64,000 nt of DNA from Neolewinella litorea (GTDB taxonomy: Bacteria; Bacteroidota; Bacteroidia; Chitinophagales; Saprospiraceae): assembly GCF_004803465.1 (NCBI RefSeq), contig NZ_SRSF01000002.1, forward strand, positions 62,001-126,000. The letters are read 5' to 3'. Positions 1 to 64,000 of this stretch are shown piece after piece. The translations under genes and the position numbers were made by a program. Under the pieces are notes generated by a model that was not told where the DNA came from, made no database searches, and was given only the letters and a program-made list of their open reading frames with translations. The number at the start of each line of letters is the position of its first letter. Within the stretch, counting starts at the first letter, position 1.

Positions 1-929
1 TCCTGTTCCAGAACCGCCGCGGCTTTGCGCCCGTGTACTTCTGTCCGACCTGCGAGTGGACGGTGGAGTGCGTCAACTGCGACGTTAGCCTTACCTACCA
101 CAAATACCAGCACCGCCTGCGCTGCCACTGCTGTGGCTACGCCACTCCCCCGCCGGAACACTGCCCGGCCTGCGGGGAGGTACAACTAAAGCTGAGCGGT
201 ACTGGAACGGAGAAGATCGAGGACGAGCTGAAGATCTTTTTACCCGAAGCGCGGATCGCCCGCATGGACCTCGACACTACCCGTGGCAAGAATGCGCTGG
301 GTAAGCTCATCGACCAGTTTGAGGTCGGCGAGCTCGACGTACTGGTGGGGACGCAGATGGTGACCAAGGGCCTGGATTTCGCGCGGGTAGGATTGGTGGG
401 CGTCATCAGTGCCGACCAGTTGCTGCGGTTTCCGGATTTCCGGGCCGACGAGCGCGCCTTTCAACTGATGCTGCAGGTGGCCGGACGAGCCGGGCGGCGC
501 GACCGCCGGGGGCAGGTGGTGATCCAGGCCCACGAGGGAAGCCACCCCGTGCTTACCGACGTACTGGCGGCCGACTACGACAACTTCATCCGCCGGGAGG
601 CCGGCAACCGGCAGCAGCACCGTTTCCCGCCCTACGGGCGCATGATCCGCATCCAACTGCGGCACCCACGGCGCACCACCGTAGAGGAGGGCGCCAAACT
701 TCTGGGTAAGTGGCTGGCCCACTCGCTCGGTGAGCGGCTGGAGGGCCCCTTCGAGCCCAGCGTGGCCCGCCTGCGCACCTATTACTTGCAGGACATGGTG
801 ATCCGTCTTTCCCCCGCCCCGGCGGAAGGGCAACGGGTCAAGGACCTTATTCGCCGGGCTACGGGCAAACTCGCTACGGAGAAAGGTCTGAGTGGCGTCC
901 GGGTAGTGGTTGACGTAGACCCGTACTGA
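1..929 (+). CDS. priA: Primosomal protein N' (PriA helicase), C-terminal part; 5' end outside the window
   Basis: PriA is a 3'-5' superfamily 2 DNA helicase that reloads the replisome at stalled forks. The reading frame is already open at the window edge (codons from base 3 read LFQNRRGFAP, a PriA signature), so the gene is truncated by the window and the GTG at 33 is not its start. Visible: the zinc-binding region with paired cysteines (CPTC, CVNC, CHCC, CPAC), then helicase motif V (GTQMVTKGLDF) and motif VI (QVAGRAGR), then the C-terminal PriA domain. About 309 C-terminal residues are present of the usual 730-820. It converges on the head-GIN gene with a gap of 3 bases. Confidence 0.95.
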   Translation, partial: LFQNRRGFAPVYFCPTCEWTVECVNCDVSLTYHKYQHRLRCHCCGYATPPPEHCPACGEVQLKLSGTGTEKIEDELKIFLPEARIARMDLDTTRGKNALGKLIDQFEVGELDVLVGTQMVTKGLDFARVGLVGVISADQLLRFPDFRADERAFQLMLQVAGRAGRRDRRGQVVIQAHEGSHPVLTDVLAADYDNFIRREAGNRQQHRFPPYGRMIRIQLRHPRRTTVEEGAKLLGKWLAHSLGERLEGPFEPSVARLRTYYLQDMVIRLSPAPAEGQRVKDLIRRATGKLATEKGLSGVRVVVDVDPY

Positions 930-932
930 TCC

Positions 933-1685
933 TTACTGTTCGTGGGCACTTCTGACCCGTCCGGCGCTGCTGGTATCCGACACCACGTCGGAGGGGTTGC
1001 CCGAGTAGCGCACCACGCCGGCACTGCTGGCGTCGGCGCGCAGGGTATTGCGCGCGTGTACGGCCACGCTGGCCGCGCTGCTGACGTTGGCCACGGCGTC
1101 GTCGGCTTCCAGCCCACCCGCATCGATGCTGCTGGCGCTGCTGGCGTCGGCGGTCACCCGGCTGGCGGACCCCTTGACCATAATCTGTCCCGAGCTGCTG
1201 GCGTCCAGGTCTACCCGTTTTCCGGTAAACTGCAGATCGATCAGGGCGGAGCTGCTCACGTCAAGCGATAAATCCTCGCCGCTGAAAGGTGTCTTGCCGA
1301 TTACACGCGAACTGCTGGAGGCGTCGATGGACTCGAGGCGCGGCAGGGATACGAAGACCCGGATGTCTTCCGTGGATTTGAAGTTGGCGTCGTCCGAGAA
1401 TTTGATGTGCAGGGTTCCGTTGATGACTTTTGTTTCGATAAAATCCTGGAGGTTGCTTTCCGCCTCGACGCGAACGTCGAAGGAGCCGCTCTCCGTCAGT
1501 TCGACGCGGAAGGAGCAGCAGGCGCTCACGCCGGTAAAGCCGTCGAGGTTTCGGGATTGCGTGACCAGGTCACCGTTTCCCTGTACCCGGTCGCGCTTGT
1601 TGAACCAACTCCCGTTGTTCACTTCCATCTGGGCGGCCAGGGGGGTAAGCAGGAGGATAAACAGCGATGTGATGATGATTTTCAT
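933..1685 (-). CDS. Head-GIN domain (DUF2807) secreted protein, putative adhesin-like
   Basis: Secreted protein of 250 residues. The chosen ATG gives a clean signal peptide (MKIIITSLFILLLTPLAAQ); an upstream in-frame start would add 21 polar residues before it. After the signal comes a short region around a CC pair and a strongly periodic part in which a D-x-SS-A/S motif returns about every 20 residues (DASSSS, DVSSSA, DASSSG, DASSAS, NVSSAA, DASSAG, DTSSAG). This fits the right-handed beta-solenoid expected for the DUF2807 head-GIN family, which is common in Bacteroidota and often annotated as a putative autotransporter adhesin. True function is unknown. A -7-like TACATTCG lies upstream on the minus strand near 1711. 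Confidence 0.85.
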   Translation of the reverse strand: MKIIITSLFILLLTPLAAQMEVNNGSWFNKRDRVQGNGDLVTQSRNLDGFTGVSACCSFRVELTESGSFDVRVEAESNLQDFIETKVINGTLHIKFSDDANFKSTEDIRVFVSLPRLESIDASSSSRVIGKTPFSGEDLSLDVSSSALIDLQFTGKRVDLDASSSGQIMVKGSASRVTADASSASSIDAGGLEADDAVANVSSAASVAVHARNTLRADASSAGVVRYSGNPSDVVSDTSSAGRVRSAHEQ

Positions 1686-1778
1686 AGTCTTGTTTTGCTT
1701 GGCACCGTAGGGACGAATGTACGGGCAGTGGGTTGCACCGGTCAACATCTTTTTTAGCGGGGGAACGTTAAGGGCAGC

Positions 1779-3005
1779 ATGTCTAGACTCGTTTTTCTAC
1801 TGGCCCTGATGCTGTTTTTGGATGGGTACGCTTTTCTGGCATTGCGGTCGTGGCTCAGCCGCTACTCGCGCAGCGTGCGGTACACCGGTTACAGCCTATA
1901 TTGGTTGCTTACGGCGGGAGCCCTGGCCTACACCTTGTTGAACGTTTTCGACTGGAACGACAACTGGTCGAAGAACCTGCAGACCTACGGTCGTGCGGCC
2001 GTATTCGTGCTGTATTTCAGCAAGGTGCCGGTGGTGGTATTCCTGCTGTTTGATGAGCTGCGCCGCGGCTTCGGGTGGGTGGTCAACCGGCTGAGTCCGG
2101 TCACACCCCGCGACACCAGTCGGTCCCGATTCCTCAGCCAGGCCGCCCTGGTGGCCGGCGGCGTACCCCTGGTCACCCTCACCTACGGAATGGTGCGCAA
2201 TGCCTACCGCTACCGACGGTTCGCCGCCGAAGTGCCGGTCGAGAACCTGCCCGCCGGACTGGAGGGCCTGCGGATCGTACAGATCAGCGATATGCACTCC
2301 GGCAGCTGGACCCGCAAGACGCCCCTGTACGATGCCGTAGAGATGATAAACCGCGAGGAGGGCGACCTGGTGGTCTTCACCGGCGACCTGGTAAACAATC
2401 GGGCCGAGGAGATGCTGCCCTACGTCGACATTTTCAAGGAGGTACGAGGCAAATACGGGGTGTACAGCATCCTGGGCAACCACGATTACGGCGACTATGT
2501 AGACTGGGAAAGCGACGCTGCCCGGGCCGCCAACATGGAGCAACTCTACGACATCCACGCCCGGCTGGGTTGGGAACTCCTGCGCGACGAGCACCGCAAG
2601 ATCGACATCAACGGCCACCGCCTCGGGCTGATCGGCATCGAGAACTGGTCAGCCGTGATGCGCTTCCCCAAATACGGTAACCTGGAAAAGGCCGCCACGG
2701 GTACCGAAGACTGCGACTGCAAGGTGCTCCTCAGCCACGACCCCACCAGTTGGGATGCCCTGGTGCGCCCCGGCTTTCCCGACATTGACCTGACGCTCAG
2801 CGGTCATACCCACGGCTTTCAGTTCGGGGTCGAAATCCCAGGCTTCCGCTGGTCGCCCTCCCAGTACATCTACGAGCAGTGGGCCGGACTGTACCGGCAG
2901 GGCCGGCAAAGCCTGTACGTTAACCGTGGCCTGGGCTTCCTGGGCTACCCCGGGCGGGTGGGAATTTTACCGGAGGTCACGGTGCTTACCCTGCGGCGGG
3001 CTTGA
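1779..3005 (+). CDS. Membrane-anchored calcineurin-like metallophosphoesterase
   Basis: 408-residue phosphoesterase of the YkuE/YaeI-like class. The N-terminal third holds about three hydrophobic helices, then a stretch with RDTSRSRFLSQAALVAGG that resembles a fourth membrane or export segment, so the catalytic domain is probably membrane tethered. The metallophosphoesterase motifs are complete and in order: ISDMHSGSW (D-x-H), FTGDLVNN (GD), LGNHDYGD (GNHD), LLSHDP and SGHTHGF (GHTH). Relatives hydrolyse phosphodiester or pyrophosphate bonds such as UDP-diacylglucosamine or cell-wall intermediates; the substrate cannot be read from sequence. It stands alone between the divergent head-GIN gene and the hairpin repeat array. 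Confidence 0.88.
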   Translation: MSRLVFLLALMLFLDGYAFLALRSWLSRYSRSVRYTGYSLYWLLTAGALAYTLLNVFDWNDNWSKNLQTYGRAAVFVLYFSKVPVVVFLLFDELRRGFGWVVNRLSPVTPRDTSRSRFLSQAALVAGGVPLVTLTYGMVRNAYRYRRFAAEVPVENLPAGLEGLRIVQISDMHSGSWTRKTPLYDAVEMINREEGDLVVFTGDLVNNRAEEMLPYVDIFKEVRGKYGVYSILGNHDYGDYVDWESDAARAANMEQLYDIHARLGWELLRDEHRKIDINGHRLGLIGIENWSAVMRFPKYGNLEKAATGTEDCDCKVLLSHDPTSWDALVRPGFPDIDLTLSGHTHGFQFGVEIPGFRWSPSQYIYEQWAGLYRQGRQSLYVNRGLGFLGYPGRVGILPEVTVLTLRRA

Positions 3006-3012
3006 GGATGGA

Positions 3013-3427
3013 TCGGGCTTGAAAGCCGTCCACCCGTTTTGATTAGCGGGTTGAGGGGCTCTAGGCCCGATTATGGATTGAAGTGTCTTCTATAACTCGG
3101 GCTGGAAATTCCTTCACCCGTTTTCGGTAGCGGGTTGAGGGACTCCAGGCCCGATTATGGATTTAAGTGTCTTCTATAACTCGGGCTGGAAAGCCCTCCA
3201 CCCGTTTTCGGAAGCGGGTTGAGGGGCTCCAGGCCCGATTATGGCCGGTAGCTGGTATGATGGCTCGGGCTGAAAGCCCTCGGCCGATCTATCACTCGGG
3301 CTGGAAGCCCCCGACCATAGGCAATGAGCCCTCGATCGTTTTCGGAAGCGGGTTGAGGGGCTCCAGGCCCGATTATGGCCGGTAGCGGGTATGATGGCTC
3401 GGGCTGAAAGCCCTCGACCGTTTGTTC
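3013..3427. repeat. Tandem array of 84-bp hairpin-forming repeats
   Basis: Units begin with TCGGGCTG at 3013, 3097, 3181, 3265, 3296 and 3399. The first three units are exactly 84 bp each; the unit at 3265 is cut short (31 bp), the one at 3296 is 103 bp long, and the last is truncated by the next gene. Within a unit, the left arm starting TCGGGCTGGAAAGCCCTCC is nearly complementary to the right arm ending GGGGCTCCAGGCCCGA around a TTTTCGGAAG-like loop, so each unit can fold into a long stem. The array fills the whole space between two convergent genes and has no ORF of its own. It resembles REP/BIME-type or multi-hairpin 3' end elements. Confidence 0.85.
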
Positions 3428-4339
3428 CTACGCCACTTCGTGGCCTCGGCCGGCTTCCAGTATCTCGTACCACTCCTGCCGCTCCAGGTCGATGCTGAGG
3501 GCTTTCAGCGAGCGGGTGATCCGATTCTTTTTGGTGGTGCCGATGACGGGTACGGGTCGCGTGGGGTGCTTACGGCACCAGGCCAGCAGGATGACGTCTT
3601 CCTCCACTCCGTACTTTTCGCCGATCTCCCGCACCTTTTCGCGCAGGCGGAGCAGTTTGGTGCCCTCTCCCTTAAAGTATTCCGTGCCGCCCAGCGGGCT
3701 CCACACCATGGGGCGCAGACTGTGCGACTGGCACTGGTCGTAGGTACCGTCGAAGAGTGGCTCGGTGTGCAGGGGGTGGCATTCCACCTGGTTGGTGACC
3801 AGGTGGGTATGGGCGTTCAGTAGAGAAAACTGGCTGGGCGTGAAGTTGCTCACACCGAAATGGAGCACCTTGCCGGACTGCCGCAGGGAATCGAAGGCCG
3901 CGGCGATCTCCTCGGGCTCCATCAGGGGATCCGGGCGGTGGATGAGCAGCAGGTCCAGGTAGTCGGTCCGCAATTTTTCCAGACTGCGTTCCGCCGAGGC
4001 GATGATGTGCTTTTTGCTGCTGTTGTAGTGTGGTAGCCGGTTCTTGGGTCGGTTGCCGGTGACCAACTGGATGCCGCATTTGGTGACCAGCTGGATCTGT
4101 CCCCGCACGCTGCTGCTGTGCTGCTTAAGGGCGGTGCCGAACGCTTCCTCGGTGGTATAATGGCCGTAGATGTCGGCATGATCAAAGGTAGTGATGCCGA
4201 GATCGACGCAATGCCCGATCAGGTCGGCCATCGTGACAGCATCGTAATCGCTGCCCCAGACCCCCCAGGTCATGGTGCCGGCGACGATCTCGGATAACTG
4301 GGGTCCCTCGGGACTTAATTTTCGTTGGGCTGCGTTCAT
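3428..4339 (-). CDS. Aldo/keto reductase
   Basis: 303-residue NAD(P)H-dependent oxidoreductase with a TIM-barrel fold, closest by eye to the YdhF-like branch. The catalytic tetrad is visible: Asp and Tyr in FDHADIYGHYTTEEAFG, Lys in LVTKCGIQL, His in LLLIHRPDPLMEP. The cofactor end is marked by PVIGTTKKNRI near the C-terminus. Substrate is unknown; relatives reduce small aldehydes and ketones. Divergently transcribed from the TMEM220-like gene, with 27 bases between the two starts. Confidence 0.92.
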   Translation of the reverse strand: MNAAQRKLSPEGPQLSEIVAGTMTWGVWGSDYDAVTMADLIGHCVDLGITTFDHADIYGHYTTEEAFGTALKQHSSSVRGQIQLVTKCGIQLVTGNRPKNRLPHYNSSKKHIIASAERSLEKLRTDYLDLLLIHRPDPLMEPEEIAAAFDSLRQSGKVLHFGVSNFTPSQFSLLNAHTHLVTNQVECHPLHTEPLFDGTYDQCQSHSLRPMVWSPLGGTEYFKGEGTKLLRLREKVREIGEKYGVEEDVILLAWCRKHPTRPVPVIGTTKKNRITRSLKALSIDLERQEWYEILEAGRGHEVA

Positions 4340-4366
4340 GGTGTAATTTTACGCTAACGTACTGAT

Positions 4367-4744
4367 ATGAAATATTTCCATCTCTTAGTCGCCGTACTTT
4401 TCCTTTTGTTCGCCTATTGGCAGCTTAATGATCCGGACTGGCCATTATGGGTGCTCATGTACGGCTCCGTAGCCGTAATCGCCGGCTGGAGCGCCGTGGC
4501 GCAGCCGCCTCGGCTGCTGATCTTTGTTGCGTTGACCGCCTCGGCCCTATGGATGGGTAGCCTGATCCCGGACCTAATTGAATGGATTAATGACGGTATG
4601 CCCACCATAGCCGGGCAGATGAAGGCCGAATCGCCATACATCGAGCTTACGCGCGAGTTCTTCGGCTTGCTGATCTGTACCCTCGCGCTGATTGGTTACG
4701 TCGTCGTATCCAGAGACCGCGTTCAGCCGATCGCCGGAAAGTAG
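4367..4744 (+). CDS. TMEM220-family small membrane protein
   Basis: 125-residue protein with four predicted membrane helices and the typical N-terminal pattern of the transmembrane family 220 (LFAYWQLNDPDWPLWVLMYG). The acidic loop between helices 3 and 4 (ESPYIELTREFFG) is also family-like. No enzymatic motif is seen and the role is unknown. Its 3' end overlaps the convergent LytTR gene by 22 bases, so the two transcripts have complementary ends. Confidence 0.8.
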   Translation: MKYFHLLVAVLFLLFAYWQLNDPDWPLWVLMYGSVAVIAGWSAVAQPPRLLIFVALTASALWMGSLIPDLIEWINDGMPTIAGQMKAESPYIELTREFFGLLICTLALIGYVVVSRDRVQPIAGK

Positions 4745-5469
4745 TCGGGGCTGACGGGCACCTGCTGCTCCGTCGATACCAGACGCAAGCGCAGACCCTG
4801 AGCATCTGCCGATACCCCTACGATGCAGTTCTTGTTGACCACGTAATCCCGGTGGCACCGCACGATGCCTTCCCGGCGGTAGCGATCGGCCAGTGATTGC
4901 AGGGAATGGATTACTTCTTCGCTTACTCCGTTGCGATAATGCACGGTATTGGTTTCGGTCGAAGCCTTCTCTCCGAATACCACTTGCCCGGCGGCCGGGC
5001 TCCCACCCAGACTCGCCAGCTGGACGCGACCGGCTACCCGCTGGTGCTCGCCCTCCGCCCGCAGCTGGACGGCTACGCCGCTCACTATGATCGGCAGCAG
5101 GCCCACCAGTACCGTAGGGACTGTGATGTAGAGCAGCACCCTGACGTTCAGGACCGTCCACCCTACCGTGGCATTATATAGAATAAAGCAGGCCACCGAT
5201 ACCAGCAGCAGCAACGTGGCCTGATCCAGCGTCCAGCGGAACATCGTCCATTTTCGACCTGTGCGCCGCACCCCCAGGCGCTCCGTCAGGTAATGGTAGG
5301 CCAGGGCTACCACCAGCGTGGTCAGACCGTAAGCCAGGGCCAATAAGGGAGAAAAGAGAAAGAGCAGGGCCAAGAATACGAACAGCGCCGTGCGGGCGTG
5401 GCCGATCATCACGCCTCGGCCGAAGGGGCGCTCGGGAAAGGGCCGCCGGAAGGGATTACGGCTCAGCAT
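4723..5469 (-). CDS. Membrane-bound LytTR-type DNA-binding regulator
   Basis: About 248 residues from the ATG at 5469, which overlaps the stop of the upstream gene (ATGCTGA); longer in-frame starts would lie inside that gene. The N-terminal half has four hydrophobic helices (for example ALFVFLALLFLFSPLLALAY and LLLLVSVACFILYNATVGW). The C-terminal half is a LytTR DNA-binding domain, recognised by the spacing IVRCHRDYVVNKNCIVGV followed by VPVSPDYF. Such proteins are one-component regulators that sense at the membrane and bind direct repeats. It is coupled to the hypothetical gene upstream, suggesting they act together. Targets are unknown. Confidence 0.82.
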   Translation of the reverse strand: MLSRNPFRRPFPERPFGRGVMIGHARTALFVFLALLFLFSPLLALAYGLTTLVVALAYHYLTERLGVRRTGRKWTMFRWTLDQATLLLLVSVACFILYNATVGWTVLNVRVLLYITVPTVLVGLLPIIVSGVAVQLRAEGEHQRVAGRVQLASLGGSPAAGQVVFGEKASTETNTVHYRNGVSEEVIHSLQSLADRYRREGIVRCHRDYVVNKNCIVGVSADAQGLRLRLVSTEQQVPVSPDYFPAIG

Positions 5470-6050
5470 GGTTGGTTGGAGAACAGGGCGTAGACTTCCA
5501 GCCCGCGGCGGTACAACTGCTCTACCTCCTCCGGTGGAAGCAACACTCCCTTTTTGTACACCAGCAGATAGTAGCCAATACCCTCCACCGACCACCCCTT
5601 GTGCAGGGTAAAGTAATTCAAGACATCCTCGGTGAAGTGATGGCGGATGTAGCCTTCATCCTCCCCGGTGAGGCGGTACTGCCGACTGAACTTCGGAAAC
5701 CGAACAAAGTCGATGTCGTCCCAGCCGAAGAGCTGGCCCATCTTGTGCAACAGGGATTCGGGCTGCAGGCACAGTTCCGGTAAGACCAGCCGCTGACTGT
5801 GCAGAAAAAAAACGGTTTGGTGGACGGACTGCTTGGCACCGAATTCCCGGTAGCTGAAGTCGAAGAGATAGGCATCGTACTCGTGAAGCCCCTGCTGCTC
5901 GCGCAGTACGTTGGCGATGGTCCGGTCGCGACCGCGTGAGGTGAGCCGAAAGTCTTCGAGCCAGCGCTGCAGTCCGTATTCGTCACCCTTGCTGAAGGTG
6001 AAGCCTAACCGGTCGGCCAACTGCCAAAGACGCTCTGCGCGGTACTCCAT
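5463..6050 (-). CDS. Conserved hypothetical protein translationally coupled to the LytTR regulator
   Basis: 195 residues from the ATG at 6050 (MEYRAERLWQLADRLGF). The start is set by a rho-independent terminator at 6063-6098; earlier in-frame ATG codons lie within or beyond that terminator and are unlikely. No signal peptide or membrane helix. The sequence is rich in aromatic and charged residues (DAYLFDFSYREFG, HSQRLVLPELCLQPESLL, FPKFSRQYRLTGEDEG) and looks like a soluble globular domain. I do not recognise the family. The 7-base overlap with the LytTR gene implies co-translation. Confidence 0.75.
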   Translation of the reverse strand: MEYRAERLWQLADRLGFTFSKGDEYGLQRWLEDFRLTSRGRDRTIANVLREQQGLHEYDAYLFDFSYREFGAKQSVHQTVFFLHSQRLVLPELCLQPESLLHKMGQLFGWDDIDFVRFPKFSRQYRLTGEDEGYIRHHFTEDVLNYFTLHKGWSVEGIGYYLLVYKKGVLLPPEEVEQLYRRGLEVYALFSNQPC

Positions 6051-6062
6051 ACCCAAAGATAA

Positions 6063-6098
6063 AAAATGCCCGTATCCAGCGGGGGATACGGGCATTTT
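6063..6098 (-). terminator. Rho-independent terminator of the DUF1573 gene
   Basis: On the minus strand a 15-bp perfect stem (AAAATGCCCGTATCC with its complement) closes over a 6-base loop and is followed by a T-run. It lies 40 bases after the DUF1573 stop and just before the next gene's ATG. Confidence 0.88.
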
Positions 6099-6138
6099 CG
6101 GGAAGAACGGTCGGGCCGCGGAGGACCAGGTTGTCTGC

Positions 6139-6600
6139 CTAGTTGCCGTTGTTAAACATTCCGGCACCGCCGGCGGGGACGGCTTCGGGCTGGGCGGGCT
6201 TATCGAGTACCTCTCCCATGATGGTGAGTACGATGGGCTCTTCGCTCAGGTTGGTCGTGAGGGTTACGCGCTTGCGAAACTTGCCAAGGCGATCGGTAGC
6301 GTAGCGCACCTTGATCTCTCCGGATTCACCGGGAGCCACGGGAGCCTTGCTGTAGCTGGGCACCGTACATCCGCAAGAACCCACGGCATTGGTGATGATG
6401 AGCGGCTGGGTGCCGGTATTCGTGAAGGTGAAGGTCCGGTAGGGATCAGCGTTCTGCTGGATGGTGCCGTAGTCGATCTCGGTCTGCTCAAAGGTCATAC
6501 CGGCGGTGGCGGCGGCGGTCTGCTCGGTCGCGGGTGCCTGGGCCTGCAGACTGACGGATAGACCGCCGAGCAGAAGGAGAAGGGAGAAAATGCGCTGCAT
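6139..6600 (-). CDS. DUF1573 domain exported protein
   Basis: 153-residue secreted protein with signal peptide MQRIFSLLLLLGGLSVSLQAQ. The rest is an immunoglobulin-like DUF1573 domain: FEQTEIDYGTIQQNADPYR, FTNTGTQPLIITNAVGSCG, then the CGCT pair, PGESGEIKVRYAT and FRKRVTLTTN. These domains are abundant in Bacteroidota envelopes and resemble ASPM-SPD2-Hydin folds; the biochemical role is unknown. Single-gene transcript, closed by the terminator at 6063-6098. Confidence 0.92.
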   Translation of the reverse strand: MQRIFSLLLLLGGLSVSLQAQAPATEQTAAATAGMTFEQTEIDYGTIQQNADPYRTFTFTNTGTQPLIITNAVGSCGCTVPSYSKAPVAPGESGEIKVRYATDRLGKFRKRVTLTTNLSEEPIVLTIMGEVLDKPAQPEAVPAGGAGMFNNGN

Positions 6601-6746
6601 ATCAGATTGTTTTTCTTCGGGTGTAAAGGTACGGTGGGCACGCTTAGTATGCCACTATCCGGTCTTACAACGTCGGGGGAGTACAAAAGATGATACGGTC
6701 ACCGCCGTTTCCGTGTTAAGGGCCTGCAAAAACTTCTACCAATTGT

Positions 6747-6778
6747 TTTGAAATGTAAAAGCAGGGCGCTTATCTTTG
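6747..6778 (+). promoter_or_regulatory. Bacteroidota-type promoter of tRNA-Ala
   Basis: A TTTG -33 element (6747-6750), a 20-base spacer and a perfect TAnnTTTG -7 element (TATCTTTG, 6771-6778) lie 18 bases before the tRNA. This matches the consensus for the Bacteroidota primary sigma factor. Confidence 0.65.
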
Positions 6779-6795
6779 CCACCGCTTAACCGCTA

Positions 6796-6872
<77 letters not shown>

Positions 6873-6874
6873 AC

Positions 6875-6906
6875 AACGCCTCCGACAGTCCGCTGTCGGG
6901 GGCGTT
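6875..6906 (+). terminator. Terminator of tRNA-Ala
   Basis: A 14-bp stem (AACGCCTCCGACAG with its complement, one G-U pair) over a 4-base loop starts four bases after the tRNA. It is followed by a weakly T-rich tail (CGTGTTTATT). Confidence 0.6.
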
Positions 6907-6911
6907 CGTGT

Positions 6912-7712
6912 TTATTCCCGAACCATATCCAGAGCGTAGGTCAGCGGAATTTTACCTTCGAGCCCCCGCAGCTGCCAGCGCTGCGCCCCCACCTGAACCG
7001 TATCCGGAAAGCAGTCGTAGGGTGAAAAGTCGTACTCCCTGAAGGCCCGTAATCTGAGCCCCTGGTCAAGGAGCGCCGTGATCACTTTACTGACCGGGTG
7101 GTCCCAGCTGACGTTTTTGCCCTTCACCCCCTCACTGCCGTCGGTATAGCTGCCCTCGGCCTCTTCCACAATAGGCACCCCGCCGAAGTAGGAATACTCC
7201 AGCCCCGTGCGCTCCTCGTTCCACAGCCAGGCCAGCGGGTGAAATTCCACGAACACGAACCGACCGCCCGGGCGCAGGTAGCGCGCGACTACCGCCGCCC
7301 ACCGGTCCATGTCGGGCAACCACCCTATAGTACCGTAGCTGGTAAAGACGTAGTCGAAACGTCCCGCTTCATCGAGGTGGTCCGGCAGGCTGTATAGATC
7401 GCAGTTGATGAACCGCGCCGTCAGTCCGGCGCGCGTTGCCAGATCACGAGCTGCTTCGATGGCCCGGTCGCTGAGGTCCACGCCCGTAACATCCGCGCCT
7501 CGGCGGGCCAGCGATAGGCTGTCCTGGCCGAAGTGGCATTGGAGGTGCAACAGCCTCTGGCCAGTGAGGTCATCGGGGAGCATTCCGGCTTCAATTTCCC
7601 GCAGGCTGTCCTGGCCGGCCAGCCAACCGGCTACGTCGTAAAACTTGCTTCCCAGGTGGGCCGGCGTACGGTCATTCCAGTGGGCCCGGTTGATGTCGAG
7701 GTAGTCGTCCAT
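6912..7712 (-). CDS. Class I SAM-dependent methyltransferase
   Basis: 266-residue cytoplasmic enzyme. The Rossmann-type SAM site is clear: motif I LLHLQCHFGQDSLSLAR with the acidic strand end VTGVDLSDRAIEAA, then FINCDLYSLP and FDYVFTSYGTIGWLPD, followed by the YLRPGGRFVFVEFHP strand. The N-terminus (DINRAHWNDRTPAHLGSKFY) is typical of a Bacteroidota subgroup of small-molecule methyltransferases. Substrate unknown. It is transcribed towards the tRNA and stands alone. Confidence 0.9.
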   Translation of the reverse strand: MDDYLDINRAHWNDRTPAHLGSKFYDVAGWLAGQDSLREIEAGMLPDDLTGQRLLHLQCHFGQDSLSLARRGADVTGVDLSDRAIEAARDLATRAGLTARFINCDLYSLPDHLDEAGRFDYVFTSYGTIGWLPDMDRWAAVVARYLRPGGRFVFVEFHPLAWLWNEERTGLEYSYFGGVPIVEEAEGSYTDGSEGVKGKNVSWDHPVSKVITALLDQGLRLRAFREYDFSPYDCFPDTVQVGAQRWQLRGLEGKIPLTYALDMVRE

Positions 7713-7857
7713 ACTACAAGTTTACAAAGCGGGCGCCGGAGCGCGGGTGCCAGGCCGGCGGCAATGCAATAGTATGTGGCTTTCTACCGGGAATGGCCGC
7801 GGTCTTCCCTTGTTGTTTCGTCGTACATTAAGGTGCCGAAAAAAGCTTTTCCTTCCT

Positions 7858-8928
7858 ATGCTGACCATAGTTCCCCGCCGCGCTTTTCTACAAACGGTTA
7901 CCACTTTATTGGCCGGGACCTGCCTGCCCGCCCAATCGCTATTGGCGGGCACGCGGGAAGCGGCGGAGGGTACGATCATGACGGTTGGTGGGCCGATCGC
8001 GCCGCAAGACCTTGGCTTTTGTCTGCCCCACGAACACGTACTGTCGCGCTTCGGAGCGCCACCAGAGGAGCCGGCCGATTTTGATTCCGAGACCGTACAG
8101 CGCGAGGTGGTGCCTTATCTCGAATACCTGCGGGAACTGGGCATCGGCGCGGTGGCCGACTGCACCGCCTACTCCTTCGGGCGGGCGCCGGAATTGCTGC
8201 GCCAGCTGTCCGATGCATCCGGCCTTCACCTGATCACGAACACCGGCTACTACGGAGCGGCGGATGATCGCTACGTGCCCGCGGAAGCCTACCAACTGGA
8301 GGCCGGGGAGATCGCCAGTCGCTGGATCGCGGAGTTCAACGCCGGCATCGGCGGCACCGGCATTCGCCCGGGCTTCGTCAAAACGGCCGTGGATGCGGGC
8401 CCCCTCTCCCCCATCGACGCCAAACTGGTACGCGCTGCTGCCCTGACGCACCGGGCAACCGGACTCAGCCTGGCCATCCACACCGGAGATAACCCCGGAG
8501 CCGCCCGGCAGCAGCTTGACATCCTGGCCGAAGAGGGCGTTTCACCGGAGGCCTGGACGTGGACGCACGCGCAGAACGTCTCTGACCCCGCCCCCCTGAT
8601 CGACGCCGCCGGCCGGGGTGCCTGGATTAGCCTGGATGGTGTGAATACCCCTTATTTCCAGGACGGGCGCCGGCAGGGAGGTGACACCCTCGACCGCCAC
8701 TTCCGTCACCTTATGGCGCTGCGGGGGGCGGGCCTACTTGACCGGGTATTGCTCAGTCACGACGGCAGCACTTACCCACCTGACCTTACTGCACGACGCC
8801 CCATGGACATCATCCCGAATACCTTTTTGCCCATGCTGCGCGCGGGCGGCCTGAGCGAGGCGGAGATCGAGCAGCTTACCGTGGGCAACCCCACCCGCTA
8901 CTTTACCGTGCAGCTGCGCCTGCAGTAA
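7858..8928 (+). CDS. Phosphotriesterase-family metal-dependent hydrolase, exported
   Basis: 356 residues from the ATG at 7858, which opens a Tat-like or twin-Arg signal (VPRRAFLQTVTTLLAGTCLP); earlier in-frame starts add an unlikely Arg/Cys-rich leader. It keeps the full binuclear-metal ligand set of the amidohydrolase-superfamily phosphotriesterases: H58 and H60 (PHEHV), carboxylated K175 (GFVKTAVD), H208 (AIHTGD), H237 (WTHAQN) and D302 (SHDGS), spaced as in characterised enzymes. Family members hydrolyse lactones, phosphotriesters or sugar-phosphate esters; lactonase activity is at least as likely as phosphotriesterase. Export with a Tat-type leader fits a metal centre loaded before secretion. 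Confidence 0.88.
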   Translation: MLTIVPRRAFLQTVTTLLAGTCLPAQSLLAGTREAAEGTIMTVGGPIAPQDLGFCLPHEHVLSRFGAPPEEPADFDSETVQREVVPYLEYLRELGIGAVADCTAYSFGRAPELLRQLSDASGLHLITNTGYYGAADDRYVPAEAYQLEAGEIASRWIAEFNAGIGGTGIRPGFVKTAVDAGPLSPIDAKLVRAAALTHRATGLSLAIHTGDNPGAARQQLDILAEEGVSPEAWTWTHAQNVSDPAPLIDAAGRGAWISLDGVNTPYFQDGRRQGGDTLDRHFRHLMALRGAGLLDRVLLSHDGSTYPPDLTARRPMDIIPNTFLPMLRAGGLSEAEIEQLTVGNPTRYFTVQLRLQ

Positions 8929-8993
8929 CGATCAGGCTCCTCAACCTGGCGGCGGCTGTCGTGTTACCATTTTCTATACCAAAATTACCCACC

Positions 8994-9629
8994 ATGCCAT
9001 TACGATTAGGAGACACCGCCCCCAACTTCGATGCCCAGACCACCGAAGGAGACATCAATTTTTACGATTGGGCCGGCGACCACTGGGTCGTGCTCTATAG
9101 CCACCCGAGCGATTATACGCCCGTCTGCACCACCGAACTGGGGCGCACCGCATCTTTGAAGGAAGACTTCGAGCAGCGCCACGCCAAGGTCATCGCCCTG
9201 AGCGTCGACGACCTGGAAAGCCACAAAGGCTGGGTGAAGGACATCGAAGACACGCAGAACGTGAAGATGAACTTCCCCATCATCGCCGACCACGACCGCA
9301 AAGTGGCCGAGGCCTACGACATGATCCACCCCCAGGCCGATGATAAGGCTACCGTGCGATCCGTATTCATCATTGACCCCAAGCGCAAGGTGCGCCTCAC
9401 GCTGACCTACCCGCCCTCCACCGGCCGAAACTTTCAGGAAATCCTGCGCGTACTCGACAGCCTGCAACTCACGGACAACTACAGCGTGGCCACGCCAGTC
9501 GACTGGAAAGACGGCGACGACGTAGTAGTCAGCCCCAGCATCGCTACCGAAGATATCCCCGACAAATTCCCGAAAGGACACAAGGAGATACGTCCGTACC
9601 TGCGTACCACTCCGCAACCCAATCGTTAA
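8994..9629 (+). CDS. 1-Cys peroxiredoxin (Prx6-type)
   Basis: 211 residues from the ATG at 8994 (MPLRLGDTAPNF); the GTG at 8961 would add eleven unconserved residues. Thiol peroxidase that reduces hydrogen peroxide and alkyl hydroperoxides. The peroxidatic motif SHPSDYTPVCTTELG places the catalytic cysteine at residue 45, and it is the only cysteine in the protein, so it is a true 1-Cys enzyme needing an external thiol. The long C-terminal domain after VRSVFIIDPKRKVR, with DWKDGDDVVVSPSI, is characteristic of the Prx6 group. Its 3' flank carries the TTAGT repeats. Confidence 0.95.
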   Translation: MPLRLGDTAPNFDAQTTEGDINFYDWAGDHWVVLYSHPSDYTPVCTTELGRTASLKEDFEQRHAKVIALSVDDLESHKGWVKDIEDTQNVKMNFPIIADHDRKVAEAYDMIHPQADDKATVRSVFIIDPKRKVRLTLTYPPSTGRNFQEILRVLDSLQLTDNYSVATPVDWKDGDDVVVSPSIATEDIPDKFPKGHKEIRPYLRTTPQPNR

Positions 9630-9638
9630 GAAGGTAGG

Positions 9639-9866
9639 TAGTGCTTTAGTCTGTTAGGGCTTTAGTTTATTAGTGCTTTAGTCTGTTAGGGCTTTAGTTT
9701 ATTAGTGCTTTAGTCCGTTAGGGATTAAGTCTGTTAGGGCTTTAGCATGTTCTTTTTGAACTCCCGACTACCGCTCTGCTGTGCTAATCAACTAAAGGAC
9801 TAACGCACTAAAAGACCAACGCACTAAAGGACTAACCAACTAAAAGACTAACCAACTAAAAGACTA
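9639..9866. repeat. TTAGT-type tandem repeats in two inverted arms
   Basis: The left arm (9639-9748) is a 32-bp unit beginning TAGTGCTTTAGTCTGTTAGG, repeated at 9639, 9671 and, with changes, 9703. The right arm (9789-9866) carries the same word on the opposite strand (CTAAAGGACTAACGCACTAA, AAAGACTAACCAACTAAAAG). The arms are separated by about 40 bases and can pair into one long imperfect hairpin. A related direct array without a partner arm sits at 37775-37862. No ORF lies inside. Confidence 0.85.
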
Positions 9867-9886
9867 TTTCCCCCAACCAAATCCGT

Positions 9887-12289
9887 ATGAACCAAATCAC
9901 CCTGCTTTTAACCCTATTCCTTTGCACCTGCGCACCCGCCCTGAATACCCTGCGTGCACAGGACAATGAGGACAGCGAAAAAACTGAGAAAAAAGACAAG
10001 AACGCCTACAAGGACCTGATCAAGGATGCCACCGTACAGGAAGGGCTGTTTGACGTTATTTCCAAAGACGGTAAGACCTATTTTCAGCTGCCTACCGAAT
10101 TACTCGACGAGGAGATTCTGGTCGTGAGCCGTATTAGCGGGCACGTGAAGGGACTCAACTTCGGCGGTGCCGGTATGAAGAGCCGCCCGCAGCAGGTGGT
10201 CCGCTGGCAAAAACACGGTGAGAAAGTGCTGCTGCGCAGCGTGAGCTACAACAGCGTGGCCAGCGAGGAACTGCCGGTATACCAGTCGGTGAAGAACAAC
10301 AACTTCGAGCCCATCGTGGCGGCCTTCGACATCAAGGCGTACGGTCCCGACAGCGCCTCCGTGGTAGCCGACGTGACCCCCTTCTTCACCAACGACGAGC
10401 CCATGATCGGCGCCCTCGACGACGACGAGCGCAAGCGCTTCGGCATCAAGGGGCTGGACAAGGACCGCAGCCTGATCATGAACGTGAAGGCTTTCCCCAG
10501 CAACGTAGAGGTGCGCCACGTACTCACCTACAAGGGCGACGACCTGCCCGACAACAAGGTGACCGGCACCCTTTCCGTAGAGATGAACCAAAGCTTCATC
10601 CTGCTGCCCGCCGACCCCATGAAGCCCCGCAAGTACGACCCCCGGGTAGGCTACTTCAGCATCGAGCAGACCAATTACGGACTGGACGCCCAGCGCGCCG
10701 AGAAGCAACGCTTCATCACCCGCTGGCGCCTCGAACCCGTAGATATGGAAGCCTGGGAACGCGGTGAACTCGTGGACGTGAAGAAACCGATCGTGTACTA
10801 TATCGACCCGGCCACCCCCGCCGAGTGGGCCCCCTACATCAAGCAAGGCGTCGACGACTGGCAGAAAGCTTTCGAAGCCATCGGTCTGAAAAATGCCATC
10901 ATGGCCAAGGACGCGCCCACCAAGGCGGAAGACCCCGACTGGAGCCCGGAAGACGTTCGCTACAGCGTGATCCGCTACGTGACCACCGAGATCCAGAATG
11001 CCCAGGGCCCCCACGTTCACGACCCCCGCACGGGTGAGATCCTGGAGAGCGACATCATCTGGTACCACAACGTAATGAACCTGCTGCGTAACTGGTACCT
11101 GATCCAGACCGCCGCAGTGAACCCCGACGCGCGCAGCCCCAAATTCGACCAGGAAGTGATGGGCAAGCTCATCCGGTTTGTGTCCGCCCACGAGGTAGGG
11201 CACACGCTAGGTCTGCCACACAACATGGGAAGTAGCCCCGCCTACTCAGTGGAGCAACTGCGTACGCCCGGCTTCGTGCAGGAGAACGGCGTGTCGCCGA
11301 GTATCATGGACTACGCCCGCTTCAACTACGTAGCGCAGCCCGAAGACGAAGGCGTGGGCCTGCACCCCAAGATCGGTCCCTATGATTACTACGCCATCCG
11401 CTACGGCTACCTGCCCATCCCCGAGGGCAATGAGGAGCAGGTGCTTAACGAAATGATCAAGGAAAAGGCCGACGACCCGATCTACCGCTACGGCCGCCAA
11501 ACCCGCAACGGCTACGACGCCAGCGCCCAGACGGAAGACATCGGTGACGACGCCGTGCTGGCCTCCACTCTCGGTATCGCCAACCTGAAGCGCATCGTAC
11601 CGCAACTCCAGGGCTGGATGGCCGAGGACGGCAAGTACTTCGACAACCTGGAAGAGGTGTACGACAACGTGATCGGACAGCTCCGGCGCTACACGGGCCA
11701 CGTGGCCAACAACGTGGGCAGCGTATATGAATGGCAGCGCAGCAGCGACGAGAACAAGATCGTCTACGAGACCGTGCCCCGCGAAAAGCAGGAGGCCGCC
11801 GTGCAGTTCATCAACGAGCAGATCTTTAAAACCCCCATGTGGTTGGTCAATGAAGACATCCTTCAGCGCATCTCCGCTACCGGGGTATCCGAGAAGATCG
11901 CCTCCCTACAGGAATACGCCATCCGTACCCTGTTCAACGAGGAGCGCCTCAACCGCCTGGTGGAGGAGAGGGCCCGCAATACCCAAACGTACGGGGTGAT
12001 GGACCTGATGGAAGATACCCGCAGCGGCGTCTTCACCGCGGAAAACACGAACAGCAGCTACGGCCGCAACCTGCAGGCCGCCTACGTGAAATCAGTGACC
12101 GAACTGCTGAAAAACGAAGAGGTAGCCGCCGACGTAAAGGCCGCCGCCCGGGCGAATCTGACTCAGATCCGTAGCCAGCTCTCAAGCGGTAACCGTAGTG
12201 GCGACGCCCTTGTGCAGGGCCACCGCGACGAGCTGTCGCAGAACATCCAGGTAGCCCTGACCGGCCTCGAAGCCATGACCGGCAAGTAG
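9887..12289 (+). CDS. Large exported zinc-dependent metalloprotease (DUF5118/DUF5117/DUF4953 architecture)
   Basis: 800 residues starting with a signal peptide (MNQITLLLTLFLCTCAPALN), then a charged linker (EDSEKTEKKDKNAYKDL), a DUF5118/DUF5117-like region with GHVKGLNFGGAGMKSRP and SFILLPADPMKPRKYDPRVG, and a catalytic zincin domain. The extended zinc motif HEVGHTLGLPHN has ligands H435, H439 and H445 with E436 as general base; the metzincin-like Met follows in SIMDYARFNY. The remaining C-terminal part is the DUF4953 region. These proteases are widespread in Bacteroidota and probably periplasmic or outer-membrane linked; substrates are unknown. It lies just after the inverted repeat cluster. 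Confidence 0.92.
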   Translation: MNQITLLLTLFLCTCAPALNTLRAQDNEDSEKTEKKDKNAYKDLIKDATVQEGLFDVISKDGKTYFQLPTELLDEEILVVSRISGHVKGLNFGGAGMKSRPQQVVRWQKHGEKVLLRSVSYNSVASEELPVYQSVKNNNFEPIVAAFDIKAYGPDSASVVADVTPFFTNDEPMIGALDDDERKRFGIKGLDKDRSLIMNVKAFPSNVEVRHVLTYKGDDLPDNKVTGTLSVEMNQSFILLPADPMKPRKYDPRVGYFSIEQTNYGLDAQRAEKQRFITRWRLEPVDMEAWERGELVDVKKPIVYYIDPATPAEWAPYIKQGVDDWQKAFEAIGLKNAIMAKDAPTKAEDPDWSPEDVRYSVIRYVTTEIQNAQGPHVHDPRTGEILESDIIWYHNVMNLLRNWYLIQTAAVNPDARSPKFDQEVMGKLIRFVSAHEVGHTLGLPHNMGSSPAYSVEQLRTPGFVQENGVSPSIMDYARFNYVAQPEDEGVGLHPKIGPYDYYAIRYGYLPIPEGNEEQVLNEMIKEKADDPIYRYGRQTRNGYDASAQTEDIGDDAVLASTLGIANLKRIVPQLQGWMAEDGKYFDNLEEVYDNVIGQLRRYTGHVANNVGSVYEWQRSSDENKIVYETVPREKQEAAVQFINEQIFKTPMWLVNEDILQRISATGVSEKIASLQEYAIRTLFNEERLNRLVEERARNTQTYGVMDLMEDTRSGVFTAENTNSSYGRNLQAAYVKSVTELLKNEEVAADVKAAARANLTQIRSQLSSGNRSGDALVQGHRDELSQNIQVALTGLEAMTGK

Positions 12290-12312
12290 CCGCCTCACGC
12301 ACGTCCGTTTAC

Positions 12313-12349
12313 CGGCCGCCCGCCTCCGACCTTCGGAGGCGGGCGGCCG
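12313..12349 (+). terminator. Strong hairpin after the metalloprotease gene
   Basis: A perfect 17-bp GC-rich stem (CGGCCGCCCGCCTCCGA and complement) with a 3-base loop lies 24 bases after the stop. There is only a weak T tract (AGTTTACGGG), so it may be an imperfect terminator or mRNA 3' stabiliser. Confidence 0.6.
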
Positions 12350-12417
12350 AGTTTACGGGCGACGCTAAAATGCAACCCCCCGACCTTAGAAGCGTTACCC
12401 TTGCACGAATAACCCCG

Positions 12418-13059
12418 ATGCCCCCCATGCCCCAGCAAGGCGACCCCATCCTACTGCCCCCCGCTGATCTTACCGACGCTACCCGTCGCGCCGAAGCCCT
12501 GATCCCCACCCCCTACGGCGATTTCCGCATGATCGCCTACGCGGGGGAAGCCGAGGATTATACTCCCCACCTGGCGCTTGTCCACCCGGACATGGACCCC
12601 AAAGGCGAGGTCATCGTTCGCCTGCATTCCGAGTGCATCACCGGCGACCTGTTCGGATCCAAGCGGTGCGATTGCGGCGAGCAACTCGACCGCGCCCTGC
12701 GCATGGTCTCCGCCGGCAAGGGCGTGGTGATTTACCTTCGGCAGGAGGGCCGCGGTATTGGCATCATCAACAAATTGAAGGCCTACCAGCTACAGGATCA
12801 GGGCCTCGACACCATCCAGGCCAACCTCCACCTCGGACTGGAGATCGACGCGCGTCATTACGGCGTGGCCCAGGGCATCTTGCAAGACCTCGGCATTAAC
12901 CGCATCCAGCTGCTCACCAACAACCCCCTCAAGGTGGATTCCTTCGGCGACGGCCCCATCGAGGTGGTCCGCCGGCTGCCCATCATCGTTTCGCCCGGAG
13001 AGGCCAATCGCAGCTACCTGCGCACCAAGCAACTCGACATGGGCCACTGGCTTAAGTAG
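12418..13059 (+). CDS. ribA: GTP cyclohydrolase II
   Basis: About 213 residues. It converts GTP to 2,5-diamino-6-ribosylamino-4-pyrimidinone 5'-phosphate, the first step of riboflavin synthesis. Zinc ligands are C73, C84 and C86 in HSECITGDLFGSKRCDCG; the catalytic block YLRQEGRGIGIINKLKAYQ and the GTP-binding part follow. It is a stand-alone RibA, not the RibBA fusion. The ATG at 12418 is preferred because a promoter-like TACCCTTG (12396-12403) lies inside the longer ORF that begins at 12370; ATG 12427 is also possible. Confidence 0.93.
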   Translation: MPPMPQQGDPILLPPADLTDATRRAEALIPTPYGDFRMIAYAGEAEDYTPHLALVHPDMDPKGEVIVRLHSECITGDLFGSKRCDCGEQLDRALRMVSAGKGVVIYLRQEGRGIGIINKLKAYQLQDQGLDTIQANLHLGLEIDARHYGVAQGILQDLGINRIQLLTNNPLKVDSFGDGPIEVVRRLPIIVSPGEANRSYLRTKQLDMGHWLK

Positions 13060-13192
13060 TGCCTAGCTTTCCCGGTAACGGGGGCGGCGGCGCGCGGGTG
13101 CCGGGCAATTCCGTACAGCCCATTGCGTCAGATCAATCCTGGCATTGACCTGAGTCATCGCCGGGGGGAATTCCGCAGCCCACTTTTGTGGC

Positions 13193-14017
13193 ATGCGACA
13201 CATCCTAGTACCCACCGACTTCAGCGCTTCCGCCGACAATGCGGTCGCCTACGCCCGCCTGCTGGCGTCCGAATTTTCGGCCCGCATCGCGCTGGCCCAC
13301 GTACACCCGATCCCCCAGGACCCGCTGCGCATCGGCGAGTGGAAGAAAGAATCCTACGAAGAGCAGGAGGCAATCCTTGAGCAGCACGCCGGGTGGCTGC
13401 GGTCGACCGGTCTGGACGTTGATGTGATCCTGCAATTTGGCAATGCCGTGAGCCGGTTGAAACGCATCGTCCACCGTGAGGCGATCGACCTGATCGTGAT
13501 GGGGTGCCAGGGCGAGCATTACCTGTCCGCCAAGTTCTTCGGCAGTACCACCACGGCCCTGATGGATGAGGTAAATACCCCCATCCTGGCCGTTCCCGTG
13601 GGGTTCGCGCCATCCTTTCCGCGCAACCCGATGTGGGCCACCGACCGCCGGCCCGTCCGCAGCACCAAAACGCTGGAGCCACTCTACCAACTCGTGGACC
13701 GGGCCACCACCGAATTGCGGGTCTTCCACTACCAGGAAGCCGGAGAGAATGCCCTGCCGGACGATCGTTTCAAAGAACTGCTGGCCGAGGTGCGCCACGA
13801 CTACTTCGTCCAACTGGCCGACGGCGACACCGTGGAAGGAGCCATCCGGAAATTCGTCCGCATGACGGGCGTCGACCTCATAACGGTATTGCACCGACAG
13901 TCCTCCTGGCTCAGCCGCCTGATCACCGGTTCTTACACCCGGAGTATCGTATGGCGTACTCCGGTTCCCGTCCTCATCTTGCAGGAAGTTCACAGTTTTT
14001 CAAGCGTCTCCAAATGA
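13193..14017 (+). CDS. Tandem-domain universal stress protein (UspA family), copy 1
   Basis: 274 residues, two Usp domains. Domain 1 starts MRHILVPTDFSASADNAVAY and holds the nucleotide-binding signature G-2x-G-9x-G-S in IVMGCQGEHYLSAKFFGSTT, so it probably binds ATP. Domain 2 (from about residue 150) is divergent and ends with TPVPVLIL, without a clear binding loop. Soluble cytoplasmic stress protein. The stop overlaps the ATG of the lipoprotein gene (ATGA), which makes it the first gene of a coupled operon that continues through the second Usp gene. Confidence 0.9.
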   Translation: MRHILVPTDFSASADNAVAYARLLASEFSARIALAHVHPIPQDPLRIGEWKKESYEEQEAILEQHAGWLRSTGLDVDVILQFGNAVSRLKRIVHREAIDLIVMGCQGEHYLSAKFFGSTTTALMDEVNTPILAVPVGFAPSFPRNPMWATDRRPVRSTKTLEPLYQLVDRATTELRVFHYQEAGENALPDDRFKELLAEVRHDYFVQLADGDTVEGAIRKFVRMTGVDLITVLHRQSSWLSRLITGSYTRSIVWRTPVPVLILQEVHSFSSVSK

Positions 14018-14766
14018 TGATTTCCCTTCGACTGTTCCTGATGGCCCTCCTGTGGCCGGCCGGCACCCTTTTTACGAGCTGCAGTGCCAACCGTTATCTC
14101 GATACCGATGAATTGGAGCGACAGCTCCTCATCGTTTGGATCGCTACCGAGACCGACGACCCCGCCACCGCGCTGACCGCAACTTCCGCCGCCTCTCGCC
14201 AGTGGTCCGCGCTCCGGACGACATATGCCGGGGAGGGCGTGACCCGCGCGGAGGAGGACATGCTGCGATTGACCGACCTCTGGATGGCAGGCCTGCGCAA
14301 TGCGGTGCGGGACGCCCCCCCACACCGGACCCTCATGCACCTGGAGCAACTTCAGGACCGGATCACCGGCCTGCGGCCACGCTACGGGACAGACCACCCC
14401 GTGGATTTGCTTTACGCCTTCTACAGACAGTGATTGTGGGTAAGTGAAGTCAGTAACGATCGGCTCCTGTGCCTGCTGGAATGGGGAGAATACGAAACAG
14501 CCTACCGCACGGCGCGAAAAAGCTGGGATCGCTTTCAATCTCTCCCTTCCTTTTACGCAGAAGAGATTCTCCGCGGACAAGTAAATCGAAGCACCGAAGC
14601 TGCCTTTGCCGCCCTTCGCCTGACACAGTCCCTGAATGATTTCGAACGGCTGCTGGATGGGGCGAACCAGGGTCCGATGGCGGCTGCCGCAGCTACCGTT
14701 CACGCCCGGTACTTCGGCTTTCTCAAGGTAGCGGCGGACTATCCCCCAGCGGTCGGGGCCCGATAA
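14014..14766 (+). pseudogene. Lipoprotein gene interrupted by an in-frame TGA
   Basis: The first segment (14014-14433, 139 residues) starts on an ATGA overlap with the upstream Usp gene and has a lipoprotein signal with lipobox Cys in GTLFTSCSANR. It ends at a TGA at 14431-14433, after LLYAFYRQ. The same frame then stays open for 110 more codons (14434-14766, beginning LWVSEVSNDRLLCLLEWGEY) with the same helical, Arg/Glu-rich character and ends 10 bases before the next gene. Uninterrupted it would be a protein of about 250 residues. A single TGG- or CGA-to-TGA change explains this; sequencing error and readthrough are alternatives. I do not recognise the family by name. Confidence 0.7.
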
Positions 14767-14776
14767 ATCCCGGAAT

Positions 14777-15646
14777 ATGAAACGCATTATTGTCCCCGTC
14801 GATTTTTCCCCCACCTCCGCCGCGGCCACCCGCTTCGGTACGCATCTGGCGGAAACCATGAAAATGGACCTCACCGTCCTACATGTCTACGATACCCGGC
14901 TGAGTACTTCCCAGACCATCTCGACCCGGGCCAAGGCTCGCGAGCAAGAACGGATGGAAGATCAACTGGACAAATTCACGCGGCGGAACGTAGAGCCGGT
15001 ACTGGCCACCTTCCAAGGAAGGCTGGACGTTTTGCCAGCCGTAAAATCCATGGCCCTGGAGGGGCGTGCAGCCCGCAAGATCCTGCGAATTTCCAAAGCA
15101 GCGGACGTTGGGTTGATCGTGATGGGGGGCGTAGGCGCCGGTGCCGGCCTACACCCCCCCGGCGCGTTCGGAAGCGTGGCCAGCCGGGTGGCCCTGCGGG
15201 GTGGGTGCCCCGTCATCCTGATCCCCAAAGACTACGGAGCCCCCCCCGTGGAGCGTCTGGCCCTTGCCTTCAATTCGGTGAATGACGTGCGGTATATGCG
15301 GGGCTTTACCCAAAAAATCGTTCGTGCGCTTCACCCGGAGGTCAGGTTCGTGCACGTCAACGCAGGATCCAAGGCGGGTACGCCTGAACAGCAGGAGGAA
15401 TTCCGTAAGCTGGCTGATGAACCCGGTTTCCCGAGCCGTACCTACCAGTTGGATTTCCTGGGACCTGGCCCGGTGGTCAAACAGTTGCTGACGTACACCG
15501 AGGAGGAAGAAATAGACCTGCTAATCCTGGGCGGGGAGCGCCGCGGCTTTCTGGAGCGACTACTCATTCCGGCGCACCTGCGCCCCCTCGTGCATCGCTG
15601 CACGGTACCCGTTCTTATCATCCCTTTTCAGTCGTATGCCCTATGA
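14777..15646 (+). CDS. Tandem-domain universal stress protein, copy 2
   Basis: 289 residues with two Usp domains. Domain 1 begins MKRIIVPVDFSPTSAAATRF; its binding loop VMGGVGAGAGLHPPGAFGS has two extra residues between the second glycine and the terminal GS, compared with the G-2x-G-9x-GS consensus. Domain 2 ends LLILGGERRGFLERLLIPAH with VPVLIIPF. The stop TGA (15644-15646) overlaps the ATG of the AhpD-like gene at 15643, showing translational coupling. It belongs to the same operon as copy 1 and the broken lipoprotein. Confidence 0.9.
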   Translation: MKRIIVPVDFSPTSAAATRFGTHLAETMKMDLTVLHVYDTRLSTSQTISTRAKAREQERMEDQLDKFTRRNVEPVLATFQGRLDVLPAVKSMALEGRAARKILRISKAADVGLIVMGGVGAGAGLHPPGAFGSVASRVALRGGCPVILIPKDYGAPPVERLALAFNSVNDVRYMRGFTQKIVRALHPEVRFVHVNAGSKAGTPEQQEEFRKLADEPGFPSRTYQLDFLGPGPVVKQLLTYTEEEEIDLLILGGERRGFLERLLIPAHLRPLVHRCTVPVLIIPFQSYAL

Positions 15647-15974
15647 AATATTACGTTTCCCGACACCAGGAACTCAGTGCCGACATGAGGCAGCTGGCAC
15701 GCGACATCCCGGACAGCATGCAAGCCTTTGGCCATTTGCACCGTGGCAGTCTGCAGGATGTGCTTTATCCAGGAAAATAAAGGAAATAAAGGCTTTGGCC
15801 ATCGCCGTGACCGTCCGCTGTGATGGTTGCATCGCATTCCACCTGCACGACGCCATTGCGGCGGGTGCGGACCGCGACGAAATCACTGAAGCCATCGGCG
15901 TGGCCGTGCTGATGGGGGGAGGCCCCTCCGTGGTGTACGGCTGTGAAGCCCTGAAGGCGCTCGGGCAATTGTGA
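15643..15974 (+). pseudogene. AhpD-like carboxymuconolactone decarboxylase family gene with a -1 frameshift
   Basis: The natural start is the ATG at 15643, overlapping the Usp stop. That frame reads MKYYVSRHQELSADMRQLAR and so on to LYPGK, then hits TAA at 15778-15780. The conserved remainder is in the -1 frame and runs to 15974: KIKEIKALAIAVTVRCDGC, with the redox CxxC (CDGC) and the HLHDAIAAGADRDEI proton-relay region, then AIGVAVLMGGGPSVVY. The join is at an AAAA run directly before TAA, so one missing A (AAAAA to AAAA) or slippage on AAA would restore a 110-residue AhpD-like thiol peroxidase partner. It could be a true frameshift mutation, a homopolymer sequencing error or recoding. Confidence 0.8.
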
Positions 15975-16003
15975 AATCCTAGCCTGCGGTGCGGATTCAC
16001 TAG

Positions 16004-16921
16004 CTAACCCCGGGAGAACTGGTGTCCGGTCCGGGCACTGGACTCAATATTGGGCGCGGATGACTTGCCCACCCCAGCGGTAAGGATCAGCAGGGGCAGC
16101 CGTGCGCGCAATACAGCCTCCCGGGTAGCGCTCTTGTGTAACAGCCGCTGGAACCAGGGGCGATCGGGACGATGCATGACCACAAGGCCGCAGCGCTGCT
16201 CGAATGCGTAGGCGAATATCGCACCGATGGTATCACCCGCTATTCGCTCCGAGAAACGTGCCCGAAAATCATCCTCCGGACGGTCGAATACCTCCTGCAA
16301 TACCCTAAGATCGAAGTCCGTAACCTCACCCTCCCGCGTACGGACGTGCAGAAAGTGCACGTTGGAGCGGCTCACCCCAAGGGCCTTCAGCACAGTCCGC
16401 GCCTGAAATATGCCCGCGCTGTGCAGATCGGTGGCGAAACAGATGGAATCAAACGGTTTGAACTTCACCTTATCGGGAATGACCAGGACCGGACAGGGTG
16501 GCCGGCTCGCCACTGCGGAAGCATTGGTCCCCCACCAGTCGTCCACGGCCCACTGCCTTCCGGCTGTACCCATGATAATAAGTTGATTTCCTTCCCGCTC
16601 GACGTGCTGCCGCAGACAAAAACGCAGTTCCCCCACCCGGACGAAGGTGCGTACCCCCGGCATTCTGGCTACGGATCCCGCAGCGCCGGAGATGCCCCGT
16701 TGCGAGAATTCCACCAGTTCGGTACGTGCTTCTTTTTGGAGGGAAGCCGTGAGGTTGTCTACAAAAGTTCCATAGTTGGGATTAGACGGCGTTGGTGGAA
16801 TGACGTACAGCAAATCGATGCTAGCGTCGAGTTTTTCCGCCAGGTGCAAGGCGTAGTGATAGGCACCGTAGGCAAGGGGTGAAAAATCCGTGGGTACCAG
16901 AATGGATGAGATCTTTTCCAT
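16004..16921 (-). CDS. Tandem-domain universal stress protein, copy 3
   Basis: 305 residues, divergent in orientation from the other copies. Domain 1 starts MEKISSILVPTDFSPLAYGA and has a full nucleotide-binding signature G-2x-G-9x-G-T in IIMGTAGRQWAVDDWWGTNA. Domain 2 (from KFKPFDSICFATDL) lacks the glycine loop and ends PLLILTAG. The tail after that is polar and Ser-rich. It converges on the AhpD-like gene and is divergent from copy 4, with 145 bases between the two starts that probably carry both promoters. Confidence 0.9.
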   Translation of the reverse strand: MEKISSILVPTDFSPLAYGAYHYALHLAEKLDASIDLLYVIPPTPSNPNYGTFVDNLTASLQKEARTELVEFSQRGISGAAGSVARMPGVRTFVRVGELRFCLRQHVEREGNQLIIMGTAGRQWAVDDWWGTNASAVASRPPCPVLVIPDKVKFKPFDSICFATDLHSAGIFQARTVLKALGVSRSNVHFLHVRTREGEVTDFDLRVLQEVFDRPEDDFRARFSERIAGDTIGAIFAYAFEQRCGLVVMHRPDRPWFQRLLHKSATREAVLRARLPLLILTAGVGKSSAPNIESSARTGHQFSRG

Positions 16922-17066
16922 GGGAAGCAGAGGCTGTTGTGTGCTACAAAATTCACCCCCGCCCTACACGACCGCGGTGATACAAATCACTGTCGCCGAT
17001 GATGTCGGACATACCCCGCGGTTGCGGCTCACCGGAACTTTGAGACTCATCAATTCCCTACCTCCC

Positions 17067-17984
17067 ATGCCTGCCAGCATCCTGATCCCCGTAGACTATA
17101 CCGTGGCATCACACAACGCCTACCGATTCGGACTTCACCTCGCCGAGGAAATGGGCCTGAACGTAGTTTTGGCGCATTACTATAGCGGATCGATCGATCC
17201 CCGGATTCCCCTGCAGTTCACCGGCGACGGAACCATCCAGGGTAGCCACCTGGAACACCTCCGCCAGTTTGCTTATTCCACCTGCGCTTATGCCTCTCCG
17301 CCGCTGGTAGAACTCCCTTGCAGCGTGGAAGTCGCTTACGAGGCCGACGTGAGTTTCAGTCCTTCTGCGGCCATCATCAAACGGGCGCACCGGTCAGACA
17401 TCATTCTGGTGGTCATGGCGTCCCGCAGCTCGCCGCCCCTGCTTGGAAAATGGCTCGGCAGCACGTCCACGACCGTCAGCGAAGCCTGCACCCGACCCGT
17501 TTTTCTGGTACCGGAGGCGGCCAGTTTCCAGCCGTTCCGTGAGATCGTGGTGGCCAACAATTACAATACCGCCGATCCTTATCCCCTGTGGCAACTGGAG
17601 GGATTGGCCGATCTTTTCAAAGCCAAGGTGCACTTCACCCACGTGGATACCGCCAAGGGGATGGGCGCACCGCGCTTTCTGCCGTGGAAGTTGATGGAAG
17701 AACTGTTGGACCGCACCCCGGCGGCCAATTACCCCTTCGAAGCAGTAACGGTACGGGATAAGGATATTGCACGCGGCCTGATCGATTACGCCGACCAGGT
17801 AGCCGCGAACCTGATCGTCATCGTGAACCAAACACGCAGCCGTTGGCAAGCCCTCCTGCGCGCTACCCTGACCCAGGACCTGGCACTGCGTTCCCACCTT
17901 CCGGTGCTGGTGCTGCATACGGCCACTATCAGCCTGGCGCGCCAGGTCGTGGCCCAGGAATTCGCCGATGGGGAAGCCGGATAG
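17067..17984 (+). CDS. Tandem-domain universal stress protein, copy 4 (degenerate nucleotide site)
   Basis: 305 residues from the ATG at 17067 (MPASILIPVDYTVASHNAYR); a longer in-frame ORF from 16890 would overlap the divergent copy 3 and is rejected. The expected glycine-rich loop reads VVMASRSSPPLLGKWLGST, where the first glycines are replaced by Ala and Ser, so ATP binding is doubtful. Domain 2 starts FREIVVANNYNTADPY. It converges on the receiver-CRP regulator gene with a 21-base gap. Confidence 0.88.
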   Translation: MPASILIPVDYTVASHNAYRFGLHLAEEMGLNVVLAHYYSGSIDPRIPLQFTGDGTIQGSHLEHLRQFAYSTCAYASPPLVELPCSVEVAYEADVSFSPSAAIIKRAHRSDIILVVMASRSSPPLLGKWLGSTSTTVSEACTRPVFLVPEAASFQPFREIVVANNYNTADPYPLWQLEGLADLFKAKVHFTHVDTAKGMGAPRFLPWKLMEELLDRTPAANYPFEAVTVRDKDIARGLIDYADQVAANLIVIVNQTRSRWQALLRATLTQDLALRSHLPVLVLHTATISLARQVVAQEFADGEAG

Positions 17985-18005
17985 GGCAAGCCAACGGACC
18001 ATACC

Positions 18006-19055
18006 TCAAAGCAGCAGGTTGCGTAGTACCTCGGGTTTCAATATCCTGATTAGGCGACCGTCGGTTTCCACCAGGCTGTCCTGTTTGAAATCCGACAGGG
18101 CCCGGGTCACGCTCTCCTTCGTGGAGCCGACCATCTGCGCCAGTTCTTCCCGGGAGAGTGAAATGGTTTCCTGGTTGGGCCGGTCGTGCAGATCGCAGAG
18201 CACGAGCGCCGTGCGGCGGCGAACGCTGTCGTAAGCCTGGTGCACCAGCTGCTCCTGGTTCTGCATTACCCGGCCCGCAAGCAGGTGGATGATGGCTGAA
18301 GCAACCGATCGCTCCGTATTGAGCAGGGCCATCAACTGATCCGTGGGCAACAGCTGACAACCGGCCGGCTCGGCCGCCGCCCGGGCCGTATAATGATAGG
18401 GCGTTCGCTCCAGGACGCAGGATACCCCGAAGATGTCGCCCGGACCCAGTTCCGCCAGGATATAGTCGCGCCCGTATTCGTGGGTCCGGCGGAGATGGAT
18501 CCGACCCTTGTCGATTCGATACAGAAAACGAGGGTGTTCGCCCTCGCGCACTACCACGGCACCTGCCTCAATGGTGGTCCGCCGCCCCGAAGCGGCGAAA
18601 GCTTCTTCCAGCCGTGCCATGCCCCGTTCGGCACCCGCCAATTGCGCCGGGGCCACCGCATCCTTTCCGCGGAGGGCTGCCTTGCGGAGGCGGGTCTGGA
18701 TCACCCGGAGGAGTTCATCCTTATAGAACGGTTTGGTGATGTAATCATCGGCGCCCAGGTTCATGCCGTGCCGGACGTCTTCCGCCTCCGTACGCGCGGT
18801 GATGAAAACGAACGGAATGGCGGCGGTCCGCTCGTTGTCCGAAAGCAGGTTCAGCACCCCAAACCCATCCAATTCCGGCATCATCACGTCGCAAAGGATC
18901 AGGTCCGGCAGTTCCTCGATGGCGAGTTTGGCCCCTGCCAGTCCGTTGGGGGCCGTGGAAGTCCGGTAGCCGTACAGCTCGAGAATCTCGGCCAGGTTCT
19001 CCCGGACCGCGGCGTTGTCCTCGATGATCAGAATGGTGGTGTTGGGTTTTTCCAT
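18006..19055 (-). CDS. Response regulator: receiver fused to a CRP/FNR-type regulator
   Basis: 349 residues. N-terminal receiver domain (1-120): acidic pair E12-D13, phosphoacceptor D56 (LILCDVMMPELDG) and K108 (GADDYITKPF). A short linker leads to a cyclic-nucleotide-binding-like beta-roll (about 140-260; HPRFLYRIDKGRIHLRR, LGPGDIFGVSCVLERTPYHY) and a C-terminal Crp-type winged helix (ETISLSREELAQMVGSTKES, VTRALSDFKQDSLVE). It lacks an N-terminal FNR-type cysteine cluster. The histidine kinase gene ends 6 bases upstream, so the two form an operon and almost certainly a phosphorelay pair. Likely controls the nearby stress genes. Confidence 0.92.
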   Translation of the reverse strand: MEKPNTTILIIEDNAAVRENLAEILELYGYRTSTAPNGLAGAKLAIEELPDLILCDVMMPELDGFGVLNLLSDNERTAAIPFVFITARTEAEDVRHGMNLGADDYITKPFYKDELLRVIQTRLRKAALRGKDAVAPAQLAGAERGMARLEEAFAASGRRTTIEAGAVVVREGEHPRFLYRIDKGRIHLRRTHEYGRDYILAELGPGDIFGVSCVLERTPYHYTARAAAEPAGCQLLPTDQLMALLNTERSVASAIIHLLAGRVMQNQEQLVHQAYDSVRRRTALVLCDLHDRPNQETISLSREELAQMVGSTKESVTRALSDFKQDSLVETDGRLIRILKPEVLRNLLL

Positions 19056-19061
19056 CGGTGG

Positions 19062-20240
19062 TCAGTTATCCGTATTCGGCAGCCGTATACTAAAAGTGGT
19101 CCCCTCCCCCTCCCGGCTGGTATAGTTGAGACTGCCGCCCAGCAATTCAACGTACTGGGCCACGATATTCAGTCCCAGTCCGGTGCCCTTGATGTTCTCG
19201 ACGTTGCGGGCGCGGAAAAAGCGGTCGAAGAGGTGCACCTGATCCTCCAGGGGAATTCCGATACCGTGATCCTCTACCTCCAGCAGCAGTTCACCCTCGA
19301 GGAGCGAGGCACGTACATACAGGGGTGAATCGGGCGGTGAGTACTTGGCGGCGTTGGACAAGAGGTTGATTAAGATGCGGCGCAGCAACTTGGGATCCGT
19401 CGTGATTAGGGTATCCCCGTCCAGTCCGGTCACTTCTATCACCTGCCCTGGCTTCAGCTGCCCCTCGCTGGCTTCTATGGCGGTGGACAGCACCGAGTCC
19501 AGGTGCACCTTGCGTACCTCCGGCCGGATGACTCCCTGTTCCAGCTGGCTCAGGGAGAGGAAATCGTTGAGGATCTCCGTAAGCTGGCCTACTGCCTCCT
19601 TGATGCGGTTCAGGTGCCCTTGTCGTTTGGGTTGTTGCCCGGTGTCAGTGTACAGTTCGATCAGTTCGGCGGAGCTGAGCACAGTACTCAGCGGGGTCTT
19701 GAACTCGTGGCTGGCCAGGGTGAGGAACCGGCTTTTCAGCTCATTGAGTTCCCGTTCCTTGCCCAGGGCCCGTTGGAGCTCGGCCTCCCGCGCCCGCAGC
19801 GCGGCGGTGCGCTCGATCACCTTGCTTTCCAGGCTCCTGTTGAGATCGTCCACCCGCTTCTTGGCCAGGTGGAACTCGCTCAGATCGTGGAGGATTCCCG
19901 TGTAGACGGTACCCTCCGCCAGGGTGACCTCACTGACGGCCAAGCGGAGGGGGAATTCACGCCCGTCCTTGCAGCGACCCGTCACTTCGCGACCGATGCC
20001 GATGATGTGGGGAACGCGCGTGCGCTGGTAACGCTCCAGGTATTCGTCGTGGTGGGTGCGGTCGTGGGAAGACATCAGCATATTGACCTTCTGTCCCCGG
20101 AGTTCTTCCGCAGTATATCCGAATAGTTCACAGGCGGCCCGGTTCACGTTCTCCATTATGCCACGGTCGTTCATCGTGATGATACCGTCGGTGGCCATTT
20201 CAAAAAGGGCCTTGAGTCGCCGTCCATCATCCTGGCTCAT
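19062..20240 (-). CDS. PAS sensor histidine kinase, FixL-like with haem-ligand residues
   Basis: 392 residues, no membrane segment. PAS domain (5-120), coiled coil (about 122-168), HisKA with phosphoacceptor H178 (LTLASHEFKTPLS), then HATPase (NLLSNAAKYSP, DHGIGIP, GTGLGLNIV). The PAS core HHDEYLERYQRTRVPHIIGI closely matches Bradyrhizobium FixL as I remember it: H64, H78 and R84 fall at the spacing of FixL H200 (haem iron ligand), H214 and R220. This points to a haem-based oxygen sensor, though many PAS kinases share part of the motif without haem. Partner is the receiver-CRP protein encoded immediately downstream. Confidence 0.88.
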   Translation of the reverse strand: MSQDDGRRLKALFEMATDGIITMNDRGIMENVNRAACELFGYTAEELRGQKVNMLMSSHDRTHHDEYLERYQRTRVPHIIGIGREVTGRCKDGREFPLRLAVSEVTLAEGTVYTGILHDLSEFHLAKKRVDDLNRSLESKVIERTAALRAREAELQRALGKERELNELKSRFLTLASHEFKTPLSTVLSSAELIELYTDTGQQPKRQGHLNRIKEAVGQLTEILNDFLSLSQLEQGVIRPEVRKVHLDSVLSTAIEASEGQLKPGQVIEVTGLDGDTLITTDPKLLRRILINLLSNAAKYSPPDSPLYVRASLLEGELLLEVEDHGIGIPLEDQVHLFDRFFRARNVENIKGTGLGLNIVAQYVELLGGSLNYTSREGEGTTFSIRLPNTDN

Positions 20241-20368
20241 ATAATTTCATTTACTCCCCGCCGGTACCCCGGGCAATTTCGGGGGAAACGGCGATTACGG
20301 GAAGCCTCCTGCACCGGCCGCCGGTGGTCCACAATTAAATAAGCAGACCGCCCGACCGCCGGCCCGAA

Positions 20369-20626
20369 TCACGCTACTTTATCGCCCTCGACGGCATTGG
20401 CGGAGGAAAGCTCCACCACCTTTCCGGAGGAGGTTACCTGGCGTATCGGGATAACCTTCCGGGGTGCAGGTGTACGAAAGCGAATGCCCAAGATAGCGCT
20501 GAGGAAGATGGGAAGCGAAAGCAAGGCGAAGGAGGTCCAGCCACTAAACAGCGCGATAAGGACAATGGCCATCATAAGGTAAAAGCGGTATACGATCTGG
20601 TCGACCGTGATAGCGTAAAAGCGCAT
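20369..20626 (-). CDS. Small two-helix membrane protein, unknown function
   Basis: 85 residues from the ATG at 20626 (MRFYAITVDQIVYRFYLMMA). Two adjacent hydrophobic stretches (FYLMMAIVLIALFSGWTSFA and LLSLPIFLSAILGI) form a helical hairpin; the C-terminus is a soluble basic then acidic tail. An earlier in-frame GTG/ATG would add 25 residues of unlike character. I recognise no family, but the context (upstream of the FixL-like kinase, 128 bases away, same strand) suggests membership of the stress/redox island. Confidence 0.65.
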   Translation of the reverse strand: MRFYAITVDQIVYRFYLMMAIVLIALFSGWTSFALLSLPIFLSAILGIRFRTPAPRKVIPIRQVTSSGKVVELSSANAVEGDKVA

Positions 20627-20913
20627 GACAGGTGAGTTTGTTGCCCCACAAAGTTGCCGGTGGGCGGCCTGTGGGAGATTGATCCGTATCATCGACCACA
20701 TTGATATATCTTACCCGGGGAAGTGCCTCGCTCGTATCCGCTTTGGCCCCGCCCTCCCGTTATCCAGCTGGCGCCGGCGCGCGGGTCCAGTGTGATAACC
20801 ACGAATGCTGGCCAGGTCGGCACCCGCCCCAGCACCTGCGCACCGCCGCCCAGTGAACAAAGGCTCCTAGCAAAACTTCGTACACCGGAACAGAAACCAA
20901 AAACCAAGCCAGT

Positions 20914-21972
20914 ATGCCGCTGACCGCCCTAGCCTATGGTATTCACCGCGAATGGGACAACCTTGTGGACCGCCTCAAGTGGGGACAGGACAAACCCGTG
21001 GATGTGGCCAACTACATCGGATTCGCCCGGCCCGACTACCTCTACCTCACCGGGCGGGTGCTGCGCGACCGGGGCATCAGCCGCAACGAACGCGACCACC
21101 TGTGGCATAATCTGGTCAATAACTTCAAGCGGTTCAACAGCCGGGAGATCGACCATGCGGAGGTGGAGATCACCTGGGGCGAGCACACCTTCAAGCGGGT
21201 AACCGACAGCGAGGGATACTTCCAGGTCGAGCACCACTGCAAACCGGAGGAAGCCCCCCACTCCGGGGACCAGCTCTGGCAGGAGGCCACCATACGCGTG
21301 GTGAGCACCCCCCTGGACGGAGTCGTAAACCACGTATCGCATTCCGACGTGGTGATGCCCCAGGAAGCCGAGTTCGGCATTATCAGTGACATCGACGATA
21401 CCATCTTGCAAACCGATGTGACCAGCCGGTTCAAGTTGAAGACCATGATGCATACCCTGCTCAAGAACGCCGGCAACCGCCGGGCATTCGAGGGGGTGTC
21501 CGACTTTTATGAGGCACTGCAGGGCGGGCCGGACGCCAAGGGGTTCAATCCCTTTTTCTACGTTTCAAACAGCCCCTGGAACCTCTACGATCTCCTGCTC
21601 GATTTCCTTCACCTGAACCACCTGCCCCGCGGCCCCATCCTGCTGCGGGATTTCGGATTGCCCGCAGAAGACACGGTCCAGTCCTTTAAAACCCACAAGG
21701 CGGATATGGTGGACAAGATCCTGACCACCTACCCCGACCTACCCTTTATCATGCTCGGAGACAGCGGGGAGGCCGACACGGACATCTACCTCGAAGCCGC
21801 GCGCAACAATCCCGAGCGCATCCTGTGCATTTACATTCGCGACGTGCAGCACGAAGAACGCGCTCGCCGGATCGAAGACCTGATAGAAGACATCAGTACA
21901 ATCAACGTACGGCTGGTCGGCTCCTACGAGGAAGCGGCCGCTCACGCCCGTACCATGGGTTGGATTCAGTAG
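20914..21972 (+). CDS. APP1-type phosphatidate phosphatase domain protein (DUF2183)
   Basis: 352 residues, cytoplasmic by sequence. The C-terminal half is the APP1 catalytic domain of the HAD superfamily: nucleophile motif ISDIDDTILQTDV (DxDxT), then FYVSNSPWNLYDLL, a lysine in FKTHKADMV and LPFIMLGDSGEADTDIY. The N-terminal half (1-150) holds a beta-sandwich-like region (AEVEITWGEHTFKRVTDSEG). Yeast App1 dephosphorylates phosphatidic acid; bacterial substrates are not established. The 3' end overlaps the convergent E1 gene by 7 bases. Located at the end of the stress island. Confidence 0.88.
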   Translation: MPLTALAYGIHREWDNLVDRLKWGQDKPVDVANYIGFARPDYLYLTGRVLRDRGISRNERDHLWHNLVNNFKRFNSREIDHAEVEITWGEHTFKRVTDSEGYFQVEHHCKPEEAPHSGDQLWQEATIRVVSTPLDGVVNHVSHSDVVMPQEAEFGIISDIDDTILQTDVTSRFKLKTMMHTLLKNAGNRRAFEGVSDFYEALQGGPDAKGFNPFFYVSNSPWNLYDLLLDFLHLNHLPRGPILLRDFGLPAEDTVQSFKTHKADMVDKILTTYPDLPFIMLGDSGEADTDIYLEAARNNPERILCIYIRDVQHEERARRIEDLIEDISTINVRLVGSYEEAAAHARTMGWIQ

Positions 21973-24338
21973 GCGACGAGCTCCACAGCGGCTTCGACGA
22001 TATCCATCGTCTGCGGTTTGCTGGCGTAGTTTCCATCGTCGGCGTAGGCGGGGCGGTGTACGGCAGCCGTTAGCGTCCGCACCGGGGCGTCGAGCAGGCG
22101 GAACGCGTCCTGTCCCTCGATGATCTCCCGTTCGATGTATGCCGTAGTTCCTCCGGGCATGTCTTCATCAACGATGAGCAGTCGGTTGGTATGGGCCAGG
22201 TAGCCGGTGATGCGGTGCTCCAGGTCGAAAGGAAGCAGGGTCTGTACGTCAACCACTTCTACCCCGATGCCGCGCTCAGCCAGAATACCGGCCGCTTCAA
22301 CGCAGTGCCGGACACAAGCCCCGTAGGTAACAATGGTCAGATCGTCGCCCCGGGTAAGTCTTTCGGGGACACCGAGCGGCACCCGGAATTCCAGGAGATT
22401 ACTCGGCTCGGGTTCCCGCAGCCGGTAACCATTGAGCACCTCGATCACGAGGGCAGGATCGTCACCGTCCAGAAGGGTATTGTAGAGGCCTACGGCCTGT
22501 ACCATATTGCGGGGAACGCAAAGGTGCATACCGCGCAGGCTACCGATGAGCGGTGCCAGATACGAGCCGCTGTGCCAGATGCCTTCCAGGCGATGCCCGC
22601 GGGTGCGGACAATGAGCGGGCAGGCCTGCATACCGTTGGTACGCCAGCGCAGGGTGGCTACATCGTCGGTCAGGATCGGCAGTCCGTAGTACATGTAGTC
22701 CAGGTACTGGATCTCGGCAATGGGGCGCAGGCCGCGCATGGCCATTCCCATGGCCTGACCGAGTATGGTCCATTCCCGGATACCGGTATCGAAGACCCGG
22801 TGCTTACCGAATCGTTCCTGTAGTCCGGCAAAGCCCTGGTTCACGTCGCCGATCTCGCCAACATCCTCTCCGAAGGCGAAGAGTTCCGGCCGTTCTTCGA
22901 ATTTGGCGGTAAAGTAGTGTTGCAGGATCTCGTAGCCGGGCAGTTGCTTCCCGCCCTCCTCGTAAGTGGCCGGGGTGCCTCCGATACGCAGGGGCGACTG
23001 CGGGGTATTGCTGAGGAGGTTCGCCCCTTTCGCCTCACGGAGCTCGTAAGTCGCATCCCGGAGCCAGTCGCTCAGTCCGCGGGGCAGGCCGGTTTCACCC
23101 ATCTGGAAGCGGAGGCGACGCACGGCGTCGATGAGTTCCGAAAGAAGGGGAAAATTCATTCCCTGTACCTGCTTGGCGAAGGCCTGGAGGGCAGGGCCGC
23201 GCAGTGCTTCGGTGGGGAGCTGCTGGAGTAGTTCGTCCCGGCGTTCCTTGCGGGGTCCGGTGAGGTTCTCCCAGGCACGCTTGCGTGCGGCGGCTACTTC
23301 TTTCTTGGCGCGACGGTCCAGTTCGTCGAGGTCGGCCACTTCAGCTACTCCAGTTGCCAGGAGGTAATGGCGGAACTGCGAGAGGCAGTCCCAGGTTTTT
23401 TCCCACTGCAGGCGCTCTTCGGATTTGTAGCGCTCGTGACTTCCGCTGGTACTGTGACCGTTGGGCTGGGTAAGCTCCTGTACGTGGATGAGTGCCGCGC
23501 GGTGGTTGGTGCGCACGCGTCGGGCCACTTTCGGATACAGTTCCACCAGGGCCGGATAATCCCAGCCCTTGACGGTGTAGATGTCGATACCGTTGCTGTC
23601 GCCTTCCTGCTGCAGTCCGGCCAGGGCCTCACTGATGCTGCCCTTGGTGGTTTGCAGTTCCACGGGTACACTGATGCCGAATCCGTCGTCGACCACCGTG
23701 CAAACCATCGGGACGCCGGTCACTCCGGCGGCGTTCATGGTTTCCCAGAATACGCCCTCACTGGTGGAGGCATCGCCAATCTCGGTCCAGGAAATCTCGT
23801 TGCCGTCCTTGGAATGCAGTTCTCCGGGCAGCTCGCTGTCCATGCGGTACACCTTGGAGGCAAAAGCGAGTCCGAAGCCGCGCGCCATTTGACCGGCCGT
23901 AGGGCTGGTGGCGCTGCTGAGGTTGAAGCTTTGGGTATTGTCAAGCCAGTTGCCGTCTTCGTCGATGGTCTGGTTGGCGTAGTGCCCTCCCATCTGCCGG
24001 CCGCTGCTGAAGGGGTCGTGTTGGTCGTCGGAGTAGAGCTGGGCAAGCAACTGCTCCGGGGTGGTCATGCCGAGGGTGAGCAGCAGGGTGTGGCCGCGGT
24101 AGTAGTCGGCCCGCCAGTCGCCTTTTTCAATGGCCCGGGCCATGGCTACCTGGTAAAGTTCTTTGCCGTCGTCGCTCACCCCGAATTTGGCCCGACCGGT
24201 CAGGACGTCCTTTCTGATGATGTTGCTGAGTTCTCGGCTCACGCGACAGACGTAGTAGTCATTCAGCGCGCGCTCAAAGTCCGATTCCGGCAGTTTCCGG
24301 AAGTCCGCGGTGGTTAGCTCGGGATCTTTCAGGGGCAA
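21966..24338 (-). CDS. 2-oxoacid dehydrogenase E1, fused alpha and beta subunits
   Basis: 790 residues, thiamine-diphosphate-dependent decarboxylating component of a branched-chain or related 2-oxoacid dehydrogenase complex. The alpha half (1-370) has the ThDP motif GD-x-n start EIGDASTSEGVFWETMNAAG and DDGFGISVPVELQTTKG. The beta half (from about 460) has ELFAFGEDVGEIGDVNQGF, LPILTDDVATLRWRTNGMQ and RLLIVDEDMPGGTTAYIERE. The fused form is usual in Bacteroidota. The only plausible start is a TTG at 24338: the nearby ATG at 24343 is out of frame, and an in-frame TAA lies 18 bases upstream of the TTG. No E2 or E3 gene is nearby. Confidence 0.92.
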   Translation of the reverse strand: MPLKDPELTTADFRKLPESDFERALNDYYVCRVSRELSNIIRKDVLTGRAKFGVSDDGKELYQVAMARAIEKGDWRADYYRGHTLLLTLGMTTPEQLLAQLYSDDQHDPFSSGRQMGGHYANQTIDEDGNWLDNTQSFNLSSATSPTAGQMARGFGLAFASKVYRMDSELPGELHSKDGNEISWTEIGDASTSEGVFWETMNAAGVTGVPMVCTVVDDGFGISVPVELQTTKGSISEALAGLQQEGDSNGIDIYTVKGWDYPALVELYPKVARRVRTNHRAALIHVQELTQPNGHSTSGSHERYKSEERLQWEKTWDCLSQFRHYLLATGVAEVADLDELDRRAKKEVAAARKRAWENLTGPRKERRDELLQQLPTEALRGPALQAFAKQVQGMNFPLLSELIDAVRRLRFQMGETGLPRGLSDWLRDATYELREAKGANLLSNTPQSPLRIGGTPATYEEGGKQLPGYEILQHYFTAKFEERPELFAFGEDVGEIGDVNQGFAGLQERFGKHRVFDTGIREWTILGQAMGMAMRGLRPIAEIQYLDYMYYGLPILTDDVATLRWRTNGMQACPLIVRTRGHRLEGIWHSGSYLAPLIGSLRGMHLCVPRNMVQAVGLYNTLLDGDDPALVIEVLNGYRLREPEPSNLLEFRVPLGVPERLTRGDDLTIVTYGACVRHCVEAAGILAERGIGVEVVDVQTLLPFDLEHRITGYLAHTNRLLIVDEDMPGGTTAYIEREIIEGQDAFRLLDAPVRTLTAAVHRPAYADDGNYASKPQTMDIVEAAVELVAY

Positions 24339-24447
24339 AACATTGAGGTTTTATTTCGCGGTGGTCAGCCGCTGGATTTGGTCAGGGTAACATGTCAAAA
24401 CGAGGTCGGGACGCGGATGCCCCGAGCATTGCGAAGGTAACAGAAAA

Positions 24448-25254
24448 TTACGATTCCCGGTTGATCGCCAGGTTGGCGGCTCCGCCGCGGTAAAGGGGTA
24501 CCGCCACTGTATCGTCCCACCGCAGCAGACTGGCTTCACCGTTCTCCAGACGCAGGTAAGTGCAGTAGTTAAGCCACTCGCCGAGGTTGATGTAGCGGCT
24601 GTTTCCGTTCGAAAGTCGGTAGTCGATGGGCAGGTGCCGGTGGCCGAAGATGCAATAGTCGATGCTCGGGTCCTGCGCCACGCGGCGCTCGCTGTAGGCC
24701 ACGAGCCATTCCCGGTCCGGGCCATTGAACTCGGCTTCGGAGGGTTGCCCTTCCCGACTTTTGTGACTGAAGAAGAGCGCCAGGCGCATGGCCAGGTTGG
24801 GGTGCAGGCGGGCGTAAAGCCATTTGGCCCAGGGTGCATCCATCACTTTCTTCATTCGCTTGTAGCCGTAGTCGCCGGGTCCCAAACCGTCACCGTGGCC
24901 GATCAGCAGTTTCCTGCCCTGCAGCTCATGTACTACGGGTTGGTAGTGAAGGGTGACTCCAGTCTCCCGTGGCAGGTAATCCTGCATCCACAGGTCGTGG
25001 TTACCGGTGAAGACGTGAATCGGTGTACCCCCGTCGGTGATCTCGGCCAGTTTGCCGAGGAAACGCACATGGCCGCGGGGTACGGCGTGGCGCCATTCGA
25101 ACCAGAAATCGAATAGGTCGCCGACCAGGTAAATCGCGTCGGCTCCCTCGCTCACGCAGTGGTCGAGCCAGCGCACCACCTCGCGCTCTCTTTCCCGACT
25201 GCTGGTGCGGGCGTCGGTCCCCAGGTGAAAGTCGGAGGCGAAGAAAATCGGCAT
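24448..25254 (-). CDS. lpxH: UDP-2,3-diacylglucosamine diphosphatase
   Basis: 268 residues. It hydrolyses UDP-2,3-diacylglucosamine to lipid X in lipid A synthesis at the cytoplasmic face of the inner membrane. Metallophosphoesterase motifs: ASDFHLG (D-x-H), LVGDLFDFWFEWR (the GDLFDxW hallmark of LpxH), FTGNHDLWM, LIGHGDGLGPGDYGYK and FGHRHLPID. Length and the Tyr/Arg-rich lid region fit the family. It follows rpoD by 57 bases on the same strand, so both may be cotranscribed. Confidence 0.93.
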   Translation of the reverse strand: MPIFFASDFHLGTDARTSSREREREVVRWLDHCVSEGADAIYLVGDLFDFWFEWRHAVPRGHVRFLGKLAEITDGGTPIHVFTGNHDLWMQDYLPRETGVTLHYQPVVHELQGRKLLIGHGDGLGPGDYGYKRMKKVMDAPWAKWLYARLHPNLAMRLALFFSHKSREGQPSEAEFNGPDREWLVAYSERRVAQDPSIDYCIFGHRHLPIDYRLSNGNSRYINLGEWLNYCTYLRLENGEASLLRWDDTVAVPLYRGGAANLAINRES

Positions 25255-25311
25255 GGCCGAAAGATAGAAAGAAGGCGGCGGTACGGACCTGGGGGATCGC
25301 GCACGGAGGAT

Positions 25312-26178
25312 CTACCCGAGGTAACTGCGCAGCAGGTTTTTGTTGCGGCTGCGGCGCAGCCGGCGGATGGCGCGTTCCTTGATCTGCCGGACGCGTTCCC
25401 GCGTGAGGTCGAAGCGGTCGCCAATCTCTTCCAGGTTGAGTTGCTCCTCGCCGTCAAGTCCGAAGTAAGCGGCCAGTACGGCCCGCTCGCGGGGGGCCAG
25501 CAGGTTCAGGTTGGCGATGATCTCCTTGCTGAGGGATTCGCCCATCACCTTGAGGTCCGGGTTGGAATCTTCGTCATTGGGCAGGGTATCCAGCATGGTG
25601 ATGTCGCTGTCGTCGCCGGCCACCGGGGCGTCGAACGAGAGGTGTCGCATGCGCCCGCGTAGGGCGCGGTCCACGTCGGCCACGGAGATCTTCAGTACCT
25701 CTGCCAGTTCCTCCGGCTCGGGTTCGCGCTCGAACTCCTGCTGAAAGCTGGCGATGGCCTCCGTGATCTTGGTATAGCCGGCGGCTTTGTTGTTGGGCAT
25801 CCTGACCAGTCGGCTGTACTCCACGATGGCCTGCATGATGCTTTGGCGGATCCACCATACGGCGTAGGAAATGAACTTAAAGCCCCGTGTCTCATCGAAT
25901 CGTTTGGCGGCCTTGATCAGGCCCACGTTGCCCTCGTTAATGAGGTCGGACAGGCTGAGGCCCTGATTCTGATATTGCTTGGCCACCGATACCACGAAAC
26001 GCAAATTAGCCTTGGTGAGGCGCTCCAACGCGGCCTGGTCTCCTTCCCGAATGCGGGCGGCCAGATGGGCTTCGTCCTCCGGGGTCAACAGATCGATCTT
26101 GCCGATGTCGGTCAGGTACTTTTCCAGGGCGATACTTTCGCGGCTGGTAATTTTATTACTGATCTTTAATTGACGCAT
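25312..26178 (-). CDS. rpoD: Primary RNA polymerase sigma factor (sigma-70, Bacteroidota short form)
   Basis: 288 residues, the length typical of Bacteroidota primary sigma factors, which lack the long region 1.1 and the non-conserved insert. Region 1.2 starts LEKYLTDIGKIDLLTPEDE; regions 2.1-2.4 include NLRFVVSVAKQYQNQGLSLS, FDETRGFKFISYAVWWIRQS and MPNNKAAGY; region 3 spans the EREPEPEELAEVLKIS block; region 4.2 is LEEIGDRFDLTRERVRQIKE. It directs housekeeping transcription from promoters of the TTTG/TAnnTTTG type seen before the tRNA and dnaE. Confidence 0.95.
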   Translation of the reverse strand: MRQLKISNKITSRESIALEKYLTDIGKIDLLTPEDEAHLAARIREGDQAALERLTKANLRFVVSVAKQYQNQGLSLSDLINEGNVGLIKAAKRFDETRGFKFISYAVWWIRQSIMQAIVEYSRLVRMPNNKAAGYTKITEAIASFQQEFEREPEPEELAEVLKISVADVDRALRGRMRHLSFDAPVAGDDSDITMLDTLPNDEDSNPDLKVMGESLSKEIIANLNLLAPRERAVLAAYFGLDGEEQLNLEEIGDRFDLTRERVRQIKERAIRRLRRSRNKNLLRSYLG

Positions 26179-26391
26179 TCGGGATTACCTTTTCAAATCA
26201 TGGGCGTTTCGTGCTCGAAATCCAGTCCTAATATAGAAAACTTTACCTGAGCCTTTCCCATTTATACTCTTCAACCCACCGAAAGTTACTTTCGATTCCC
26301 ATTTCTTCGACGAACCACCAAAAACGGCGGTCCTGCTTACCTTAAGCGTCTGCCAATCGGAATTTTCCGGCGTCGATAACCCCTCCCCCCG

Positions 26392-26814
26392 ATGGCCAGC
26401 AAACTGTACAGTATCTTTTCCCTGAAATGCCCCACCTGTCATCGGGGTGATCTCTTTCCCACCCCCAGTTTCTCGTTTCGCCAACCCTTCGCCCAGTATA
26501 CCCACTGCCCGGCCTGCGGCCAGCGATACTTTCCCGAGCCCGGCTTTTATTACGGGGCCATGTTCATATCCTACATCGGATCGGGCTTTTTCTGCCTGGG
26601 TGTCGTCATGCTGCTCCACTGGGTATTCGGCTGGTCGATGATCGCCTCTTTCGCGGCCCTGGTGGCGATTGTCGCGGTGCTATTCGTCTGGTGGTTCCGG
26701 GTGGCGCGGTCGGCCTACCTCAACCTGGTTTACGGCTTTAAACCCGACGTAGCCGCCGCCGTAGACTCGGGCCAACTCAACGTGACCCCTCCCACCACCG
26801 TTAAATCCACCTGA
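26392..26814 (+). CDS. DUF983 membrane protein
   Basis: 140 residues. N-terminal zinc-ribbon-like cysteine pairs (LKCPTCHRGDLF and HCPACGQRYF) are followed by two membrane helices (AMFISYIGSGFFCLGVVMLL and SFAALVAIVAVLFVWWF). This is the standard DUF983 layout, function unknown. The next gene begins two bases after the stop, so the pair is cotranscribed. Confidence 0.88.
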   Translation: MASKLYSIFSLKCPTCHRGDLFPTPSFSFRQPFAQYTHCPACGQRYFPEPGFYYGAMFISYIGSGFFCLGVVMLLHWVFGWSMIASFAALVAIVAVLFVWWFRVARSAYLNLVYGFKPDVAAAVDSGQLNVTPPTTVKST

Positions 26815-26816
26815 CC

Positions 26817-27215
26817 ATGGCCAGAAAGAACTACGCGCCCAAGAAGGAATCCGCCACCGACAACCCCTTTGCCGCCTTGTCCGCCCTCGGCAACCTGCCG
26901 GCAGGACCCTCGGACGCTTCGGCCGGGAACGAACCGGAGGATCAGGCGGGCGCGGACGCGGGTGCCACGTACCAGGACCCCCTGCGCGTGCTCATCGATC
27001 GCAAGCAGCGGCGGGGCAAGACGGCCACCATCATTACCGGTTATGCGGGCTCGGATGCCGGGCTGCAGGAGCTGAGCAAACGGCTCAAATCGACCTGCGG
27101 CGTAGGCGGCTCGGCCAAGAACGGTGAGATCATCATTCAGGGCGACCAGCGCGACCGGGTGGTGGAGTACCTGCTGGCCAACGGCTACCCGAATACCAAA
27201 AAATCCGGGGGCTGA
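26817..27215 (+). CDS. SUI1/eIF1-like translation factor (YciH family)
   Basis: 132 residues. A low-complexity N-terminus (about 55 residues, Ala/Gly/Asp-rich) precedes a SUI1 domain: LRVLIDRKQRRGKTATIITG, LKSTCGVGGSAKNGEIIIQG and RDRVVEYLLANGYPNTKKSG. Bacterial members resemble eukaryotic eIF1 and may affect start-codon choice on the small ribosomal subunit. Downstream gene of the DUF983 operon; converges on glnS with a 2-base gap. Confidence 0.9.
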   Translation: MARKNYAPKKESATDNPFAALSALGNLPAGPSDASAGNEPEDQAGADAGATYQDPLRVLIDRKQRRGKTATIITGYAGSDAGLQELSKRLKSTCGVGGSAKNGEIIIQGDQRDRVVEYLLANGYPNTKKSGG

Positions 27216-27217
27216 CC

Positions 27218-28882
27218 CTACCCTTTCCAGCTCGACTTCAGGCCGACGGTGAGGTTCACCACCGGCTTGCCCTCCCGACTGTCGGGATCAACCGTGAAGT
27301 AGCCCTTGCGAAGAAATTGAAAGCTTTCCCCCACCTTGCCTTCAGCCAGGGCTGGCTCCCCTTTGGCCGTGATGACCTGCAGGCTGTTCGGATTGAGGAA
27401 GTCCATGAAATCCCGGTCTTCGTGATCCATGGGCGTGGGGTCGGTGAACAGGGGTTCGTACATCCTCACTTCAATATCCACGGCGGTAGGTGCATTGACC
27501 CAGTGTAGCGTTCCCTTGGCTTTGACGCCACTGGTGTCTTCCCCCGAGCGAGAATCCGGATAGTATGTGCAGTTGATCTGGGTGACGTTGCCGTCGGCGT
27601 CCTCCTCGTGGCCTTCGCAGTGGATGATATAGGCGCTCTTCAGGCGTACGTCCTTCTCGGGGGCGAGCCGGAAATATTTGCGGTTCTGGGGCTCCTTGCG
27701 GTAATCCTCGCGCTCCACGTAAATCTCCCGGCTGAAGGGCAGTTCGCGGGTACCCCTTTCTTCATTCTCCGGGTTGTTTTCCGTTTCCAGCATTTCGGTT
27801 TGCCCCTCGGGATAGTTGGTGATGACCAGCCTGACCGGATCGAGGACCGCCATGTAGCGGTCGGCGTCGCGGTTCAGCACTTCCCTGACCTTGTACTCCA
27901 GCAGGTCGAGCGTTTGCTGGCTATCGCGACGCGTAACCCCCGTATCCATGCAGAAGTTGCGGATGGCCTCTGCCGGGTATCCCTTGCGCCGCAGTCCAGC
28001 CAACGTACTCATGCGGGCGTCGTCCCATCCAGTGACGATGCCTTCGTCCACGAGCAGTTTCAACCGTCGCTTCGAGGTAATGAAATAATCCACGTTCATG
28101 CGGGCAAATTCGATCTGCCGGCTGGGGAAGATCTCCAGGGCCTCGATGAGCCAGTTGTACAGGTCACGGTGGTGGCGAAATTCCAGGCTGCACAACGAAT
28201 GCGTAATCTCCTCCAGGGAGTCGCTCTGGCCGTGCGCGAAGTCGTAGAGGGGGTAGATGCACCAGTTTTCGCCCGTGCGGTGGTGGGCTTCGTGTTTGAT
28301 CCGGTACAGGACCGGGTCGCGCAGGAGGAGGTTGGGGTGCGCCATATCGATCTTGGCCCGCAGTACCTTGCTGCCATCCGGGAACTCTCCGGCGCGCATC
28401 CGCTCGAATAGGTCGCGGTTCTCCGCCGGGCTGCGGTCGCGGTGGGGACTGTTGGTGCCGGGCACGCCGATGTCTCCTTTTTGAGACTCGATTTCCGCGG
28501 CGGACGATTCATCCACGTAGGCGAGGCCCTTATCGATAAGTCGCAGGGCAAACTGGTACAGATGGTCGAAGTAATCGGAGGCGTACCGCGTATCACCCTC
28601 CCATTCGTAGCCGAGCCAGCGGATGTCGCTCTGGATATTGTCAACGTACAGCGTTTCCTCCGTACTGGGGTTGGTATCGTCCATGCGGAGGTTGGTCTTG
28701 CCGCCGAATTTCTTGGCCGTCTCGAAGTTGATGACGATGGCCTTAGCGTGCCCGATATGGAGGTAGCCGTTTGGTTCCGGCGGGAAGCGGGTGTGGATAC
28801 GTCCGCCGTGCTTACCGTTGGCGAGGTCTTCCAGGATGATCTCCTCGATAAAATTGTCGGCTTTCTTTTCCGCGGTTGACAT
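27218..28882 (-). CDS. glnS: Glutaminyl-tRNA synthetase
   Basis: 554 residues, class I aminoacyl-tRNA synthetase that charges tRNA-Gln directly. HIGH motif in PPEPNGYLHIGHAKAI, second signature in FITSKRRLKLLV (KMSKS equivalent), GlnRS-specific acceptor and anticodon-binding beta-barrels in the C-terminal 220 residues (ECEGHEEDADGNVTQ-like region, YFTVDPDSREGKPVVNLTVG). Length matches bacterial GlnRS (about 550). Its presence implies direct glutaminylation rather than sole reliance on GatCAB. Confidence 0.96.
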   Translation of the reverse strand: MSTAEKKADNFIEEIILEDLANGKHGGRIHTRFPPEPNGYLHIGHAKAIVINFETAKKFGGKTNLRMDDTNPSTEETLYVDNIQSDIRWLGYEWEGDTRYASDYFDHLYQFALRLIDKGLAYVDESSAAEIESQKGDIGVPGTNSPHRDRSPAENRDLFERMRAGEFPDGSKVLRAKIDMAHPNLLLRDPVLYRIKHEAHHRTGENWCIYPLYDFAHGQSDSLEEITHSLCSLEFRHHRDLYNWLIEALEIFPSRQIEFARMNVDYFITSKRRLKLLVDEGIVTGWDDARMSTLAGLRRKGYPAEAIRNFCMDTGVTRRDSQQTLDLLEYKVREVLNRDADRYMAVLDPVRLVITNYPEGQTEMLETENNPENEERGTRELPFSREIYVEREDYRKEPQNRKYFRLAPEKDVRLKSAYIIHCEGHEEDADGNVTQINCTYYPDSRSGEDTSGVKAKGTLHWVNAPTAVDIEVRMYEPLFTDPTPMDHEDRDFMDFLNPNSLQVITAKGEPALAEGKVGESFQFLRKGYFTVDPDSREGKPVVNLTVGLKSSWKG

Positions 28883-28953
28883 TCAGATATACTTTGGGGG
28901 GTAACGTTGCTAGAATCGGCGAAGTTACGACAAGCCCCTCCCCCGCGCCACCG

Positions 28954-29445
28954 CTACTGCCAACCTTCCCGCTCCAGCCGGGTGTACTTCTGCTCTACTG
29001 CCTTGCGCAGCGACTCCTGGTAATCGGCCATGCGACGGCGTATGCCTTCGTCCTGCGCTCCGAGGATGCGGGCGGCCAGCAGGCCGGCGTTCTTGGCTCC
29101 GTCGAGGGCTACGGTCGCCACGGGGATCCCTCCGGGCATCTGCAGGATGGAGAGCACCGAGTCCCAACCGTCGATGCTGTTGCGGCTTTTGATGGGCACG
29201 CCGATTACGGGCAGGGGGGTCAGGCTGGCTACCATGCCGGGGAGATGGGCCGCTCCCCCGGCTCCGGCCACGATGACTTGCACCCCGCGCGCCGCCGCCC
29301 CCCGGGCGTATTCGAACAGACGGTCCGGCGTGCGGTGGGCGCTGACGACGGTGACTTCCACGGGAATATCAAATTCGGTGAGGATCTCCGCCGCTTCCCG
29401 CATGACCGGCAGATCGGAATCGGAGCCCATAATGATGGATACCAT
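28954..29445 (-). CDS. purE: N5-carboxyaminoimidazole ribonucleotide mutase
   Basis: 163 residues from the ATG at 29445 ([15 protein letters not shown]); an in-frame ATG at 29544 would prepend 33 unconserved residues that read across a repeat. PurE class I rearranges N5-CAIR to CAIR in purine synthesis. Signature motifs: [34 protein letters not shown] and [20 protein letters not shown]. The length is that of the stand-alone bacterial enzyme. No purK lies adjacent. Confidence 0.95.
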
Positions 29446-29489
29446 ACTGTGAGGAGGTTTGCGGGCAAGGTACGCCGGCGAGGCGACTG

Positions 29490-29508
29490 TGGCAGACGTC
29501 GGACGTCT
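29490..29508. repeat. Single arm of the AGACGTC palindromic repeat
   Basis: The 19-base word TGGCAGACGTCGGACGTCT occurs here once and again as the left arm of the palindrome at 29621. It lies 45 bases upstream of purE. Confidence 0.8.
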
Positions 29509-29620
29509 GTCAAAATGGCAATGCTGATTTTGTGCGTTTATCACCCTTGCTTGCCACGTAGAGGCGATGGGCCAGACCGGTGGGCCTAGAAAGTGGTCAG
29601 TTGGAAGGGCTGTGGAGCCC

Positions 29621-29659
29621 TGGCAGACGTCGGACGTCTAAGACGTCCGACGTCTGCCA
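29621..29659. repeat. Perfect 39-bp palindrome (AGACGTC family)
   Basis: TGGCAGACGTCGGACGTCT, one A, then its exact reverse complement. This gives a 19-bp perfect stem with a one-base centre. It lies between purE and a TonB receptor gene, in a 300-base space that has no gene. The arm also appears alone at 29490. Confidence 0.88.
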
Positions 29660-29745
29660 ATACGACGCAACCACTCCCGGAATTCCCTGAGCCGTAAGCC
29701 TGCAGAGAAGGTCAAATGCATACTTTCCTGAAAAATCCCCTCAAC

Positions 29746-32178
29746 CTAGTGTACCCGGCTCGCTTCCGCGTCCAGCCCGGTATCCCGGCGGCGCGAACGC
29801 ACTTTCTGGTTGCCGAAATTATAGCTGAGACTGAGCCCGACGCGGCGGCTGTCCCGCGCCACCCGGCCCTCGGCGTACAGTCCGTTGAAGTTGCTGCTGC
29901 CCTCGATGATGGAAGTGTAGAGGATGTCGCTGAAGGTCAACTTCGCATTGACGAGGCTATGGAATAGCGACCGCTGCAGGCCGAGGTTGATAACACCGAA
30001 ACCGTTGTACTCAAAGGTTCCGCCGCCCACTCCGGGCCCGATGTACTGTCCGGTTACTTCGGCAGTGAATTTCCCGGGCAGGGTGAAGGTGTTCTGGTTG
30101 TAGAAGCGGTAATTGAACACTTCAATATTCACCGTTCCGCCCTCCTCGTAGTCGGCCTCGTTGCTCAGGTAGCCGCCCATGACGTTGAGGTAGGTACGCC
30201 ACCAGGGTAGGATCTGAATGGGTGCACTGGCCGTGAAGCTGTAGACGGTCTGCTGCGCCAGGTTGTCATAGGTCTCGAAGCCGGCGCGGGGGTCCTCGTC
30301 GTCGGGGCTCAACAACTGCGCCACCTGGTCTTCGGTCCGGCTGTAGGCGAGCTTGAAGTTGTAGCGCCGGCCCACGACGTATCCGAGTTCCACGTTGTTG
30401 ATCTTCTCGGGTTGCAAGAAGGGGTTGCCGCGGCGGTAGCTCAGTTCGTTTAGCTGCACGCGGAAGGGGTTGAGGCTGTTGTAGTCCGGACGGTTGATGC
30501 GGCGGCCATAGCGCAGGTTCAATACGTTGCCGGAAGGCAGGGTGTGCGTGATTCCCAGGTTGGGGAACAGGCTCACGTAGTTGAAGTCCACCGGAGGTTC
30601 CGGCGCGCCGCCGAAGGTGGTCAGTACGCCGCTGGCGTCGGTCACCTCCATGCGCAGCCCCATGCTGTACCGCCACCGCTCGCTGAAGGCACCGTCGTAG
30701 CTGGAATAGAGGGCGTAGACCGATTCATCGTAGGCGAATGAATTGCTGCGGTCATCCACCAACTGGCGATCGCCGTGGAGGCCGTCATAGAATAAAAAGG
30801 TGTTGCCGGTATTGACCTGGGAGAACTTTGCACCCGCGCTCGCCGCCCCCTCCCCGATTGGGAATTCGTAATCCAGACGGGCGGTATAAATGTCGATGTC
30901 GATCGGGGTATCGAATGAGTTGTTGGACACGGAAAGCAGCTGCCCCGCCGGAGAAAAGTAGCGGTTGGGCTGGTCGATCTGGTTGTCGTTGCGGAAGCGT
31001 CCGTAATCGAGATCCACGTTCAGGTTATGACCGCTGCCGATGGCGAAATTGTAGTTGAGGTTGAGGGTATTCTGGTTGTGGTCTCCTTCGTCGAAGACCT
31101 CGGCCCGCAGGATACTATCGGGCATCCCGGCTACCGGTTGTCCGACGGCGGAGGGGCCCGTGTAGATTTCCGTGCTGTTGCCTACCTCCCGCGATTCGTT
31201 CTGGTATTGGCCGTTGAAGAGTACGCCCAGGGTTTGCCGTTTGCCGAGGTAGACGTCGAGCCCCGCCCGGATGCCCGGCGTGCGCAGGGTGGGCACGCTG
31301 AGCAGGTCGTCGACCAGCAGAAAATTGTTCTGCCGACTGATAAAGTCGCTCTTGCTGAACGACTGATTGCGTGTGTAGGTGAGCGTAGAAAAGAGGTTGA
31401 AGCGATCGTTGCGGTAATTGCCCCCCAGGTTGACGGCGTACTGGGCGTAGCGCCCCTGGCTGCCGGACAGGGCCAAGCTGCCGTTGGCCCCCTCGTCTTC
31501 CGCGCGCTTGAGGCGAATGTCGATTATGCCGGCATTTCCCTGGGCTTCGTATCGGGCCCCGGGACTGGTGATGATGTCGATCCGGTCGATCTGTTCGGCG
31601 GTGAGGGTGCGCAGGTAATTGCTCAGGTCGGTGCCCTGCAGGGGCATGCGGCGACCGTCGATGTATATGAGGACGCCCGACCGGCTCAGGACGCTGATGT
31701 TGTCGTTATTGTCGATGGCCACCCCGGGCGCCTTGCGCAGCAGTTCTAGTCCGTCGTTAGCGGCGGCATTAATTGTTCCCTGGACGTTGAATACGGTACG
31801 GTCGGGTTTTACTTCCACAAGGGCGCGGGTGGTTCGGACAGTGGCCTGGGCCAGGTCCACCCCGCCGGGGGCCAGGGTAAGCACGCCCAGATCCTGGTCG
31901 GCGGCTACCGAAAGGTTATCCACCTTCAGGTCAGGGGCCCCGAGGTAGCTGATGACCAGGAAGTAGGTATCCTGGACAAGATTGCGGATACGAAAGAAGC
32001 CGTCATCGGCCGTGGTTTCCACCTTTACCAGGGTAGAATCGTCACTGGCATAGAGAGCCACGTTAGCATAAGTCACCGCGTTGCCATCCCCGTCCAGTAC
32101 CCGGGCCGTCACCTGGTGTTGGGCGAAAAGGCAGGTACTAATCATTGTCATGAGAGCCAGACAAAAGTTGCGTTTCAT
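29746..32178 (-). CDS. TonB-dependent receptor, outer-membrane beta-barrel family
   Basis: 810 residues from the ATG at 32178 (MKRNFCLALMTMISTCLFAQ, signal peptide); the frame is open further upstream but lacks an export signal. A carboxypeptidase-regulatory-like domain (about 22-105) is followed by a plug (VEVKPDRTVFNVQGTINAAA, VLSRSGVLIYIDGRRMPLQG, IITSPGARYEAQGNAGIIDI) and a large C-terminal barrel of the OMP_b-brl_3 kind. Such receptors lack a clear SusD partner and import siderophore- or peptide-type ligands; substrate unknown. It is divergent from the MmcQ-like gene. Confidence 0.9.
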   Translation of the reverse strand: MKRNFCLALMTMISTCLFAQHQVTARVLDGDGNAVTYANVALYASDDSTLVKVETTADDGFFRIRNLVQDTYFLVISYLGAPDLKVDNLSVAADQDLGVLTLAPGGVDLAQATVRTTRALVEVKPDRTVFNVQGTINAAANDGLELLRKAPGVAIDNNDNISVLSRSGVLIYIDGRRMPLQGTDLSNYLRTLTAEQIDRIDIITSPGARYEAQGNAGIIDIRLKRAEDEGANGSLALSGSQGRYAQYAVNLGGNYRNDRFNLFSTLTYTRNQSFSKSDFISRQNNFLLVDDLLSVPTLRTPGIRAGLDVYLGKRQTLGVLFNGQYQNESREVGNSTEIYTGPSAVGQPVAGMPDSILRAEVFDEGDHNQNTLNLNYNFAIGSGHNLNVDLDYGRFRNDNQIDQPNRYFSPAGQLLSVSNNSFDTPIDIDIYTARLDYEFPIGEGAASAGAKFSQVNTGNTFLFYDGLHGDRQLVDDRSNSFAYDESVYALYSSYDGAFSERWRYSMGLRMEVTDASGVLTTFGGAPEPPVDFNYVSLFPNLGITHTLPSGNVLNLRYGRRINRPDYNSLNPFRVQLNELSYRRGNPFLQPEKINNVELGYVVGRRYNFKLAYSRTEDQVAQLLSPDDEDPRAGFETYDNLAQQTVYSFTASAPIQILPWWRTYLNVMGGYLSNEADYEEGGTVNIEVFNYRFYNQNTFTLPGKFTAEVTGQYIGPGVGGGTFEYNGFGVINLGLQRSLFHSLVNAKLTFSDILYTSIIEGSSNFNGLYAEGRVARDSRRVGLSLSYNFGNQKVRSRRRDTGLDAEASRVH

Positions 32179-32316
32179 ATAGGTCGGGGCGAGAACTGAT
32201 AAAAGCGTAAAGGTAATATGGCAAAAGGCTTGCCACGATACAGCAACCATACGCCACGGATGGTAGAGCCCACTATTGTATGGTCTAACAAACAGCTTCC
32301 GCACTATATTTAGGCT

Positions 32317-32673
32317 ATGAATCTGGAGTCGTTTCGCACCTATTGCCTCGCCAAACCCGCTACCACCGAAAGCCTCCCTTTTGGTCCCGATACCCTGGTC
32401 CTGAAAGTGGCGGGAAAGATGTTCGCGCTCACCGGACTGGACGAGGCGGACCTCCGGATCAACCTGAAATGCGAACCCCAGCGGGCGATTGAGTTGCGCG
32501 AACGCCACCCGGAGATCCTTCCCGGCTGGCACATGAATAAACGCCACTGGAATACCGTCTGCGTGGGGGAGGGACAGCTTACCGATGCCTTTGTCGCCTC
32601 CCTTATCGATCACAGCTACGATCTGGTGGTAGCCGGGTTGCCGAAAAAAGTGCGCGCCGAGTGGGAGTTATAA
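32317..32673 (+). CDS. MmcQ/YjbR family protein
   Basis: 118 residues. Family signature: LESFRTYCLAKPATTESLPF, LVLKVAGKMFALTGL, HMNKRHWNTVCVGEG and SYDLVVAGLPKKVRAEWEL. The fold is a CyaY-like alpha/beta sandwich and some members bind DNA; role not established. Monocistronic, converging on an RluA-family gene. Confidence 0.92.
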   Translation: MNLESFRTYCLAKPATTESLPFGPDTLVLKVAGKMFALTGLDEADLRINLKCEPQRAIELRERHPEILPGWHMNKRHWNTVCVGEGQLTDAFVASLIDHSYDLVVAGLPKKVRAEWEL

Positions 32674-32804
32674 CATATATAAATATTTGAAATAAATCCT
32701 CCTTTAGTCGGCTTGCCGCCAATAGTTTTTCTCTGGTCTACCCGAATGGATGCGCCGATCGGGGCGTGACCCAATATCAATCTATGGCAAATCGAGTTCT
32801 GGCG

Positions 32805-33524
32805 CTACCCCAATTTCCGGAGTTGGTTGAGCATGGCTCGCATGTCCTTAGGCAGGTCTACCTCAAAGTGCATCCACTCCCGCGTGTCGGGGTGGGTGAA
32901 GCCAAGGCGTGAGGCGTGCAAGGGTACCCGGTCAAGTAAGGGGCGTTCCACCTCGTGCTTACCCATGTTGTACCGGCGGCCCTTGATCTCGGACAACAGG
33001 AATTCGGTGCGCTTGCCGTAGAAGGGATCCACGATCAGGGGGTGACCGAGATAGGCCAGGTGTACCCGGATCTGGTGGGTGCGCCCCGTGAAGATCTGAA
33101 CGCCGAGCAGGCTGAACTTGCCGAGTGCTTCCATCACTTTGTAGTCGGTACGGGCGAACTTGCCATTGCGGTTGGTGACCATCATCCGGCCCACCTTGGA
33201 AGGGTGCGGGGCGATGGGCTCGTCGATCTCCCCCTCTTCCTGCTCGGGTACGCCGTCTACCAGGGCCAGGTAGACTTTCTCCACTTCCCGGGCTTCAAAC
33301 TGCATGCTCAGACCGCGGTGGGCTTCCGCGTTGCGCGCAAACACCAGCGCACCCGTGGTGGGCCGATCGAGCCGGTGCACGGGAATGACCGCGCCGTAGC
33401 GATCGGCGAGCAACTGTTTCAGGTTGGGAAGGTCGGGGTCGTGGCGGTCGGGGACGGTAAGGACGTCGGCGGGTTTGTTGACCACCAGCAGGTGTTCGTC
33501 TTCGTGGAGGATATCGAGCTTCAT
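32805..33524 (-). CDS. RluA-family pseudouridine synthase
   Basis: 239 residues. Isomerises uridine to pseudouridine in rRNA or tRNA. The catalytic aspartate is in PVHRLDRPTTGALVFARN; other family marks are EDEHLLVVNKPADVLTVP, KVYLALVDGVP and TGRTHQIRVHLAYLGHPLI. No S4 domain is present at the N-terminus, which, with the length, resembles the RluA/TruC-like branch. Target site cannot be assigned. A second member lies at 57203. Confidence 0.92.
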   Translation of the reverse strand: MKLDILHEDEHLLVVNKPADVLTVPDRHDPDLPNLKQLLADRYGAVIPVHRLDRPTTGALVFARNAEAHRGLSMQFEAREVEKVYLALVDGVPEQEEGEIDEPIAPHPSKVGRMMVTNRNGKFARTDYKVMEALGKFSLLGVQIFTGRTHQIRVHLAYLGHPLIVDPFYGKRTEFLLSEIKGRRYNMGKHEVERPLLDRVPLHASRLGFTHPDTREWMHFEVDLPKDMRAMLNQLRKLG

Positions 33525-33589
33525 AACCGCAAAGAAAACGCATTCGTGGGGTGCTGGGGGCGTTGGTCAGCTGTTTAGTGGTCGGACCA

Positions 33590-34711
33590 CTAGCCCGCGG
33601 ACGAACCCAGCGCCCGCCGAAGCACCCGCACCCAATTCCCGCTGAGTACCTTCTCCCGATCCGCCGAAGTGTACCCCCGGCGCGCCAGCAAGTCCTCCAA
33701 CCGCTGCAGGTCAGCGATGGTGTCGAGGTCCGCGGGCGACTGCTCCCGGCCGAAAAGTCCGTCCAGGTCACTCCCAATACCGATGTGGTCGCAATTCCCT
33801 GCCAACTGACAGATGTGATCGAAGTGGTCGATCACTCGCTCCAGCCGGATATTCAGATCGCGCGGATCGTCCCGGCCGCGCATGTATCCCGGATGCAGCA
33901 TCCAGGCGTCCAGGGCGCCGCCCAGCACCCCGTCGCGTTCGACAACCCGGCGGATCTGCTCGTCGCTGAACTGCCGCTCGCCAGGCACCAAGGCCCGACA
34001 GTTCTGGTGGCTGGCAACTACGGGGCCTCCGTAAAGCTCCAGGGCTTCTAGGAAGCCGCGGTCGGTCAGGTGGGTAAGGTCCAGGATCATGCCGAGCGTG
34101 TCCATCTCCCGGAGCAGTTCCCGACCCGCCGGGGTAAGGCCGCCGCCGTCGGAACCCGTACCCGGTGCGTAGCGCCCGGGGCCGAAGTGGGCCGGCCCGA
34201 TGGACCGCAGGCCTTGCGCGTAAAAGCGGTGCAGGTGATCCAGATCGACGATGGAGTCGGCGCCTTCCAGCGCCAGCACGTAGCCGATTGGCTTATCATC
34301 ATTATCGTTGCCGTCGTTCCAGCGCTCCAGGTGGGCGGCGGAGGAGGGCCAGTCCGTCAGGCACACCATCTCCCCCTGCTCCTCCATTTCCCGGTACCAG
34401 GCCAGCTGGCGCTGGGCATCGGCCCAGGCCTGAGCGGGCGAGTGCCAGCCGGGCAGACGCACGTTAACGGGCACGGTGCCTGGCGGCTGTACCCGGGCGA
34501 TCATTGTGGCAAAGACCAGTCCTACCCCACCCCGTCGCAGTTCCGGCAGTGCTACCGTACCCCTGCCCCGATCGGGATGATCGGTCAACTTAAGCGAGCG
34601 CTCGCGCTGCCGGATCTCATGGACCGGCCGGGTGAGGTCGCGGTTGTAGGCCATGGCGTTGGTGGCCAGGTCCAGGTGCGCGTCGACGATCAAGGGTTGG
34701 GTAGCTTGCAT
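33590..34711 (-). CDS. Membrane dipeptidase family (peptidase M19)
   Basis: 373 residues, cytoplasmic by sequence (no signal peptide). The amidohydrolase-fold M19 marks are IVDAHLDLA (HxD metal ligands), VLALEGADSI (bridging Glu), LDLTHLTDRGFL, VASHQNCRALVPGERQFSDE (metal His) and HIGIGSDLDGLFG (catalytic Asp region). Renal-dipeptidase relatives hydrolyse dipeptides, often with a D-residue at the C-terminal position. It lies 89 bases after the D-threonine aldolase-like gene on the same strand, which supports a joint role in D-amino-acid use. Confidence 0.9.
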   Translation of the reverse strand: MQATQPLIVDAHLDLATNAMAYNRDLTRPVHEIRQRERSLKLTDHPDRGRGTVALPELRRGGVGLVFATMIARVQPPGTVPVNVRLPGWHSPAQAWADAQRQLAWYREMEEQGEMVCLTDWPSSAAHLERWNDGNDNDDKPIGYVLALEGADSIVDLDHLHRFYAQGLRSIGPAHFGPGRYAPGTGSDGGGLTPAGRELLREMDTLGMILDLTHLTDRGFLEALELYGGPVVASHQNCRALVPGERQFSDEQIRRVVERDGVLGGALDAWMLHPGYMRGRDDPRDLNIRLERVIDHFDHICQLAGNCDHIGIGSDLDGLFGREQSPADLDTIADLQRLEDLLARRGYTSADREKVLSGNWVRVLRRALGSSAG

Positions 34712-34800
34712 TGGCGGTAGGCTGATGTTTGTTTGGTTCGCTCAGCGACGTGCCTCACCGAACCTTTATCCGGTTCAGCGCAAGTTGCCAGACACGGGCC

Positions 34801-35916
34801 TCACACGGTAATCTTGCGGTCCCGGGCGGTCACCCGCCAGCCAGTTTCTACTTTCCCCCCGGTCACCGGCAGCAGTTCCTCGTAGAGGTTCACTGTAGGG
34901 CAAACGTGACGGGGCACGGCCCAGTAGGGTTGCCCCACCCGGAACCGGCTGGTGTCGGGCACGGTGATGACCAGGTGTTCCTCCCACTGTCCGCGGATCT
35001 CGTAGTTGGGAATACCGGGAAAGTACACCCGGGGCTGCGGCGGATCTGCGGCTACGGCCTTGGAGCCGAGATCGAAACAGAGCGTCCGCTCGTCGATGAT
35101 GGAAAGCACCCGCGTAAGCAGCAGGGCGGCCGGCTCGAAGGGCCATTCGTCAAAGGAGGTTCCGTAGCCGGCATCCCACAGAAAGAAGGTACCGGGACTC
35201 ACCCACGTGTTGCGCTTGCCTACGTAAAAGGGAAAGTTCGGAGAGCCGGCTACTACGATTTCCAGGGTAGTGCCAATCTGGGCCTCCGCCGAAGCCCGCA
35301 ATCGTTGCACCTCCTCAAACACCGCCTCCGCCTGTCGCCGACGGGCCGACTCCTCGGCATCGCGGATGTGTCCGTCGTACACGTGAAAACCACGCAATGC
35401 CAGTCCGGGCAAACTATTCACTACCTGCAGCAGGGGCATGGCCTTGGCCGGTCGAACGCCGGTGCGGTCCATTCCCAGGTTCAGGTCGAGATATACGGGC
35501 AGGGGGTCGTCGGCGAAGCGTTCGGAAAGCATCCGCGCGGTGTCCTCGTTGTCGACCAGACTCGAAAACTCCGTCGCGGGGAACATGCTCCGCAGTTCCT
35601 GCCACCGGCGCGCCTTAACGTCCGACAGCTGGTAGCTGAGCAGCACCTGCCCGGCGCCGGCCTCCCCCAGCAGCTCCCCTTCGCTTACCGTGCTGCACTT
35701 GAAGCGCGTGATGCCCCGCCCCCGGGCCATTTCCGCTACTTCCCGGCACTTGACGGTCTTGATGTGGGGTTGCAGGCAGTGGCCGTCCGGGGTGGCGGTG
35801 AGCGCCAGGGCGCGGTCGATGTTCTCGGCGATCACTTCCGGAAAGACGAGCAGGGCCGGGGAGTCCAGGTCTTCCAGCCCCTCGACCGCGTAGCGGTAGT
35901 CGGGTTTCCAGGTCAC
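34801..35916 (-). CDS. D-threonine aldolase / D-serine dehydratase-like PLP enzyme
   Basis: 371 residues from a GTG at 35916, whose GTGA overlaps the RidA stop; the longer reading frame is in RidA. Alanine-racemase-fold PLP domain: the lysine is in CLQPHIKTVKCREVAEM, with LSYQLSDVKARRW, VYLDLNLGMDRTGVRP and GFHVYDGHIRD. The C-terminal domain has RVYFPGIPNYEIRGQWEEHL and the metal-binding PRHVCPTVNLYEE (His, Cys), as in metal-assisted DSD1 and D-threonine aldolases. It would cleave D-threonine to glycine plus acetaldehyde or deaminate D-serine. Context (RidA) favours dehydratase chemistry. Confidence 0.88.
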   Translation of the reverse strand: MTWKPDYRYAVEGLEDLDSPALLVFPEVIAENIDRALALTATPDGHCLQPHIKTVKCREVAEMARGRGITRFKCSTVSEGELLGEAGAGQVLLSYQLSDVKARRWQELRSMFPATEFSSLVDNEDTARMLSERFADDPLPVYLDLNLGMDRTGVRPAKAMPLLQVVNSLPGLALRGFHVYDGHIRDAEESARRRQAEAVFEEVQRLRASAEAQIGTTLEIVVAGSPNFPFYVGKRNTWVSPGTFFLWDAGYGTSFDEWPFEPAALLLTRVLSIIDERTLCFDLGSKAVAADPPQPRVYFPGIPNYEIRGQWEEHLVITVPDTSRFRVGQPYWAVPRHVCPTVNLYEELLPVTGGKVETGWRVTARDRKITV

Positions 35917-36305
35917 GAGGTTCCGATTTTGGCAATGACGTCGATCTCCACTTTGATGCCGTTCTTGAGACCCGACTGTACGGTGGTGCGCGCCGGCCGG
36001 ACCCCCGAGAAGAAGGTCGCGTACTCCGCGTTGAAGCGGTCGAAGTCGTCGCTGTCCGCCAAGTGCACCGTGCACTTGACTACATTGTCCATGCTCGCGC
36101 CGCCGGCCTCCAAAATGGACTTGATGTTGTTTAGCACCTGCCGGGTTTCCTCCTCGATCGTACCAAGAGCGTAGGTGGAGGTAGCAAAGTTCATGGGCGT
36201 CTGTCCGCTCACGAAGAGCAGGTCACCGACAATGACGCCGTCGGAGTAGGCCCCCGTGCTGAAGTCCGTCGCCCGGTCTGGGTGGGTAATGCGTTGTTTT
36301 TTCAT
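35913..36305 (-). CDS. RidA-family enamine/imine deaminase
   Basis: 130 residues, trimeric YjgF/YER057c/UK114 fold. RidA hydrolyses reactive 2-aminoacrylate and 2-aminocrotonate released by PLP dehydratases. Visible: VIVGDLLFVSGQTPMNF, EEETRQVLNNIKSILEAGGA and the substrate-binding arginine in SGVRPARTTVQSGL. Flanked by the FAH gene (no gap) and overlapping the D-threonine aldolase-like gene by four bases, so all three are translationally coupled. Confidence 0.94.
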   Translation of the reverse strand: MKKQRITHPDRATDFSTGAYSDGVIVGDLLFVSGQTPMNFATSTYALGTIEEETRQVLNNIKSILEAGGASMDNVVKCTVHLADSDDFDRFNAEYATFFSGVRPARTTVQSGLKNGIKVEIDVIAKIGTS

Positions 36306-37172
36306 TTATGCGGTTGCTTGATAGGCTTTTACTTCCTGCCGGGAGGTTCCCAGTCCGTCGATGCCCAGTTCGACCACGTCGCCGACTTTGAGGTAGCGGT
36401 TCGGTTTCATGCCCAGGCCTACCCCACTGGGCGTGCCGGTACTAATGACGTCGCCGGGCAGCAGGGTCATGAAGCGACTGATGTAACTGATGCAGGTGGG
36501 AATATTGAAGATAAAGTCGGAGGTATTGCTGTCCTGTACTGTTTCCCCGTTCAGTTTCAGCCATAGCCGCAGCCGGTGGGGATCTCCAATCTCGTCGGGC
36601 GTCGCGATCCACGGGCCCAGCGGTGCGAAGGTATCGGCGCTTTTGCCCTTTACCCACTGTCCGCCGCGCTCCATCTGGAAGGCGCGCTCACTCACGTCAT
36701 TGTGCAGGACGTAGCCAGCAACGCAGTCCATCGCCTCGTCTTCCGTGACGTAGCTGGCGCGCTTGCCGATTACCAGGGCCAGCTCCACTTCCCAGTCCGT
36801 CTTGGTACTGTCGCGGGGCAGCACGATGGGGTCGTTCGGGCCGGAAATTGCGGTGGTGGCCTTCATGAAAATTACCGGCTCGGAAGGCGGCCGGGCTCCC
36901 GTTTCCTCGGCGTGGGCGGCGTAATTCATCCCCACGCAGATGATCTTTGAGGGTCGGGCGCAGGGCGGCGCCAATCTAACGTCGGGGCCCACCATCGGAC
37001 ACTCCGCGGCGTGCGTCTCCAGCCACCTCGCGAGGCGCGCGGGACCATCGCTGCCGAAAAATGCCTCGTTGTAGTCTTCCCCGAAGGCGGACACATCGAT
37101 GCGGCTGCCGTCTTCCCGGTGGATGCCCGGGACCGTACGGCCAGAGGAATTAATAAATCGGATCAATTTCAT
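36306..37172 (-). CDS. Fumarylacetoacetate hydrolase family protein
   Basis: 288 residues. First gene of the D-amino-acid-like operon. FAH fold motifs: KIICVGMNYAAHAEETGARP, PVIFMKATTAISGPNDPIVL and KTDWEVELALVIGKRASYVT (metal-ligand glutamates), VLHNDVSERAFQ, LLPGDVISTGTPSGVG. Members hydrolyse or decarboxylate beta-keto or dioxo acids; this subgroup includes acylpyruvases and dienoate isomerases. The exact substrate is not deducible but it sits well downstream of a deamination that yields a 2-oxoacid. Confidence 0.9.
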   Translation of the reverse strand: MKLIRFINSSGRTVPGIHREDGSRIDVSAFGEDYNEAFFGSDGPARLARWLETHAAECPMVGPDVRLAPPCARPSKIICVGMNYAAHAEETGARPPSEPVIFMKATTAISGPNDPIVLPRDSTKTDWEVELALVIGKRASYVTEDEAMDCVAGYVLHNDVSERAFQMERGGQWVKGKSADTFAPLGPWIATPDEIGDPHRLRLWLKLNGETVQDSNTSDFIFNIPTCISYISRFMTLLPGDVISTGTPSGVGLGMKPNRYLKVGDVVELGIDGLGTSRQEVKAYQATA

Positions 37173-37506
37173 GCGCTGAATATAGAGCTTGTTTGCGCAT
37201 TACCATGTGACTTGCAATCGGGCCTTTCGGCCAGAAAAGCAAAACCCAAACAAGCGCTAATCAGGGCGCGGTCGCGGGTGCAATGCCCATCCCAAAATGC
37301 CGGCCCGGCACGTAGCCCGACCTTCTCCGCGCTCACGGAGAGCCTGTCCTTGACCGCCGGAAATGGCACCGACACCCTCCCCTGGATGCGTCACCACGGA
37401 ACCCGGCCTTTGGCGAAAGAGCCCCGGCACACGCGGCCGCGCCCAAACATTTACCCCCCGGCGGCGGTAACGCAGGGGCAACGCCTTCACTAAACAGCAC
37501 CGCACC
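37173..37506. other. Intergenic stretch without a recognisable gene
   Basis: About 330 bases between the FAH operon start and the small acidic protein gene. The open frames seen are Arg/Pro-rich shadows. A near-copy of the GGCACCCGCG word, with one mismatch (GGCACACGCG), starts at 37426. The promoter of the FAH operon should lie near 37200 but no good TAnnTTTG is seen. Confidence 0.5.
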
Positions 37507-37776
37507 ATGGTAGAAGCCCTGATCAACTCCACCCTAGACGCCCTCGCGCAGCCCGCAAACCGCAAAAATGGCATCGCCGAAGCCGTCCTGAATTTTCTCC
37601 GCCCGGCTTTCTCCGACGAGGAGGAATTCGAGGAAGTGAAAGCCGACCCTTCGTCTGATGAATCCGACGAGCGCGTCCGCGAACGACTGGACGACTATCT
37701 CACCGGACACCCCGACCGTATCGAGAAACTGGAAGATATTCTGGACCGGCAGGATGGGATTGGAGGGGTTCGTTAG
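37507..37776 (+). CDS. Small acidic hypothetical protein
   Basis: 89 residues, cytoplasmic. Hydrophobic N-terminal helix (VEALINSTLDALAQPANRKN) then an acidic, largely helical C-terminal half (DEEEFEEVKADPSSDESDER and LDDYLTGHPDRIEKLEDILD). No known family recognised. Coding is likely because the composition and codon use are normal and the frame is closed by the TTAGT repeats; the annotation remains tentative. Confidence 0.5.
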   Translation: MVEALINSTLDALAQPANRKNGIAEAVLNFLRPAFSDEEEFEEVKADPSSDESDERVRERLDDYLTGHPDRIEKLEDILDRQDGIGGVR

Positions 37777-37862
37777 TGCTTTAATTCGTTAGTGCTTTAG
37801 TTCTTTAGTTCTTTAGTGCGGTAGGGCTGTAGTGCTTTAGTTCTTTAGTGCTTTAGAGTGGT
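37775..37862. repeat. Second TTAGT-type repeat array
   Basis: Direct repeats of TTAGTGCTTTAGTTC-like words (for example at 37775, 37798 and 37840), the same family as 9639-9866 but with one arm only. It overlaps the last codon of the small acidic gene. No ORF lies inside. Confidence 0.8.
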
Positions 37863-38073
37863 AGGGGCTTTTCTGCTACTTAATTTGTTGGGGGGGGTGC
37901 CGTAGTGCGGGCGGTGCTTCGGAGAATCTATTTTTCAGTGGGGTCAACACATAAGTACAGTCACCGTAGATCGTGATCGCGGACTCCCATTGCAGCGTGA
38001 GCCATATTCAGGGGGGTGGGCCCATAGTACAGCTGAACTGCCGTACTAAGTTGCTGATGTGGAAAACTTTTTG
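37863..38073. other. Intergenic stretch upstream of dnaE
   Basis: About 210 bases between the repeats and the dnaE promoter. It includes a G8 tract near 37891. No ORF, tRNA or hairpin of note. Confidence 0.4.
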
Positions 38074-38104
38074 TTTGAAAAAAGGCATTTTCTGGCTACC
38101 TTGC
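38074..38104 (+). promoter_or_regulatory. Promoter of dnaE
   Basis: A TTTG -33 element (38074-38077), a 19-base spacer, then TACCTTGC (38097-38104), one mismatch from TAnnTTTG. The dnaE ATG begins 22 bases later. The same TACCTTGC is found just upstream of the RluA-family gene at 57203. Confidence 0.55.
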
Positions 38105-38126
38105 AAGGTCGAAACCGCCCTCCCCT

Positions 38127-41100
38127 ATGCCTGAATTCTGCCACCTCCACTGCCATACCCAGTACTCCTTACTCGACGGGGCTTCGGAGATCGGTACCAT
38201 GATGGACAAGGCCCAGGCCGACGGCCAGAAGGGCGTGGCATTGACCGACCACGGTAATATGTTCGGGGCGTTCAAGTTCGTGGCGGAGGCCGACAAGCGC
38301 GGCCTTAAACCGATGGTCGGTTGCGAATTCTACCTCGTGGAAGACCGTCGGGTCAAGGCGTTCAGTCGGGCCCGGGGGGAAAAGGACGTGCGCTACCACC
38401 AGCTGATGCTGGCCAAGAACAAGCAGGGCTACCAGAACCTCTCCAAGCTCTGCAGCCTGGGGTACATCGAGGGGCTATACGGTAAGTATCCGCGGATCGA
38501 TAAGGAACTTCTGGTGCAGCACTCCGAAGGGATTATCGCCACGAGCTGCTGCATCGGTGCCGAGATTCCCCAGCTGCTGCTGCAGGGCAAGGACGAAGAA
38601 GCGGAAAAGGCCCTGAAGTGGTGGCTCGACGTTTTTGGCGACGACTACTACATCGAGTTGCAGCGCCACCGCGGATTGGAGGACATCGACGGATTGGGGG
38701 TCAGTCAGGAAGACGTGAACCAGAAACTCCTCGGCTTCGCCCGCAAGCACAACGTCAAGGTGATCTGCACCAACGACAGCCACTACGTGGAAGAGGAGGA
38801 CTACCTGCCGCACGACATCCTCCTGTGCGTGAATACGGGCAGCCTCATGGAAGACATGAGCCGCTTCAAGTTTCCGAGCTCCGACTTTTATTTTAAATCG
38901 CAGCAGGAGATGAGCCGGCTCTTTGGGGACGTACCCGAGAGCGTAGCCAACACGATGGAGATCCACGACAAGATCGACCACCTGAAGCTGACCAGCGACG
39001 TACTGCTTCCCAACTTCCCGATGCCGGCGGGCTTCAAGACGCAGGACGAATACCTGCGCCACCTCACCTACGAGGGAGCCAAGAAACGCTACGGCGAACT
39101 CTCGGCGATCGTCACCGAACGCCTCGACTTCGAACTGGAAGTCATCAAGGCATCGGGCTACCCCGGTTACTTCCTGATCGTACAGGACTTCACCGCCGCT
39201 GCCCGCAAGATGGGCGTAAGTGTAGGCCCCGGCCGGGGTTCGGCGGCCGGATCGGCGGTAGCCTACTGTACGGGCATCACGAATATCGACCCCATCAAGT
39301 ACGACCTGCTGTTTGAGCGATTCCTCAACCCCGAGCGGGTATCGATGCCCGATATCGATATCGACTTCGACGACGTAGGCCGGCAGAAGGTCATCGACTA
39401 CGTGATCGACAAGTACGGGCAGCAGCAGGTCGCCCAGATCATCACCTACGGCACCATGGCCGCCCGCTCCTCCCTGCGCGACGTGGGCCGGGTCATGGAC
39501 GTTCCCCTGGGTGAGGTTGACAAGGTGGCCAAGTCCTTTCCCGCTCAACTCGGTGCTACGCTGCGCGATGTACTGGCCCCCAAGGACATCCACCCGAAAC
39601 TAAAAGGAAAACTCAACGGCGACGATACGGAAAAGGCCTACCGCTTCCGCGAGATGGCCGACCGCCAGGACGAGATCGGCGAGATGATCCGCACCGCCTC
39701 AAAACTCGAAGGCAGCATTCGCAATACCGGCGTACACGCCTGCGGAGTCGTCATCACCCCTACCCCGGTCACCGACCACGTGCCCGTGACGGCGGACAAG
39801 GACACCGGCATGTACATCAGCCAGTTTGACAACTCGGTGGCCGAGATCGCCGGTCTGCTCAAGATGGACTTCCTGGGCCTCAAGACCCTGAGCATCATCA
39901 AGGACGCACTGGTGATGGTGAAGGACAACCACGGCAAGGACATCGACATCGATGCCATCCCCCTGGACGATCCGAAAACCTACGAGCTGTTCCAGCGCGG
40001 AGAGACCAACGGCATCTTCCAGTACGAATCCGGCGGGATGCAGAAACACATGAAGAGCCTCAAGCCGACGACCTTCGACGACTTGATCGCCATGAACGCC
40101 CTGTACCGCCCCGGACCGCTGGAGTACATCCCGGAGTTCATCGACCGGAAGCACGGCCGCAAGCCCATCGTATACACCCTGGACGGGGAAGAGAAATACC
40201 TGAAGGAAACCTTCGGCATCTACGTGTACCAGGAGCAGATCATGCTCCTCAGCCAATCCATCGCCGGCTTCTCCAAAGGTCAGGCCGACGTACTGCGCAA
40301 GGCCATGGGCAAGAAGCAGAAGGCGGTACTCGACAAGATGTTTCCCACCTTCATCGAGGGCGGAAAGGCCAACGGCCACCCTGAAGACAAGCTGGCGAAG
40401 ATCTGGAAAGACTGGGAAGCCTTTGCCTCCTACGCCTTCAACAAGTCGCACTCCACCTGCTACGCCTTCGTGGCCTACCAGACAGCCTTCCTCAAGGCAC
40501 ACTACCCGGCCGAGTACATGGCCTCGGTACTGACGCACAACCGGACGGACCAGACCAAGCTGACCTTCTTCCTGAAGGAGTGCAAGCGCATGAACGTGCC
40601 GGTGCTGGGCCCGGACATCAACGAGAGCCAGGCCGACTTCTCGGTCAACCAGGACGGCGCGATCCGCATCGGCATGACGGCCCTGAAGGGGGTGGGCGAA
40701 GGTCCGGTCGAATCCATCCTCGCGGCCCGTAAGGAAGGAGGCCCCTTCGAATCCGTCTTCCACCTCATGCAGCGCGTCGAGCCCGGCAGCGTGAACAAGC
40801 GGGTGCTGGAAGCCCTGGTCGATGCTGGGGCCTTTGACTGCTTCGAGTCCGTTCACCGGGCGCAATACTTCGCCCCCAGCGAGAAGTACGACAGCTACCT
40901 GGAGCACGTCACCAAGTACGCTAATGCCTACCAGAGCCAGCTGGCCTCCGCGGCCAATTCCCTCTTCGGGGCCATCCAGGACGAGGTGCTCCCCGACGAG
41001 CCCACGCCGCCGCAGGCCCGGGAATGGACCCTGCCGGAAAAGCTCAGTCGCGAAAAGGAAGTGACCGGCATCTACGTCAGTGGTCACCCCCTCGACGGTT

Positions 41101-41672
41101 ACAAACTGGAGATCGACAACTTCGTCACCTGCTCGCTGGCCGACCTGGACCCGCAGCGGTACGGCAAGACGAGCCTGCGGCTGGCCGGCATGATCAGCAG
41201 TTCCCGCCACATGGTAAGCAAGAACGGCAACGGCTGGGGCATCTTTGAATTGAGCGACTTCGACGAGACGATCGAATTCCGCCTCTTCGGCGAGGACTAC
41301 GAAAAGTACAAGCACGTGCTGAACCAGGGCAAGGCCGTATTCGTCAAGGCCGCCTACCGGCAGCGTTGGAACAGCGATGACGTCGAAATTGCCGTAAGTG
41401 AAGTAAAACTACTGGAAGGACTGGGACGCGAAATGACCGAAGCTATCATCCTCAAACTGCCGCTCGGCGACCTCACCAGCGACCTCGTGGTCGCGCTCGA
41501 AGAACTCTGCAACCGCTACCAGGGCCGGCAGAAACTGCGGATGGTGTTCTACGATCCGGAAGAGGACATGAAGCTAAAGATGTTCAGCCTCAAGCGTACC
41601 GTGGACGCCGACACCGAGTTCATCAACGAGATCGAGCGACTGGGCATCAAGTACCGGGTGTCGGCCGGGTAA
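38127..41672 (+). CDS. dnaE: DNA polymerase III alpha subunit
   Basis: 1181 residues, catalytic subunit of the replicative polymerase. PHP domain starts at the N-terminus (FCHLHCHTQYSLLDG), with ALTDHGNMFG and TNDSHYVEEEDYLPH. Polymerase palm: GVSVGPGRGSAAGSAVAY and the aspartates of MPDIDIDFDDVGRQKVIDYV. Fingers include FQYESGGMQKHMKSLKPTTF. The C-terminal half has the beta-clamp/helix-hairpin region and an OB fold (GMISSSRHMVSKNGNGWGIF). No intein is seen; length is normal for the DnaE type. Confidence 0.97.
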   Translation: MPEFCHLHCHTQYSLLDGASEIGTMMDKAQADGQKGVALTDHGNMFGAFKFVAEADKRGLKPMVGCEFYLVEDRRVKAFSRARGEKDVRYHQLMLAKNKQGYQNLSKLCSLGYIEGLYGKYPRIDKELLVQHSEGIIATSCCIGAEIPQLLLQGKDEEAEKALKWWLDVFGDDYYIELQRHRGLEDIDGLGVSQEDVNQKLLGFARKHNVKVICTNDSHYVEEEDYLPHDILLCVNTGSLMEDMSRFKFPSSDFYFKSQQEMSRLFGDVPESVANTMEIHDKIDHLKLTSDVLLPNFPMPAGFKTQDEYLRHLTYEGAKKRYGELSAIVTERLDFELEVIKASGYPGYFLIVQDFTAAARKMGVSVGPGRGSAAGSAVAYCTGITNIDPIKYDLLFERFLNPERVSMPDIDIDFDDVGRQKVIDYVIDKYGQQQVAQIITYGTMAARSSLRDVGRVMDVPLGEVDKVAKSFPAQLGATLRDVLAPKDIHPKLKGKLNGDDTEKAYRFREMADRQDEIGEMIRTASKLEGSIRNTGVHACGVVITPTPVTDHVPVTADKDTGMYISQFDNSVAEIAGLLKMDFLGLKTLSIIKDALVMVKDNHGKDIDIDAIPLDDPKTYELFQRGETNGIFQYESGGMQKHMKSLKPTTFDDLIAMNALYRPGPLEYIPEFIDRKHGRKPIVYTLDGEEKYLKETFGIYVYQEQIMLLSQSIAGFSKGQADVLRKAMGKKQKAVLDKMFPTFIEGGKANGHPEDKLAKIWKDWEAFASYAFNKSHSTCYAFVAYQTAFLKAHYPAEYMASVLTHNRTDQTKLTFFLKECKRMNVPVLGPDINESQADFSVNQDGAIRIGMTALKGVGEGPVESILAARKEGGPFESVFHLMQRVEPGSVNKRVLEALVDAGAFDCFESVHRAQYFAPSEKYDSYLEHVTKYANAYQSQLASAANSLFGAIQDEVLPDEPTPPQAREWTLPEKLSREKEVTGIYVSGHPLDGYKLEIDNFVTCSLADLDPQRYGKTSLRLAGMISSSRHMVSKNGNGWGIFELSDFDETIEFRLFGEDYEKYKHVLNQGKAVFVKAAYRQRWNSDDVEIAVSEVKLLEGLGREMTEAIILKLPLGDLTSDLVVALEELCNRYQGRQKLRMVFYDPEEDMKLKMFSLKRTVDADTEFINEIERLGIKYRVSAG

Positions 41673-41675
41673 GCC

Positions 41676-42884
41676 CTATCGCAGGCGATAGGCCCCGACC
41701 AGGGTATACCCCCGCAGTTTTGTAGAGTTGGTGATGTAGGTCTGCAGTAGGTCGCTGTTGTGTAGGTAACGAAACTGTAGCGAAAAGCGCCTGCCCACGT
41801 TCATCCCCGCCCCCGCGAACAGTCCGAAGTTCCAGCTCACCTCGTAACCGCGGACGCGCGTGGCGGTACGCTGGCTCAGAAACGAATCCCAGGGAAACTG
41901 AAAGCCCCCGCCCGTCTCAAAAAAGAAGCTTTTGGCGGGCGACAGGTGCAAATAGCGCCGAAATCCCAGCGGTACGTTCACGGACCGCAAGTTGACCGTC
42001 GCGTTTCGCGTGTTCTCCTGCTGCACTTCGCTACGCAGGCTGTGGTAGTAGACTTCCACGAATAACGCCCAGCGCTCATTCGCGTAGGGCAAAATGTGCT
42101 CTACTTCGATGCCGAACCGTGGCCCCACAGTGCCAACCAGCATACTTCGAGAGTGGCCACCGAAACCGTTGTCGAACAGTACGGGTCCGGCGTAGTACTC
42201 CACTCCGGGCCGCAGCCTGACGCGAAAGCGGTTGGGGTTGGTGGGCCGCAGGTCCACCCGATAGCTAGCCCCCCGACAGCTGTTGTAATCAACGAAGTAA
42301 TCGACAAGATCCGCCCGACGGTAGGCGATCTTTCGCAGCGTCACTTCGGGAGTCGAGCAGTTGATCGCGCTGCGCAGCTGCCCCCGGAAAGTGGGCCGCT
42401 CCACTCGAAAACCGTTCTCCAGAAAACTGCGGTTGATGAGGGGTGCGAGCTTATCCTCACCCTGCCGGTAGAAGAAACGCTTCATTTCACCCGACTCGAA
42501 GTAAAAAAGGTCAGCCTCCCCATCGACAAGGAATTCCAGGAATACGGTGTCGGTAACAAAAACGGGTTCGGACGATTCGCTTAGTCTGTCCATTCGTTCG
42601 CTCGACTGGTCGATGTCGACCACCGCCCGCAGATACCGCAGTCCGCCCTCGGCGTAACCAAATTCCCTGACCCGCGTGAGATCCCCGATGCGTACCTCCC
42701 GGTCATCCTCACGGTAGCGAAACTGCCGTGGATTATCAACCCAGTCGCGGTCCAGAATCTCTACTTCCCTGCGTTCGCCATCCCGCAGCACTATGTACCC
42801 CGGCAGGTATTCCGACTGGGCAAAAAGGTCGGCACTGGAAGCCCAAATTATTCCCAAGACAAAAATTGCATACCCCAGCCGCAT
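41676..42884 (-). CDS. Hypothetical exported beta-barrel-type protein
   Basis: 402 residues from the ATG at 42884 (MRLGYAIFVLGIIWASSADL, signal peptide); a TTG at 42905 is also possible. After the signal there is a domain with EYLPGYIVLRDGERREVEIL typical of Bacteroidota envelope proteins of unknown role, then a C-terminal part with alternating aromatic beta-strands (FGIEVEHILPYANERW, FLEVYYHSL, FSLQFRYLHNSDLLQ) that looks like a small outer-membrane barrel. No family assigned. It converges on dnaE with a 3-base gap. Confidence 0.75.
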   Translation of the reverse strand: MRLGYAIFVLGIIWASSADLFAQSEYLPGYIVLRDGERREVEILDRDWVDNPRQFRYREDDREVRIGDLTRVREFGYAEGGLRYLRAVVDIDQSSERMDRLSESSEPVFVTDTVFLEFLVDGEADLFYFESGEMKRFFYRQGEDKLAPLINRSFLENGFRVERPTFRGQLRSAINCSTPEVTLRKIAYRRADLVDYFVDYNSCRGASYRVDLRPTNPNRFRVRLRPGVEYYAGPVLFDNGFGGHSRSMLVGTVGPRFGIEVEHILPYANERWALFVEVYYHSLRSEVQQENTRNATVNLRSVNVPLGFRRYLHLSPAKSFFFETGGGFQFPWDSFLSQRTATRVRGYEVSWNFGLFAGAGMNVGRRFSLQFRYLHNSDLLQTYITNSTKLRGYTLVGAYRLR

Positions 42885-43166
42885 AGCTACTTTGCTTTTG
42901 ACCAACCGAACATACCACCGTTACGTGTGCCAACCATCCGCCGCCGAAAAATACCCAGCGTCCGCGGCGCAGCGGATTGGAGATTGCCGGATCAGGCGTC
43001 CATTAGAGGTAACCTAAACCCCGTGGACCGATGATCGCACCTTTCCGATCGACGAATAGACACCGTGGATCGACGATTCCCTGTCTTCCCACCAACAACC
43101 CGAGCGGTCGAGTGAGGCTGGATTACCCCGTGCTATGCCCTACCTTAGCCGGCGAGTCACGCTCCT

Positions 43167-44207
43167 ATGTCCAATTATTTTCAGCGTAACAAGAAGTTCA
43201 TCCTCCACTTTGCCTTTTGGACGGTGTACGCCTCCCTCTTCTTCTACACCATCAGTTTCGGTCGGAAGGGAGATCCCGATTGGGAGCGGATCGTGGCCGA
43301 CCTCACCTTCCATGTGGGCGGAATGATGGTCATCAGCTACCTGAACTACTTCCTGTTCCTGCCGCGTCTGCTCAAGGATCAGAATGTAGGCCGGTACCTG
43401 CTCACCTTCGTTCCCGTTTTCCTCGGCCTGGCCTTTCTCTGGCTGCGGGGCAAGCAGGCCATCCTGCAGCACTTCTACCCCGATGACCGTTGGATGTACT
43501 CGGTGCGCTTCGGGATCAACGTGATAACGAGCGCATTCTTCGCCGCCTCTTGCGTGGGACTGCTGAAATTCGTGGAGGACTACTTCGAACTGGAAGCACG
43601 GCGCAAGGAACTGGAAAACCAGCAGCTAACTTCCGAGTTGCAGTTCCTCCGGGCTCAGGTCAATCCCCATTTCCTCTTTAATACCCTGAACAACCTTTAC
43701 TACCTGGCCGTCAACCAAAGTACGCGCACCCCGGAGGTCATCGCCAAGTTATCGGGCATGATGCGCTACATGATTTACGAGAGCAACCACGCCCGCGTGC
43801 CGCTGGACAAGGAGATCGAATACATCGAGAACTACCTCAGCCTGGAGCGGCTTCGCCTGGAAGATGACGTGCCGATCACCTTTGAGGTCAACGGGAACAC
43901 CACCGGCGTGCGTATTGCGCCCCTGATCCTGATCACCTTCCTGGAAAACGCCTTCAAGCACGGGGTGAGCAGTTCCGCCGAGGCCCCCTGGATCACCGTC
44001 CGCCTGGACGTGACCAAGGACCAGTGTGAGTACCGCGTGGCGAACGGGAAGATCGCCGAGGGCAGCAAGACCCTGCACGACAAATCCGGCATCGGTCTCC
44101 AGAACGTGCGCCGACGGCTGGCCCTCACCTACCCCGACCGGCATTACCTGCGCATCACCGATAACGACGACCGCTACGAGGTGGTCCTGAAACTCGACCT
44201 GAAATGA
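43167..44207 (+). CDS. LytS/YehU-type sensor histidine kinase
   Basis: 346 residues. Four to five hydrophobic helices in the first 135 residues, a short coiled coil, then the His_kinase domain with phosphoacceptor H168 in LRAQVNPHFLFNTLNNLYYL and an ATPase domain (LILITFLENAFKHGVSSSAE, GIGLQNVRRRLALTYPDRHY). It senses an unknown signal at the membrane. The stop overlaps the ATG of the LytTR regulator (ATGA). Two similar words (CCGTGGAcCGAtGATC) lie upstream at 43021 and 43063. Confidence 0.92.
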   Translation: MSNYFQRNKKFILHFAFWTVYASLFFYTISFGRKGDPDWERIVADLTFHVGGMMVISYLNYFLFLPRLLKDQNVGRYLLTFVPVFLGLAFLWLRGKQAILQHFYPDDRWMYSVRFGINVITSAFFAASCVGLLKFVEDYFELEARRKELENQQLTSELQFLRAQVNPHFLFNTLNNLYYLAVNQSTRTPEVIAKLSGMMRYMIYESNHARVPLDKEIEYIENYLSLERLRLEDDVPITFEVNGNTTGVRIAPLILITFLENAFKHGVSSSAEAPWITVRLDVTKDQCEYRVANGKIAEGSKTLHDKSGIGLQNVRRRLALTYPDRHYLRITDNDDRYEVVLKLDLK

Positions 44208-44953
44208 AGTTGATCTGCCTCGTTGTCGACGACGAACCCATGGCCCGCCGCCTGCTCGAACAGTATATCGAGCGGATGCCCGACCTGTCACTGGCCGCCT
44301 CCCTCGGCAACCCACTACAGGCGCTGAAACAACTACAGGAATCCCCTCCCGATATCCTGTTCCTCGACGTGCAGATGCCGGAACTCACGGGCATCTCCCT
44401 GTTGAAAGTTCTGAAGAATAAACCGGTGATCGTCCTCACCACCGCCTACTCCGAATACGCATTGGAAGGCTACGAACTGGAGGTCACCGACTATCTGCTG
44501 AAGCCCATCACTTTTGAACGATTCGTGAAGTGCGTGGAACGGATCAGCCACGCCCTGGCACAATCCGGATCGGCAGCACAAGCGGATAACGGGCCAGTTA
44601 ATGCCCCCGCGCCCGCCGGTGGCGCCAACGGAGACAACTACTTTTTCGTCAAGGATGGCACCAAATCCGTCCGCATCAATTTCGATGACATCACCCACAT
44701 CGAAGGGTTGAAGGACTACGTAAAGATCCACACCCTTGACAAGCGGATCACCACCCTCCAGAGCCTGAAGAACCTGCTCGAGGTGCTTCCGACGGGTGAC
44801 TTCGTGCGGGTGCATAATTCTTACATCATCGCCCTGAAGTGGATCGAGGAGGTACACCGAGATGAGGTCCACGTCCACGGAGCCGTCGTTCCCGTCAGTG
44901 ATACCTACCGCCGCGACTTTCGCCGCATCATCGAGGAACGACAGCTGAAGTAG
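44204..44953 (+). CDS. LytTR-family response regulator
   Basis: 249 residues. Receiver domain with D9/D10 pair, phosphoacceptor D55 (ILFLDVQMPELTG) and lysine in DYLLKPITF, then an Ala/Gly linker and a C-terminal LytTR DNA-binding domain (DDITHIEGLKDYVKIHT, FVRVHNSYIIALKWIEEV, VPVSDTYR). Partner of the kinase directly upstream, with overlapping stop and start codons. Next on the opposite strand is the glycosidase/TonB locus, but there is no evidence that it controls it. Confidence 0.93.
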   Translation: MKLICLVVDDEPMARRLLEQYIERMPDLSLAASLGNPLQALKQLQESPPDILFLDVQMPELTGISLLKVLKNKPVIVLTTAYSEYALEGYELEVTDYLLKPITFERFVKCVERISHALAQSGSAAQADNGPVNAPAPAGGANGDNYFFVKDGTKSVRINFDDITHIEGLKDYVKIHTLDKRITTLQSLKNLLEVLPTGDFVRVHNSYIIALKWIEEVHRDEVHVHGAVVPVSDTYRRDFRRIIEERQLK

Positions 44954-45018
44954 CCACCCCCTGTGGCTTTACGGTGTGAACCTGGCACCCGCGACCCCGC
45001 CCCGCTGATCCAGGATTT

Positions 45019-47652
45019 TTACCCGTCATCATGATTTACCAGGCGCAAGACGTCCAGCATGGCCGTGTTGACCTCGCCGTCCATGTTGTGGTTCCACTCT
45101 TCGAAACGGATGCGCAGCCTGTTCTCACCGGCGTGAAGTTGCACGGTCAGGGTATTCGACCAGCCCCAGTCGGACCACTCATCCGCGCCCCGCTGCGGAA
45201 AGACCAGCACCCCCGCGTAGCCATCGTTGACGTAGAGACTGCGAATGGCGCACTTGTTATCGGTATTCGTTGGGCCGCTGCCGTTCGCGTAGCGCACGTC
45301 CAGCAGATAGGTACCCGCTTCCTGAACCGTTACCGTCAGGTCGATCGACCGGTTGCGGTCGGTGGTTACCTCCACGAAGCCGCCGCCGGTAAAGCCGGTA
45401 TACGGCAGCTCTGACGGGGGCGCCCACGCTTCCATTGGTATGGTTACTACGGCTCCTGCACGAACCACTGGTTCGCTGGCAAAAGAGTCCCGGCCTTCGT
45501 CCCCACAGGCCACCAACTGGTAGGCGGCGTAGCCTTCCCCGGTGCAGGGAAGTTGGGTTTTGTTGGTCGTTTTCCAGGGTTCACCGTTGCGGTAGATGCG
45601 GTACTCTTGGGCTCCGGCTACCGGCATCCATCGCAAAGTATCTCCTACGAAGTTCGGGCGGGGGGTGGGTAGGCTGAAGGCATTTGGGATGACCTCGTGA
45701 GACGTGGCCCCAAACGGCTCATCAACCAAACGGATCTCGACGTGGTGTTCCCCCTCCAGGTCGGCGGGTACCAGCGGCTCGGCTTGAAGCTCTCCGTTGA
45801 GCAGGAAAGACGCGATGCGGTTGCCGAACCCTTTCAGGTGCAGGTTCAGTATGGCCCTGCGGTAGCGGAAATTGGCGAGCGTCTTGTGGCCCCCGTAGGC
45901 CTGCGGCACGGCGGGGGTGAAGCGCAGACCTTCGGGTGCGAACTGCAGGCCGAAAAAGACCCGGTAGACCATCGCGAGGTTACCGGCAATGCTCCAGAGC
46001 ATGCGCCGGGAATTGATTTCCGTGCCCCGGAAATCACCGGTATCGGCCACCATGTTCTCGTAGTTGGACAAGAACAGCGCCGCCGGTCGGTAAATCGCGG
46101 CGAGTCCGTGGTTCAGCGCGGCTTCGTGACCCGTACGGGCCGCCGCAAGGTTCCAGAAAGCCTGTACGAAAGGCCAGATGCCGTTGTTGTGGTAGGGCGG
46201 TATGCCAGGGATCTGGGGAAAGATGCAGGGCACGCCGTAGTAAGTGAGCGGTGCGTGTTCCACCACTGATGCGGCCCGCTCGGGGGGTGCTACACCGAAA
46301 AGGACGCACAGGGCTTCCCCCAGCGCTTCGAAGCGGGGCGAAAGCAACAGATCGCCCCGCCCGTACAGATACTGTCCGTAGTAGCCCCGCTCGGGCACCC
46401 AGAGGTGCTCATTGATGCCCCGGTGGATCTCATCCGCCCAGTCGGCGTAAACCTGCGCCGGCTCGTCCAACAGGCGCGCCATCTGGGCCAGGATACGGTG
46501 GGCCTGGTAATGAACGCAGTTCGTGCCGAGGTTGAGGGAAGCATAGATGTCGGCGTTGGTCATCCACTTTGGGTAGGTCTGCTCCCGCCAGTCGAGGAAG
46601 GAAGACTCACCCCGGTAGAGGCCAGTAGCGGGATCGTGGAGCGTTTTTCGGTCGTCTTCGAGGGTATCGCGTACGATCGGAAATATCTCGCGCAGCCATT
46701 CGTCCTCGCCCGTGACCCGGTAGATTTCCCAGGCTGCCAGCACCCAGGTGGTGCGGTCGGATGAAACGGGCCAGGCGCCGCCCGATCCGGTATCCTGCAC
46801 GATTCGGCCGCGGCGCACTTTCTTGCGCAGACTGGTCTTGGCCACCTTGGGCTCCAGGTAGCCGAAGGCCAGCAGGATGCTGTAACTGATGTCGCGCGTC
46901 CATACGCCACCCCACTCGGCCCCGGTGCGGAGGGTGCCGTCCGGCTCGATATTCGCCCGGGCCTCCTCCCGGGCCAGGTTGAACAAGGCATCCACAATGG
47001 GCTGGTCGGAGCGGTAGGTCGGACGGTCGCTCAGTTGGGCGCGCTGGTGCCAGTCGCGGTCCTCGGCCCTCACGGGCTGGTAGGGATTAAGCACTACGGT
47101 CAGCTGATAAATGCCCGGATCGTCCGAGGGCATTAACTGCAGCCCGTGCTCCGCCAGACTGACGAAGTCCCAGGTCAGCGGCTCGGACCCCCCGGCCAGG
47201 TAGAAGCCCTTAAAATCCTCGGCGGCGATCCGGTGGCCATCATAAGCTTCGTAGTATCCCCGCTCCCGGAATTGACGGAGCACCGGGGATACGTCTACGC
47301 GAAAGGTGAACGGGACATTAACCGGCAGATAGGTCGCCGGCACGGGGGCCGGCTCAAGCGGCGGCTCGCCGAAGGTGACCACCGGTGATTCGTGCTGCCC
47401 CTCCCCCACCACTACCCAGTGGTGAACGCCCGCCGGCATTTCATTGTCCTTTTCGTTAATGCTTACGTTGAAGTATACCAGCCGGGAGTAGGTGGCGCTG
47501 GCGGGGCTACGGTAATTCGAGGTCAGGTGGGTGGGCGACAGGGCGCGGGCCAGGTTGTCGCCCTGCACTACCCGATCGGCGTACAGGGTATAAGCGGAGT
47601 GGGAATAGAGAACGTCGGAGGTTTTTCTGGAGCGCATGCCGGGGGCTTTCAT
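45019..47652 (-). CDS. Six-hairpin (MGH1/GH63-like) glycoside hydrolase with C-terminal carbohydrate-binding region
   Basis: 877 residues. The central part (about 230-600) is an (alpha/alpha)6 barrel: GAEWGGVWTRDISYSILLAF, TGSGGAWPVSSDRTTWVLAA, GYYGQYLYGRGDLLLSPRFE, IPPYHNNGIWPFVQAFWNLA and TEINSRRMLWSIAG, carrying several acidic candidates for catalysis. The C-terminal 130 residues (GGGFVEVTTDRNRSIDLTVT, GTYLLDVRYANGSGPTNTDN) resemble CBM6/CBM35 modules. Unusually for the family there is no signal peptide: the frame is closed upstream of 47652, leaving only a short polar leader, so it may be cytoplasmic or have lost its leader. Linkage specificity unknown. Confidence 0.85.
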   Translation of the reverse strand: MKAPGMRSRKTSDVLYSHSAYTLYADRVVQGDNLARALSPTHLTSNYRSPASATYSRLVYFNVSINEKDNEMPAGVHHWVVVGEGQHESPVVTFGEPPLEPAPVPATYLPVNVPFTFRVDVSPVLRQFRERGYYEAYDGHRIAAEDFKGFYLAGGSEPLTWDFVSLAEHGLQLMPSDDPGIYQLTVVLNPYQPVRAEDRDWHQRAQLSDRPTYRSDQPIVDALFNLAREEARANIEPDGTLRTGAEWGGVWTRDISYSILLAFGYLEPKVAKTSLRKKVRRGRIVQDTGSGGAWPVSSDRTTWVLAAWEIYRVTGEDEWLREIFPIVRDTLEDDRKTLHDPATGLYRGESSFLDWREQTYPKWMTNADIYASLNLGTNCVHYQAHRILAQMARLLDEPAQVYADWADEIHRGINEHLWVPERGYYGQYLYGRGDLLLSPRFEALGEALCVLFGVAPPERAASVVEHAPLTYYGVPCIFPQIPGIPPYHNNGIWPFVQAFWNLAAARTGHEAALNHGLAAIYRPAALFLSNYENMVADTGDFRGTEINSRRMLWSIAGNLAMVYRVFFGLQFAPEGLRFTPAVPQAYGGHKTLANFRYRRAILNLHLKGFGNRIASFLLNGELQAEPLVPADLEGEHHVEIRLVDEPFGATSHEVIPNAFSLPTPRPNFVGDTLRWMPVAGAQEYRIYRNGEPWKTTNKTQLPCTGEGYAAYQLVACGDEGRDSFASEPVVRAGAVVTIPMEAWAPPSELPYTGFTGGGFVEVTTDRNRSIDLTVTVQEAGTYLLDVRYANGSGPTNTDNKCAIRSLYVNDGYAGVLVFPQRGADEWSDWGWSNTLTVQLHAGENRLRIRFEEWNHNMDGEVNTAMLDVLRLVNHDDG

Positions 47653-47711
47653 GGGAACCGGTGGTTGCCGGATGCCTAAGGAAACCTCCAGGGCCGCCAG
47701 GGTTCACGCCG

Positions 47712-50078
47712 TCAGAATTGCTTTTGTCCGGCAAACTCCATGGCCTCCCCCTTCCCGAAGCCGTAGCTCAGACCCACGATCACGAAGCGGCCCTGCCTAC
47801 GGTAATTGTAGAGGTAGAAATCGGGCTGCCGGGCCTCCTGCTCGTCGATCCGCGTGGCGAAGGCGTCCCGCACGCTGACGTTAAGCACCAGACGGCCCTT
47901 GGCGGCTTTCTTCCGCAGCCCAGCGTCGACAAATCCGTAACCCGACACCTGGCCCTGCACGGTACGGTAGCCGGAGCGGAGGTTACCGGCCACCTCGATC
48001 TCGACGTCCAGCGGCAGCTGGATCTTGGTTACCGCCCGCCCATTCAGCTGGTCGGTGGAAAAGTCGTAGCTCACGCCCTCCAGTGCGGCCGTCCGGTCGA
48101 AATGGTTGTAGTTCAGGTCACCACTCAGGGTCATCCAGTCCACGGGCCGAAACTTGGCGTTCAGTTCCGCGCCGTTCGTGCGGCTGCTGCCCAGGTTGAC
48201 CGGTCGGATGATGTTGACGTTTTCCTCGACGAAGGAAACCCGTTCCACCACGTCGGTGGTGTAACGGTGGTACACGCCGGCGTTCAGGCTGAGTTCCCCC
48301 GCTACCAGGATGGCCGTCAGTTCGTAGGAATCGGTGAACTCCGGCTGGAGGTAGGGGTTGCCGGCCCGCACGTTGAAGTTGTCGCGGATGTTGAAGAAGG
48401 GGTTCAGGTCCCACAGCCGCGGTCGGAAGATCCGCCGGGAGTAGCCGGCCTGCACGGAGGCTATCTCACTGAGCTTGTAGGAGGTGTGCAGCGTGGGAAA
48501 TAAGTTGTGGTAGCGCTGCTCGGTGTCGGTGCCGGTAGTGACCAGCAGGGTACTGAGGTCGGTCTTTTCGACGCGCAGACCGGCTTTTACCCCCCAGCGT
48601 TCCCCTTCGTAGGCACTCGTGGCGTAGGCGCCCAGCACGCCCTGTTTGTACTCGAAGCGATTGGTCAGCTCCGGCACCAACAGGTAGTCGTCGTCGACCC
48701 GGTTGCTGACCGAAAAGTCATTGCCCACGTCGTTGAACTCGTACTGCATTCCGGTTTCCAGCGTAACGGTCTCGCTCACCGGCCGGGTGTAGTCGAGTTT
48801 GAAGGTGTATTCCGTTTCTCCGAAGTCGGTAGCGGTCCGCTGGTCACCAAATAGCGCCTGTCCCTCGATTGTATTGGTCGTGAAATCCGACGACTGGTCC
48901 TTCGTGAAACTGTTGCCCAGGGCACTGGCGATCAGCAAGTGGTCCTTGTCTTCGGCATCGAATTCCCGCTTGTAGTTCAGTTCGTACTGCCATTTCGGAT
49001 TGACGGCCTCCGTAGCCTCGGTCCTACGCCAGGCGTCGGTGAGCATGCCGTCGGGATCGCTGACTCGGAAGTCGGTCACAGCGTTCTCGGTCTCCAGCTC
49101 ATACGCGAAGTGCCCCGTCAGGGAGAGGACGTTGCGGTCGTTGATGTGGTAGTCGGTGCCGAGGATCAGGTTATAGAACTGCTCGTTCTTGTCGGACTCT
49201 CCCTCGCTCCGCACCTCCGTACCGGTGGCCAGGTCGCGGTTGACCGCCCGGCTGATTTCCGGGAAGGTGCGGTACCCTACCCCGGCCTGCCCGAAGAGGT
49301 TGAACTTCTCCGTGCGCCGGTTTACGCTCAGGCCCACGCTGTGGTTGTTCGGCAGGCCCGTATTGACGGTGACCGACCCGTTGAGGCCGCGCTGCTCTTC
49401 TTTCTTGAGTACGATGTTGATGATGCCCGCCGTGCCTTCCGCCTGGTACTTGGCCGAGGGATTGGTGATCACCTCCACGCTCTCGATCATGTCGGCGGTG
49501 ATGGTGCCCAGGGCGTTGCCGTTGTCGCTGGTGAGCACGGAGGGTTTACCGTCGATCAGGATCTGGACGCCACCGCTCCCGCGCAGGTTGATCCGCCCTT
49601 CTATGCTTACCGTGACCGAAGGTACGTTGTTGAGCACTTCAAGGGCACTGGCTCCGCTGCTGCTGAGGTCTTTTCCTACGTTGAAGACCCGCTTATCGAG
49701 CCGGAATTCGGTAGTCGACCGCTCCCCCGTCACGGTGACTTCGGCCAAGGTTTCACCGTCGGGTCGCAGTACAATAGTGCCCACCTCGGCCGTCGTCACG
49801 TCAAGGATGCGCGTGGGCGCAAAGCCAAGGAAGGTCACCTCCAGAGTAAGTCCGGCGCGGGGTACGCTCAGGGTGAACCTTCCGGCAGGGTCGGTGGTGG
49901 TGCCCGTGACCATGTCGGCGGTAGCGGGGTCCACCGCCTTCACGGTAGCAAATTCCACGGGCATTTCCCCGCCGCTCTCGACCACCCGTCCCGTCAGTTC
50001 AATTTCCTGGGCGCGCACGCAGGTGCCGAGCAACAGCAAAAGGGCCAGGATAGTCGGTCGGACATGCGAGGAAGGCAT
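47712..50078 (-). CDS. TonB-dependent receptor, outer-membrane beta-barrel family
   Basis: 788 residues from the ATG at 50078 (MPSSHVRPTILALLLLLGTC, signal); ATG 50108 would give a ten-residue longer leader. A carboxypeptidase-regulatory-like domain (ELTGRVVESGGEMPVEFATV) is followed by a plug (RVFNVGKDLSSSGASALEVL, GGVQILIDGKPSVLTSDNGN, VITNPSAKYQAEGTAGIINI) and a C-terminal OMP_b-brl_3 barrel. No SusD partner follows it. It lies 59 bases upstream of the glycosidase gene on the same strand, so a shared transcript is likely. Confidence 0.9.
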   Translation of the reverse strand: MPSSHVRPTILALLLLLGTCVRAQEIELTGRVVESGGEMPVEFATVKAVDPATADMVTGTTTDPAGRFTLSVPRAGLTLEVTFLGFAPTRILDVTTAEVGTIVLRPDGETLAEVTVTGERSTTEFRLDKRVFNVGKDLSSSGASALEVLNNVPSVTVSIEGRINLRGSGGVQILIDGKPSVLTSDNGNALGTITADMIESVEVITNPSAKYQAEGTAGIINIVLKKEEQRGLNGSVTVNTGLPNNHSVGLSVNRRTEKFNLFGQAGVGYRTFPEISRAVNRDLATGTEVRSEGESDKNEQFYNLILGTDYHINDRNVLSLTGHFAYELETENAVTDFRVSDPDGMLTDAWRRTEATEAVNPKWQYELNYKREFDAEDKDHLLIASALGNSFTKDQSSDFTTNTIEGQALFGDQRTATDFGETEYTFKLDYTRPVSETVTLETGMQYEFNDVGNDFSVSNRVDDDYLLVPELTNRFEYKQGVLGAYATSAYEGERWGVKAGLRVEKTDLSTLLVTTGTDTEQRYHNLFPTLHTSYKLSEIASVQAGYSRRIFRPRLWDLNPFFNIRDNFNVRAGNPYLQPEFTDSYELTAILVAGELSLNAGVYHRYTTDVVERVSFVEENVNIIRPVNLGSSRTNGAELNAKFRPVDWMTLSGDLNYNHFDRTAALEGVSYDFSTDQLNGRAVTKIQLPLDVEIEVAGNLRSGYRTVQGQVSGYGFVDAGLRKKAAKGRLVLNVSVRDAFATRIDEQEARQPDFYLYNYRRQGRFVIVGLSYGFGKGEAMEFAGQKQF

Positions 50079-50250
50079 GGCGGGTAGGAGAGATGCAGGG
50101 TCGTTCATTGTTCCAAATTGGGACCTTTCCCGCACATATTTGCACGCTTTCTACCCTTACGGCACTTGTCTCGATGCCTTCCGGTGACGCCTAGACCGTT
50201 CGGCCCACTTACCGGATTAATGGGTTACTGAAGTCCCTCGACCAGGCGGC

Positions 50251-51762
50251 TTACTCTGCCGTCAATACAATCCGGGCGTAGCGTGTCAGGGAGGGCGCCC
50301 CACCGTCGGTGACCGACAGAATAAAATGCAGCGTCTGGCCGGGTTTAATGTCGTTTGGTACGGTAATGGTGGCTTTAGGACCATCCAGTATGATCATCGC
50401 CTCACCTCGGTAGGTATCCACCTCTCCGTACTGCCACCAGTGGTAGTTGAGTTCGTCGCCGTCCGGATCGGTTGCCACGGCCTGCAGGACGACCTTTTCC
50501 CGCGGCTTCACTACGCGACGGTCGGCACCCTCCAGCCCTACTTGCGGCGGATGGTTAGCAACTTCGTAAGATTCAACGCACCAGTCGGCCCGCGCGGCGA
50601 AGTCGCGCTGCAGGGCAGGTAACCACCGGGTCTGGGCGTAGGCCGTATCCGGGGCCTGGGTGTAGGGGTTGTAATCCGCGGCAGCTGCGCCGTCTTCCCA
50701 CCTTCCGGGTATCGTATCGGAGGGAACCAGGCGGCCGCCCCAGCCGCCCCATTCGGGGTGCTCCCGGTTGTCCAGGCCCACGTCAAGGAGGTGCAGAAAG
50801 GCCGGGGAATCTCCCTCGCTGATGAAGTCGTAGGGAATAAAACTGCCCCACTGGGCACTATCCAGGCGGGTGGGATCGCCGTGAATGTGTTCCGGGTCGC
50901 CAGGCTGTTGCTGGCCGTCTCCGTAGCTGTAGTACCTGGCAGTCAGCGGCCCGTGATTCCGGATGACGTGTTCCCCCATAAATGCTCCACCCAGCCAGTA
51001 CTGCAGTTGCTTCGGCACCGACTTTTTCCAGTTGTAGGCCAGTACCCAGAATTGCCAGGCGTTGTAGAGCACGGATACGTTGGGCCACTGCTTGCTGATG
51101 TAGTTGCGGTAGGTGACGTCCTGGTCCATGACCGTGTAGATGATCGCCTTCTCCCCCACTTTTCGGTAGATCTCTGGCCACTCCGGCGTGTCTCCGTAGC
51201 GTTCCTCGATCGACTTCAGGGCACGCGCGATGGTATTCGTGCCGCCCCATACCTGCAGGTAAATGGGTCGCGGATCGGTCTCGTCCAGCAGAAGGTCGCG
51301 AATGAAGTCGGAACCTTCGGTATCCAACTCCATTTCCCCCTCGAAGGTGATGTTGCCGACTTTGACGAGTTGCAACAGGGAATCCGGATGTGGGTACCCT
51401 TCGGCGTGCTGCGTCAGGTTATTGTACACCTCACCGTAGGCGCCGATCAGTTCCTGCATCCACTCTTCTCCCGGCCAGCGGAGGTCGGCACGCTCGCCGT
51501 ACAGTCGACGGGTCATGTCCATTTCCGACACCATGGTCGTACCCTTCCCGTCCCCCTTGTAGTGCCACATAGAGCTGCTGTAGACCAGACCTTCCAGGTC
51601 CAGTTCATTCGCGTATAGCAACAGGCGGACGAACGAATCAACGTCATCGATCTCGCCGTCGGTCGTGACCACGGTACGGGCTTTATCAGACTGGGCCTGC
51701 AGATAGGCTGGCTGCGCTACCGGCAGGACAAGCAGGAGAAAGGGCAGTAGGGTGCGAACCAT
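50251..51762 (-). CDS. Exported DUF1593 (nucleoside hydrolase-like) protein
   Basis: 503 residues with a signal peptide (VRTLLPFLLLVLPVAQPAYL). The N-terminal domain starts RTVVTTDGEIDDVDSFVRLL, the aspartate cluster that binds calcium in nucleoside hydrolase folds; YLQVWGGTNTIARALKSIEE and GSFIPYDFISEGDSPAFLHL follow. A C-terminal immunoglobulin-like domain (HPPQVGLEGADRRVVKPREK) ends the protein. DUF1593 proteins are often found in polysaccharide loci of Bacteroidota and were linked to cellulose binding; activity is not established. Downstream of SusD by 555 bases. Confidence 0.9.
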   Translation of the reverse strand: MVRTLLPFLLLVLPVAQPAYLQAQSDKARTVVTTDGEIDDVDSFVRLLLYANELDLEGLVYSSSMWHYKGDGKGTTMVSEMDMTRRLYGERADLRWPGEEWMQELIGAYGEVYNNLTQHAEGYPHPDSLLQLVKVGNITFEGEMELDTEGSDFIRDLLLDETDPRPIYLQVWGGTNTIARALKSIEERYGDTPEWPEIYRKVGEKAIIYTVMDQDVTYRNYISKQWPNVSVLYNAWQFWVLAYNWKKSVPKQLQYWLGGAFMGEHVIRNHGPLTARYYSYGDGQQQPGDPEHIHGDPTRLDSAQWGSFIPYDFISEGDSPAFLHLLDVGLDNREHPEWGGWGGRLVPSDTIPGRWEDGAAAADYNPYTQAPDTAYAQTRWLPALQRDFAARADWCVESYEVANHPPQVGLEGADRRVVKPREKVVLQAVATDPDGDELNYHWWQYGEVDTYRGEAMIILDGPKATITVPNDIKPGQTLHFILSVTDGGAPSLTRYARIVLTAE

Positions 51763-51954
51763 GGAAGAGAGGATTGGAGAGAGAATACGGCACCCGCGGC
51801 CGCGCCATCATGGCACAAAGCAGAAAGATAGGCAAATGCCCCCGCGCAACCGTTGCCCGGCAGGACTCCGCCATGCCTGCGGCGAATCACCAGTGCGAAT
51901 TCCTGGCGCCTTCACTAACCACAAGCCTGTTCCCCGATTTTTCCGGGATACCCC
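51763..51954. other. Upstream region of the DUF1593 gene, no gene seen
   Basis: This 192-base stretch holds no credible ORF. It contains the GGCACCCGCG word at 51789-51798. Together with the two terminators downstream it is part of a 555-base gap between susD and the DUF1593 gene. Confidence 0.4.
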
Positions 51955-51999
51955 AAAAAAGGAGAGCAAGACGGAAGCCTTTCGCTCTGTCTTGCTCTC
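51955..51999 (-). terminator. Second rho-independent terminator between susD and the DUF1593 gene
   Basis: On the minus strand an 11-bp perfect stem (GAGAGCAAGAC with its complement, 16-base loop) is followed at once by C and six T. It lies about 280 bases after the susD terminator, which leaves a 270-base stretch (52000-52270) with an unexplained terminator. Confidence 0.7.
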
Positions 52000-52270
52000 T
52001 CTAGACTCACTTTGACACTCACTAACAAAATGCACACAACAACACAATAGGCCAATTTCTTGCAATGGCTGCTTGGGGTTAGAATAGTATGTGCTGGAGG
52101 TCCGTGGTCCCGCGGTACGGGTAGTATCGTACGGTCGATGCGCAGACTGCATTTTTGGGGGCCGCCTGCGTCGGTTAGTTGCTTCCTCTAAGTTTTATGT
52201 AGTTACAATTGTTTGGTTGGAACACCATTTAATTTGCTTAATCAGCCCTTTTTTACGGTATTTCCCAATT

Positions 52271-52310
52271 AAAAGAAAAAATGGGCGGCCTTTCCGATGA
52301 AAGGCCGCCC
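52271..52310 (-). terminator. Rho-independent terminator of susD
   Basis: On the minus strand a perfect 12-bp stem (GGGCGGCCTTTC with its complement, 4-base loop) is followed by TTTTTTCTTTT. It lies 8 bases after the susD stop, so it ends the susCD transcript. Confidence 0.92.
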
Positions 52311-52317
52311 ACTAGTT

Positions 52318-54006
52318 TTAGACATTGTACCCAGGGTTCTGAGGGTAGCCGCCTAATGTGCGGTCGATCTGATCCTGCGGTATCGGCCGCAGGATGTGGT
52401 GGGACTCAATGTTGGGTCCTCCTTCCGGATTGTACCGCCGGACGCGCTCTATCAGGGTGCCCGTGCGAGTCAGGTCGAACCAGCGGTGTCCTTCGCCCAC
52501 CAATTCGCGGGCGCGCTCGTCGAGCAGGAAGTCCAGGTTCACCTGGCTGGCGTCGATTTTGATATCCTCTTCCATGCCTTCGGCGGCGGAGCGTACGCGT
52601 ATCACGTTGATGTCTTCGGCCGCCCCCTCCGTATCTCCCTGCATCAGGCGGGCTTCCGCGCGGATCAGGTAGGCATCGGCCAGGCGCATCAGGATGAAAT
52701 CACGCTGTCCCTGGGTGTGCTGCCGGTTGGGCCGCGTTGGGTCGATCCACTTGTTCAGGGAAGGGAACTTGCGCTCGGTGTATTCATCGTCGGTGTAGAC
52801 CAGATAGGGCGTGCGGGCCTGCCGCGACTGAGGCCATTCGTCGTTCATCTGCGGACCGGGGATGTACACGGCCGTATCGCCCAAACCGAATTTGGGCTGG
52901 CCTTCCGTACCGTAGCCGGCGGCGGCCTCCTCGGCGCTCCAGGTGGGGATGGTGGACTCGTTGTTGGCGTACCATACGTGCTTGAACGACTTATCGTAGC
53001 GGGTGTCCACCGACCGGTCCCAGAGGTTCAGGGTGTAATCCGTGGGGCGGAAGCGCTTCCAGGGACGGCCGTTAGTGATGTCGCGCGTCATACCGGGCAG
53101 GTTGTCGTACTCCATCAGGAAGTAGAGGTGACCCCGGTGGCCGTTTCCGTCGATGCCCTCGTCGACTTGCGACTTGGAGTTCTGGACGGTAAAGATGACT
53201 TCGGAGTTCTGCTCGTTGTTGATGTCCCAGAGGTCGGCGAAGTCATCCAGCAGCTCGAAATCGTAGTTCTCGATTACGCTGGTCATGAGGCTTTCGGCCC
53301 GGGCCGCGTCGCCGCTTTCGGAAAATCCGGTGTAGGCGCGGGTCATCAGCACCTTTGCCAGCAGGAATTCGGCTGCCGGCTTGGTGGCCCGTCCGTAATC
53401 GTCCTGCACGGCAGGCAGGTTATTGATGGCGAACTCCAGATCCGGGATGATCGCCTGCTTGTAGATTTCCGACTGCGGAGTGCGGTTGGCTTCGATCTCC
53501 ACGCCCTGGGTTTCTTCCAGGCTGAGGTGCACGTCGCCGTAAAAGCGGACCAAATCAAAGTAGTACAGGCCCCGAAGGAAGCGTACTTCCGCCAGTCGGG
53601 CGGTCTTTTCCTCCTCGGTCATCCCTTCCAGGTCGGCCGACCGGTTGATGACGGCGTTGGCCTGGTTGATGCCGCGGTACAGGTCGCTCCAGGTATCTTG
53701 GATGAAATTATCCGCTCCGTTGAGCCGGCCGTCGTAGGCGTTGATGCCCTTGTAGCTGCCGTCGGCTCCGTTCGTATAGGTATCGGTGCCGAAGATGGTC
53801 ATGGTAAACCCGCGCTCGACGCCGTAGAATGGCTTCATGAAGGAGTAGGTGGCCTTGACAGCATCCTCAAAACCGGAGACGGTCGGGTAATAGGTGGCCG
53901 CCGATACTCCGGAGATCAGTTCCTCCTCAAGGTAGCTATCGCAAGACGTTGCGAGGGTGCCCGCTCCCGTCAGGAGAAGGGCGTATATGCAGTGTTTGAT
54001 TTTCAC
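52318..54006 (-). CDS. susD: RagB/SusD family nutrient-binding lipoprotein
   Basis: 562 residues from a GTG at 54006. Lipoprotein signal MKIKHCIYALLLTGAGTLATSC. The TPR-like SusD fold is visible: SGFEDAVKATYSFMKPFYGV, ADNFIQDTWSDLYRGINQAN, LAEVRFLRGLYYFDLVRFYG, LLAKVLMTRAYTG and, at the C-terminus, DFLLDERARELVGEGHRWFD with NPGYN near the end. It is the surface glycan-binding lid of the SusC transporter encoded 11 bases upstream. Ligand unknown. Confidence 0.95.
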   Translation of the reverse strand: MKIKHCIYALLLTGAGTLATSCDSYLEEELISGVSAATYYPTVSGFEDAVKATYSFMKPFYGVERGFTMTIFGTDTYTNGADGSYKGINAYDGRLNGADNFIQDTWSDLYRGINQANAVINRSADLEGMTEEEKTARLAEVRFLRGLYYFDLVRFYGDVHLSLEETQGVEIEANRTPQSEIYKQAIIPDLEFAINNLPAVQDDYGRATKPAAEFLLAKVLMTRAYTGFSESGDAARAESLMTSVIENYDFELLDDFADLWDINNEQNSEVIFTVQNSKSQVDEGIDGNGHRGHLYFLMEYDNLPGMTRDITNGRPWKRFRPTDYTLNLWDRSVDTRYDKSFKHVWYANNESTIPTWSAEEAAAGYGTEGQPKFGLGDTAVYIPGPQMNDEWPQSRQARTPYLVYTDDEYTERKFPSLNKWIDPTRPNRQHTQGQRDFILMRLADAYLIRAEARLMQGDTEGAAEDINVIRVRSAAEGMEEDIKIDASQVNLDFLLDERARELVGEGHRWFDLTRTGTLIERVRRYNPEGGPNIESHHILRPIPQDQIDRTLGGYPQNPGYNV

Positions 54007-54017
54007 GGTTGTAGTAT

Positions 54018-57014
54018 TTAGAAGGTGGCCCGGAGACCTCCCAGAATGATCTTGGTGGTGGGGATGATGTCCTGCGTTTCCGGATCGTAGGTATCGTAGT
54101 CGGAGGCGAACCAGAGGTTCTGTCCAGATACGTAGAACCGTAGACGCGACAATCCGATGCGGGAGACAACGTTGTCCGGCAGGTTATAGCCCAGTTGGAC
54201 GTTGCGCAGTTTCACGAAGCTTCCGTCGAAGTAGCTTAGGGTAGACCCGTTGCGGGGGCTTTCCTGGTTCTCGTTGGGCCGCGGGTTGGCATTCGTAGGG
54301 TTGTCGATCGTCCAGTAATCAACGTCCAGGTTGTTGTAGCGGGCGAACAGGCTGTTGTTGCCGCGGTGGAAGTTGCTGGAGATCATCTGTCCCTGGCGGA
54401 AGAAGAGGAAGAAGGAAAAGTCAACGCCACGGTATTCGAAGCGATTGGTGAGTCCACCAAAGAAGTCGGGCACGTCGGAGCCGAGGATCATACGGTCCGC
54501 GGGTGTGATAACGCCGTCGCCGTCCAGGTCCTCAAGCTTGATCTCGCCGGGTACCTTGTTTTCCCGGCTGTCGGCCAGTTCCACTTCGTTGGCCTGGTAG
54601 ATTCCAATCTTATTGTAGTCGTAGAATACGTTCAGGGGCTGTCCGATGAACCATCCATTACCCACGTCGTCAATGGGGTTACCCTCGTCGTCGGTAAGCG
54701 CCAGTTCGGTGATCGACTCGCGGTAGCCGGAAATGTTGAAGTCTACATCCCAGCTCAGTCCCGTAGGGTTGCGGAGGATGCCGGCACCCAGGACCATCTC
54801 GGCCCCCTTGGTTTGCGTAGAGCCGATGTTCTGCAATACATTGGAGTAGCCGGAGGTCGGAGGCAGGTTGCGCGCCAGCAGGATGTCTTCGGTATTGGTA
54901 CGGTAGACTTCGAAGGAACCGTTGACCCGGCCGTTGAGGATGTCGAAATCGATTCCGGCGTTCAGGGTCTTGGAGACCTCCCAGCTCAGTTCGGCATTGG
55001 GGATGTCGCGAAGCGCAAAGCCGAAGGCCGGGCTTTCGTCCCAGGCGTAAACGGTCCGCTGCAGGGCACCCTGCGTGCTGTAGGGCGAAACGGCGGTGTT
55101 GCCTACTTCACCGTAGCTGACGCGGAGCTTCAGGTCGTTGAGCCATCCGGCACCGTCGAGGAAAGCTTCCTCACCGACCCGCCAGCCCAGCGAAACGCCA
55201 GGAAAGTAGTTCCACTGGTTACCCTTGGCCAGACGGCTGGAACCGTCGGCCCGCAGGCTTGCCTGGAGCAGGTACTTGTCTTGGATCGAGTAGGTAGCCC
55301 GTGCCATAAAGGAGGCGAGCTGCCATTCGCTCAGGGTAGAATTGAGGTCACCCTTTACTTCGGCGGTACCGATGTTGTAGAACAACTGTTCCTCGTAGGG
55401 CAGGTTGACCACGTCGACACTGTTCTGCTCGTAGCGCAGGGCCTGGATCGACTGTAGGAAAGTCAGGCCCAGGTCGTTGCTTTCTCCGAGCGTCCGGTTG
55501 TAGTTTAGGATGTTTTCCCAGGTGTAACCAAAGTCCTGGCTGTTGGTCACGCCGGCGTCGGCCGGGCCACCCCGGTTGTCGTTGGTGAGGCTGCCCCGGA
55601 ATTCCCCGCGGCGGTAGTAGCGAATGTCGGGGCCAAAGTTGGTCGTAAAGACCAGACCGGGCATCAGGTTTGCCTTCAGGTAGAGCGGTGCGAAGAGTCG
55701 GGTTACGCGCCGGTCGTCGATGTAAGCGTTCTCCACCAGTTCGGAAAGCGGGTTGGTGCGAATGCCGTCGTTGGTGGGCAGGAAGCGTACCGAGCCGTCC
55801 TCATTATAGGGTACACCGAGGGGGTTGTTGGCCAGGGCCTCACCGAGGGTGGCGTTGGAACCGTAGTTCTGCAGCGAGTTCGAGAGGGTGAAGGAAATGC
55901 CGGCCTGGAAAATGGAGCCGATGTTCTGGTCCAGGTTCACGCGTGCGGTGTAGCGCCGGAAGTCCATATTTGATATGATCCCCTGCTCGTCGAAGTAGCC
56001 CAGGGAGATGTTGAACTGGGTGGCTTCCGTTCCGCCGCGCACGCCCAGCTGGTGGTTCATCTGCCAGCCGTCGTTCAGGACCAGGTCCTGAAAGTCGGTG
56101 CTGCGTCCCATGGCGATGCTTTCCAATTCGGTGGGGTCCTGGAAGACCTCCTCGTCCGGGGGGATGGCTCCATTCCAGCCGTCGCGCTGACTTTCGCGCT
56201 TCATGGCGGCGAACTCCTCGCCGTTCATCATATCAACGGTATTGGTGGCGCTGGTGCCCCCGTAGTAGCCGTCGTAGCTGACGATCGTCCGACCAGCGGA
56301 GCCACGCTTGGTGGTGATGATGACCACCCCGTTGGAGCCCCGGCTGCCGTAGATGGCCGTGCCGGCCGCGTCCTTGAGGATCTCCATCGATTCGATGTCC
56401 TGAGGGTTGATGTCCGCGATTGCACTGGTACCGCTCGTCTGCGGGATACCGTCGATCACGAACAGCGGGTCGTTGGAGGCCGAAAGCGAGCGCCGCCCGC
56501 GGATGCGGATGCTGGGGTTGGCACCTGGCCGACCGCCGCCGCTGACGATGTCTACGCCGCTAACCTGCCCCTGCATGGCTTCCACGCCACTGGAGGTAGC
56601 TATCTTCTTGATCTGTTCGTCGTTGAGACTGGAAATGGAGGCGGTTACGTCCCGCTTCTTTTGAATACCGTAGCCGACAACGACAACTTCGTCCAGGGTC
56701 TCCGAATCCTCTAGCATGACGATCTCGAAGTTGGTCTGTGTACCTACCTGAATGATCTGGCTCTGGTAGCCGGTGTAGGTGACGACGAGGTGAGGATCCT
56801 CAGTGGTGGTATTAATGGTAAACCGACCGTCCAGGTCCGTTACCGTACCGTTCGTAGTGCCCTCCTCCAGGACGGTGGCCCCGATCAGGGGCATTCCGCT
56901 TTCGTCGGTAATTACGCCGGAAACCTCGGCTGCGGCGAGTCCGCCGGGCGGGAGATTGGCTGCCGACACAACCGTGAGGCTGCACCAAAGCAACAGGAAT
57001 AAAGAAAATCGCAT
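54018..57014 (-). CDS. susC: SusC/RagA family TonB-linked outer-membrane transporter
   Basis: 998 residues from the ATG at 57014 (MRFSLFLLLWCSLTVVSAAN, signal peptide); an ATG at 57086 would add 24 residues. A -7-like GACCTTTG lies at about 57041 on the minus strand, between the two starts, which supports the shorter one. Carboxypeptidase-regulatory-like domain (VSGVITDESGMPLIGATVLE, GTTNGTVTDLDGRFTI), the SusC TonB-linked mark DEVVVVGYGIQKKRDVTASI, plug (FVIDGIPQTSGTSAIADINP, ILKDAAGTAIYGSRGSNGVV) and barrel follow. It transports the ligand captured by SusD. Confidence 0.95.
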   Translation of the reverse strand: MRFSLFLLLWCSLTVVSAANLPPGGLAAAEVSGVITDESGMPLIGATVLEEGTTNGTVTDLDGRFTINTTTEDPHLVVTYTGYQSQIIQVGTQTNFEIVMLEDSETLDEVVVVGYGIQKKRDVTASISSLNDEQIKKIATSSGVEAMQGQVSGVDIVSGGGRPGANPSIRIRGRRSLSASNDPLFVIDGIPQTSGTSAIADINPQDIESMEILKDAAGTAIYGSRGSNGVVIITTKRGSAGRTIVSYDGYYGGTSATNTVDMMNGEEFAAMKRESQRDGWNGAIPPDEEVFQDPTELESIAMGRSTDFQDLVLNDGWQMNHQLGVRGGTEATQFNISLGYFDEQGIISNMDFRRYTARVNLDQNIGSIFQAGISFTLSNSLQNYGSNATLGEALANNPLGVPYNEDGSVRFLPTNDGIRTNPLSELVENAYIDDRRVTRLFAPLYLKANLMPGLVFTTNFGPDIRYYRRGEFRGSLTNDNRGGPADAGVTNSQDFGYTWENILNYNRTLGESNDLGLTFLQSIQALRYEQNSVDVVNLPYEEQLFYNIGTAEVKGDLNSTLSEWQLASFMARATYSIQDKYLLQASLRADGSSRLAKGNQWNYFPGVSLGWRVGEEAFLDGAGWLNDLKLRVSYGEVGNTAVSPYSTQGALQRTVYAWDESPAFGFALRDIPNAELSWEVSKTLNAGIDFDILNGRVNGSFEVYRTNTEDILLARNLPPTSGYSNVLQNIGSTQTKGAEMVLGAGILRNPTGLSWDVDFNISGYRESITELALTDDEGNPIDDVGNGWFIGQPLNVFYDYNKIGIYQANEVELADSRENKVPGEIKLEDLDGDGVITPADRMILGSDVPDFFGGLTNRFEYRGVDFSFFLFFRQGQMISSNFHRGNNSLFARYNNLDVDYWTIDNPTNANPRPNENQESPRNGSTLSYFDGSFVKLRNVQLGYNLPDNVVSRIGLSRLRFYVSGQNLWFASDYDTYDPETQDIIPTTKIILGGLRATF

Positions 57015-57202
57015 GATCCCAAATTTTGTTGTGAGTACAAAGGTCAATATTTGCTGATGCGGCTGCATCGCAAGCTTATGTTTCATAATACCGCCTAATA
57101 CTACAACTAAATACGTTGACCGCCAACTTAAATGGCATCACATTCACACACTTTTATTTCGATTGCAATTTTTGGACCTTTCCCGGCCCTTACCTTGCGG
57201 TC

Positions 57203-57877
57203 ATGCTGAACATCCTGATGGAGGGCCCGGGGTGGTCCGTGATCGACAAACCCGCCGGCATTGCGACCGAGCGGCATTTCCAGTACGACACCGTGGAGGC
57301 GCGGGCGCAGGAGCTGTGGTCGCGCCCGAATGCCAAGAAACCCGGTTTCGTGGGGATTGTCCACCGGCTCGACCGGGCCACCAGCGGGGCCCTGGTGTTG
57401 GCCCGCAACAAGTCTACCCTCGTTCGGCTCAATGAGGCCTTTGCCGCCCGGCAGGCCACCAAGGTGTACTGGGCCGTTACCGATCGTCCGCTACCGGAAT
57501 CGAAAGGCCGCCTGCGCCACTACCTGATCCGCAACCCGAATAACAAACTGGCGGTGGCCAGCACCCGACCCGTGCCCGGCGGCAAGGAAGCCACACTGGA
57601 GTATCGTCTCCTTCGGGAAGAGAAAGGCCTTTATCTATATGAGGTGCGCCCCCAGACGGGCCGCTTCCACCAGATCCGTTGCCAGCTAGCCGCGGCCGGT
57701 GCCCCGATCGTGGGAGATCACGCCTACGGCTCCGTGCGCCCGTTTCGCGAACACTGCATCGCCCTGCACGCCCGTATCCTGGGATTTCCTGACCCCAAAA
57801 CAGGCGAGGCCGTCAGCGTCACCGCCCCCCTCCCCCAACACTGGCCCCTCGGCACGGCGGCGGTAGAAGAGGAGTAG
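57203..57877 (+). CDS. RluA-family pseudouridine synthase
   Basis: 224 residues from the ATG at 57203 (MLNILMEGPGWSVIDKPAGI); a longer frame lacks a conserved start. Catalytic Asp in GIVHRLDRATSGALVLARNK; other marks are KVYWAVTDRPLP, LYEVRPQTGRFHQIRCQLAA and GDHAYGSVRPF. It lacks an S4 domain. A TACCTTGC -7-like element at 57191-57198 is only 4 bases from the start codon, so the mRNA would be nearly leaderless. Divergent from susC. Confidence 0.92.
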   Translation: MLNILMEGPGWSVIDKPAGIATERHFQYDTVEARAQELWSRPNAKKPGFVGIVHRLDRATSGALVLARNKSTLVRLNEAFAARQATKVYWAVTDRPLPESKGRLRHYLIRNPNNKLAVASTRPVPGGKEATLEYRLLREEKGLYLYEVRPQTGRFHQIRCQLAAAGAPIVGDHAYGSVRPFREHCIALHARILGFPDPKTGEAVSVTAPLPQHWPLGTAAVEEE

Positions 57878-57938
57878 CATTATTGAAACCGGCCCGGCCC
57901 GGCACCCGCTCACCGCACGGCACCCGCGCCCGTTCGCC

Positions 57939-58592
57939 CTACTCCACGGTTGGCTTTTCCCGTCCCCGCGAGCGGATGAACGATCGCAAGGCCGTACTGA
58001 GACCGAGCAAGAGGAAGATGAGGGTAGCCACGAGAACAACGAGAGCAAGGTGACGACTCAGCAGCGGGATGCGGTACAGGTAGTATCCCAGGATCACCAG
58101 ACTAAAAACCCAAACCAGCACCCCCAGCACGCTGTAGCGGTGAAAACGGCGGAACTCCATGCCCGACAAGCCGGCCACGAAAGGCACCAGGGCCCGCACT
58201 ATGGGAATGAAGCGGGAAATGACCATAGCCCAGTCGCCGTAGCGCCGGTAAAACTGTCGGCTGCGCTCATAATGCGTACGCTTGATCCACGAAAAACGGT
58301 CGAAAATTTTCGGCCCCAGTCGGACACCCATGGCATACGCTACCCAATTACCCGCTACTCCCCCCATGCAAAGCAGGATAACCGTAGGGACCGCCTGCAA
58401 GTGGCCCGCGGCAATCATCAGGCCCAGGGTGAGCAGCAGGCCGTCGCCCGGCAGAAAGGGGCCAAGGGGGAAGAAAGCCGACTCGAGAAAAACGATGACG
58501 AACAGGATGCCGTAGACCGCAAGGGGGTACTGCTCGGCGGCGTACCTGAGCCAGTCGTTCAGTCCGAAAAGTAGGGTCGTCAGATAATCCAC
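57939..58592 (-). CDS. DedA/SNARE-associated family membrane protein
   Basis: 217 residues from a GTG at 58592. Five or six membrane helices. DedA marks: LFVIVFLESAFFPLGPFLPG, IPLLSRHLALVVLVATLIFL and FIPIVRALVPFVAGLSGMEF. Members are inner-membrane lipid transport proteins (for example undecaprenyl phosphate or phosphatidylethanolamine scramblases). This one keeps the FLPGD acidic residue and the conserved arginine in ISRFIPIVR. Specific lipid unknown. Confidence 0.92.
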   Translation of the reverse strand: MDYLTTLLFGLNDWLRYAAEQYPLAVYGILFVIVFLESAFFPLGPFLPGDGLLLTLGLMIAAGHLQAVPTVILLCMGGVAGNWVAYAMGVRLGPKIFDRFSWIKRTHYERSRQFYRRYGDWAMVISRFIPIVRALVPFVAGLSGMEFRRFHRYSVLGVLVWVFSLVILGYYLYRIPLLSRHLALVVLVATLIFLLLGLSTALRSFIRSRGREKPTVE

Positions 58593-58857
58593 GGCGCGGT
58601 AGGGCCACCGGCGGTCAGCCGCTGTTTGCCTTCCTTAAGATCGGCGGTTCGGGGCCATACGCGCAATGGTCGGCGGCGCATTATTTGTCTGCCGGACAGC
58701 CCAGCCGCCGGCAATCAGGACGTCACCTTGTTCCGCTGCGCGGCGAATACACGAGGAGGGTGGCGCAACAGCGCGATCGTCACACCTTCTAATGCCCCAC
58801 GCGCGCCACGGATTCCCAGCCGGTTTCCGCGGACTGAAAAAAGGCTTATCCTTGCGG

Positions 58858-59376
58858 ATGCGAATTCTGTTTCTATTCTTCCTGGCCGCCTGGTGTGGCT
58901 GTTCCGAATCCCCTTCCGTGGCTCCCGTCGGGGATCTTCTGGGGCCCGCGTCCGCGCCGCCAGTTTATGCCGATTACGGGGAGCTTTCACCGCTCTTTGA
59001 GCAGCGCGACGATACGACCTACCTGATAAATTTCTGGGCCACCTGGTGTAAGCCCTGCCTGGAGGAACTGCCCCTGCTCCAGCAATTGAACGATGAGCGG
59101 TCGGGGGAAGCACTGCGCGTGGTGCTCGTGAGCCTGGACACGGAAGCCGGAGCGATCGAACGCATCCCCACCTACCTCGAGAGCCGCGCCATTGACCTTC
59201 CCACAGTGGTTCTGACCGACGAGCGGAGCAGCTGGAAGCGGGAACTTGACGAAAAATGGGACGGCTCCCTGCCGACCACTTTCGTGTACCGCAACGACCT
59301 GCGCTACATCTACCGACGCCCCTTCCGCACCCTTCCCGACGTGGCCTCGGCCGTAGAACCCCTGCTTGGCAAATAG
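58858..59376 (+). CDS. TlpA-like thioredoxin-fold protein, exported
   Basis: 172 residues from the ATG at 58858 (MRILFLFFLAAWCGCSESPS), a short hydrophobic leader with a Cys that suggests a lipoprotein. The redox motif is WCKPC in LINFWATWCKPCLEELPLLQ, then LRVVLVSLDTEAG and SLPTTFVYRNDLRYIYRRPF with the cis-proline. It would reduce or oxidise disulfides in the periplasm. The longer frame from 58666 adds an Arg-rich leader and is rejected. Confidence 0.88.
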   Translation: MRILFLFFLAAWCGCSESPSVAPVGDLLGPASAPPVYADYGELSPLFEQRDDTTYLINFWATWCKPCLEELPLLQQLNDERSGEALRVVLVSLDTEAGAIERIPTYLESRAIDLPTVVLTDERSSWKRELDEKWDGSLPTTFVYRNDLRYIYRRPFRTLPDVASAVEPLLGK

Positions 59377-59449
59377 CCGACGATTTGTGTAGGGCGGGGG
59401 TTGCTGGGCAGGACTAACTTTTGTAGATTGGAGAGTAAACGCAACACCC

Positions 59450-60031
59450 ATGCGGCAGCTCTACTTACTTGTCTTTCTGCTCCTTACCGCCACCGTTTCC
59501 GCCGATTCCTTTCGGGGCTTTTTGCTCACCAAGGACGGCTACCAGCTGACGGGCTATCTCAATATCCTGCAGTACGCACCCGGGGGCAGCCTGATCACCT
59601 TCACCAACGATTTTGGTGACGAATACACCATCCACCCCTTTCTGGTCAGCGGCTTCGGTTTCAACTACCGCGGCAAGCCCCTGCGCTTCGTCAGCCGCCG
59701 CCACGAGGGCCTGTGGTATTTCCTGCAGGAGGAAGTGCGGGGCCGGGCCGTTTCCCTCTTCCGGCTGCCGCGCGGCAGTGGGCCCTGGCTCGACGACCGG
59801 ATGCTACGCGTCTTCAGCAGTCCACCGCCGGAATACTACTTCGAGTACGGGCAGGGCAAGTTCCTGCCCATCCCCCGCAGCGGCTACAAGAGAAACCTGC
59901 GGCAGTTCTTCCGGCAGGCCAGTCCGCAACTCGCCGACAAGATCGGCAGCCGTGGTTACCGCTACCGGAACATGGCCGAAATCGTTACCGAATTCAACGC
60001 GCAAAGCAATCGGAAACGACGACGCCTGTAG
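59450..60031 (+). CDS. Hypothetical exported protein
   Basis: 193 residues with a signal peptide (MRQLYLLVFLLLTATVSADS). The mature part begins FRGFLLTKDGYQLTGYLNIL, resembling the domain that opens the hypothetical gene at 41676 (a strand with a 'YIVLRDGERREVEI'-like pattern), and ends basic (RYRNMAEIVTEFNAQSNRKR). Function unknown. It lies alone, 74 bases after the TlpA-like gene. Confidence 0.75.
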   Translation: MRQLYLLVFLLLTATVSADSFRGFLLTKDGYQLTGYLNILQYAPGGSLITFTNDFGDEYTIHPFLVSGFGFNYRGKPLRFVSRRHEGLWYFLQEEVRGRAVSLFRLPRGSGPWLDDRMLRVFSSPPPEYYFEYGQGKFLPIPRSGYKRNLRQFFRQASPQLADKIGSRGYRYRNMAEIVTEFNAQSNRKRRRL

Positions 60032-60146
60032 GTCGGTCCGCCGGGGGCCGGTCTTCGTCGCTTCCGGTGGCAACCCTGGTAGAATATGATGCGTTAGCAT
60101 AGCACCGCTTCTCTAACTTGCCGACGCAAAGCCCGTCACCCGCTCC

Positions 60147-60959
60147 ATGCTTAAGAAAGACCTCGCCGGATTTTTCGCCTTTTTCCTGGGCGTTTTCGGA
60201 GTGCACCGCTTCTATCTCGGACAGTGGTGGCGCGGGGCGGCGCAGTTTCTGGGCTTCTGGACGGTCATCGCCCTACTGGCCGAGGAAGGCCCGGAAATGC
60301 CCCTGCCGTTTATTCTTGTCGGTTTCATCCTTGCGCCCCTAATCACCGCCGTGGTCTTCTGGGCCACGCCCTACGAGCGGTGGGCCGCGAAATACGATCC
60401 CGAAGCCCTGGTCGCACAAGGCTACACTTATCCCCAAAAGAACGGCCACGCCACCTACCGGCCGCCCACCGTGCAGCGCCAGCCGCTGCAGGACCTCAAA
60501 GCCGAAGGCATCAAATATTACCGATCGGGCGATTACGACCTGGCCGCCGAGGCCTTCGAAGAGGCCATCGAACAGGCCCCCACGGATCCGGTCGCCCACT
60601 TCAACATCGCCTGCTGCTACGCCCTGCTCGGTCGTTACCCGCAGGCCTTGACGGCACTGGAAATTGCCGTAACCTATCAACTGCCGAAGCCGCAGCGCAT
60701 CGAATCGCACCCCGCCCTCGAATCGCTGCGCAAGACAACTGCCTACTCCACCTTCCGCAGCAACAATTTCCGTCAGCTGAACCTCATTGAGATCACCCAC
60801 GAACCGACGGCCAAGGTCAGCGATGACGAAGAGGATCTGGGCGACCTGCGGGAGAACCATGACCTGCTGGAGCAGATGGCCCGCCTGAAGGAACTGCACG
60901 ACACGGGAATCCTCACCCAGCTGGAATACCGCAAGCAGCGCGAAAAACTACTGAGTTGA
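60147..60959 (+). CDS. TM2-TPR-SHOCT protein
   Basis: 270 residues. TM2 domain at the N-terminus (AFFLGVFGVHRFYLGQWWRG, two helices), then a tetratricopeptide-like pair (LKAEGIKYYRSGDYDLAAEA, DPVAHFNIACCYALLGRYPQ), and a C-terminal SHOCT-like helical segment (LLEQMARLKELHDTGILTQL). The combination suggests a membrane-attached scaffold that bundles proteins. Function unknown. It overlaps the start of the next gene (TGATG), and a third gene follows 1 base after that. Confidence 0.85.
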   Translation: MLKKDLAGFFAFFLGVFGVHRFYLGQWWRGAAQFLGFWTVIALLAEEGPEMPLPFILVGFILAPLITAVVFWATPYERWAAKYDPEALVAQGYTYPQKNGHATYRPPTVQRQPLQDLKAEGIKYYRSGDYDLAAEAFEEAIEQAPTDPVAHFNIACCYALLGRYPQALTALEIAVTYQLPKPQRIESHPALESLRKTTAYSTFRSNNFRQLNLIEITHEPTAKVSDDEEDLGDLRENHDLLEQMARLKELHDTGILTQLEYRKQREKLLS

Positions 60960-61717
60960 TGCGGCGATGCCCCCTGTTGCTGCTGCTTTGGATCATTGCC
61001 ACCACTGCCCTCTTCGCCCAGGGACTGGCTGGAGAAAGTAACCTGGACCGGGCGGTCCTCATTGGTCTGGACTATGGCCCCTTCACTACGGCTGGCGATC
61101 TGGGCGACCGTTTCGGCAGTGGCTTTGCCCTTGGTGCCGGCGTGGATTACCTGCCCCGCGGTCGAAACTGGCAATTCGGGTTCATGGCCCAATTCGGTTT
61201 CGGCAGCACGGTCAAGGAAGATGTGCTGGCCAACCTCCGGACGGATGCCGGCCACGTGATCGGCAACCAAAGGCAGCCGGCCAACGTCCAGCTGCGGCAG
61301 CGCCAGTTCTTTGTGGGTCCGCGACTGGGCTATACCCTGCCGATTGGCGACAACCGACGCGCCGGGGTGAAGCTTACTACCGCGGCGGGTTACTTTTTCA
61401 GTCGCATCCGCATCCAGGACGACCCGGTGCAGTACGTCCCCCAGCTCGACCCCGCTTACCAGGCGACCTATGACCGGCTGAGCGGCGGGCCGGCGCTTTA
61501 CCAGTTCATCGGTTATCAGCAACTGAGCCGCAACCGGCGCCTGAATTTTTACCTCGGGGGCGACGCCACCCTCGGTTTTACCCAGCCCCTTCGTTCGTAC
61601 GACGCCCTAAGTTACGGGCCGCCCCCCGCGGGCGGGCGTACCGACCTTGTATTCGGACTCCGGGCCGGACTGATCCTGCCCATCTACCAGGGCGAGGGCC
61701 GAGACATCTTCTACTAA
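60959..61717 (+). CDS. Outer-membrane beta-barrel-type protein
   Basis: 252 residues from the ATG at 60959, overlapping the upstream stop. Signal peptide MRRCPLLLLLWIIATTALFA. The rest shows alternating strands with aromatic ends (FGFMAQFGFGSTV, VGPRLGYTLPIGD, LNFYLGGDATLGFTQPL, VFGLRAGLILPIY) as in small PorT-like barrels. Coupled to the TM2-TPR gene upstream and to the waaA ORF downstream (1-base gap). Confidence 0.8.
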   Translation: MRRCPLLLLLWIIATTALFAQGLAGESNLDRAVLIGLDYGPFTTAGDLGDRFGSGFALGAGVDYLPRGRNWQFGFMAQFGFGSTVKEDVLANLRTDAGHVIGNQRQPANVQLRQRQFFVGPRLGYTLPIGDNRRAGVKLTTAAGYFFSRIRIQDDPVQYVPQLDPAYQATYDRLSGGPALYQFIGYQQLSRNRRLNFYLGGDATLGFTQPLRSYDALSYGPPPAGGRTDLVFGLRAGLILPIYQGEGRDIFY

Positions 61718-61718
61718 T

Positions 61719-63764
61719 ATGGAATGGCTGTACCGCACCGGCGTTGGGGCTTACCACCTTGCCATTCGGGCTGCCGCCCGGTTGGGTAACGATCAAGCCC
61801 GACAGTGGGTACAGGGTCGCACCCGGGACGTGCGTGCCGATATTGAAGCGCTACACGCCGCGAACCGACCGATACTGTGGCTACACGCCGCCAGCCTGGG
61901 TGAATTCGAGCAGGGCCTCCCGGTGCTCACCGAACTGCGGAAGCAACGTCCGGAGTGGGCCGTCGTCGTCACTTTCTTCAGTCCCAGTGGGTACGCCCGT
62001 CGGCAGGATACCGAGCACGCCGATTTGGTAGCGTACCTGCCCAAGGATTCCCCCCGGGCGGCGCGGGAGTGGGTAAGCTTGCTCCGGCCCCGGCTGGCGA
62101 TCTTCGTGAAGTATGAATTCTGGTACTACCACCTGCGAGCCCTGCACCGAGCGGCCGTTCCGACCTTCCTGGTGGCCGGCAGCTTCCGGCCCGGGCAACT
62201 GTTTTTCCGTCGGTACGGTACCTGGTCGCGGCGGATGCTGGACTGCTTCACGCACCTCTTCGTGCAGACGGAAGCGGACCGCGGCATGCTGGCCGGTATC
62301 GGCTACCAGAACGTGAGCGTTACCGGCGACCCCCGCATGGACCGCACGGCCGAGTTGGCCGCCACGCCCTTCGTTGACGATCGACTGGCAGCCTTTTCAA
62401 GCGGACAACGAGTGCTGCTGGCCGGTTCCGTTTGGCCGGCCGACGTATCCATAATCCAGGCGGCCTGGCCGAAATTGAAATCGCAGTGGCGCCTAGTCCT
62501 GGCCCCCCACCAAATGAAGGAGGAAGAGATCGCCACCTGGCAGGAAGCATTCGACGCCGACCGATATACCGGTCCCGATCGCGGCAGGTCCGTCATGATT
62601 CTCGATACGGTAGGCATCCTGAGCCGCGCGTACCGCTACGGCACGGCGGCCTACGTAGGTGGTGCTTTCGGCAGTGGTCTGCACAATACCCTGGAACCCC
62701 TTAGTTACGGCTTGCCGGTGATCTTCGGTCCACGCTACGCCAAATTCCCCGAGGCCAGTAGCGCCCTGGCACGCGGGGGTGCATTCAGCGTTTCTTCACC
62801 GGAAGATTTCACGGGGGTCGTCGAGCGTTTCACCGACGAGCAGTCCTACGCGGAAAGTCGGGCCGCACAGCTGGCCTACCGTGAAGCCAACCGGGGGGCG
62901 GGGCGCCGTACCGTTGCTATGCTGCTCCGCCTGTTGCTTCTCCTGCTGATCTCCCTGCCGGCGGGTGCGCAAACCTGGACCGCGGCGGAGCGACTCCTGT
63001 CGGCCCTCGATGGCACCTTTGCCAAGTGCAACCTGATGGTGGCCGTATCGGGGGCGGAGTGGCGATCGGGACTGTGTCTTACGGTAGCGGAACTGGGCCC
63101 CGGGGGAACGGTTTCCCTGGATGTGCCCTTGCAAGCCGGCCGCAAATACGTCTTCGTCGGTTCCGCTGAGGATTCCGCGCGCGATATCGATCTCCTGCTG
63201 CGCGACACCCGGGGCCGCATCGTAGACGAAGACACGGAGGTGGACAAGACGCCGGTGGTCGAGTTTTTCGCCGACAGTACGGCCGTCTACACCTTACAAC
63301 TGCAGCTCATCAGCACTACCGATACCTCCGCCTTTGTCAGCCTGGGGCTTTTGCAGACGGGCGGCACGCCCCTACCTGATAGTGAATACCGTACCGTAAG
63401 TCGTCAATTTGCCGCGGCCGCGGGTGCCGTACGCGCCGCCGGAGGGGCCCGCCGTTTTGGTTCCGCCCTCAATCAGTGGTCCGTTCTCGGCTACCTACTC
63501 GGCGACGAAAACGGGGCTACGCTGGAGAACCTTCACCTACCCGCGGGCCGGCATTTTTTTGCCGCCGCCGCCGGAGAGAACGTTCAGAACCTGGACCTTT
63601 ACCTCGCCACCGACGATTACCGGATCCTGCGCTCCGACGCCGACCCCGATCCTTACCCCATGATTGAGTACGACACCAGCGAACCCGCGACCTTTCAGCT
63701 GCGTACAGAACTCGTGAAGTCGCGCGGAAACGCCCTCGTGCTTCTCGGTCTGTTTTCCCAATAA
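61719..63764 (+). CDS. waaA: Kdo transferase (WaaA/KdtA) in frame with an exported PPC-like domain
   Basis: 681 codons without a stop. Residues 1-400 form a WaaA/KdtA: N-terminal anchor (MEWLYRTGVGAYHLAIRAAA), LWLHAASLGEFEQGLPVLTE, KYEFWYYHLRALHRAAVPTF, LVAGSFRPGQLFFRR, VTGDPRMDR and the nucleotide-sugar part YVGGAFGSGLHNTLEPLSYG. Its usual length is about 410-425, so the enzyme is complete here. At residue 401 (ATG 62919) follows MLLRLLLLLLISLPAGAQ, a signal-peptide-like segment, then about 263 residues with two pre-peptidase C-terminal (PPC)-like repeats (LQAGRKYVFVGSAEDSARDI, LPAGRHFFAAAAGENVQNLD). Either a fusion or two genes sharing a frame. Confidence 0.9.
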   Translation: MEWLYRTGVGAYHLAIRAAARLGNDQARQWVQGRTRDVRADIEALHAANRPILWLHAASLGEFEQGLPVLTELRKQRPEWAVVVTFFSPSGYARRQDTEHADLVAYLPKDSPRAAREWVSLLRPRLAIFVKYEFWYYHLRALHRAAVPTFLVAGSFRPGQLFFRRYGTWSRRMLDCFTHLFVQTEADRGMLAGIGYQNVSVTGDPRMDRTAELAATPFVDDRLAAFSSGQRVLLAGSVWPADVSIIQAAWPKLKSQWRLVLAPHQMKEEEIATWQEAFDADRYTGPDRGRSVMILDTVGILSRAYRYGTAAYVGGAFGSGLHNTLEPLSYGLPVIFGPRYAKFPEASSALARGGAFSVSSPEDFTGVVERFTDEQSYAESRAAQLAYREANRGAGRRTVAMLLRLLLLLLISLPAGAQTWTAAERLLSALDGTFAKCNLMVAVSGAEWRSGLCLTVAELGPGGTVSLDVPLQAGRKYVFVGSAEDSARDIDLLLRDTRGRIVDEDTEVDKTPVVEFFADSTAVYTLQLQLISTTDTSAFVSLGLLQTGGTPLPDSEYRTVSRQFAAAAGAVRAAGGARRFGSALNQWSVLGYLLGDENGATLENLHLPAGRHFFAAAAGENVQNLDLYLATDDYRILRSDADPDPYPMIEYDTSEPATFQLRTELVKSRGNALVLLGLFSQ

Positions 63765-63801
63765 TCCGGGCCGGCTTCGGCGGTCACTAACACCTGTTCC
63801 C

Positions 63802-64000
63802 ATGGCTCAAGTATTGAAAGTAATCGAGGTCCTCAGCGAGAGCCCCAAAAGCTTTGAGGATGCCGTCAGCGCAGCCGTCGCCCAGACGGCAAAGAGCGTA
63901 CGCAACATTGAAAGCGCCTACGTCCGCGAGCAGTACGTAACCGTGAAGGACGGCGTAGTCGACAAGTACCGCGTAAACGTCAAGATCACCTTCATGGTGG
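63802..64000 (+). CDS. Dodecin family flavin-binding protein, 3' end outside the window
   Basis: The first 66 residues are present (MAQVLKVIEVLSESPKSFED and so on to ITFMV). Dodecins are about 70-residue proteins that assemble into dodecamers and store FAD or FMN. Family marks visible: IEVLSESPKSFEDAVSAAV, AKSVRNIESAYVREQYVTV and DGVVDKYRVNVKITF. The gene is cut by the window end a few residues before its stop. It lies 37 bases after the waaA ORF, same strand. Confidence 0.93.
   Translation, partial: MAQVLKVIEVLSESPKSFEDAVSAAVAQTAKSVRNIESAYVREQYVTVKDGVVDKYRVNVKITFMV

Follow-up and report, generated by a model that had tools for sequence, protein, structure and literature searches.

Can an oxygen signal travel from a haem-binding sensor kinase to its promoters through two proteins instead of three? 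This question is raised by a locus in Neolewinella litorea, where a PAS-domain histidine kinase is encoded next to a response regulator that carries a CRP/FNR-type DNA-binding protein in the same chain as its receiver. We analysed a stretch of 64,000 nucleotides around this pair (hereafter, the window) from a genome of 4.4 Mb that is 98.78% complete, together with the corresponding loci of related Bacteroidota. Our main reading, to which we assign a probability of roughly 70%, is that the pair is an O2-responsive two-component switch in which a haem-PAS kinase would act on a regulator that binds anaeroboxes directly. It draws on the domains of the two proteins, the residues of the PAS pocket, the conserved pairing, the neighbouring genes, and the enrichment of a motif.

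Locus and gene layout

The kinase gene is followed after 6 bases by the regulator gene (Table 1). The earlier note had described the downstream gene as one that joins a receiver (D56) to a CRP/FNR-type protein, and the coordinates, the aspartate, and the Pfam domains all agree with that description. On the other side of the kinase lies a small gene whose product gave no match in a Pfam search; in 7 of 71 Saprospiria loci (described below) a gene for a related protein sits just ahead of the kinase gene. It is probably the first gene of a unit consisting of small gene, kinase, and regulator, a putative operon. The 128 bases directly upstream of the kinase contain no copy of the box discussed below, and the copy ahead of the small gene is a candidate site for autoregulation of the kinase operon.

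Table 1. Features of the kinase-regulator locus and its surroundings, in window coordinates (USP, universal stress protein).
Feature	Position	Strand	Description
FNR/FixK-type box TGACCTGAGTCA	13146..13157		35 bases before ATG of first USP gene
Universal stress protein, two Usp stretches	13193..14017	+	First gene of probable operon 13193-15974; candidate target	
Universal stress protein	14777..15646	+	Probable operon 13193-15974; without own box
AhpD-like (CMD) protein	15636..15974	+	Last gene of probable operon 13193-15974
Universal stress protein	16004..16921	-	Candidate target
FNR/FixK-type box TGATACAAATCA	16978..16989		Intergenic in a divergent USP gene pair; ATGs 56 and 77 bases away
Universal stress protein	17067..17984	+	Likely start 17067, listed ORF from 16890; candidate target
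Response regulator	18006..19055	-	349 aa; Response_reg + cNMP_binding + HTH_Crp_2 in one chain (Pfam)
Sensor histidine kinase	19062..20240	-	392 aa; PAS from aa 8, HisKA (H178), HATPase_c (Pfam)
Small protein gene	20369..20626	-	85 aa from ATG at 20626; hydrophobic by eye
FNR/FixK-type box TGATCCGTATCA	20680..20691		53 bases before small-gene ATG

The PAS domain of the kinase

A phmmer search against PDB sequences returned FixL of Bradyrhizobium japonicum as the best match of the kinase PAS domain, in an ungapped alignment (E 3e-26, 95 bits), along with FixL of S. meliloti (E 1e-19). The next matches were DosP (46 bits, 6e-11) and the multi-sensor kinase 10jx (42 bits, 8e-10), and chains 3mfx and 2r78 reached 23 bits each. 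A profile of 28 kinases scored 143 bits against FixL and 78 bits against DosP; among the best 60 of 124 chains, those matched through the PAS domain were all FixL or DosP, and the rest matched best through the kinase part.

In the FixL pocket, the proximal haem ligand is His194 (Sm) or His200 (Bj), the O2-contacting arginine is Arg214 (Sm) or Arg220 (Bj), the distal residues of SmFixL are Ile209, Ile210, Leu230, and Val232, and the haem propionates are contacted by Arg200/Arg206 and His214 (PMC10765370). The Soret band of FixL is given as about 434 nm for the deoxy and 418 nm for the oxy form (PMC10765370). The earlier note had seen H64, H78, and R84 of the window's kinase at FixL spacing, and the ungapped alignment to Bradyrhizobium FixL confirms these residues: they align with BjFixL residues in three motifs, RHDSY (His), PHIIGIG (His), and GR (Arg), and their spacing (14, 6) fits H200, H214, and R220. 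The alignment check that it proposed thus places a histidine, H64, at the FixL H200 position. In addition, I79, I80, L100, and V102 are identical to the distal pocket of S. meliloti FixL, and R70 and H78 stand at the places of the propionate-contacting Arg200/Arg206 and His214, respectively.

How far these residues are kept was judged in an alignment of 64 rows—the window's kinase and 63 Saprospiria relatives—of which 3 lack the region and 61 are readable. H64, Y67, and R84 are invariant in all 61; I79 and I80 are kept in 60, and R70 in 40. The H78 column is variable (H 18, K 22, R 18, Q 2, S 1), so the match of H64, H78, and R84 was dropped as a diagnostic whole: two of the three residues stand firm, but H78 is shared by only 18 of the 61. 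In the FixL/DosP PAS cluster, haem binding is described as depending primarily on the F-alpha His, which 60% of the cluster has (PMC10468136).

Is such a histidine simply common among PAS domains? None of the eight other PAS domains of the window's own genome has His at the H64 column. Eight related genomes gave 107 PAS matches, of which 30 were readable as sequence (7 pair kinases and 23 others); the F-alpha His is present in 7/7 kinases adjoining a receiver-CRP gene versus 4/23 other PAS domains, and His and Arg occur together in 4/7 versus 1/23. The sole non-pair domain with both residues belongs to L212, a FixL-type kinase encoded about 17 kb from a receiver-CRP gene that has no kinase beside it—this kinase may be the displaced partner of the orphan regulator.

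The remainder of the protein is a kinase core of HisKA and HATPase_c, with H178 invariant in 28 of 28 kinases. The PAS domain starts at aa 8, near the N-terminus, so there is no membrane segment before it. Against the NCBIfam equivalog sens_FixL_Rhizob (NF041777) the kinase scores 140.3 bits, below the cut-off of 850. Structure matches of the kinase model (mean pLDDT 78) are mostly to kinase cores, over residues 159-392, with the PAS fold hardly covered; FixL is not among them, in a list filled by kinase cores that excludes nothing. Taken on its residues and alignments, the domain is supported as a predicted FixL-type haem PAS.

The receiver-CRP regulator

Pfam places the receiver at aa 8-119, in the same chain as the CRP part. 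Its key residues are E12, D13, D56, T86, and K108, and these, together with Y105, are invariant in 72 of 72 aligned fusions. The recognition helix, KESVTR in the window, follows the pattern KESV.R, each position of which is shared by 69-71 of the 71 readable fusions. The regulator model (pLDDT 87) matches CRP-family chains over about 200 columns, the best being 4ev0 (E 4e-18); among the best 60 of 323 PDB sequences, none matched across both the receiver and the CRP part.

The earlier note had read this protein as FixJ and FixK merged into one. FixJ has a receiver joined to a LuxR/NarL-type helix-turn-helix, and the output here is cNMP_binding with HTH_Crp_2 instead. The cNMP-type beta-roll and Crp-type helix-turn-helix of the FixK/FNR-CRP family are present, but not as a stand-alone protein free of a receiver. 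The receiver itself scores best against CseB, PhoB, and MtrA models; for this reason the merger as worded is not supported, and the regulator looks more like a fusion of independent origin than like FixJ linked to FixK.

What might switch the CRP part? The cAMP-binding Glu, which follows the conserved beta-roll Gly (E72 of CRP), occurs in 0 of 72 fusions; at the corresponding position, 211, the fusions have Y, V, I, T, L, or F. The window's regulator is also without the cysteine set of an FNR-type [4Fe-4S] cluster, its only cysteines being at 55, 213, 233, and 287. Across the fusions the sole conserved cysteine is C55, in the receiver, and none is conserved outside it. Given the missing Glu and a single conserved cysteine that sits in the receiver, neither cAMP nor an FNR-type cluster is likely to be the switch.

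Distribution and pairing in relatives

A scan of GTDB contigs yielded 71 fusions (L021-L091; L089 is cut by its contig) from Saprospiraceae, Lewinella, Phaeodactylibacter, Chitinophagales, and other Bacteroidota records, one of them titled only 'bacterium'. Loci L092-L099, whose matches cover the receiver only, were left out of the counts. In 63 of the 71 Saprospiria loci a kinase lies upstream of the regulator, on the same strand and within 600 bases; of the eight exceptions, one has its kinase on the opposite strand and two begin close to the end of a contig.

Beyond this set, we drew 247 genomes from the phylum, the window's own included; matches to the fused regulator at E up to 1e-50 came from 38 of them, and from 29 of the 121 genera covered. 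We read 20 loci from this draw and left out L190, which repeats L036; 18 of the resulting 19 further loci have an adjacent PAS kinase. The F-alpha His (H64) is present in all 18 of these kinases, R84 in 12, and I79 in 6, and twelve have a different PAS subtype, most ending in FP.EV.L. The arrangement is not peculiar to the window's genome, and the counts support a kinase and receiver-CRP pair that is conserved as a unit.

Gene neighbourhood and oxygen setting

Genes for USPs are found near the pair in 54 of the 71 Saprospiria loci, genes for CBS-domain proteins in 29, and AhpD-like homologues in 2. At least one of five cbb3-cluster gene groups lies within about 8 kb of the pair in 14 of the 71; locus L035, for example, has a ccoNO fusion, ccoP, ccoG, FixH, and a DsbD_2 protein near its pair. 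Cbb3-cluster matches are also near the pair in 6 of the 19 further loci, from several families. An oxygen-related setting is thus supported for some of the relatives.

USP matches fall in eight genes of the window's genome, and four of these lie no more than 5 kb from the pair. Neither a cbb3 nor a bd oxidase was found in searches of this genome, so the classical FixK target is missing there; the only match to cbb3 subunit I was weak (37-42 bits, in a 627-aa frame elsewhere), and cbb3 was dropped as a regulon target in this genome.

The box TGAY-N4-RTCA

A palindrome search upstream of the pair's neighbour genes in Saprospiria passed six patterns, four of which (spacer 4: ATGAT, ATGAC; spacer 6: AATGA, GGTGA) are readable as one box, TGA-N6-TCA. 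Its core, TGAY-N4-RTCA, has the spacing of FNR/FixK boxes, for which TTGAT-N4-ATCAA is the FixK/FNR-CRP family type, and is a candidate target box of the regulator. For counting, relatives at least 85% alike were removed, which kept 43 of 72 rows with the window included, and upstream stretches shorter than 300 bases were left out both here and for the 19 further loci. In the 42 dereplicated relatives the box lies upstream of 39/65 USP genes, 19/36 kinases, 6/23 CBS genes, 0/1 hsp20, and 3/4 ccoN, versus 27/277 other neighbours.

Taken together, the USP, kinase, CBS, and hsp20 upstreams have the box in 64 of 125 cases, whereas spacers 0-3 and 5-12 gave counts of 0-13. Permuting the arm gave 34 for YGAT, an arm that shares part of the motif, and at most 9 otherwise, and 100 shuffles gave at most 7. 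The box and these four gene groups were picked from the same Saprospiria data; the 19 further loci serve as the independent test. There the box is found in 23 of 47 core upstreams versus at most 3 for other spacers, including 9 of 19 kinase upstreams, and in 19 of the 23 cases the box begins 44 to 107 bases ahead of the ORF. Other neighbours in these loci are also above their controls (31/140 versus at most 6 for other spacers). No enrichment was seen for the CRP-type TGTGA-N6-TCACA or for an arm spacing of six, and a de novo search of the further loci for five-letter palindromes gave none at 5 or more matches.

In the window, exact cores number 5 versus 2.5 expected, a count reached by 10 of 100 shuffles and not significant. 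Three of the five lie in the cluster of pair and USP genes (Table 1); a box in all three promoter regions was obtained in 0 of 5000 shuffles, for regions chosen after the sites were known. Genome-wide, a longer form of the box occurs 50 times versus 24 for the reversed pattern, and of the 48 sites outside the window 34 are deep inside long ORFs and 14 are not. One outside box, perhaps by chance, precedes a DUF420 gene by 92 bases, and that contig region also contains a COX1-type frame. Three USP genes were read elsewhere in the genome: upstream of L178 there are boxes at a distance of 54 to 87 bases from the ATG, and the other two lack a box. The inverted-repeat search suggested in the earlier note found the three cluster boxes, but no enriched CRP-type repeat and only a modest genome-wide excess. 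Its proposal on targets is supported by the conserved anaerobox-like motif, in that the targets may include the neighbouring USP/AhpD genes, and also the pair's own operon.

Proposed mechanism and alternative readings

In the switch that we favour, the PAS domain would bind haem b through H64, and O2 on the distal side, held by R84, would inhibit the kinase, a sign of regulation taken from FixL. As O2 falls, the freed haem would allow H178 to be autophosphorylated and the phosphoryl group to pass to D56. The phosphorylated receiver, taking the role that cAMP has in CRP and the Fe-S cluster in FNR, would then set the CRP-fold dimer to its DNA-binding form, and the regulator would bind TGAY-N4-RTCA boxes. 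Activation would extend to the pair's own operon, the operon of USP and AhpD-like genes, and both USP genes of the divergent pair; in relatives, the genes for USP, CBS, Hsp20, and the cbb3-oxidase would be activated. That the regulator would activate rather than repress is suggested by FixK and by the distances of the boxes. Several observations weigh against this reading: the other PAS subtype of the kinases in distant relatives, the variation at H78 and R70, the absent cbb3 and bd oxidases, the box-free stretch directly before the kinase, the modest box counts in the window and genome, and the two USP genes that lack a box.

The boxes might instead be bound by another CRP/FNR protein, with the fusion controlling other sites. 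A TGAY-N4-RTCA box suits FNR-type helices generally, and the window's genome has three other candidate frames (204-238 aa) matching PF00027, one of them confirmed with a Crp-type helix-turn-helix. However, boxes stand upstream of the kinase genes themselves in both samples (19/36 dereplicated, 9/19 further loci) and are rarer upstream of other neighbours (27/277 and 31/140), and the recognition helix is kept almost throughout the fusions; we regard this reading as unlikely.

Slightly less probable still is that the PAS domain binds haem but the signal is NO, CO, or redox, or that it has some other ligand and the FixL-like residues are a family relic. The F-alpha His comes without the distal Arg in 3 of 23 non-pair PAS domains, the distal pocket differs in distant kinase homologues, and 40% of the FixL/DosP PAS cluster does not conserve the His (PMC10468136). 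The close kinases, however, keep H64, R84, and the hydrophobic distal residues together, the pair repeatedly has cbb3 genes nearby, and the spacing of the box is that of FNR. An ordinary stress two-component pair that lies beside USP genes by chance and has no oxygen role would fit a genome without cbb3 and bd oxidases, but is very improbable given the pair-USP association in 54 of 71 loci, the shared box, and the recurrence of cbb3 genes near the pair in several families.

Comparison with known systems

The alphaproteobacterial cascades are described as having a separate FixJ or FxkR and a separate FixK (PMC4999443). FixL-FixJ-FixK of rhizobia (and hFixL-FxkR-FixKf) resembles the pair in its haem-PAS pocket residues and its PAS-HisKA-HATPase kinase, in that a CRP/FNR-type protein lacking Fe-S cysteines makes the last contact with DNA, and in the cbb3 genes that part of the relatives have near the pair. 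In contrast, that system uses three proteins, whereas the pair has two, with the receiver joined to the CRP-type protein and no second transcription step; the pair's receiver is PhoB-like and lacks a LuxR-type output domain, its neighbours are USP, CBS, and Hsp20 genes, and its own genome lacks cbb3. Since the output domain is not that of FixJ and the receiver is PhoB-like, the best reading is that the pair would work like FixL-FixJ-FixK in two proteins without being a member of that system.

Mycobacterial DosS/DosT-DosR links haem-sensor kinases to a USP-rich regulon, as proposed for the pair, but the sensors are GAF-domain proteins and the regulator is NarL-type. FNR and CRP of E. coli share the CRP fold with the fusion, and TGAY-N4-RTCA has the spacing of FNR boxes; the fusion differs in lacking the Fe-S cysteine set and the cAMP Glu, and its N-terminal receiver should do the switching.

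NmpRSTU of Myxococcus xanthus offers another parallel: haem-based O2 signalling leads to a regulon that includes a USP gene and a cbb3 oxidase, and a CBS-domain protein is discussed alongside (PMC11841059). It differs from the pair in its globin sensor, multi-step phosphorelay, and NtrC-like regulator, and is described with neither a FixL PAS nor a CRP domain (PMC11841059). Our literature search, mostly without subscription papers, found no FixL-type kinase with a receiver-CRP partner, nor the box in Bacteroidota.

Meaning for the Bacteroidota

A wider claim, which we hold to be only a little better than an even bet, is that these pairs form an undescribed, Bacteroidota-wide class of O2 response: a haem-PAS kinase, with the F-alpha His across two PAS subtypes, would signal to a receiver-CRP protein that reads FNR-type anaeroboxes, phosphorylation would replace cAMP or Fe-S, and the core regulon would comprise USP, CBS, Hsp20, and, where present, cbb3. 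If this is true, a general switch for low oxygen, on a par with FixLJ-FixK or FNR, would be present in many Bacteroidota, with a regulon predictable from a simple box. An attached receiver would then be a means of switching a CRP fold that needs neither a second messenger nor an iron-sulfur cluster, and the USP clusters of this Bacteroidota group would have a testable explanation.

Genes accompanying the pair

Two genes near the sensor kinase and its receiver-CRP/FNR partner lack a family assignment.

Genes near the pair without a family match
Coordinates	Location	Description
14005-14769	+ strand run, between two USP genes	no Pfam match
20369-20626	directly 5' of the kinase	small conserved protein, hydrophobic by eye; no match in Pfam or NCBIfam

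Relatives of the first occur near the pair in 11 of the 71 loci with receiver-CRP fusions. In the window this gene carries an in-frame TGA (14431-14433); the corresponding codon of its Neolewinella marina relative (L033) encodes Trp. Either the gene became a pseudogene recently or the TGA is a sequencing error. The small upstream gene has a relative in the same position, directly 5' of the kinase, in 7 further Neolewinella-type loci.

A candidate site elsewhere in the genome

Outside the window, a palindromic box, TTGACGATTGTCAA, lies at position 1501 of L130, 92 bases 5' of a DUF420 gene, with a COX1-type frame roughly 4 kb away—this box may be an additional target of the regulator, or may have arisen by chance.

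Variation in arrangement and sensor type

The pair is not always arranged as in the window: in L047 kinase (6674-7894) and regulator (7989-9041) are divergently oriented, and one related genome has a receiver-CRP gene without an adjoining kinase (L194) and a FixL-type kinase about 17 kb away (L212). The kinases of L191, L193, L195-L197, L199, L201, L202, L204, and L207-L209 carry a different PAS subtype beside the same type of receiver-CRP partner; they retain the F-alpha His, the column of the FixL proximal haem ligand, but have lost the FixL-like distal pocket. An altered signal, or altered distal haem chemistry, is possible in these kinases.
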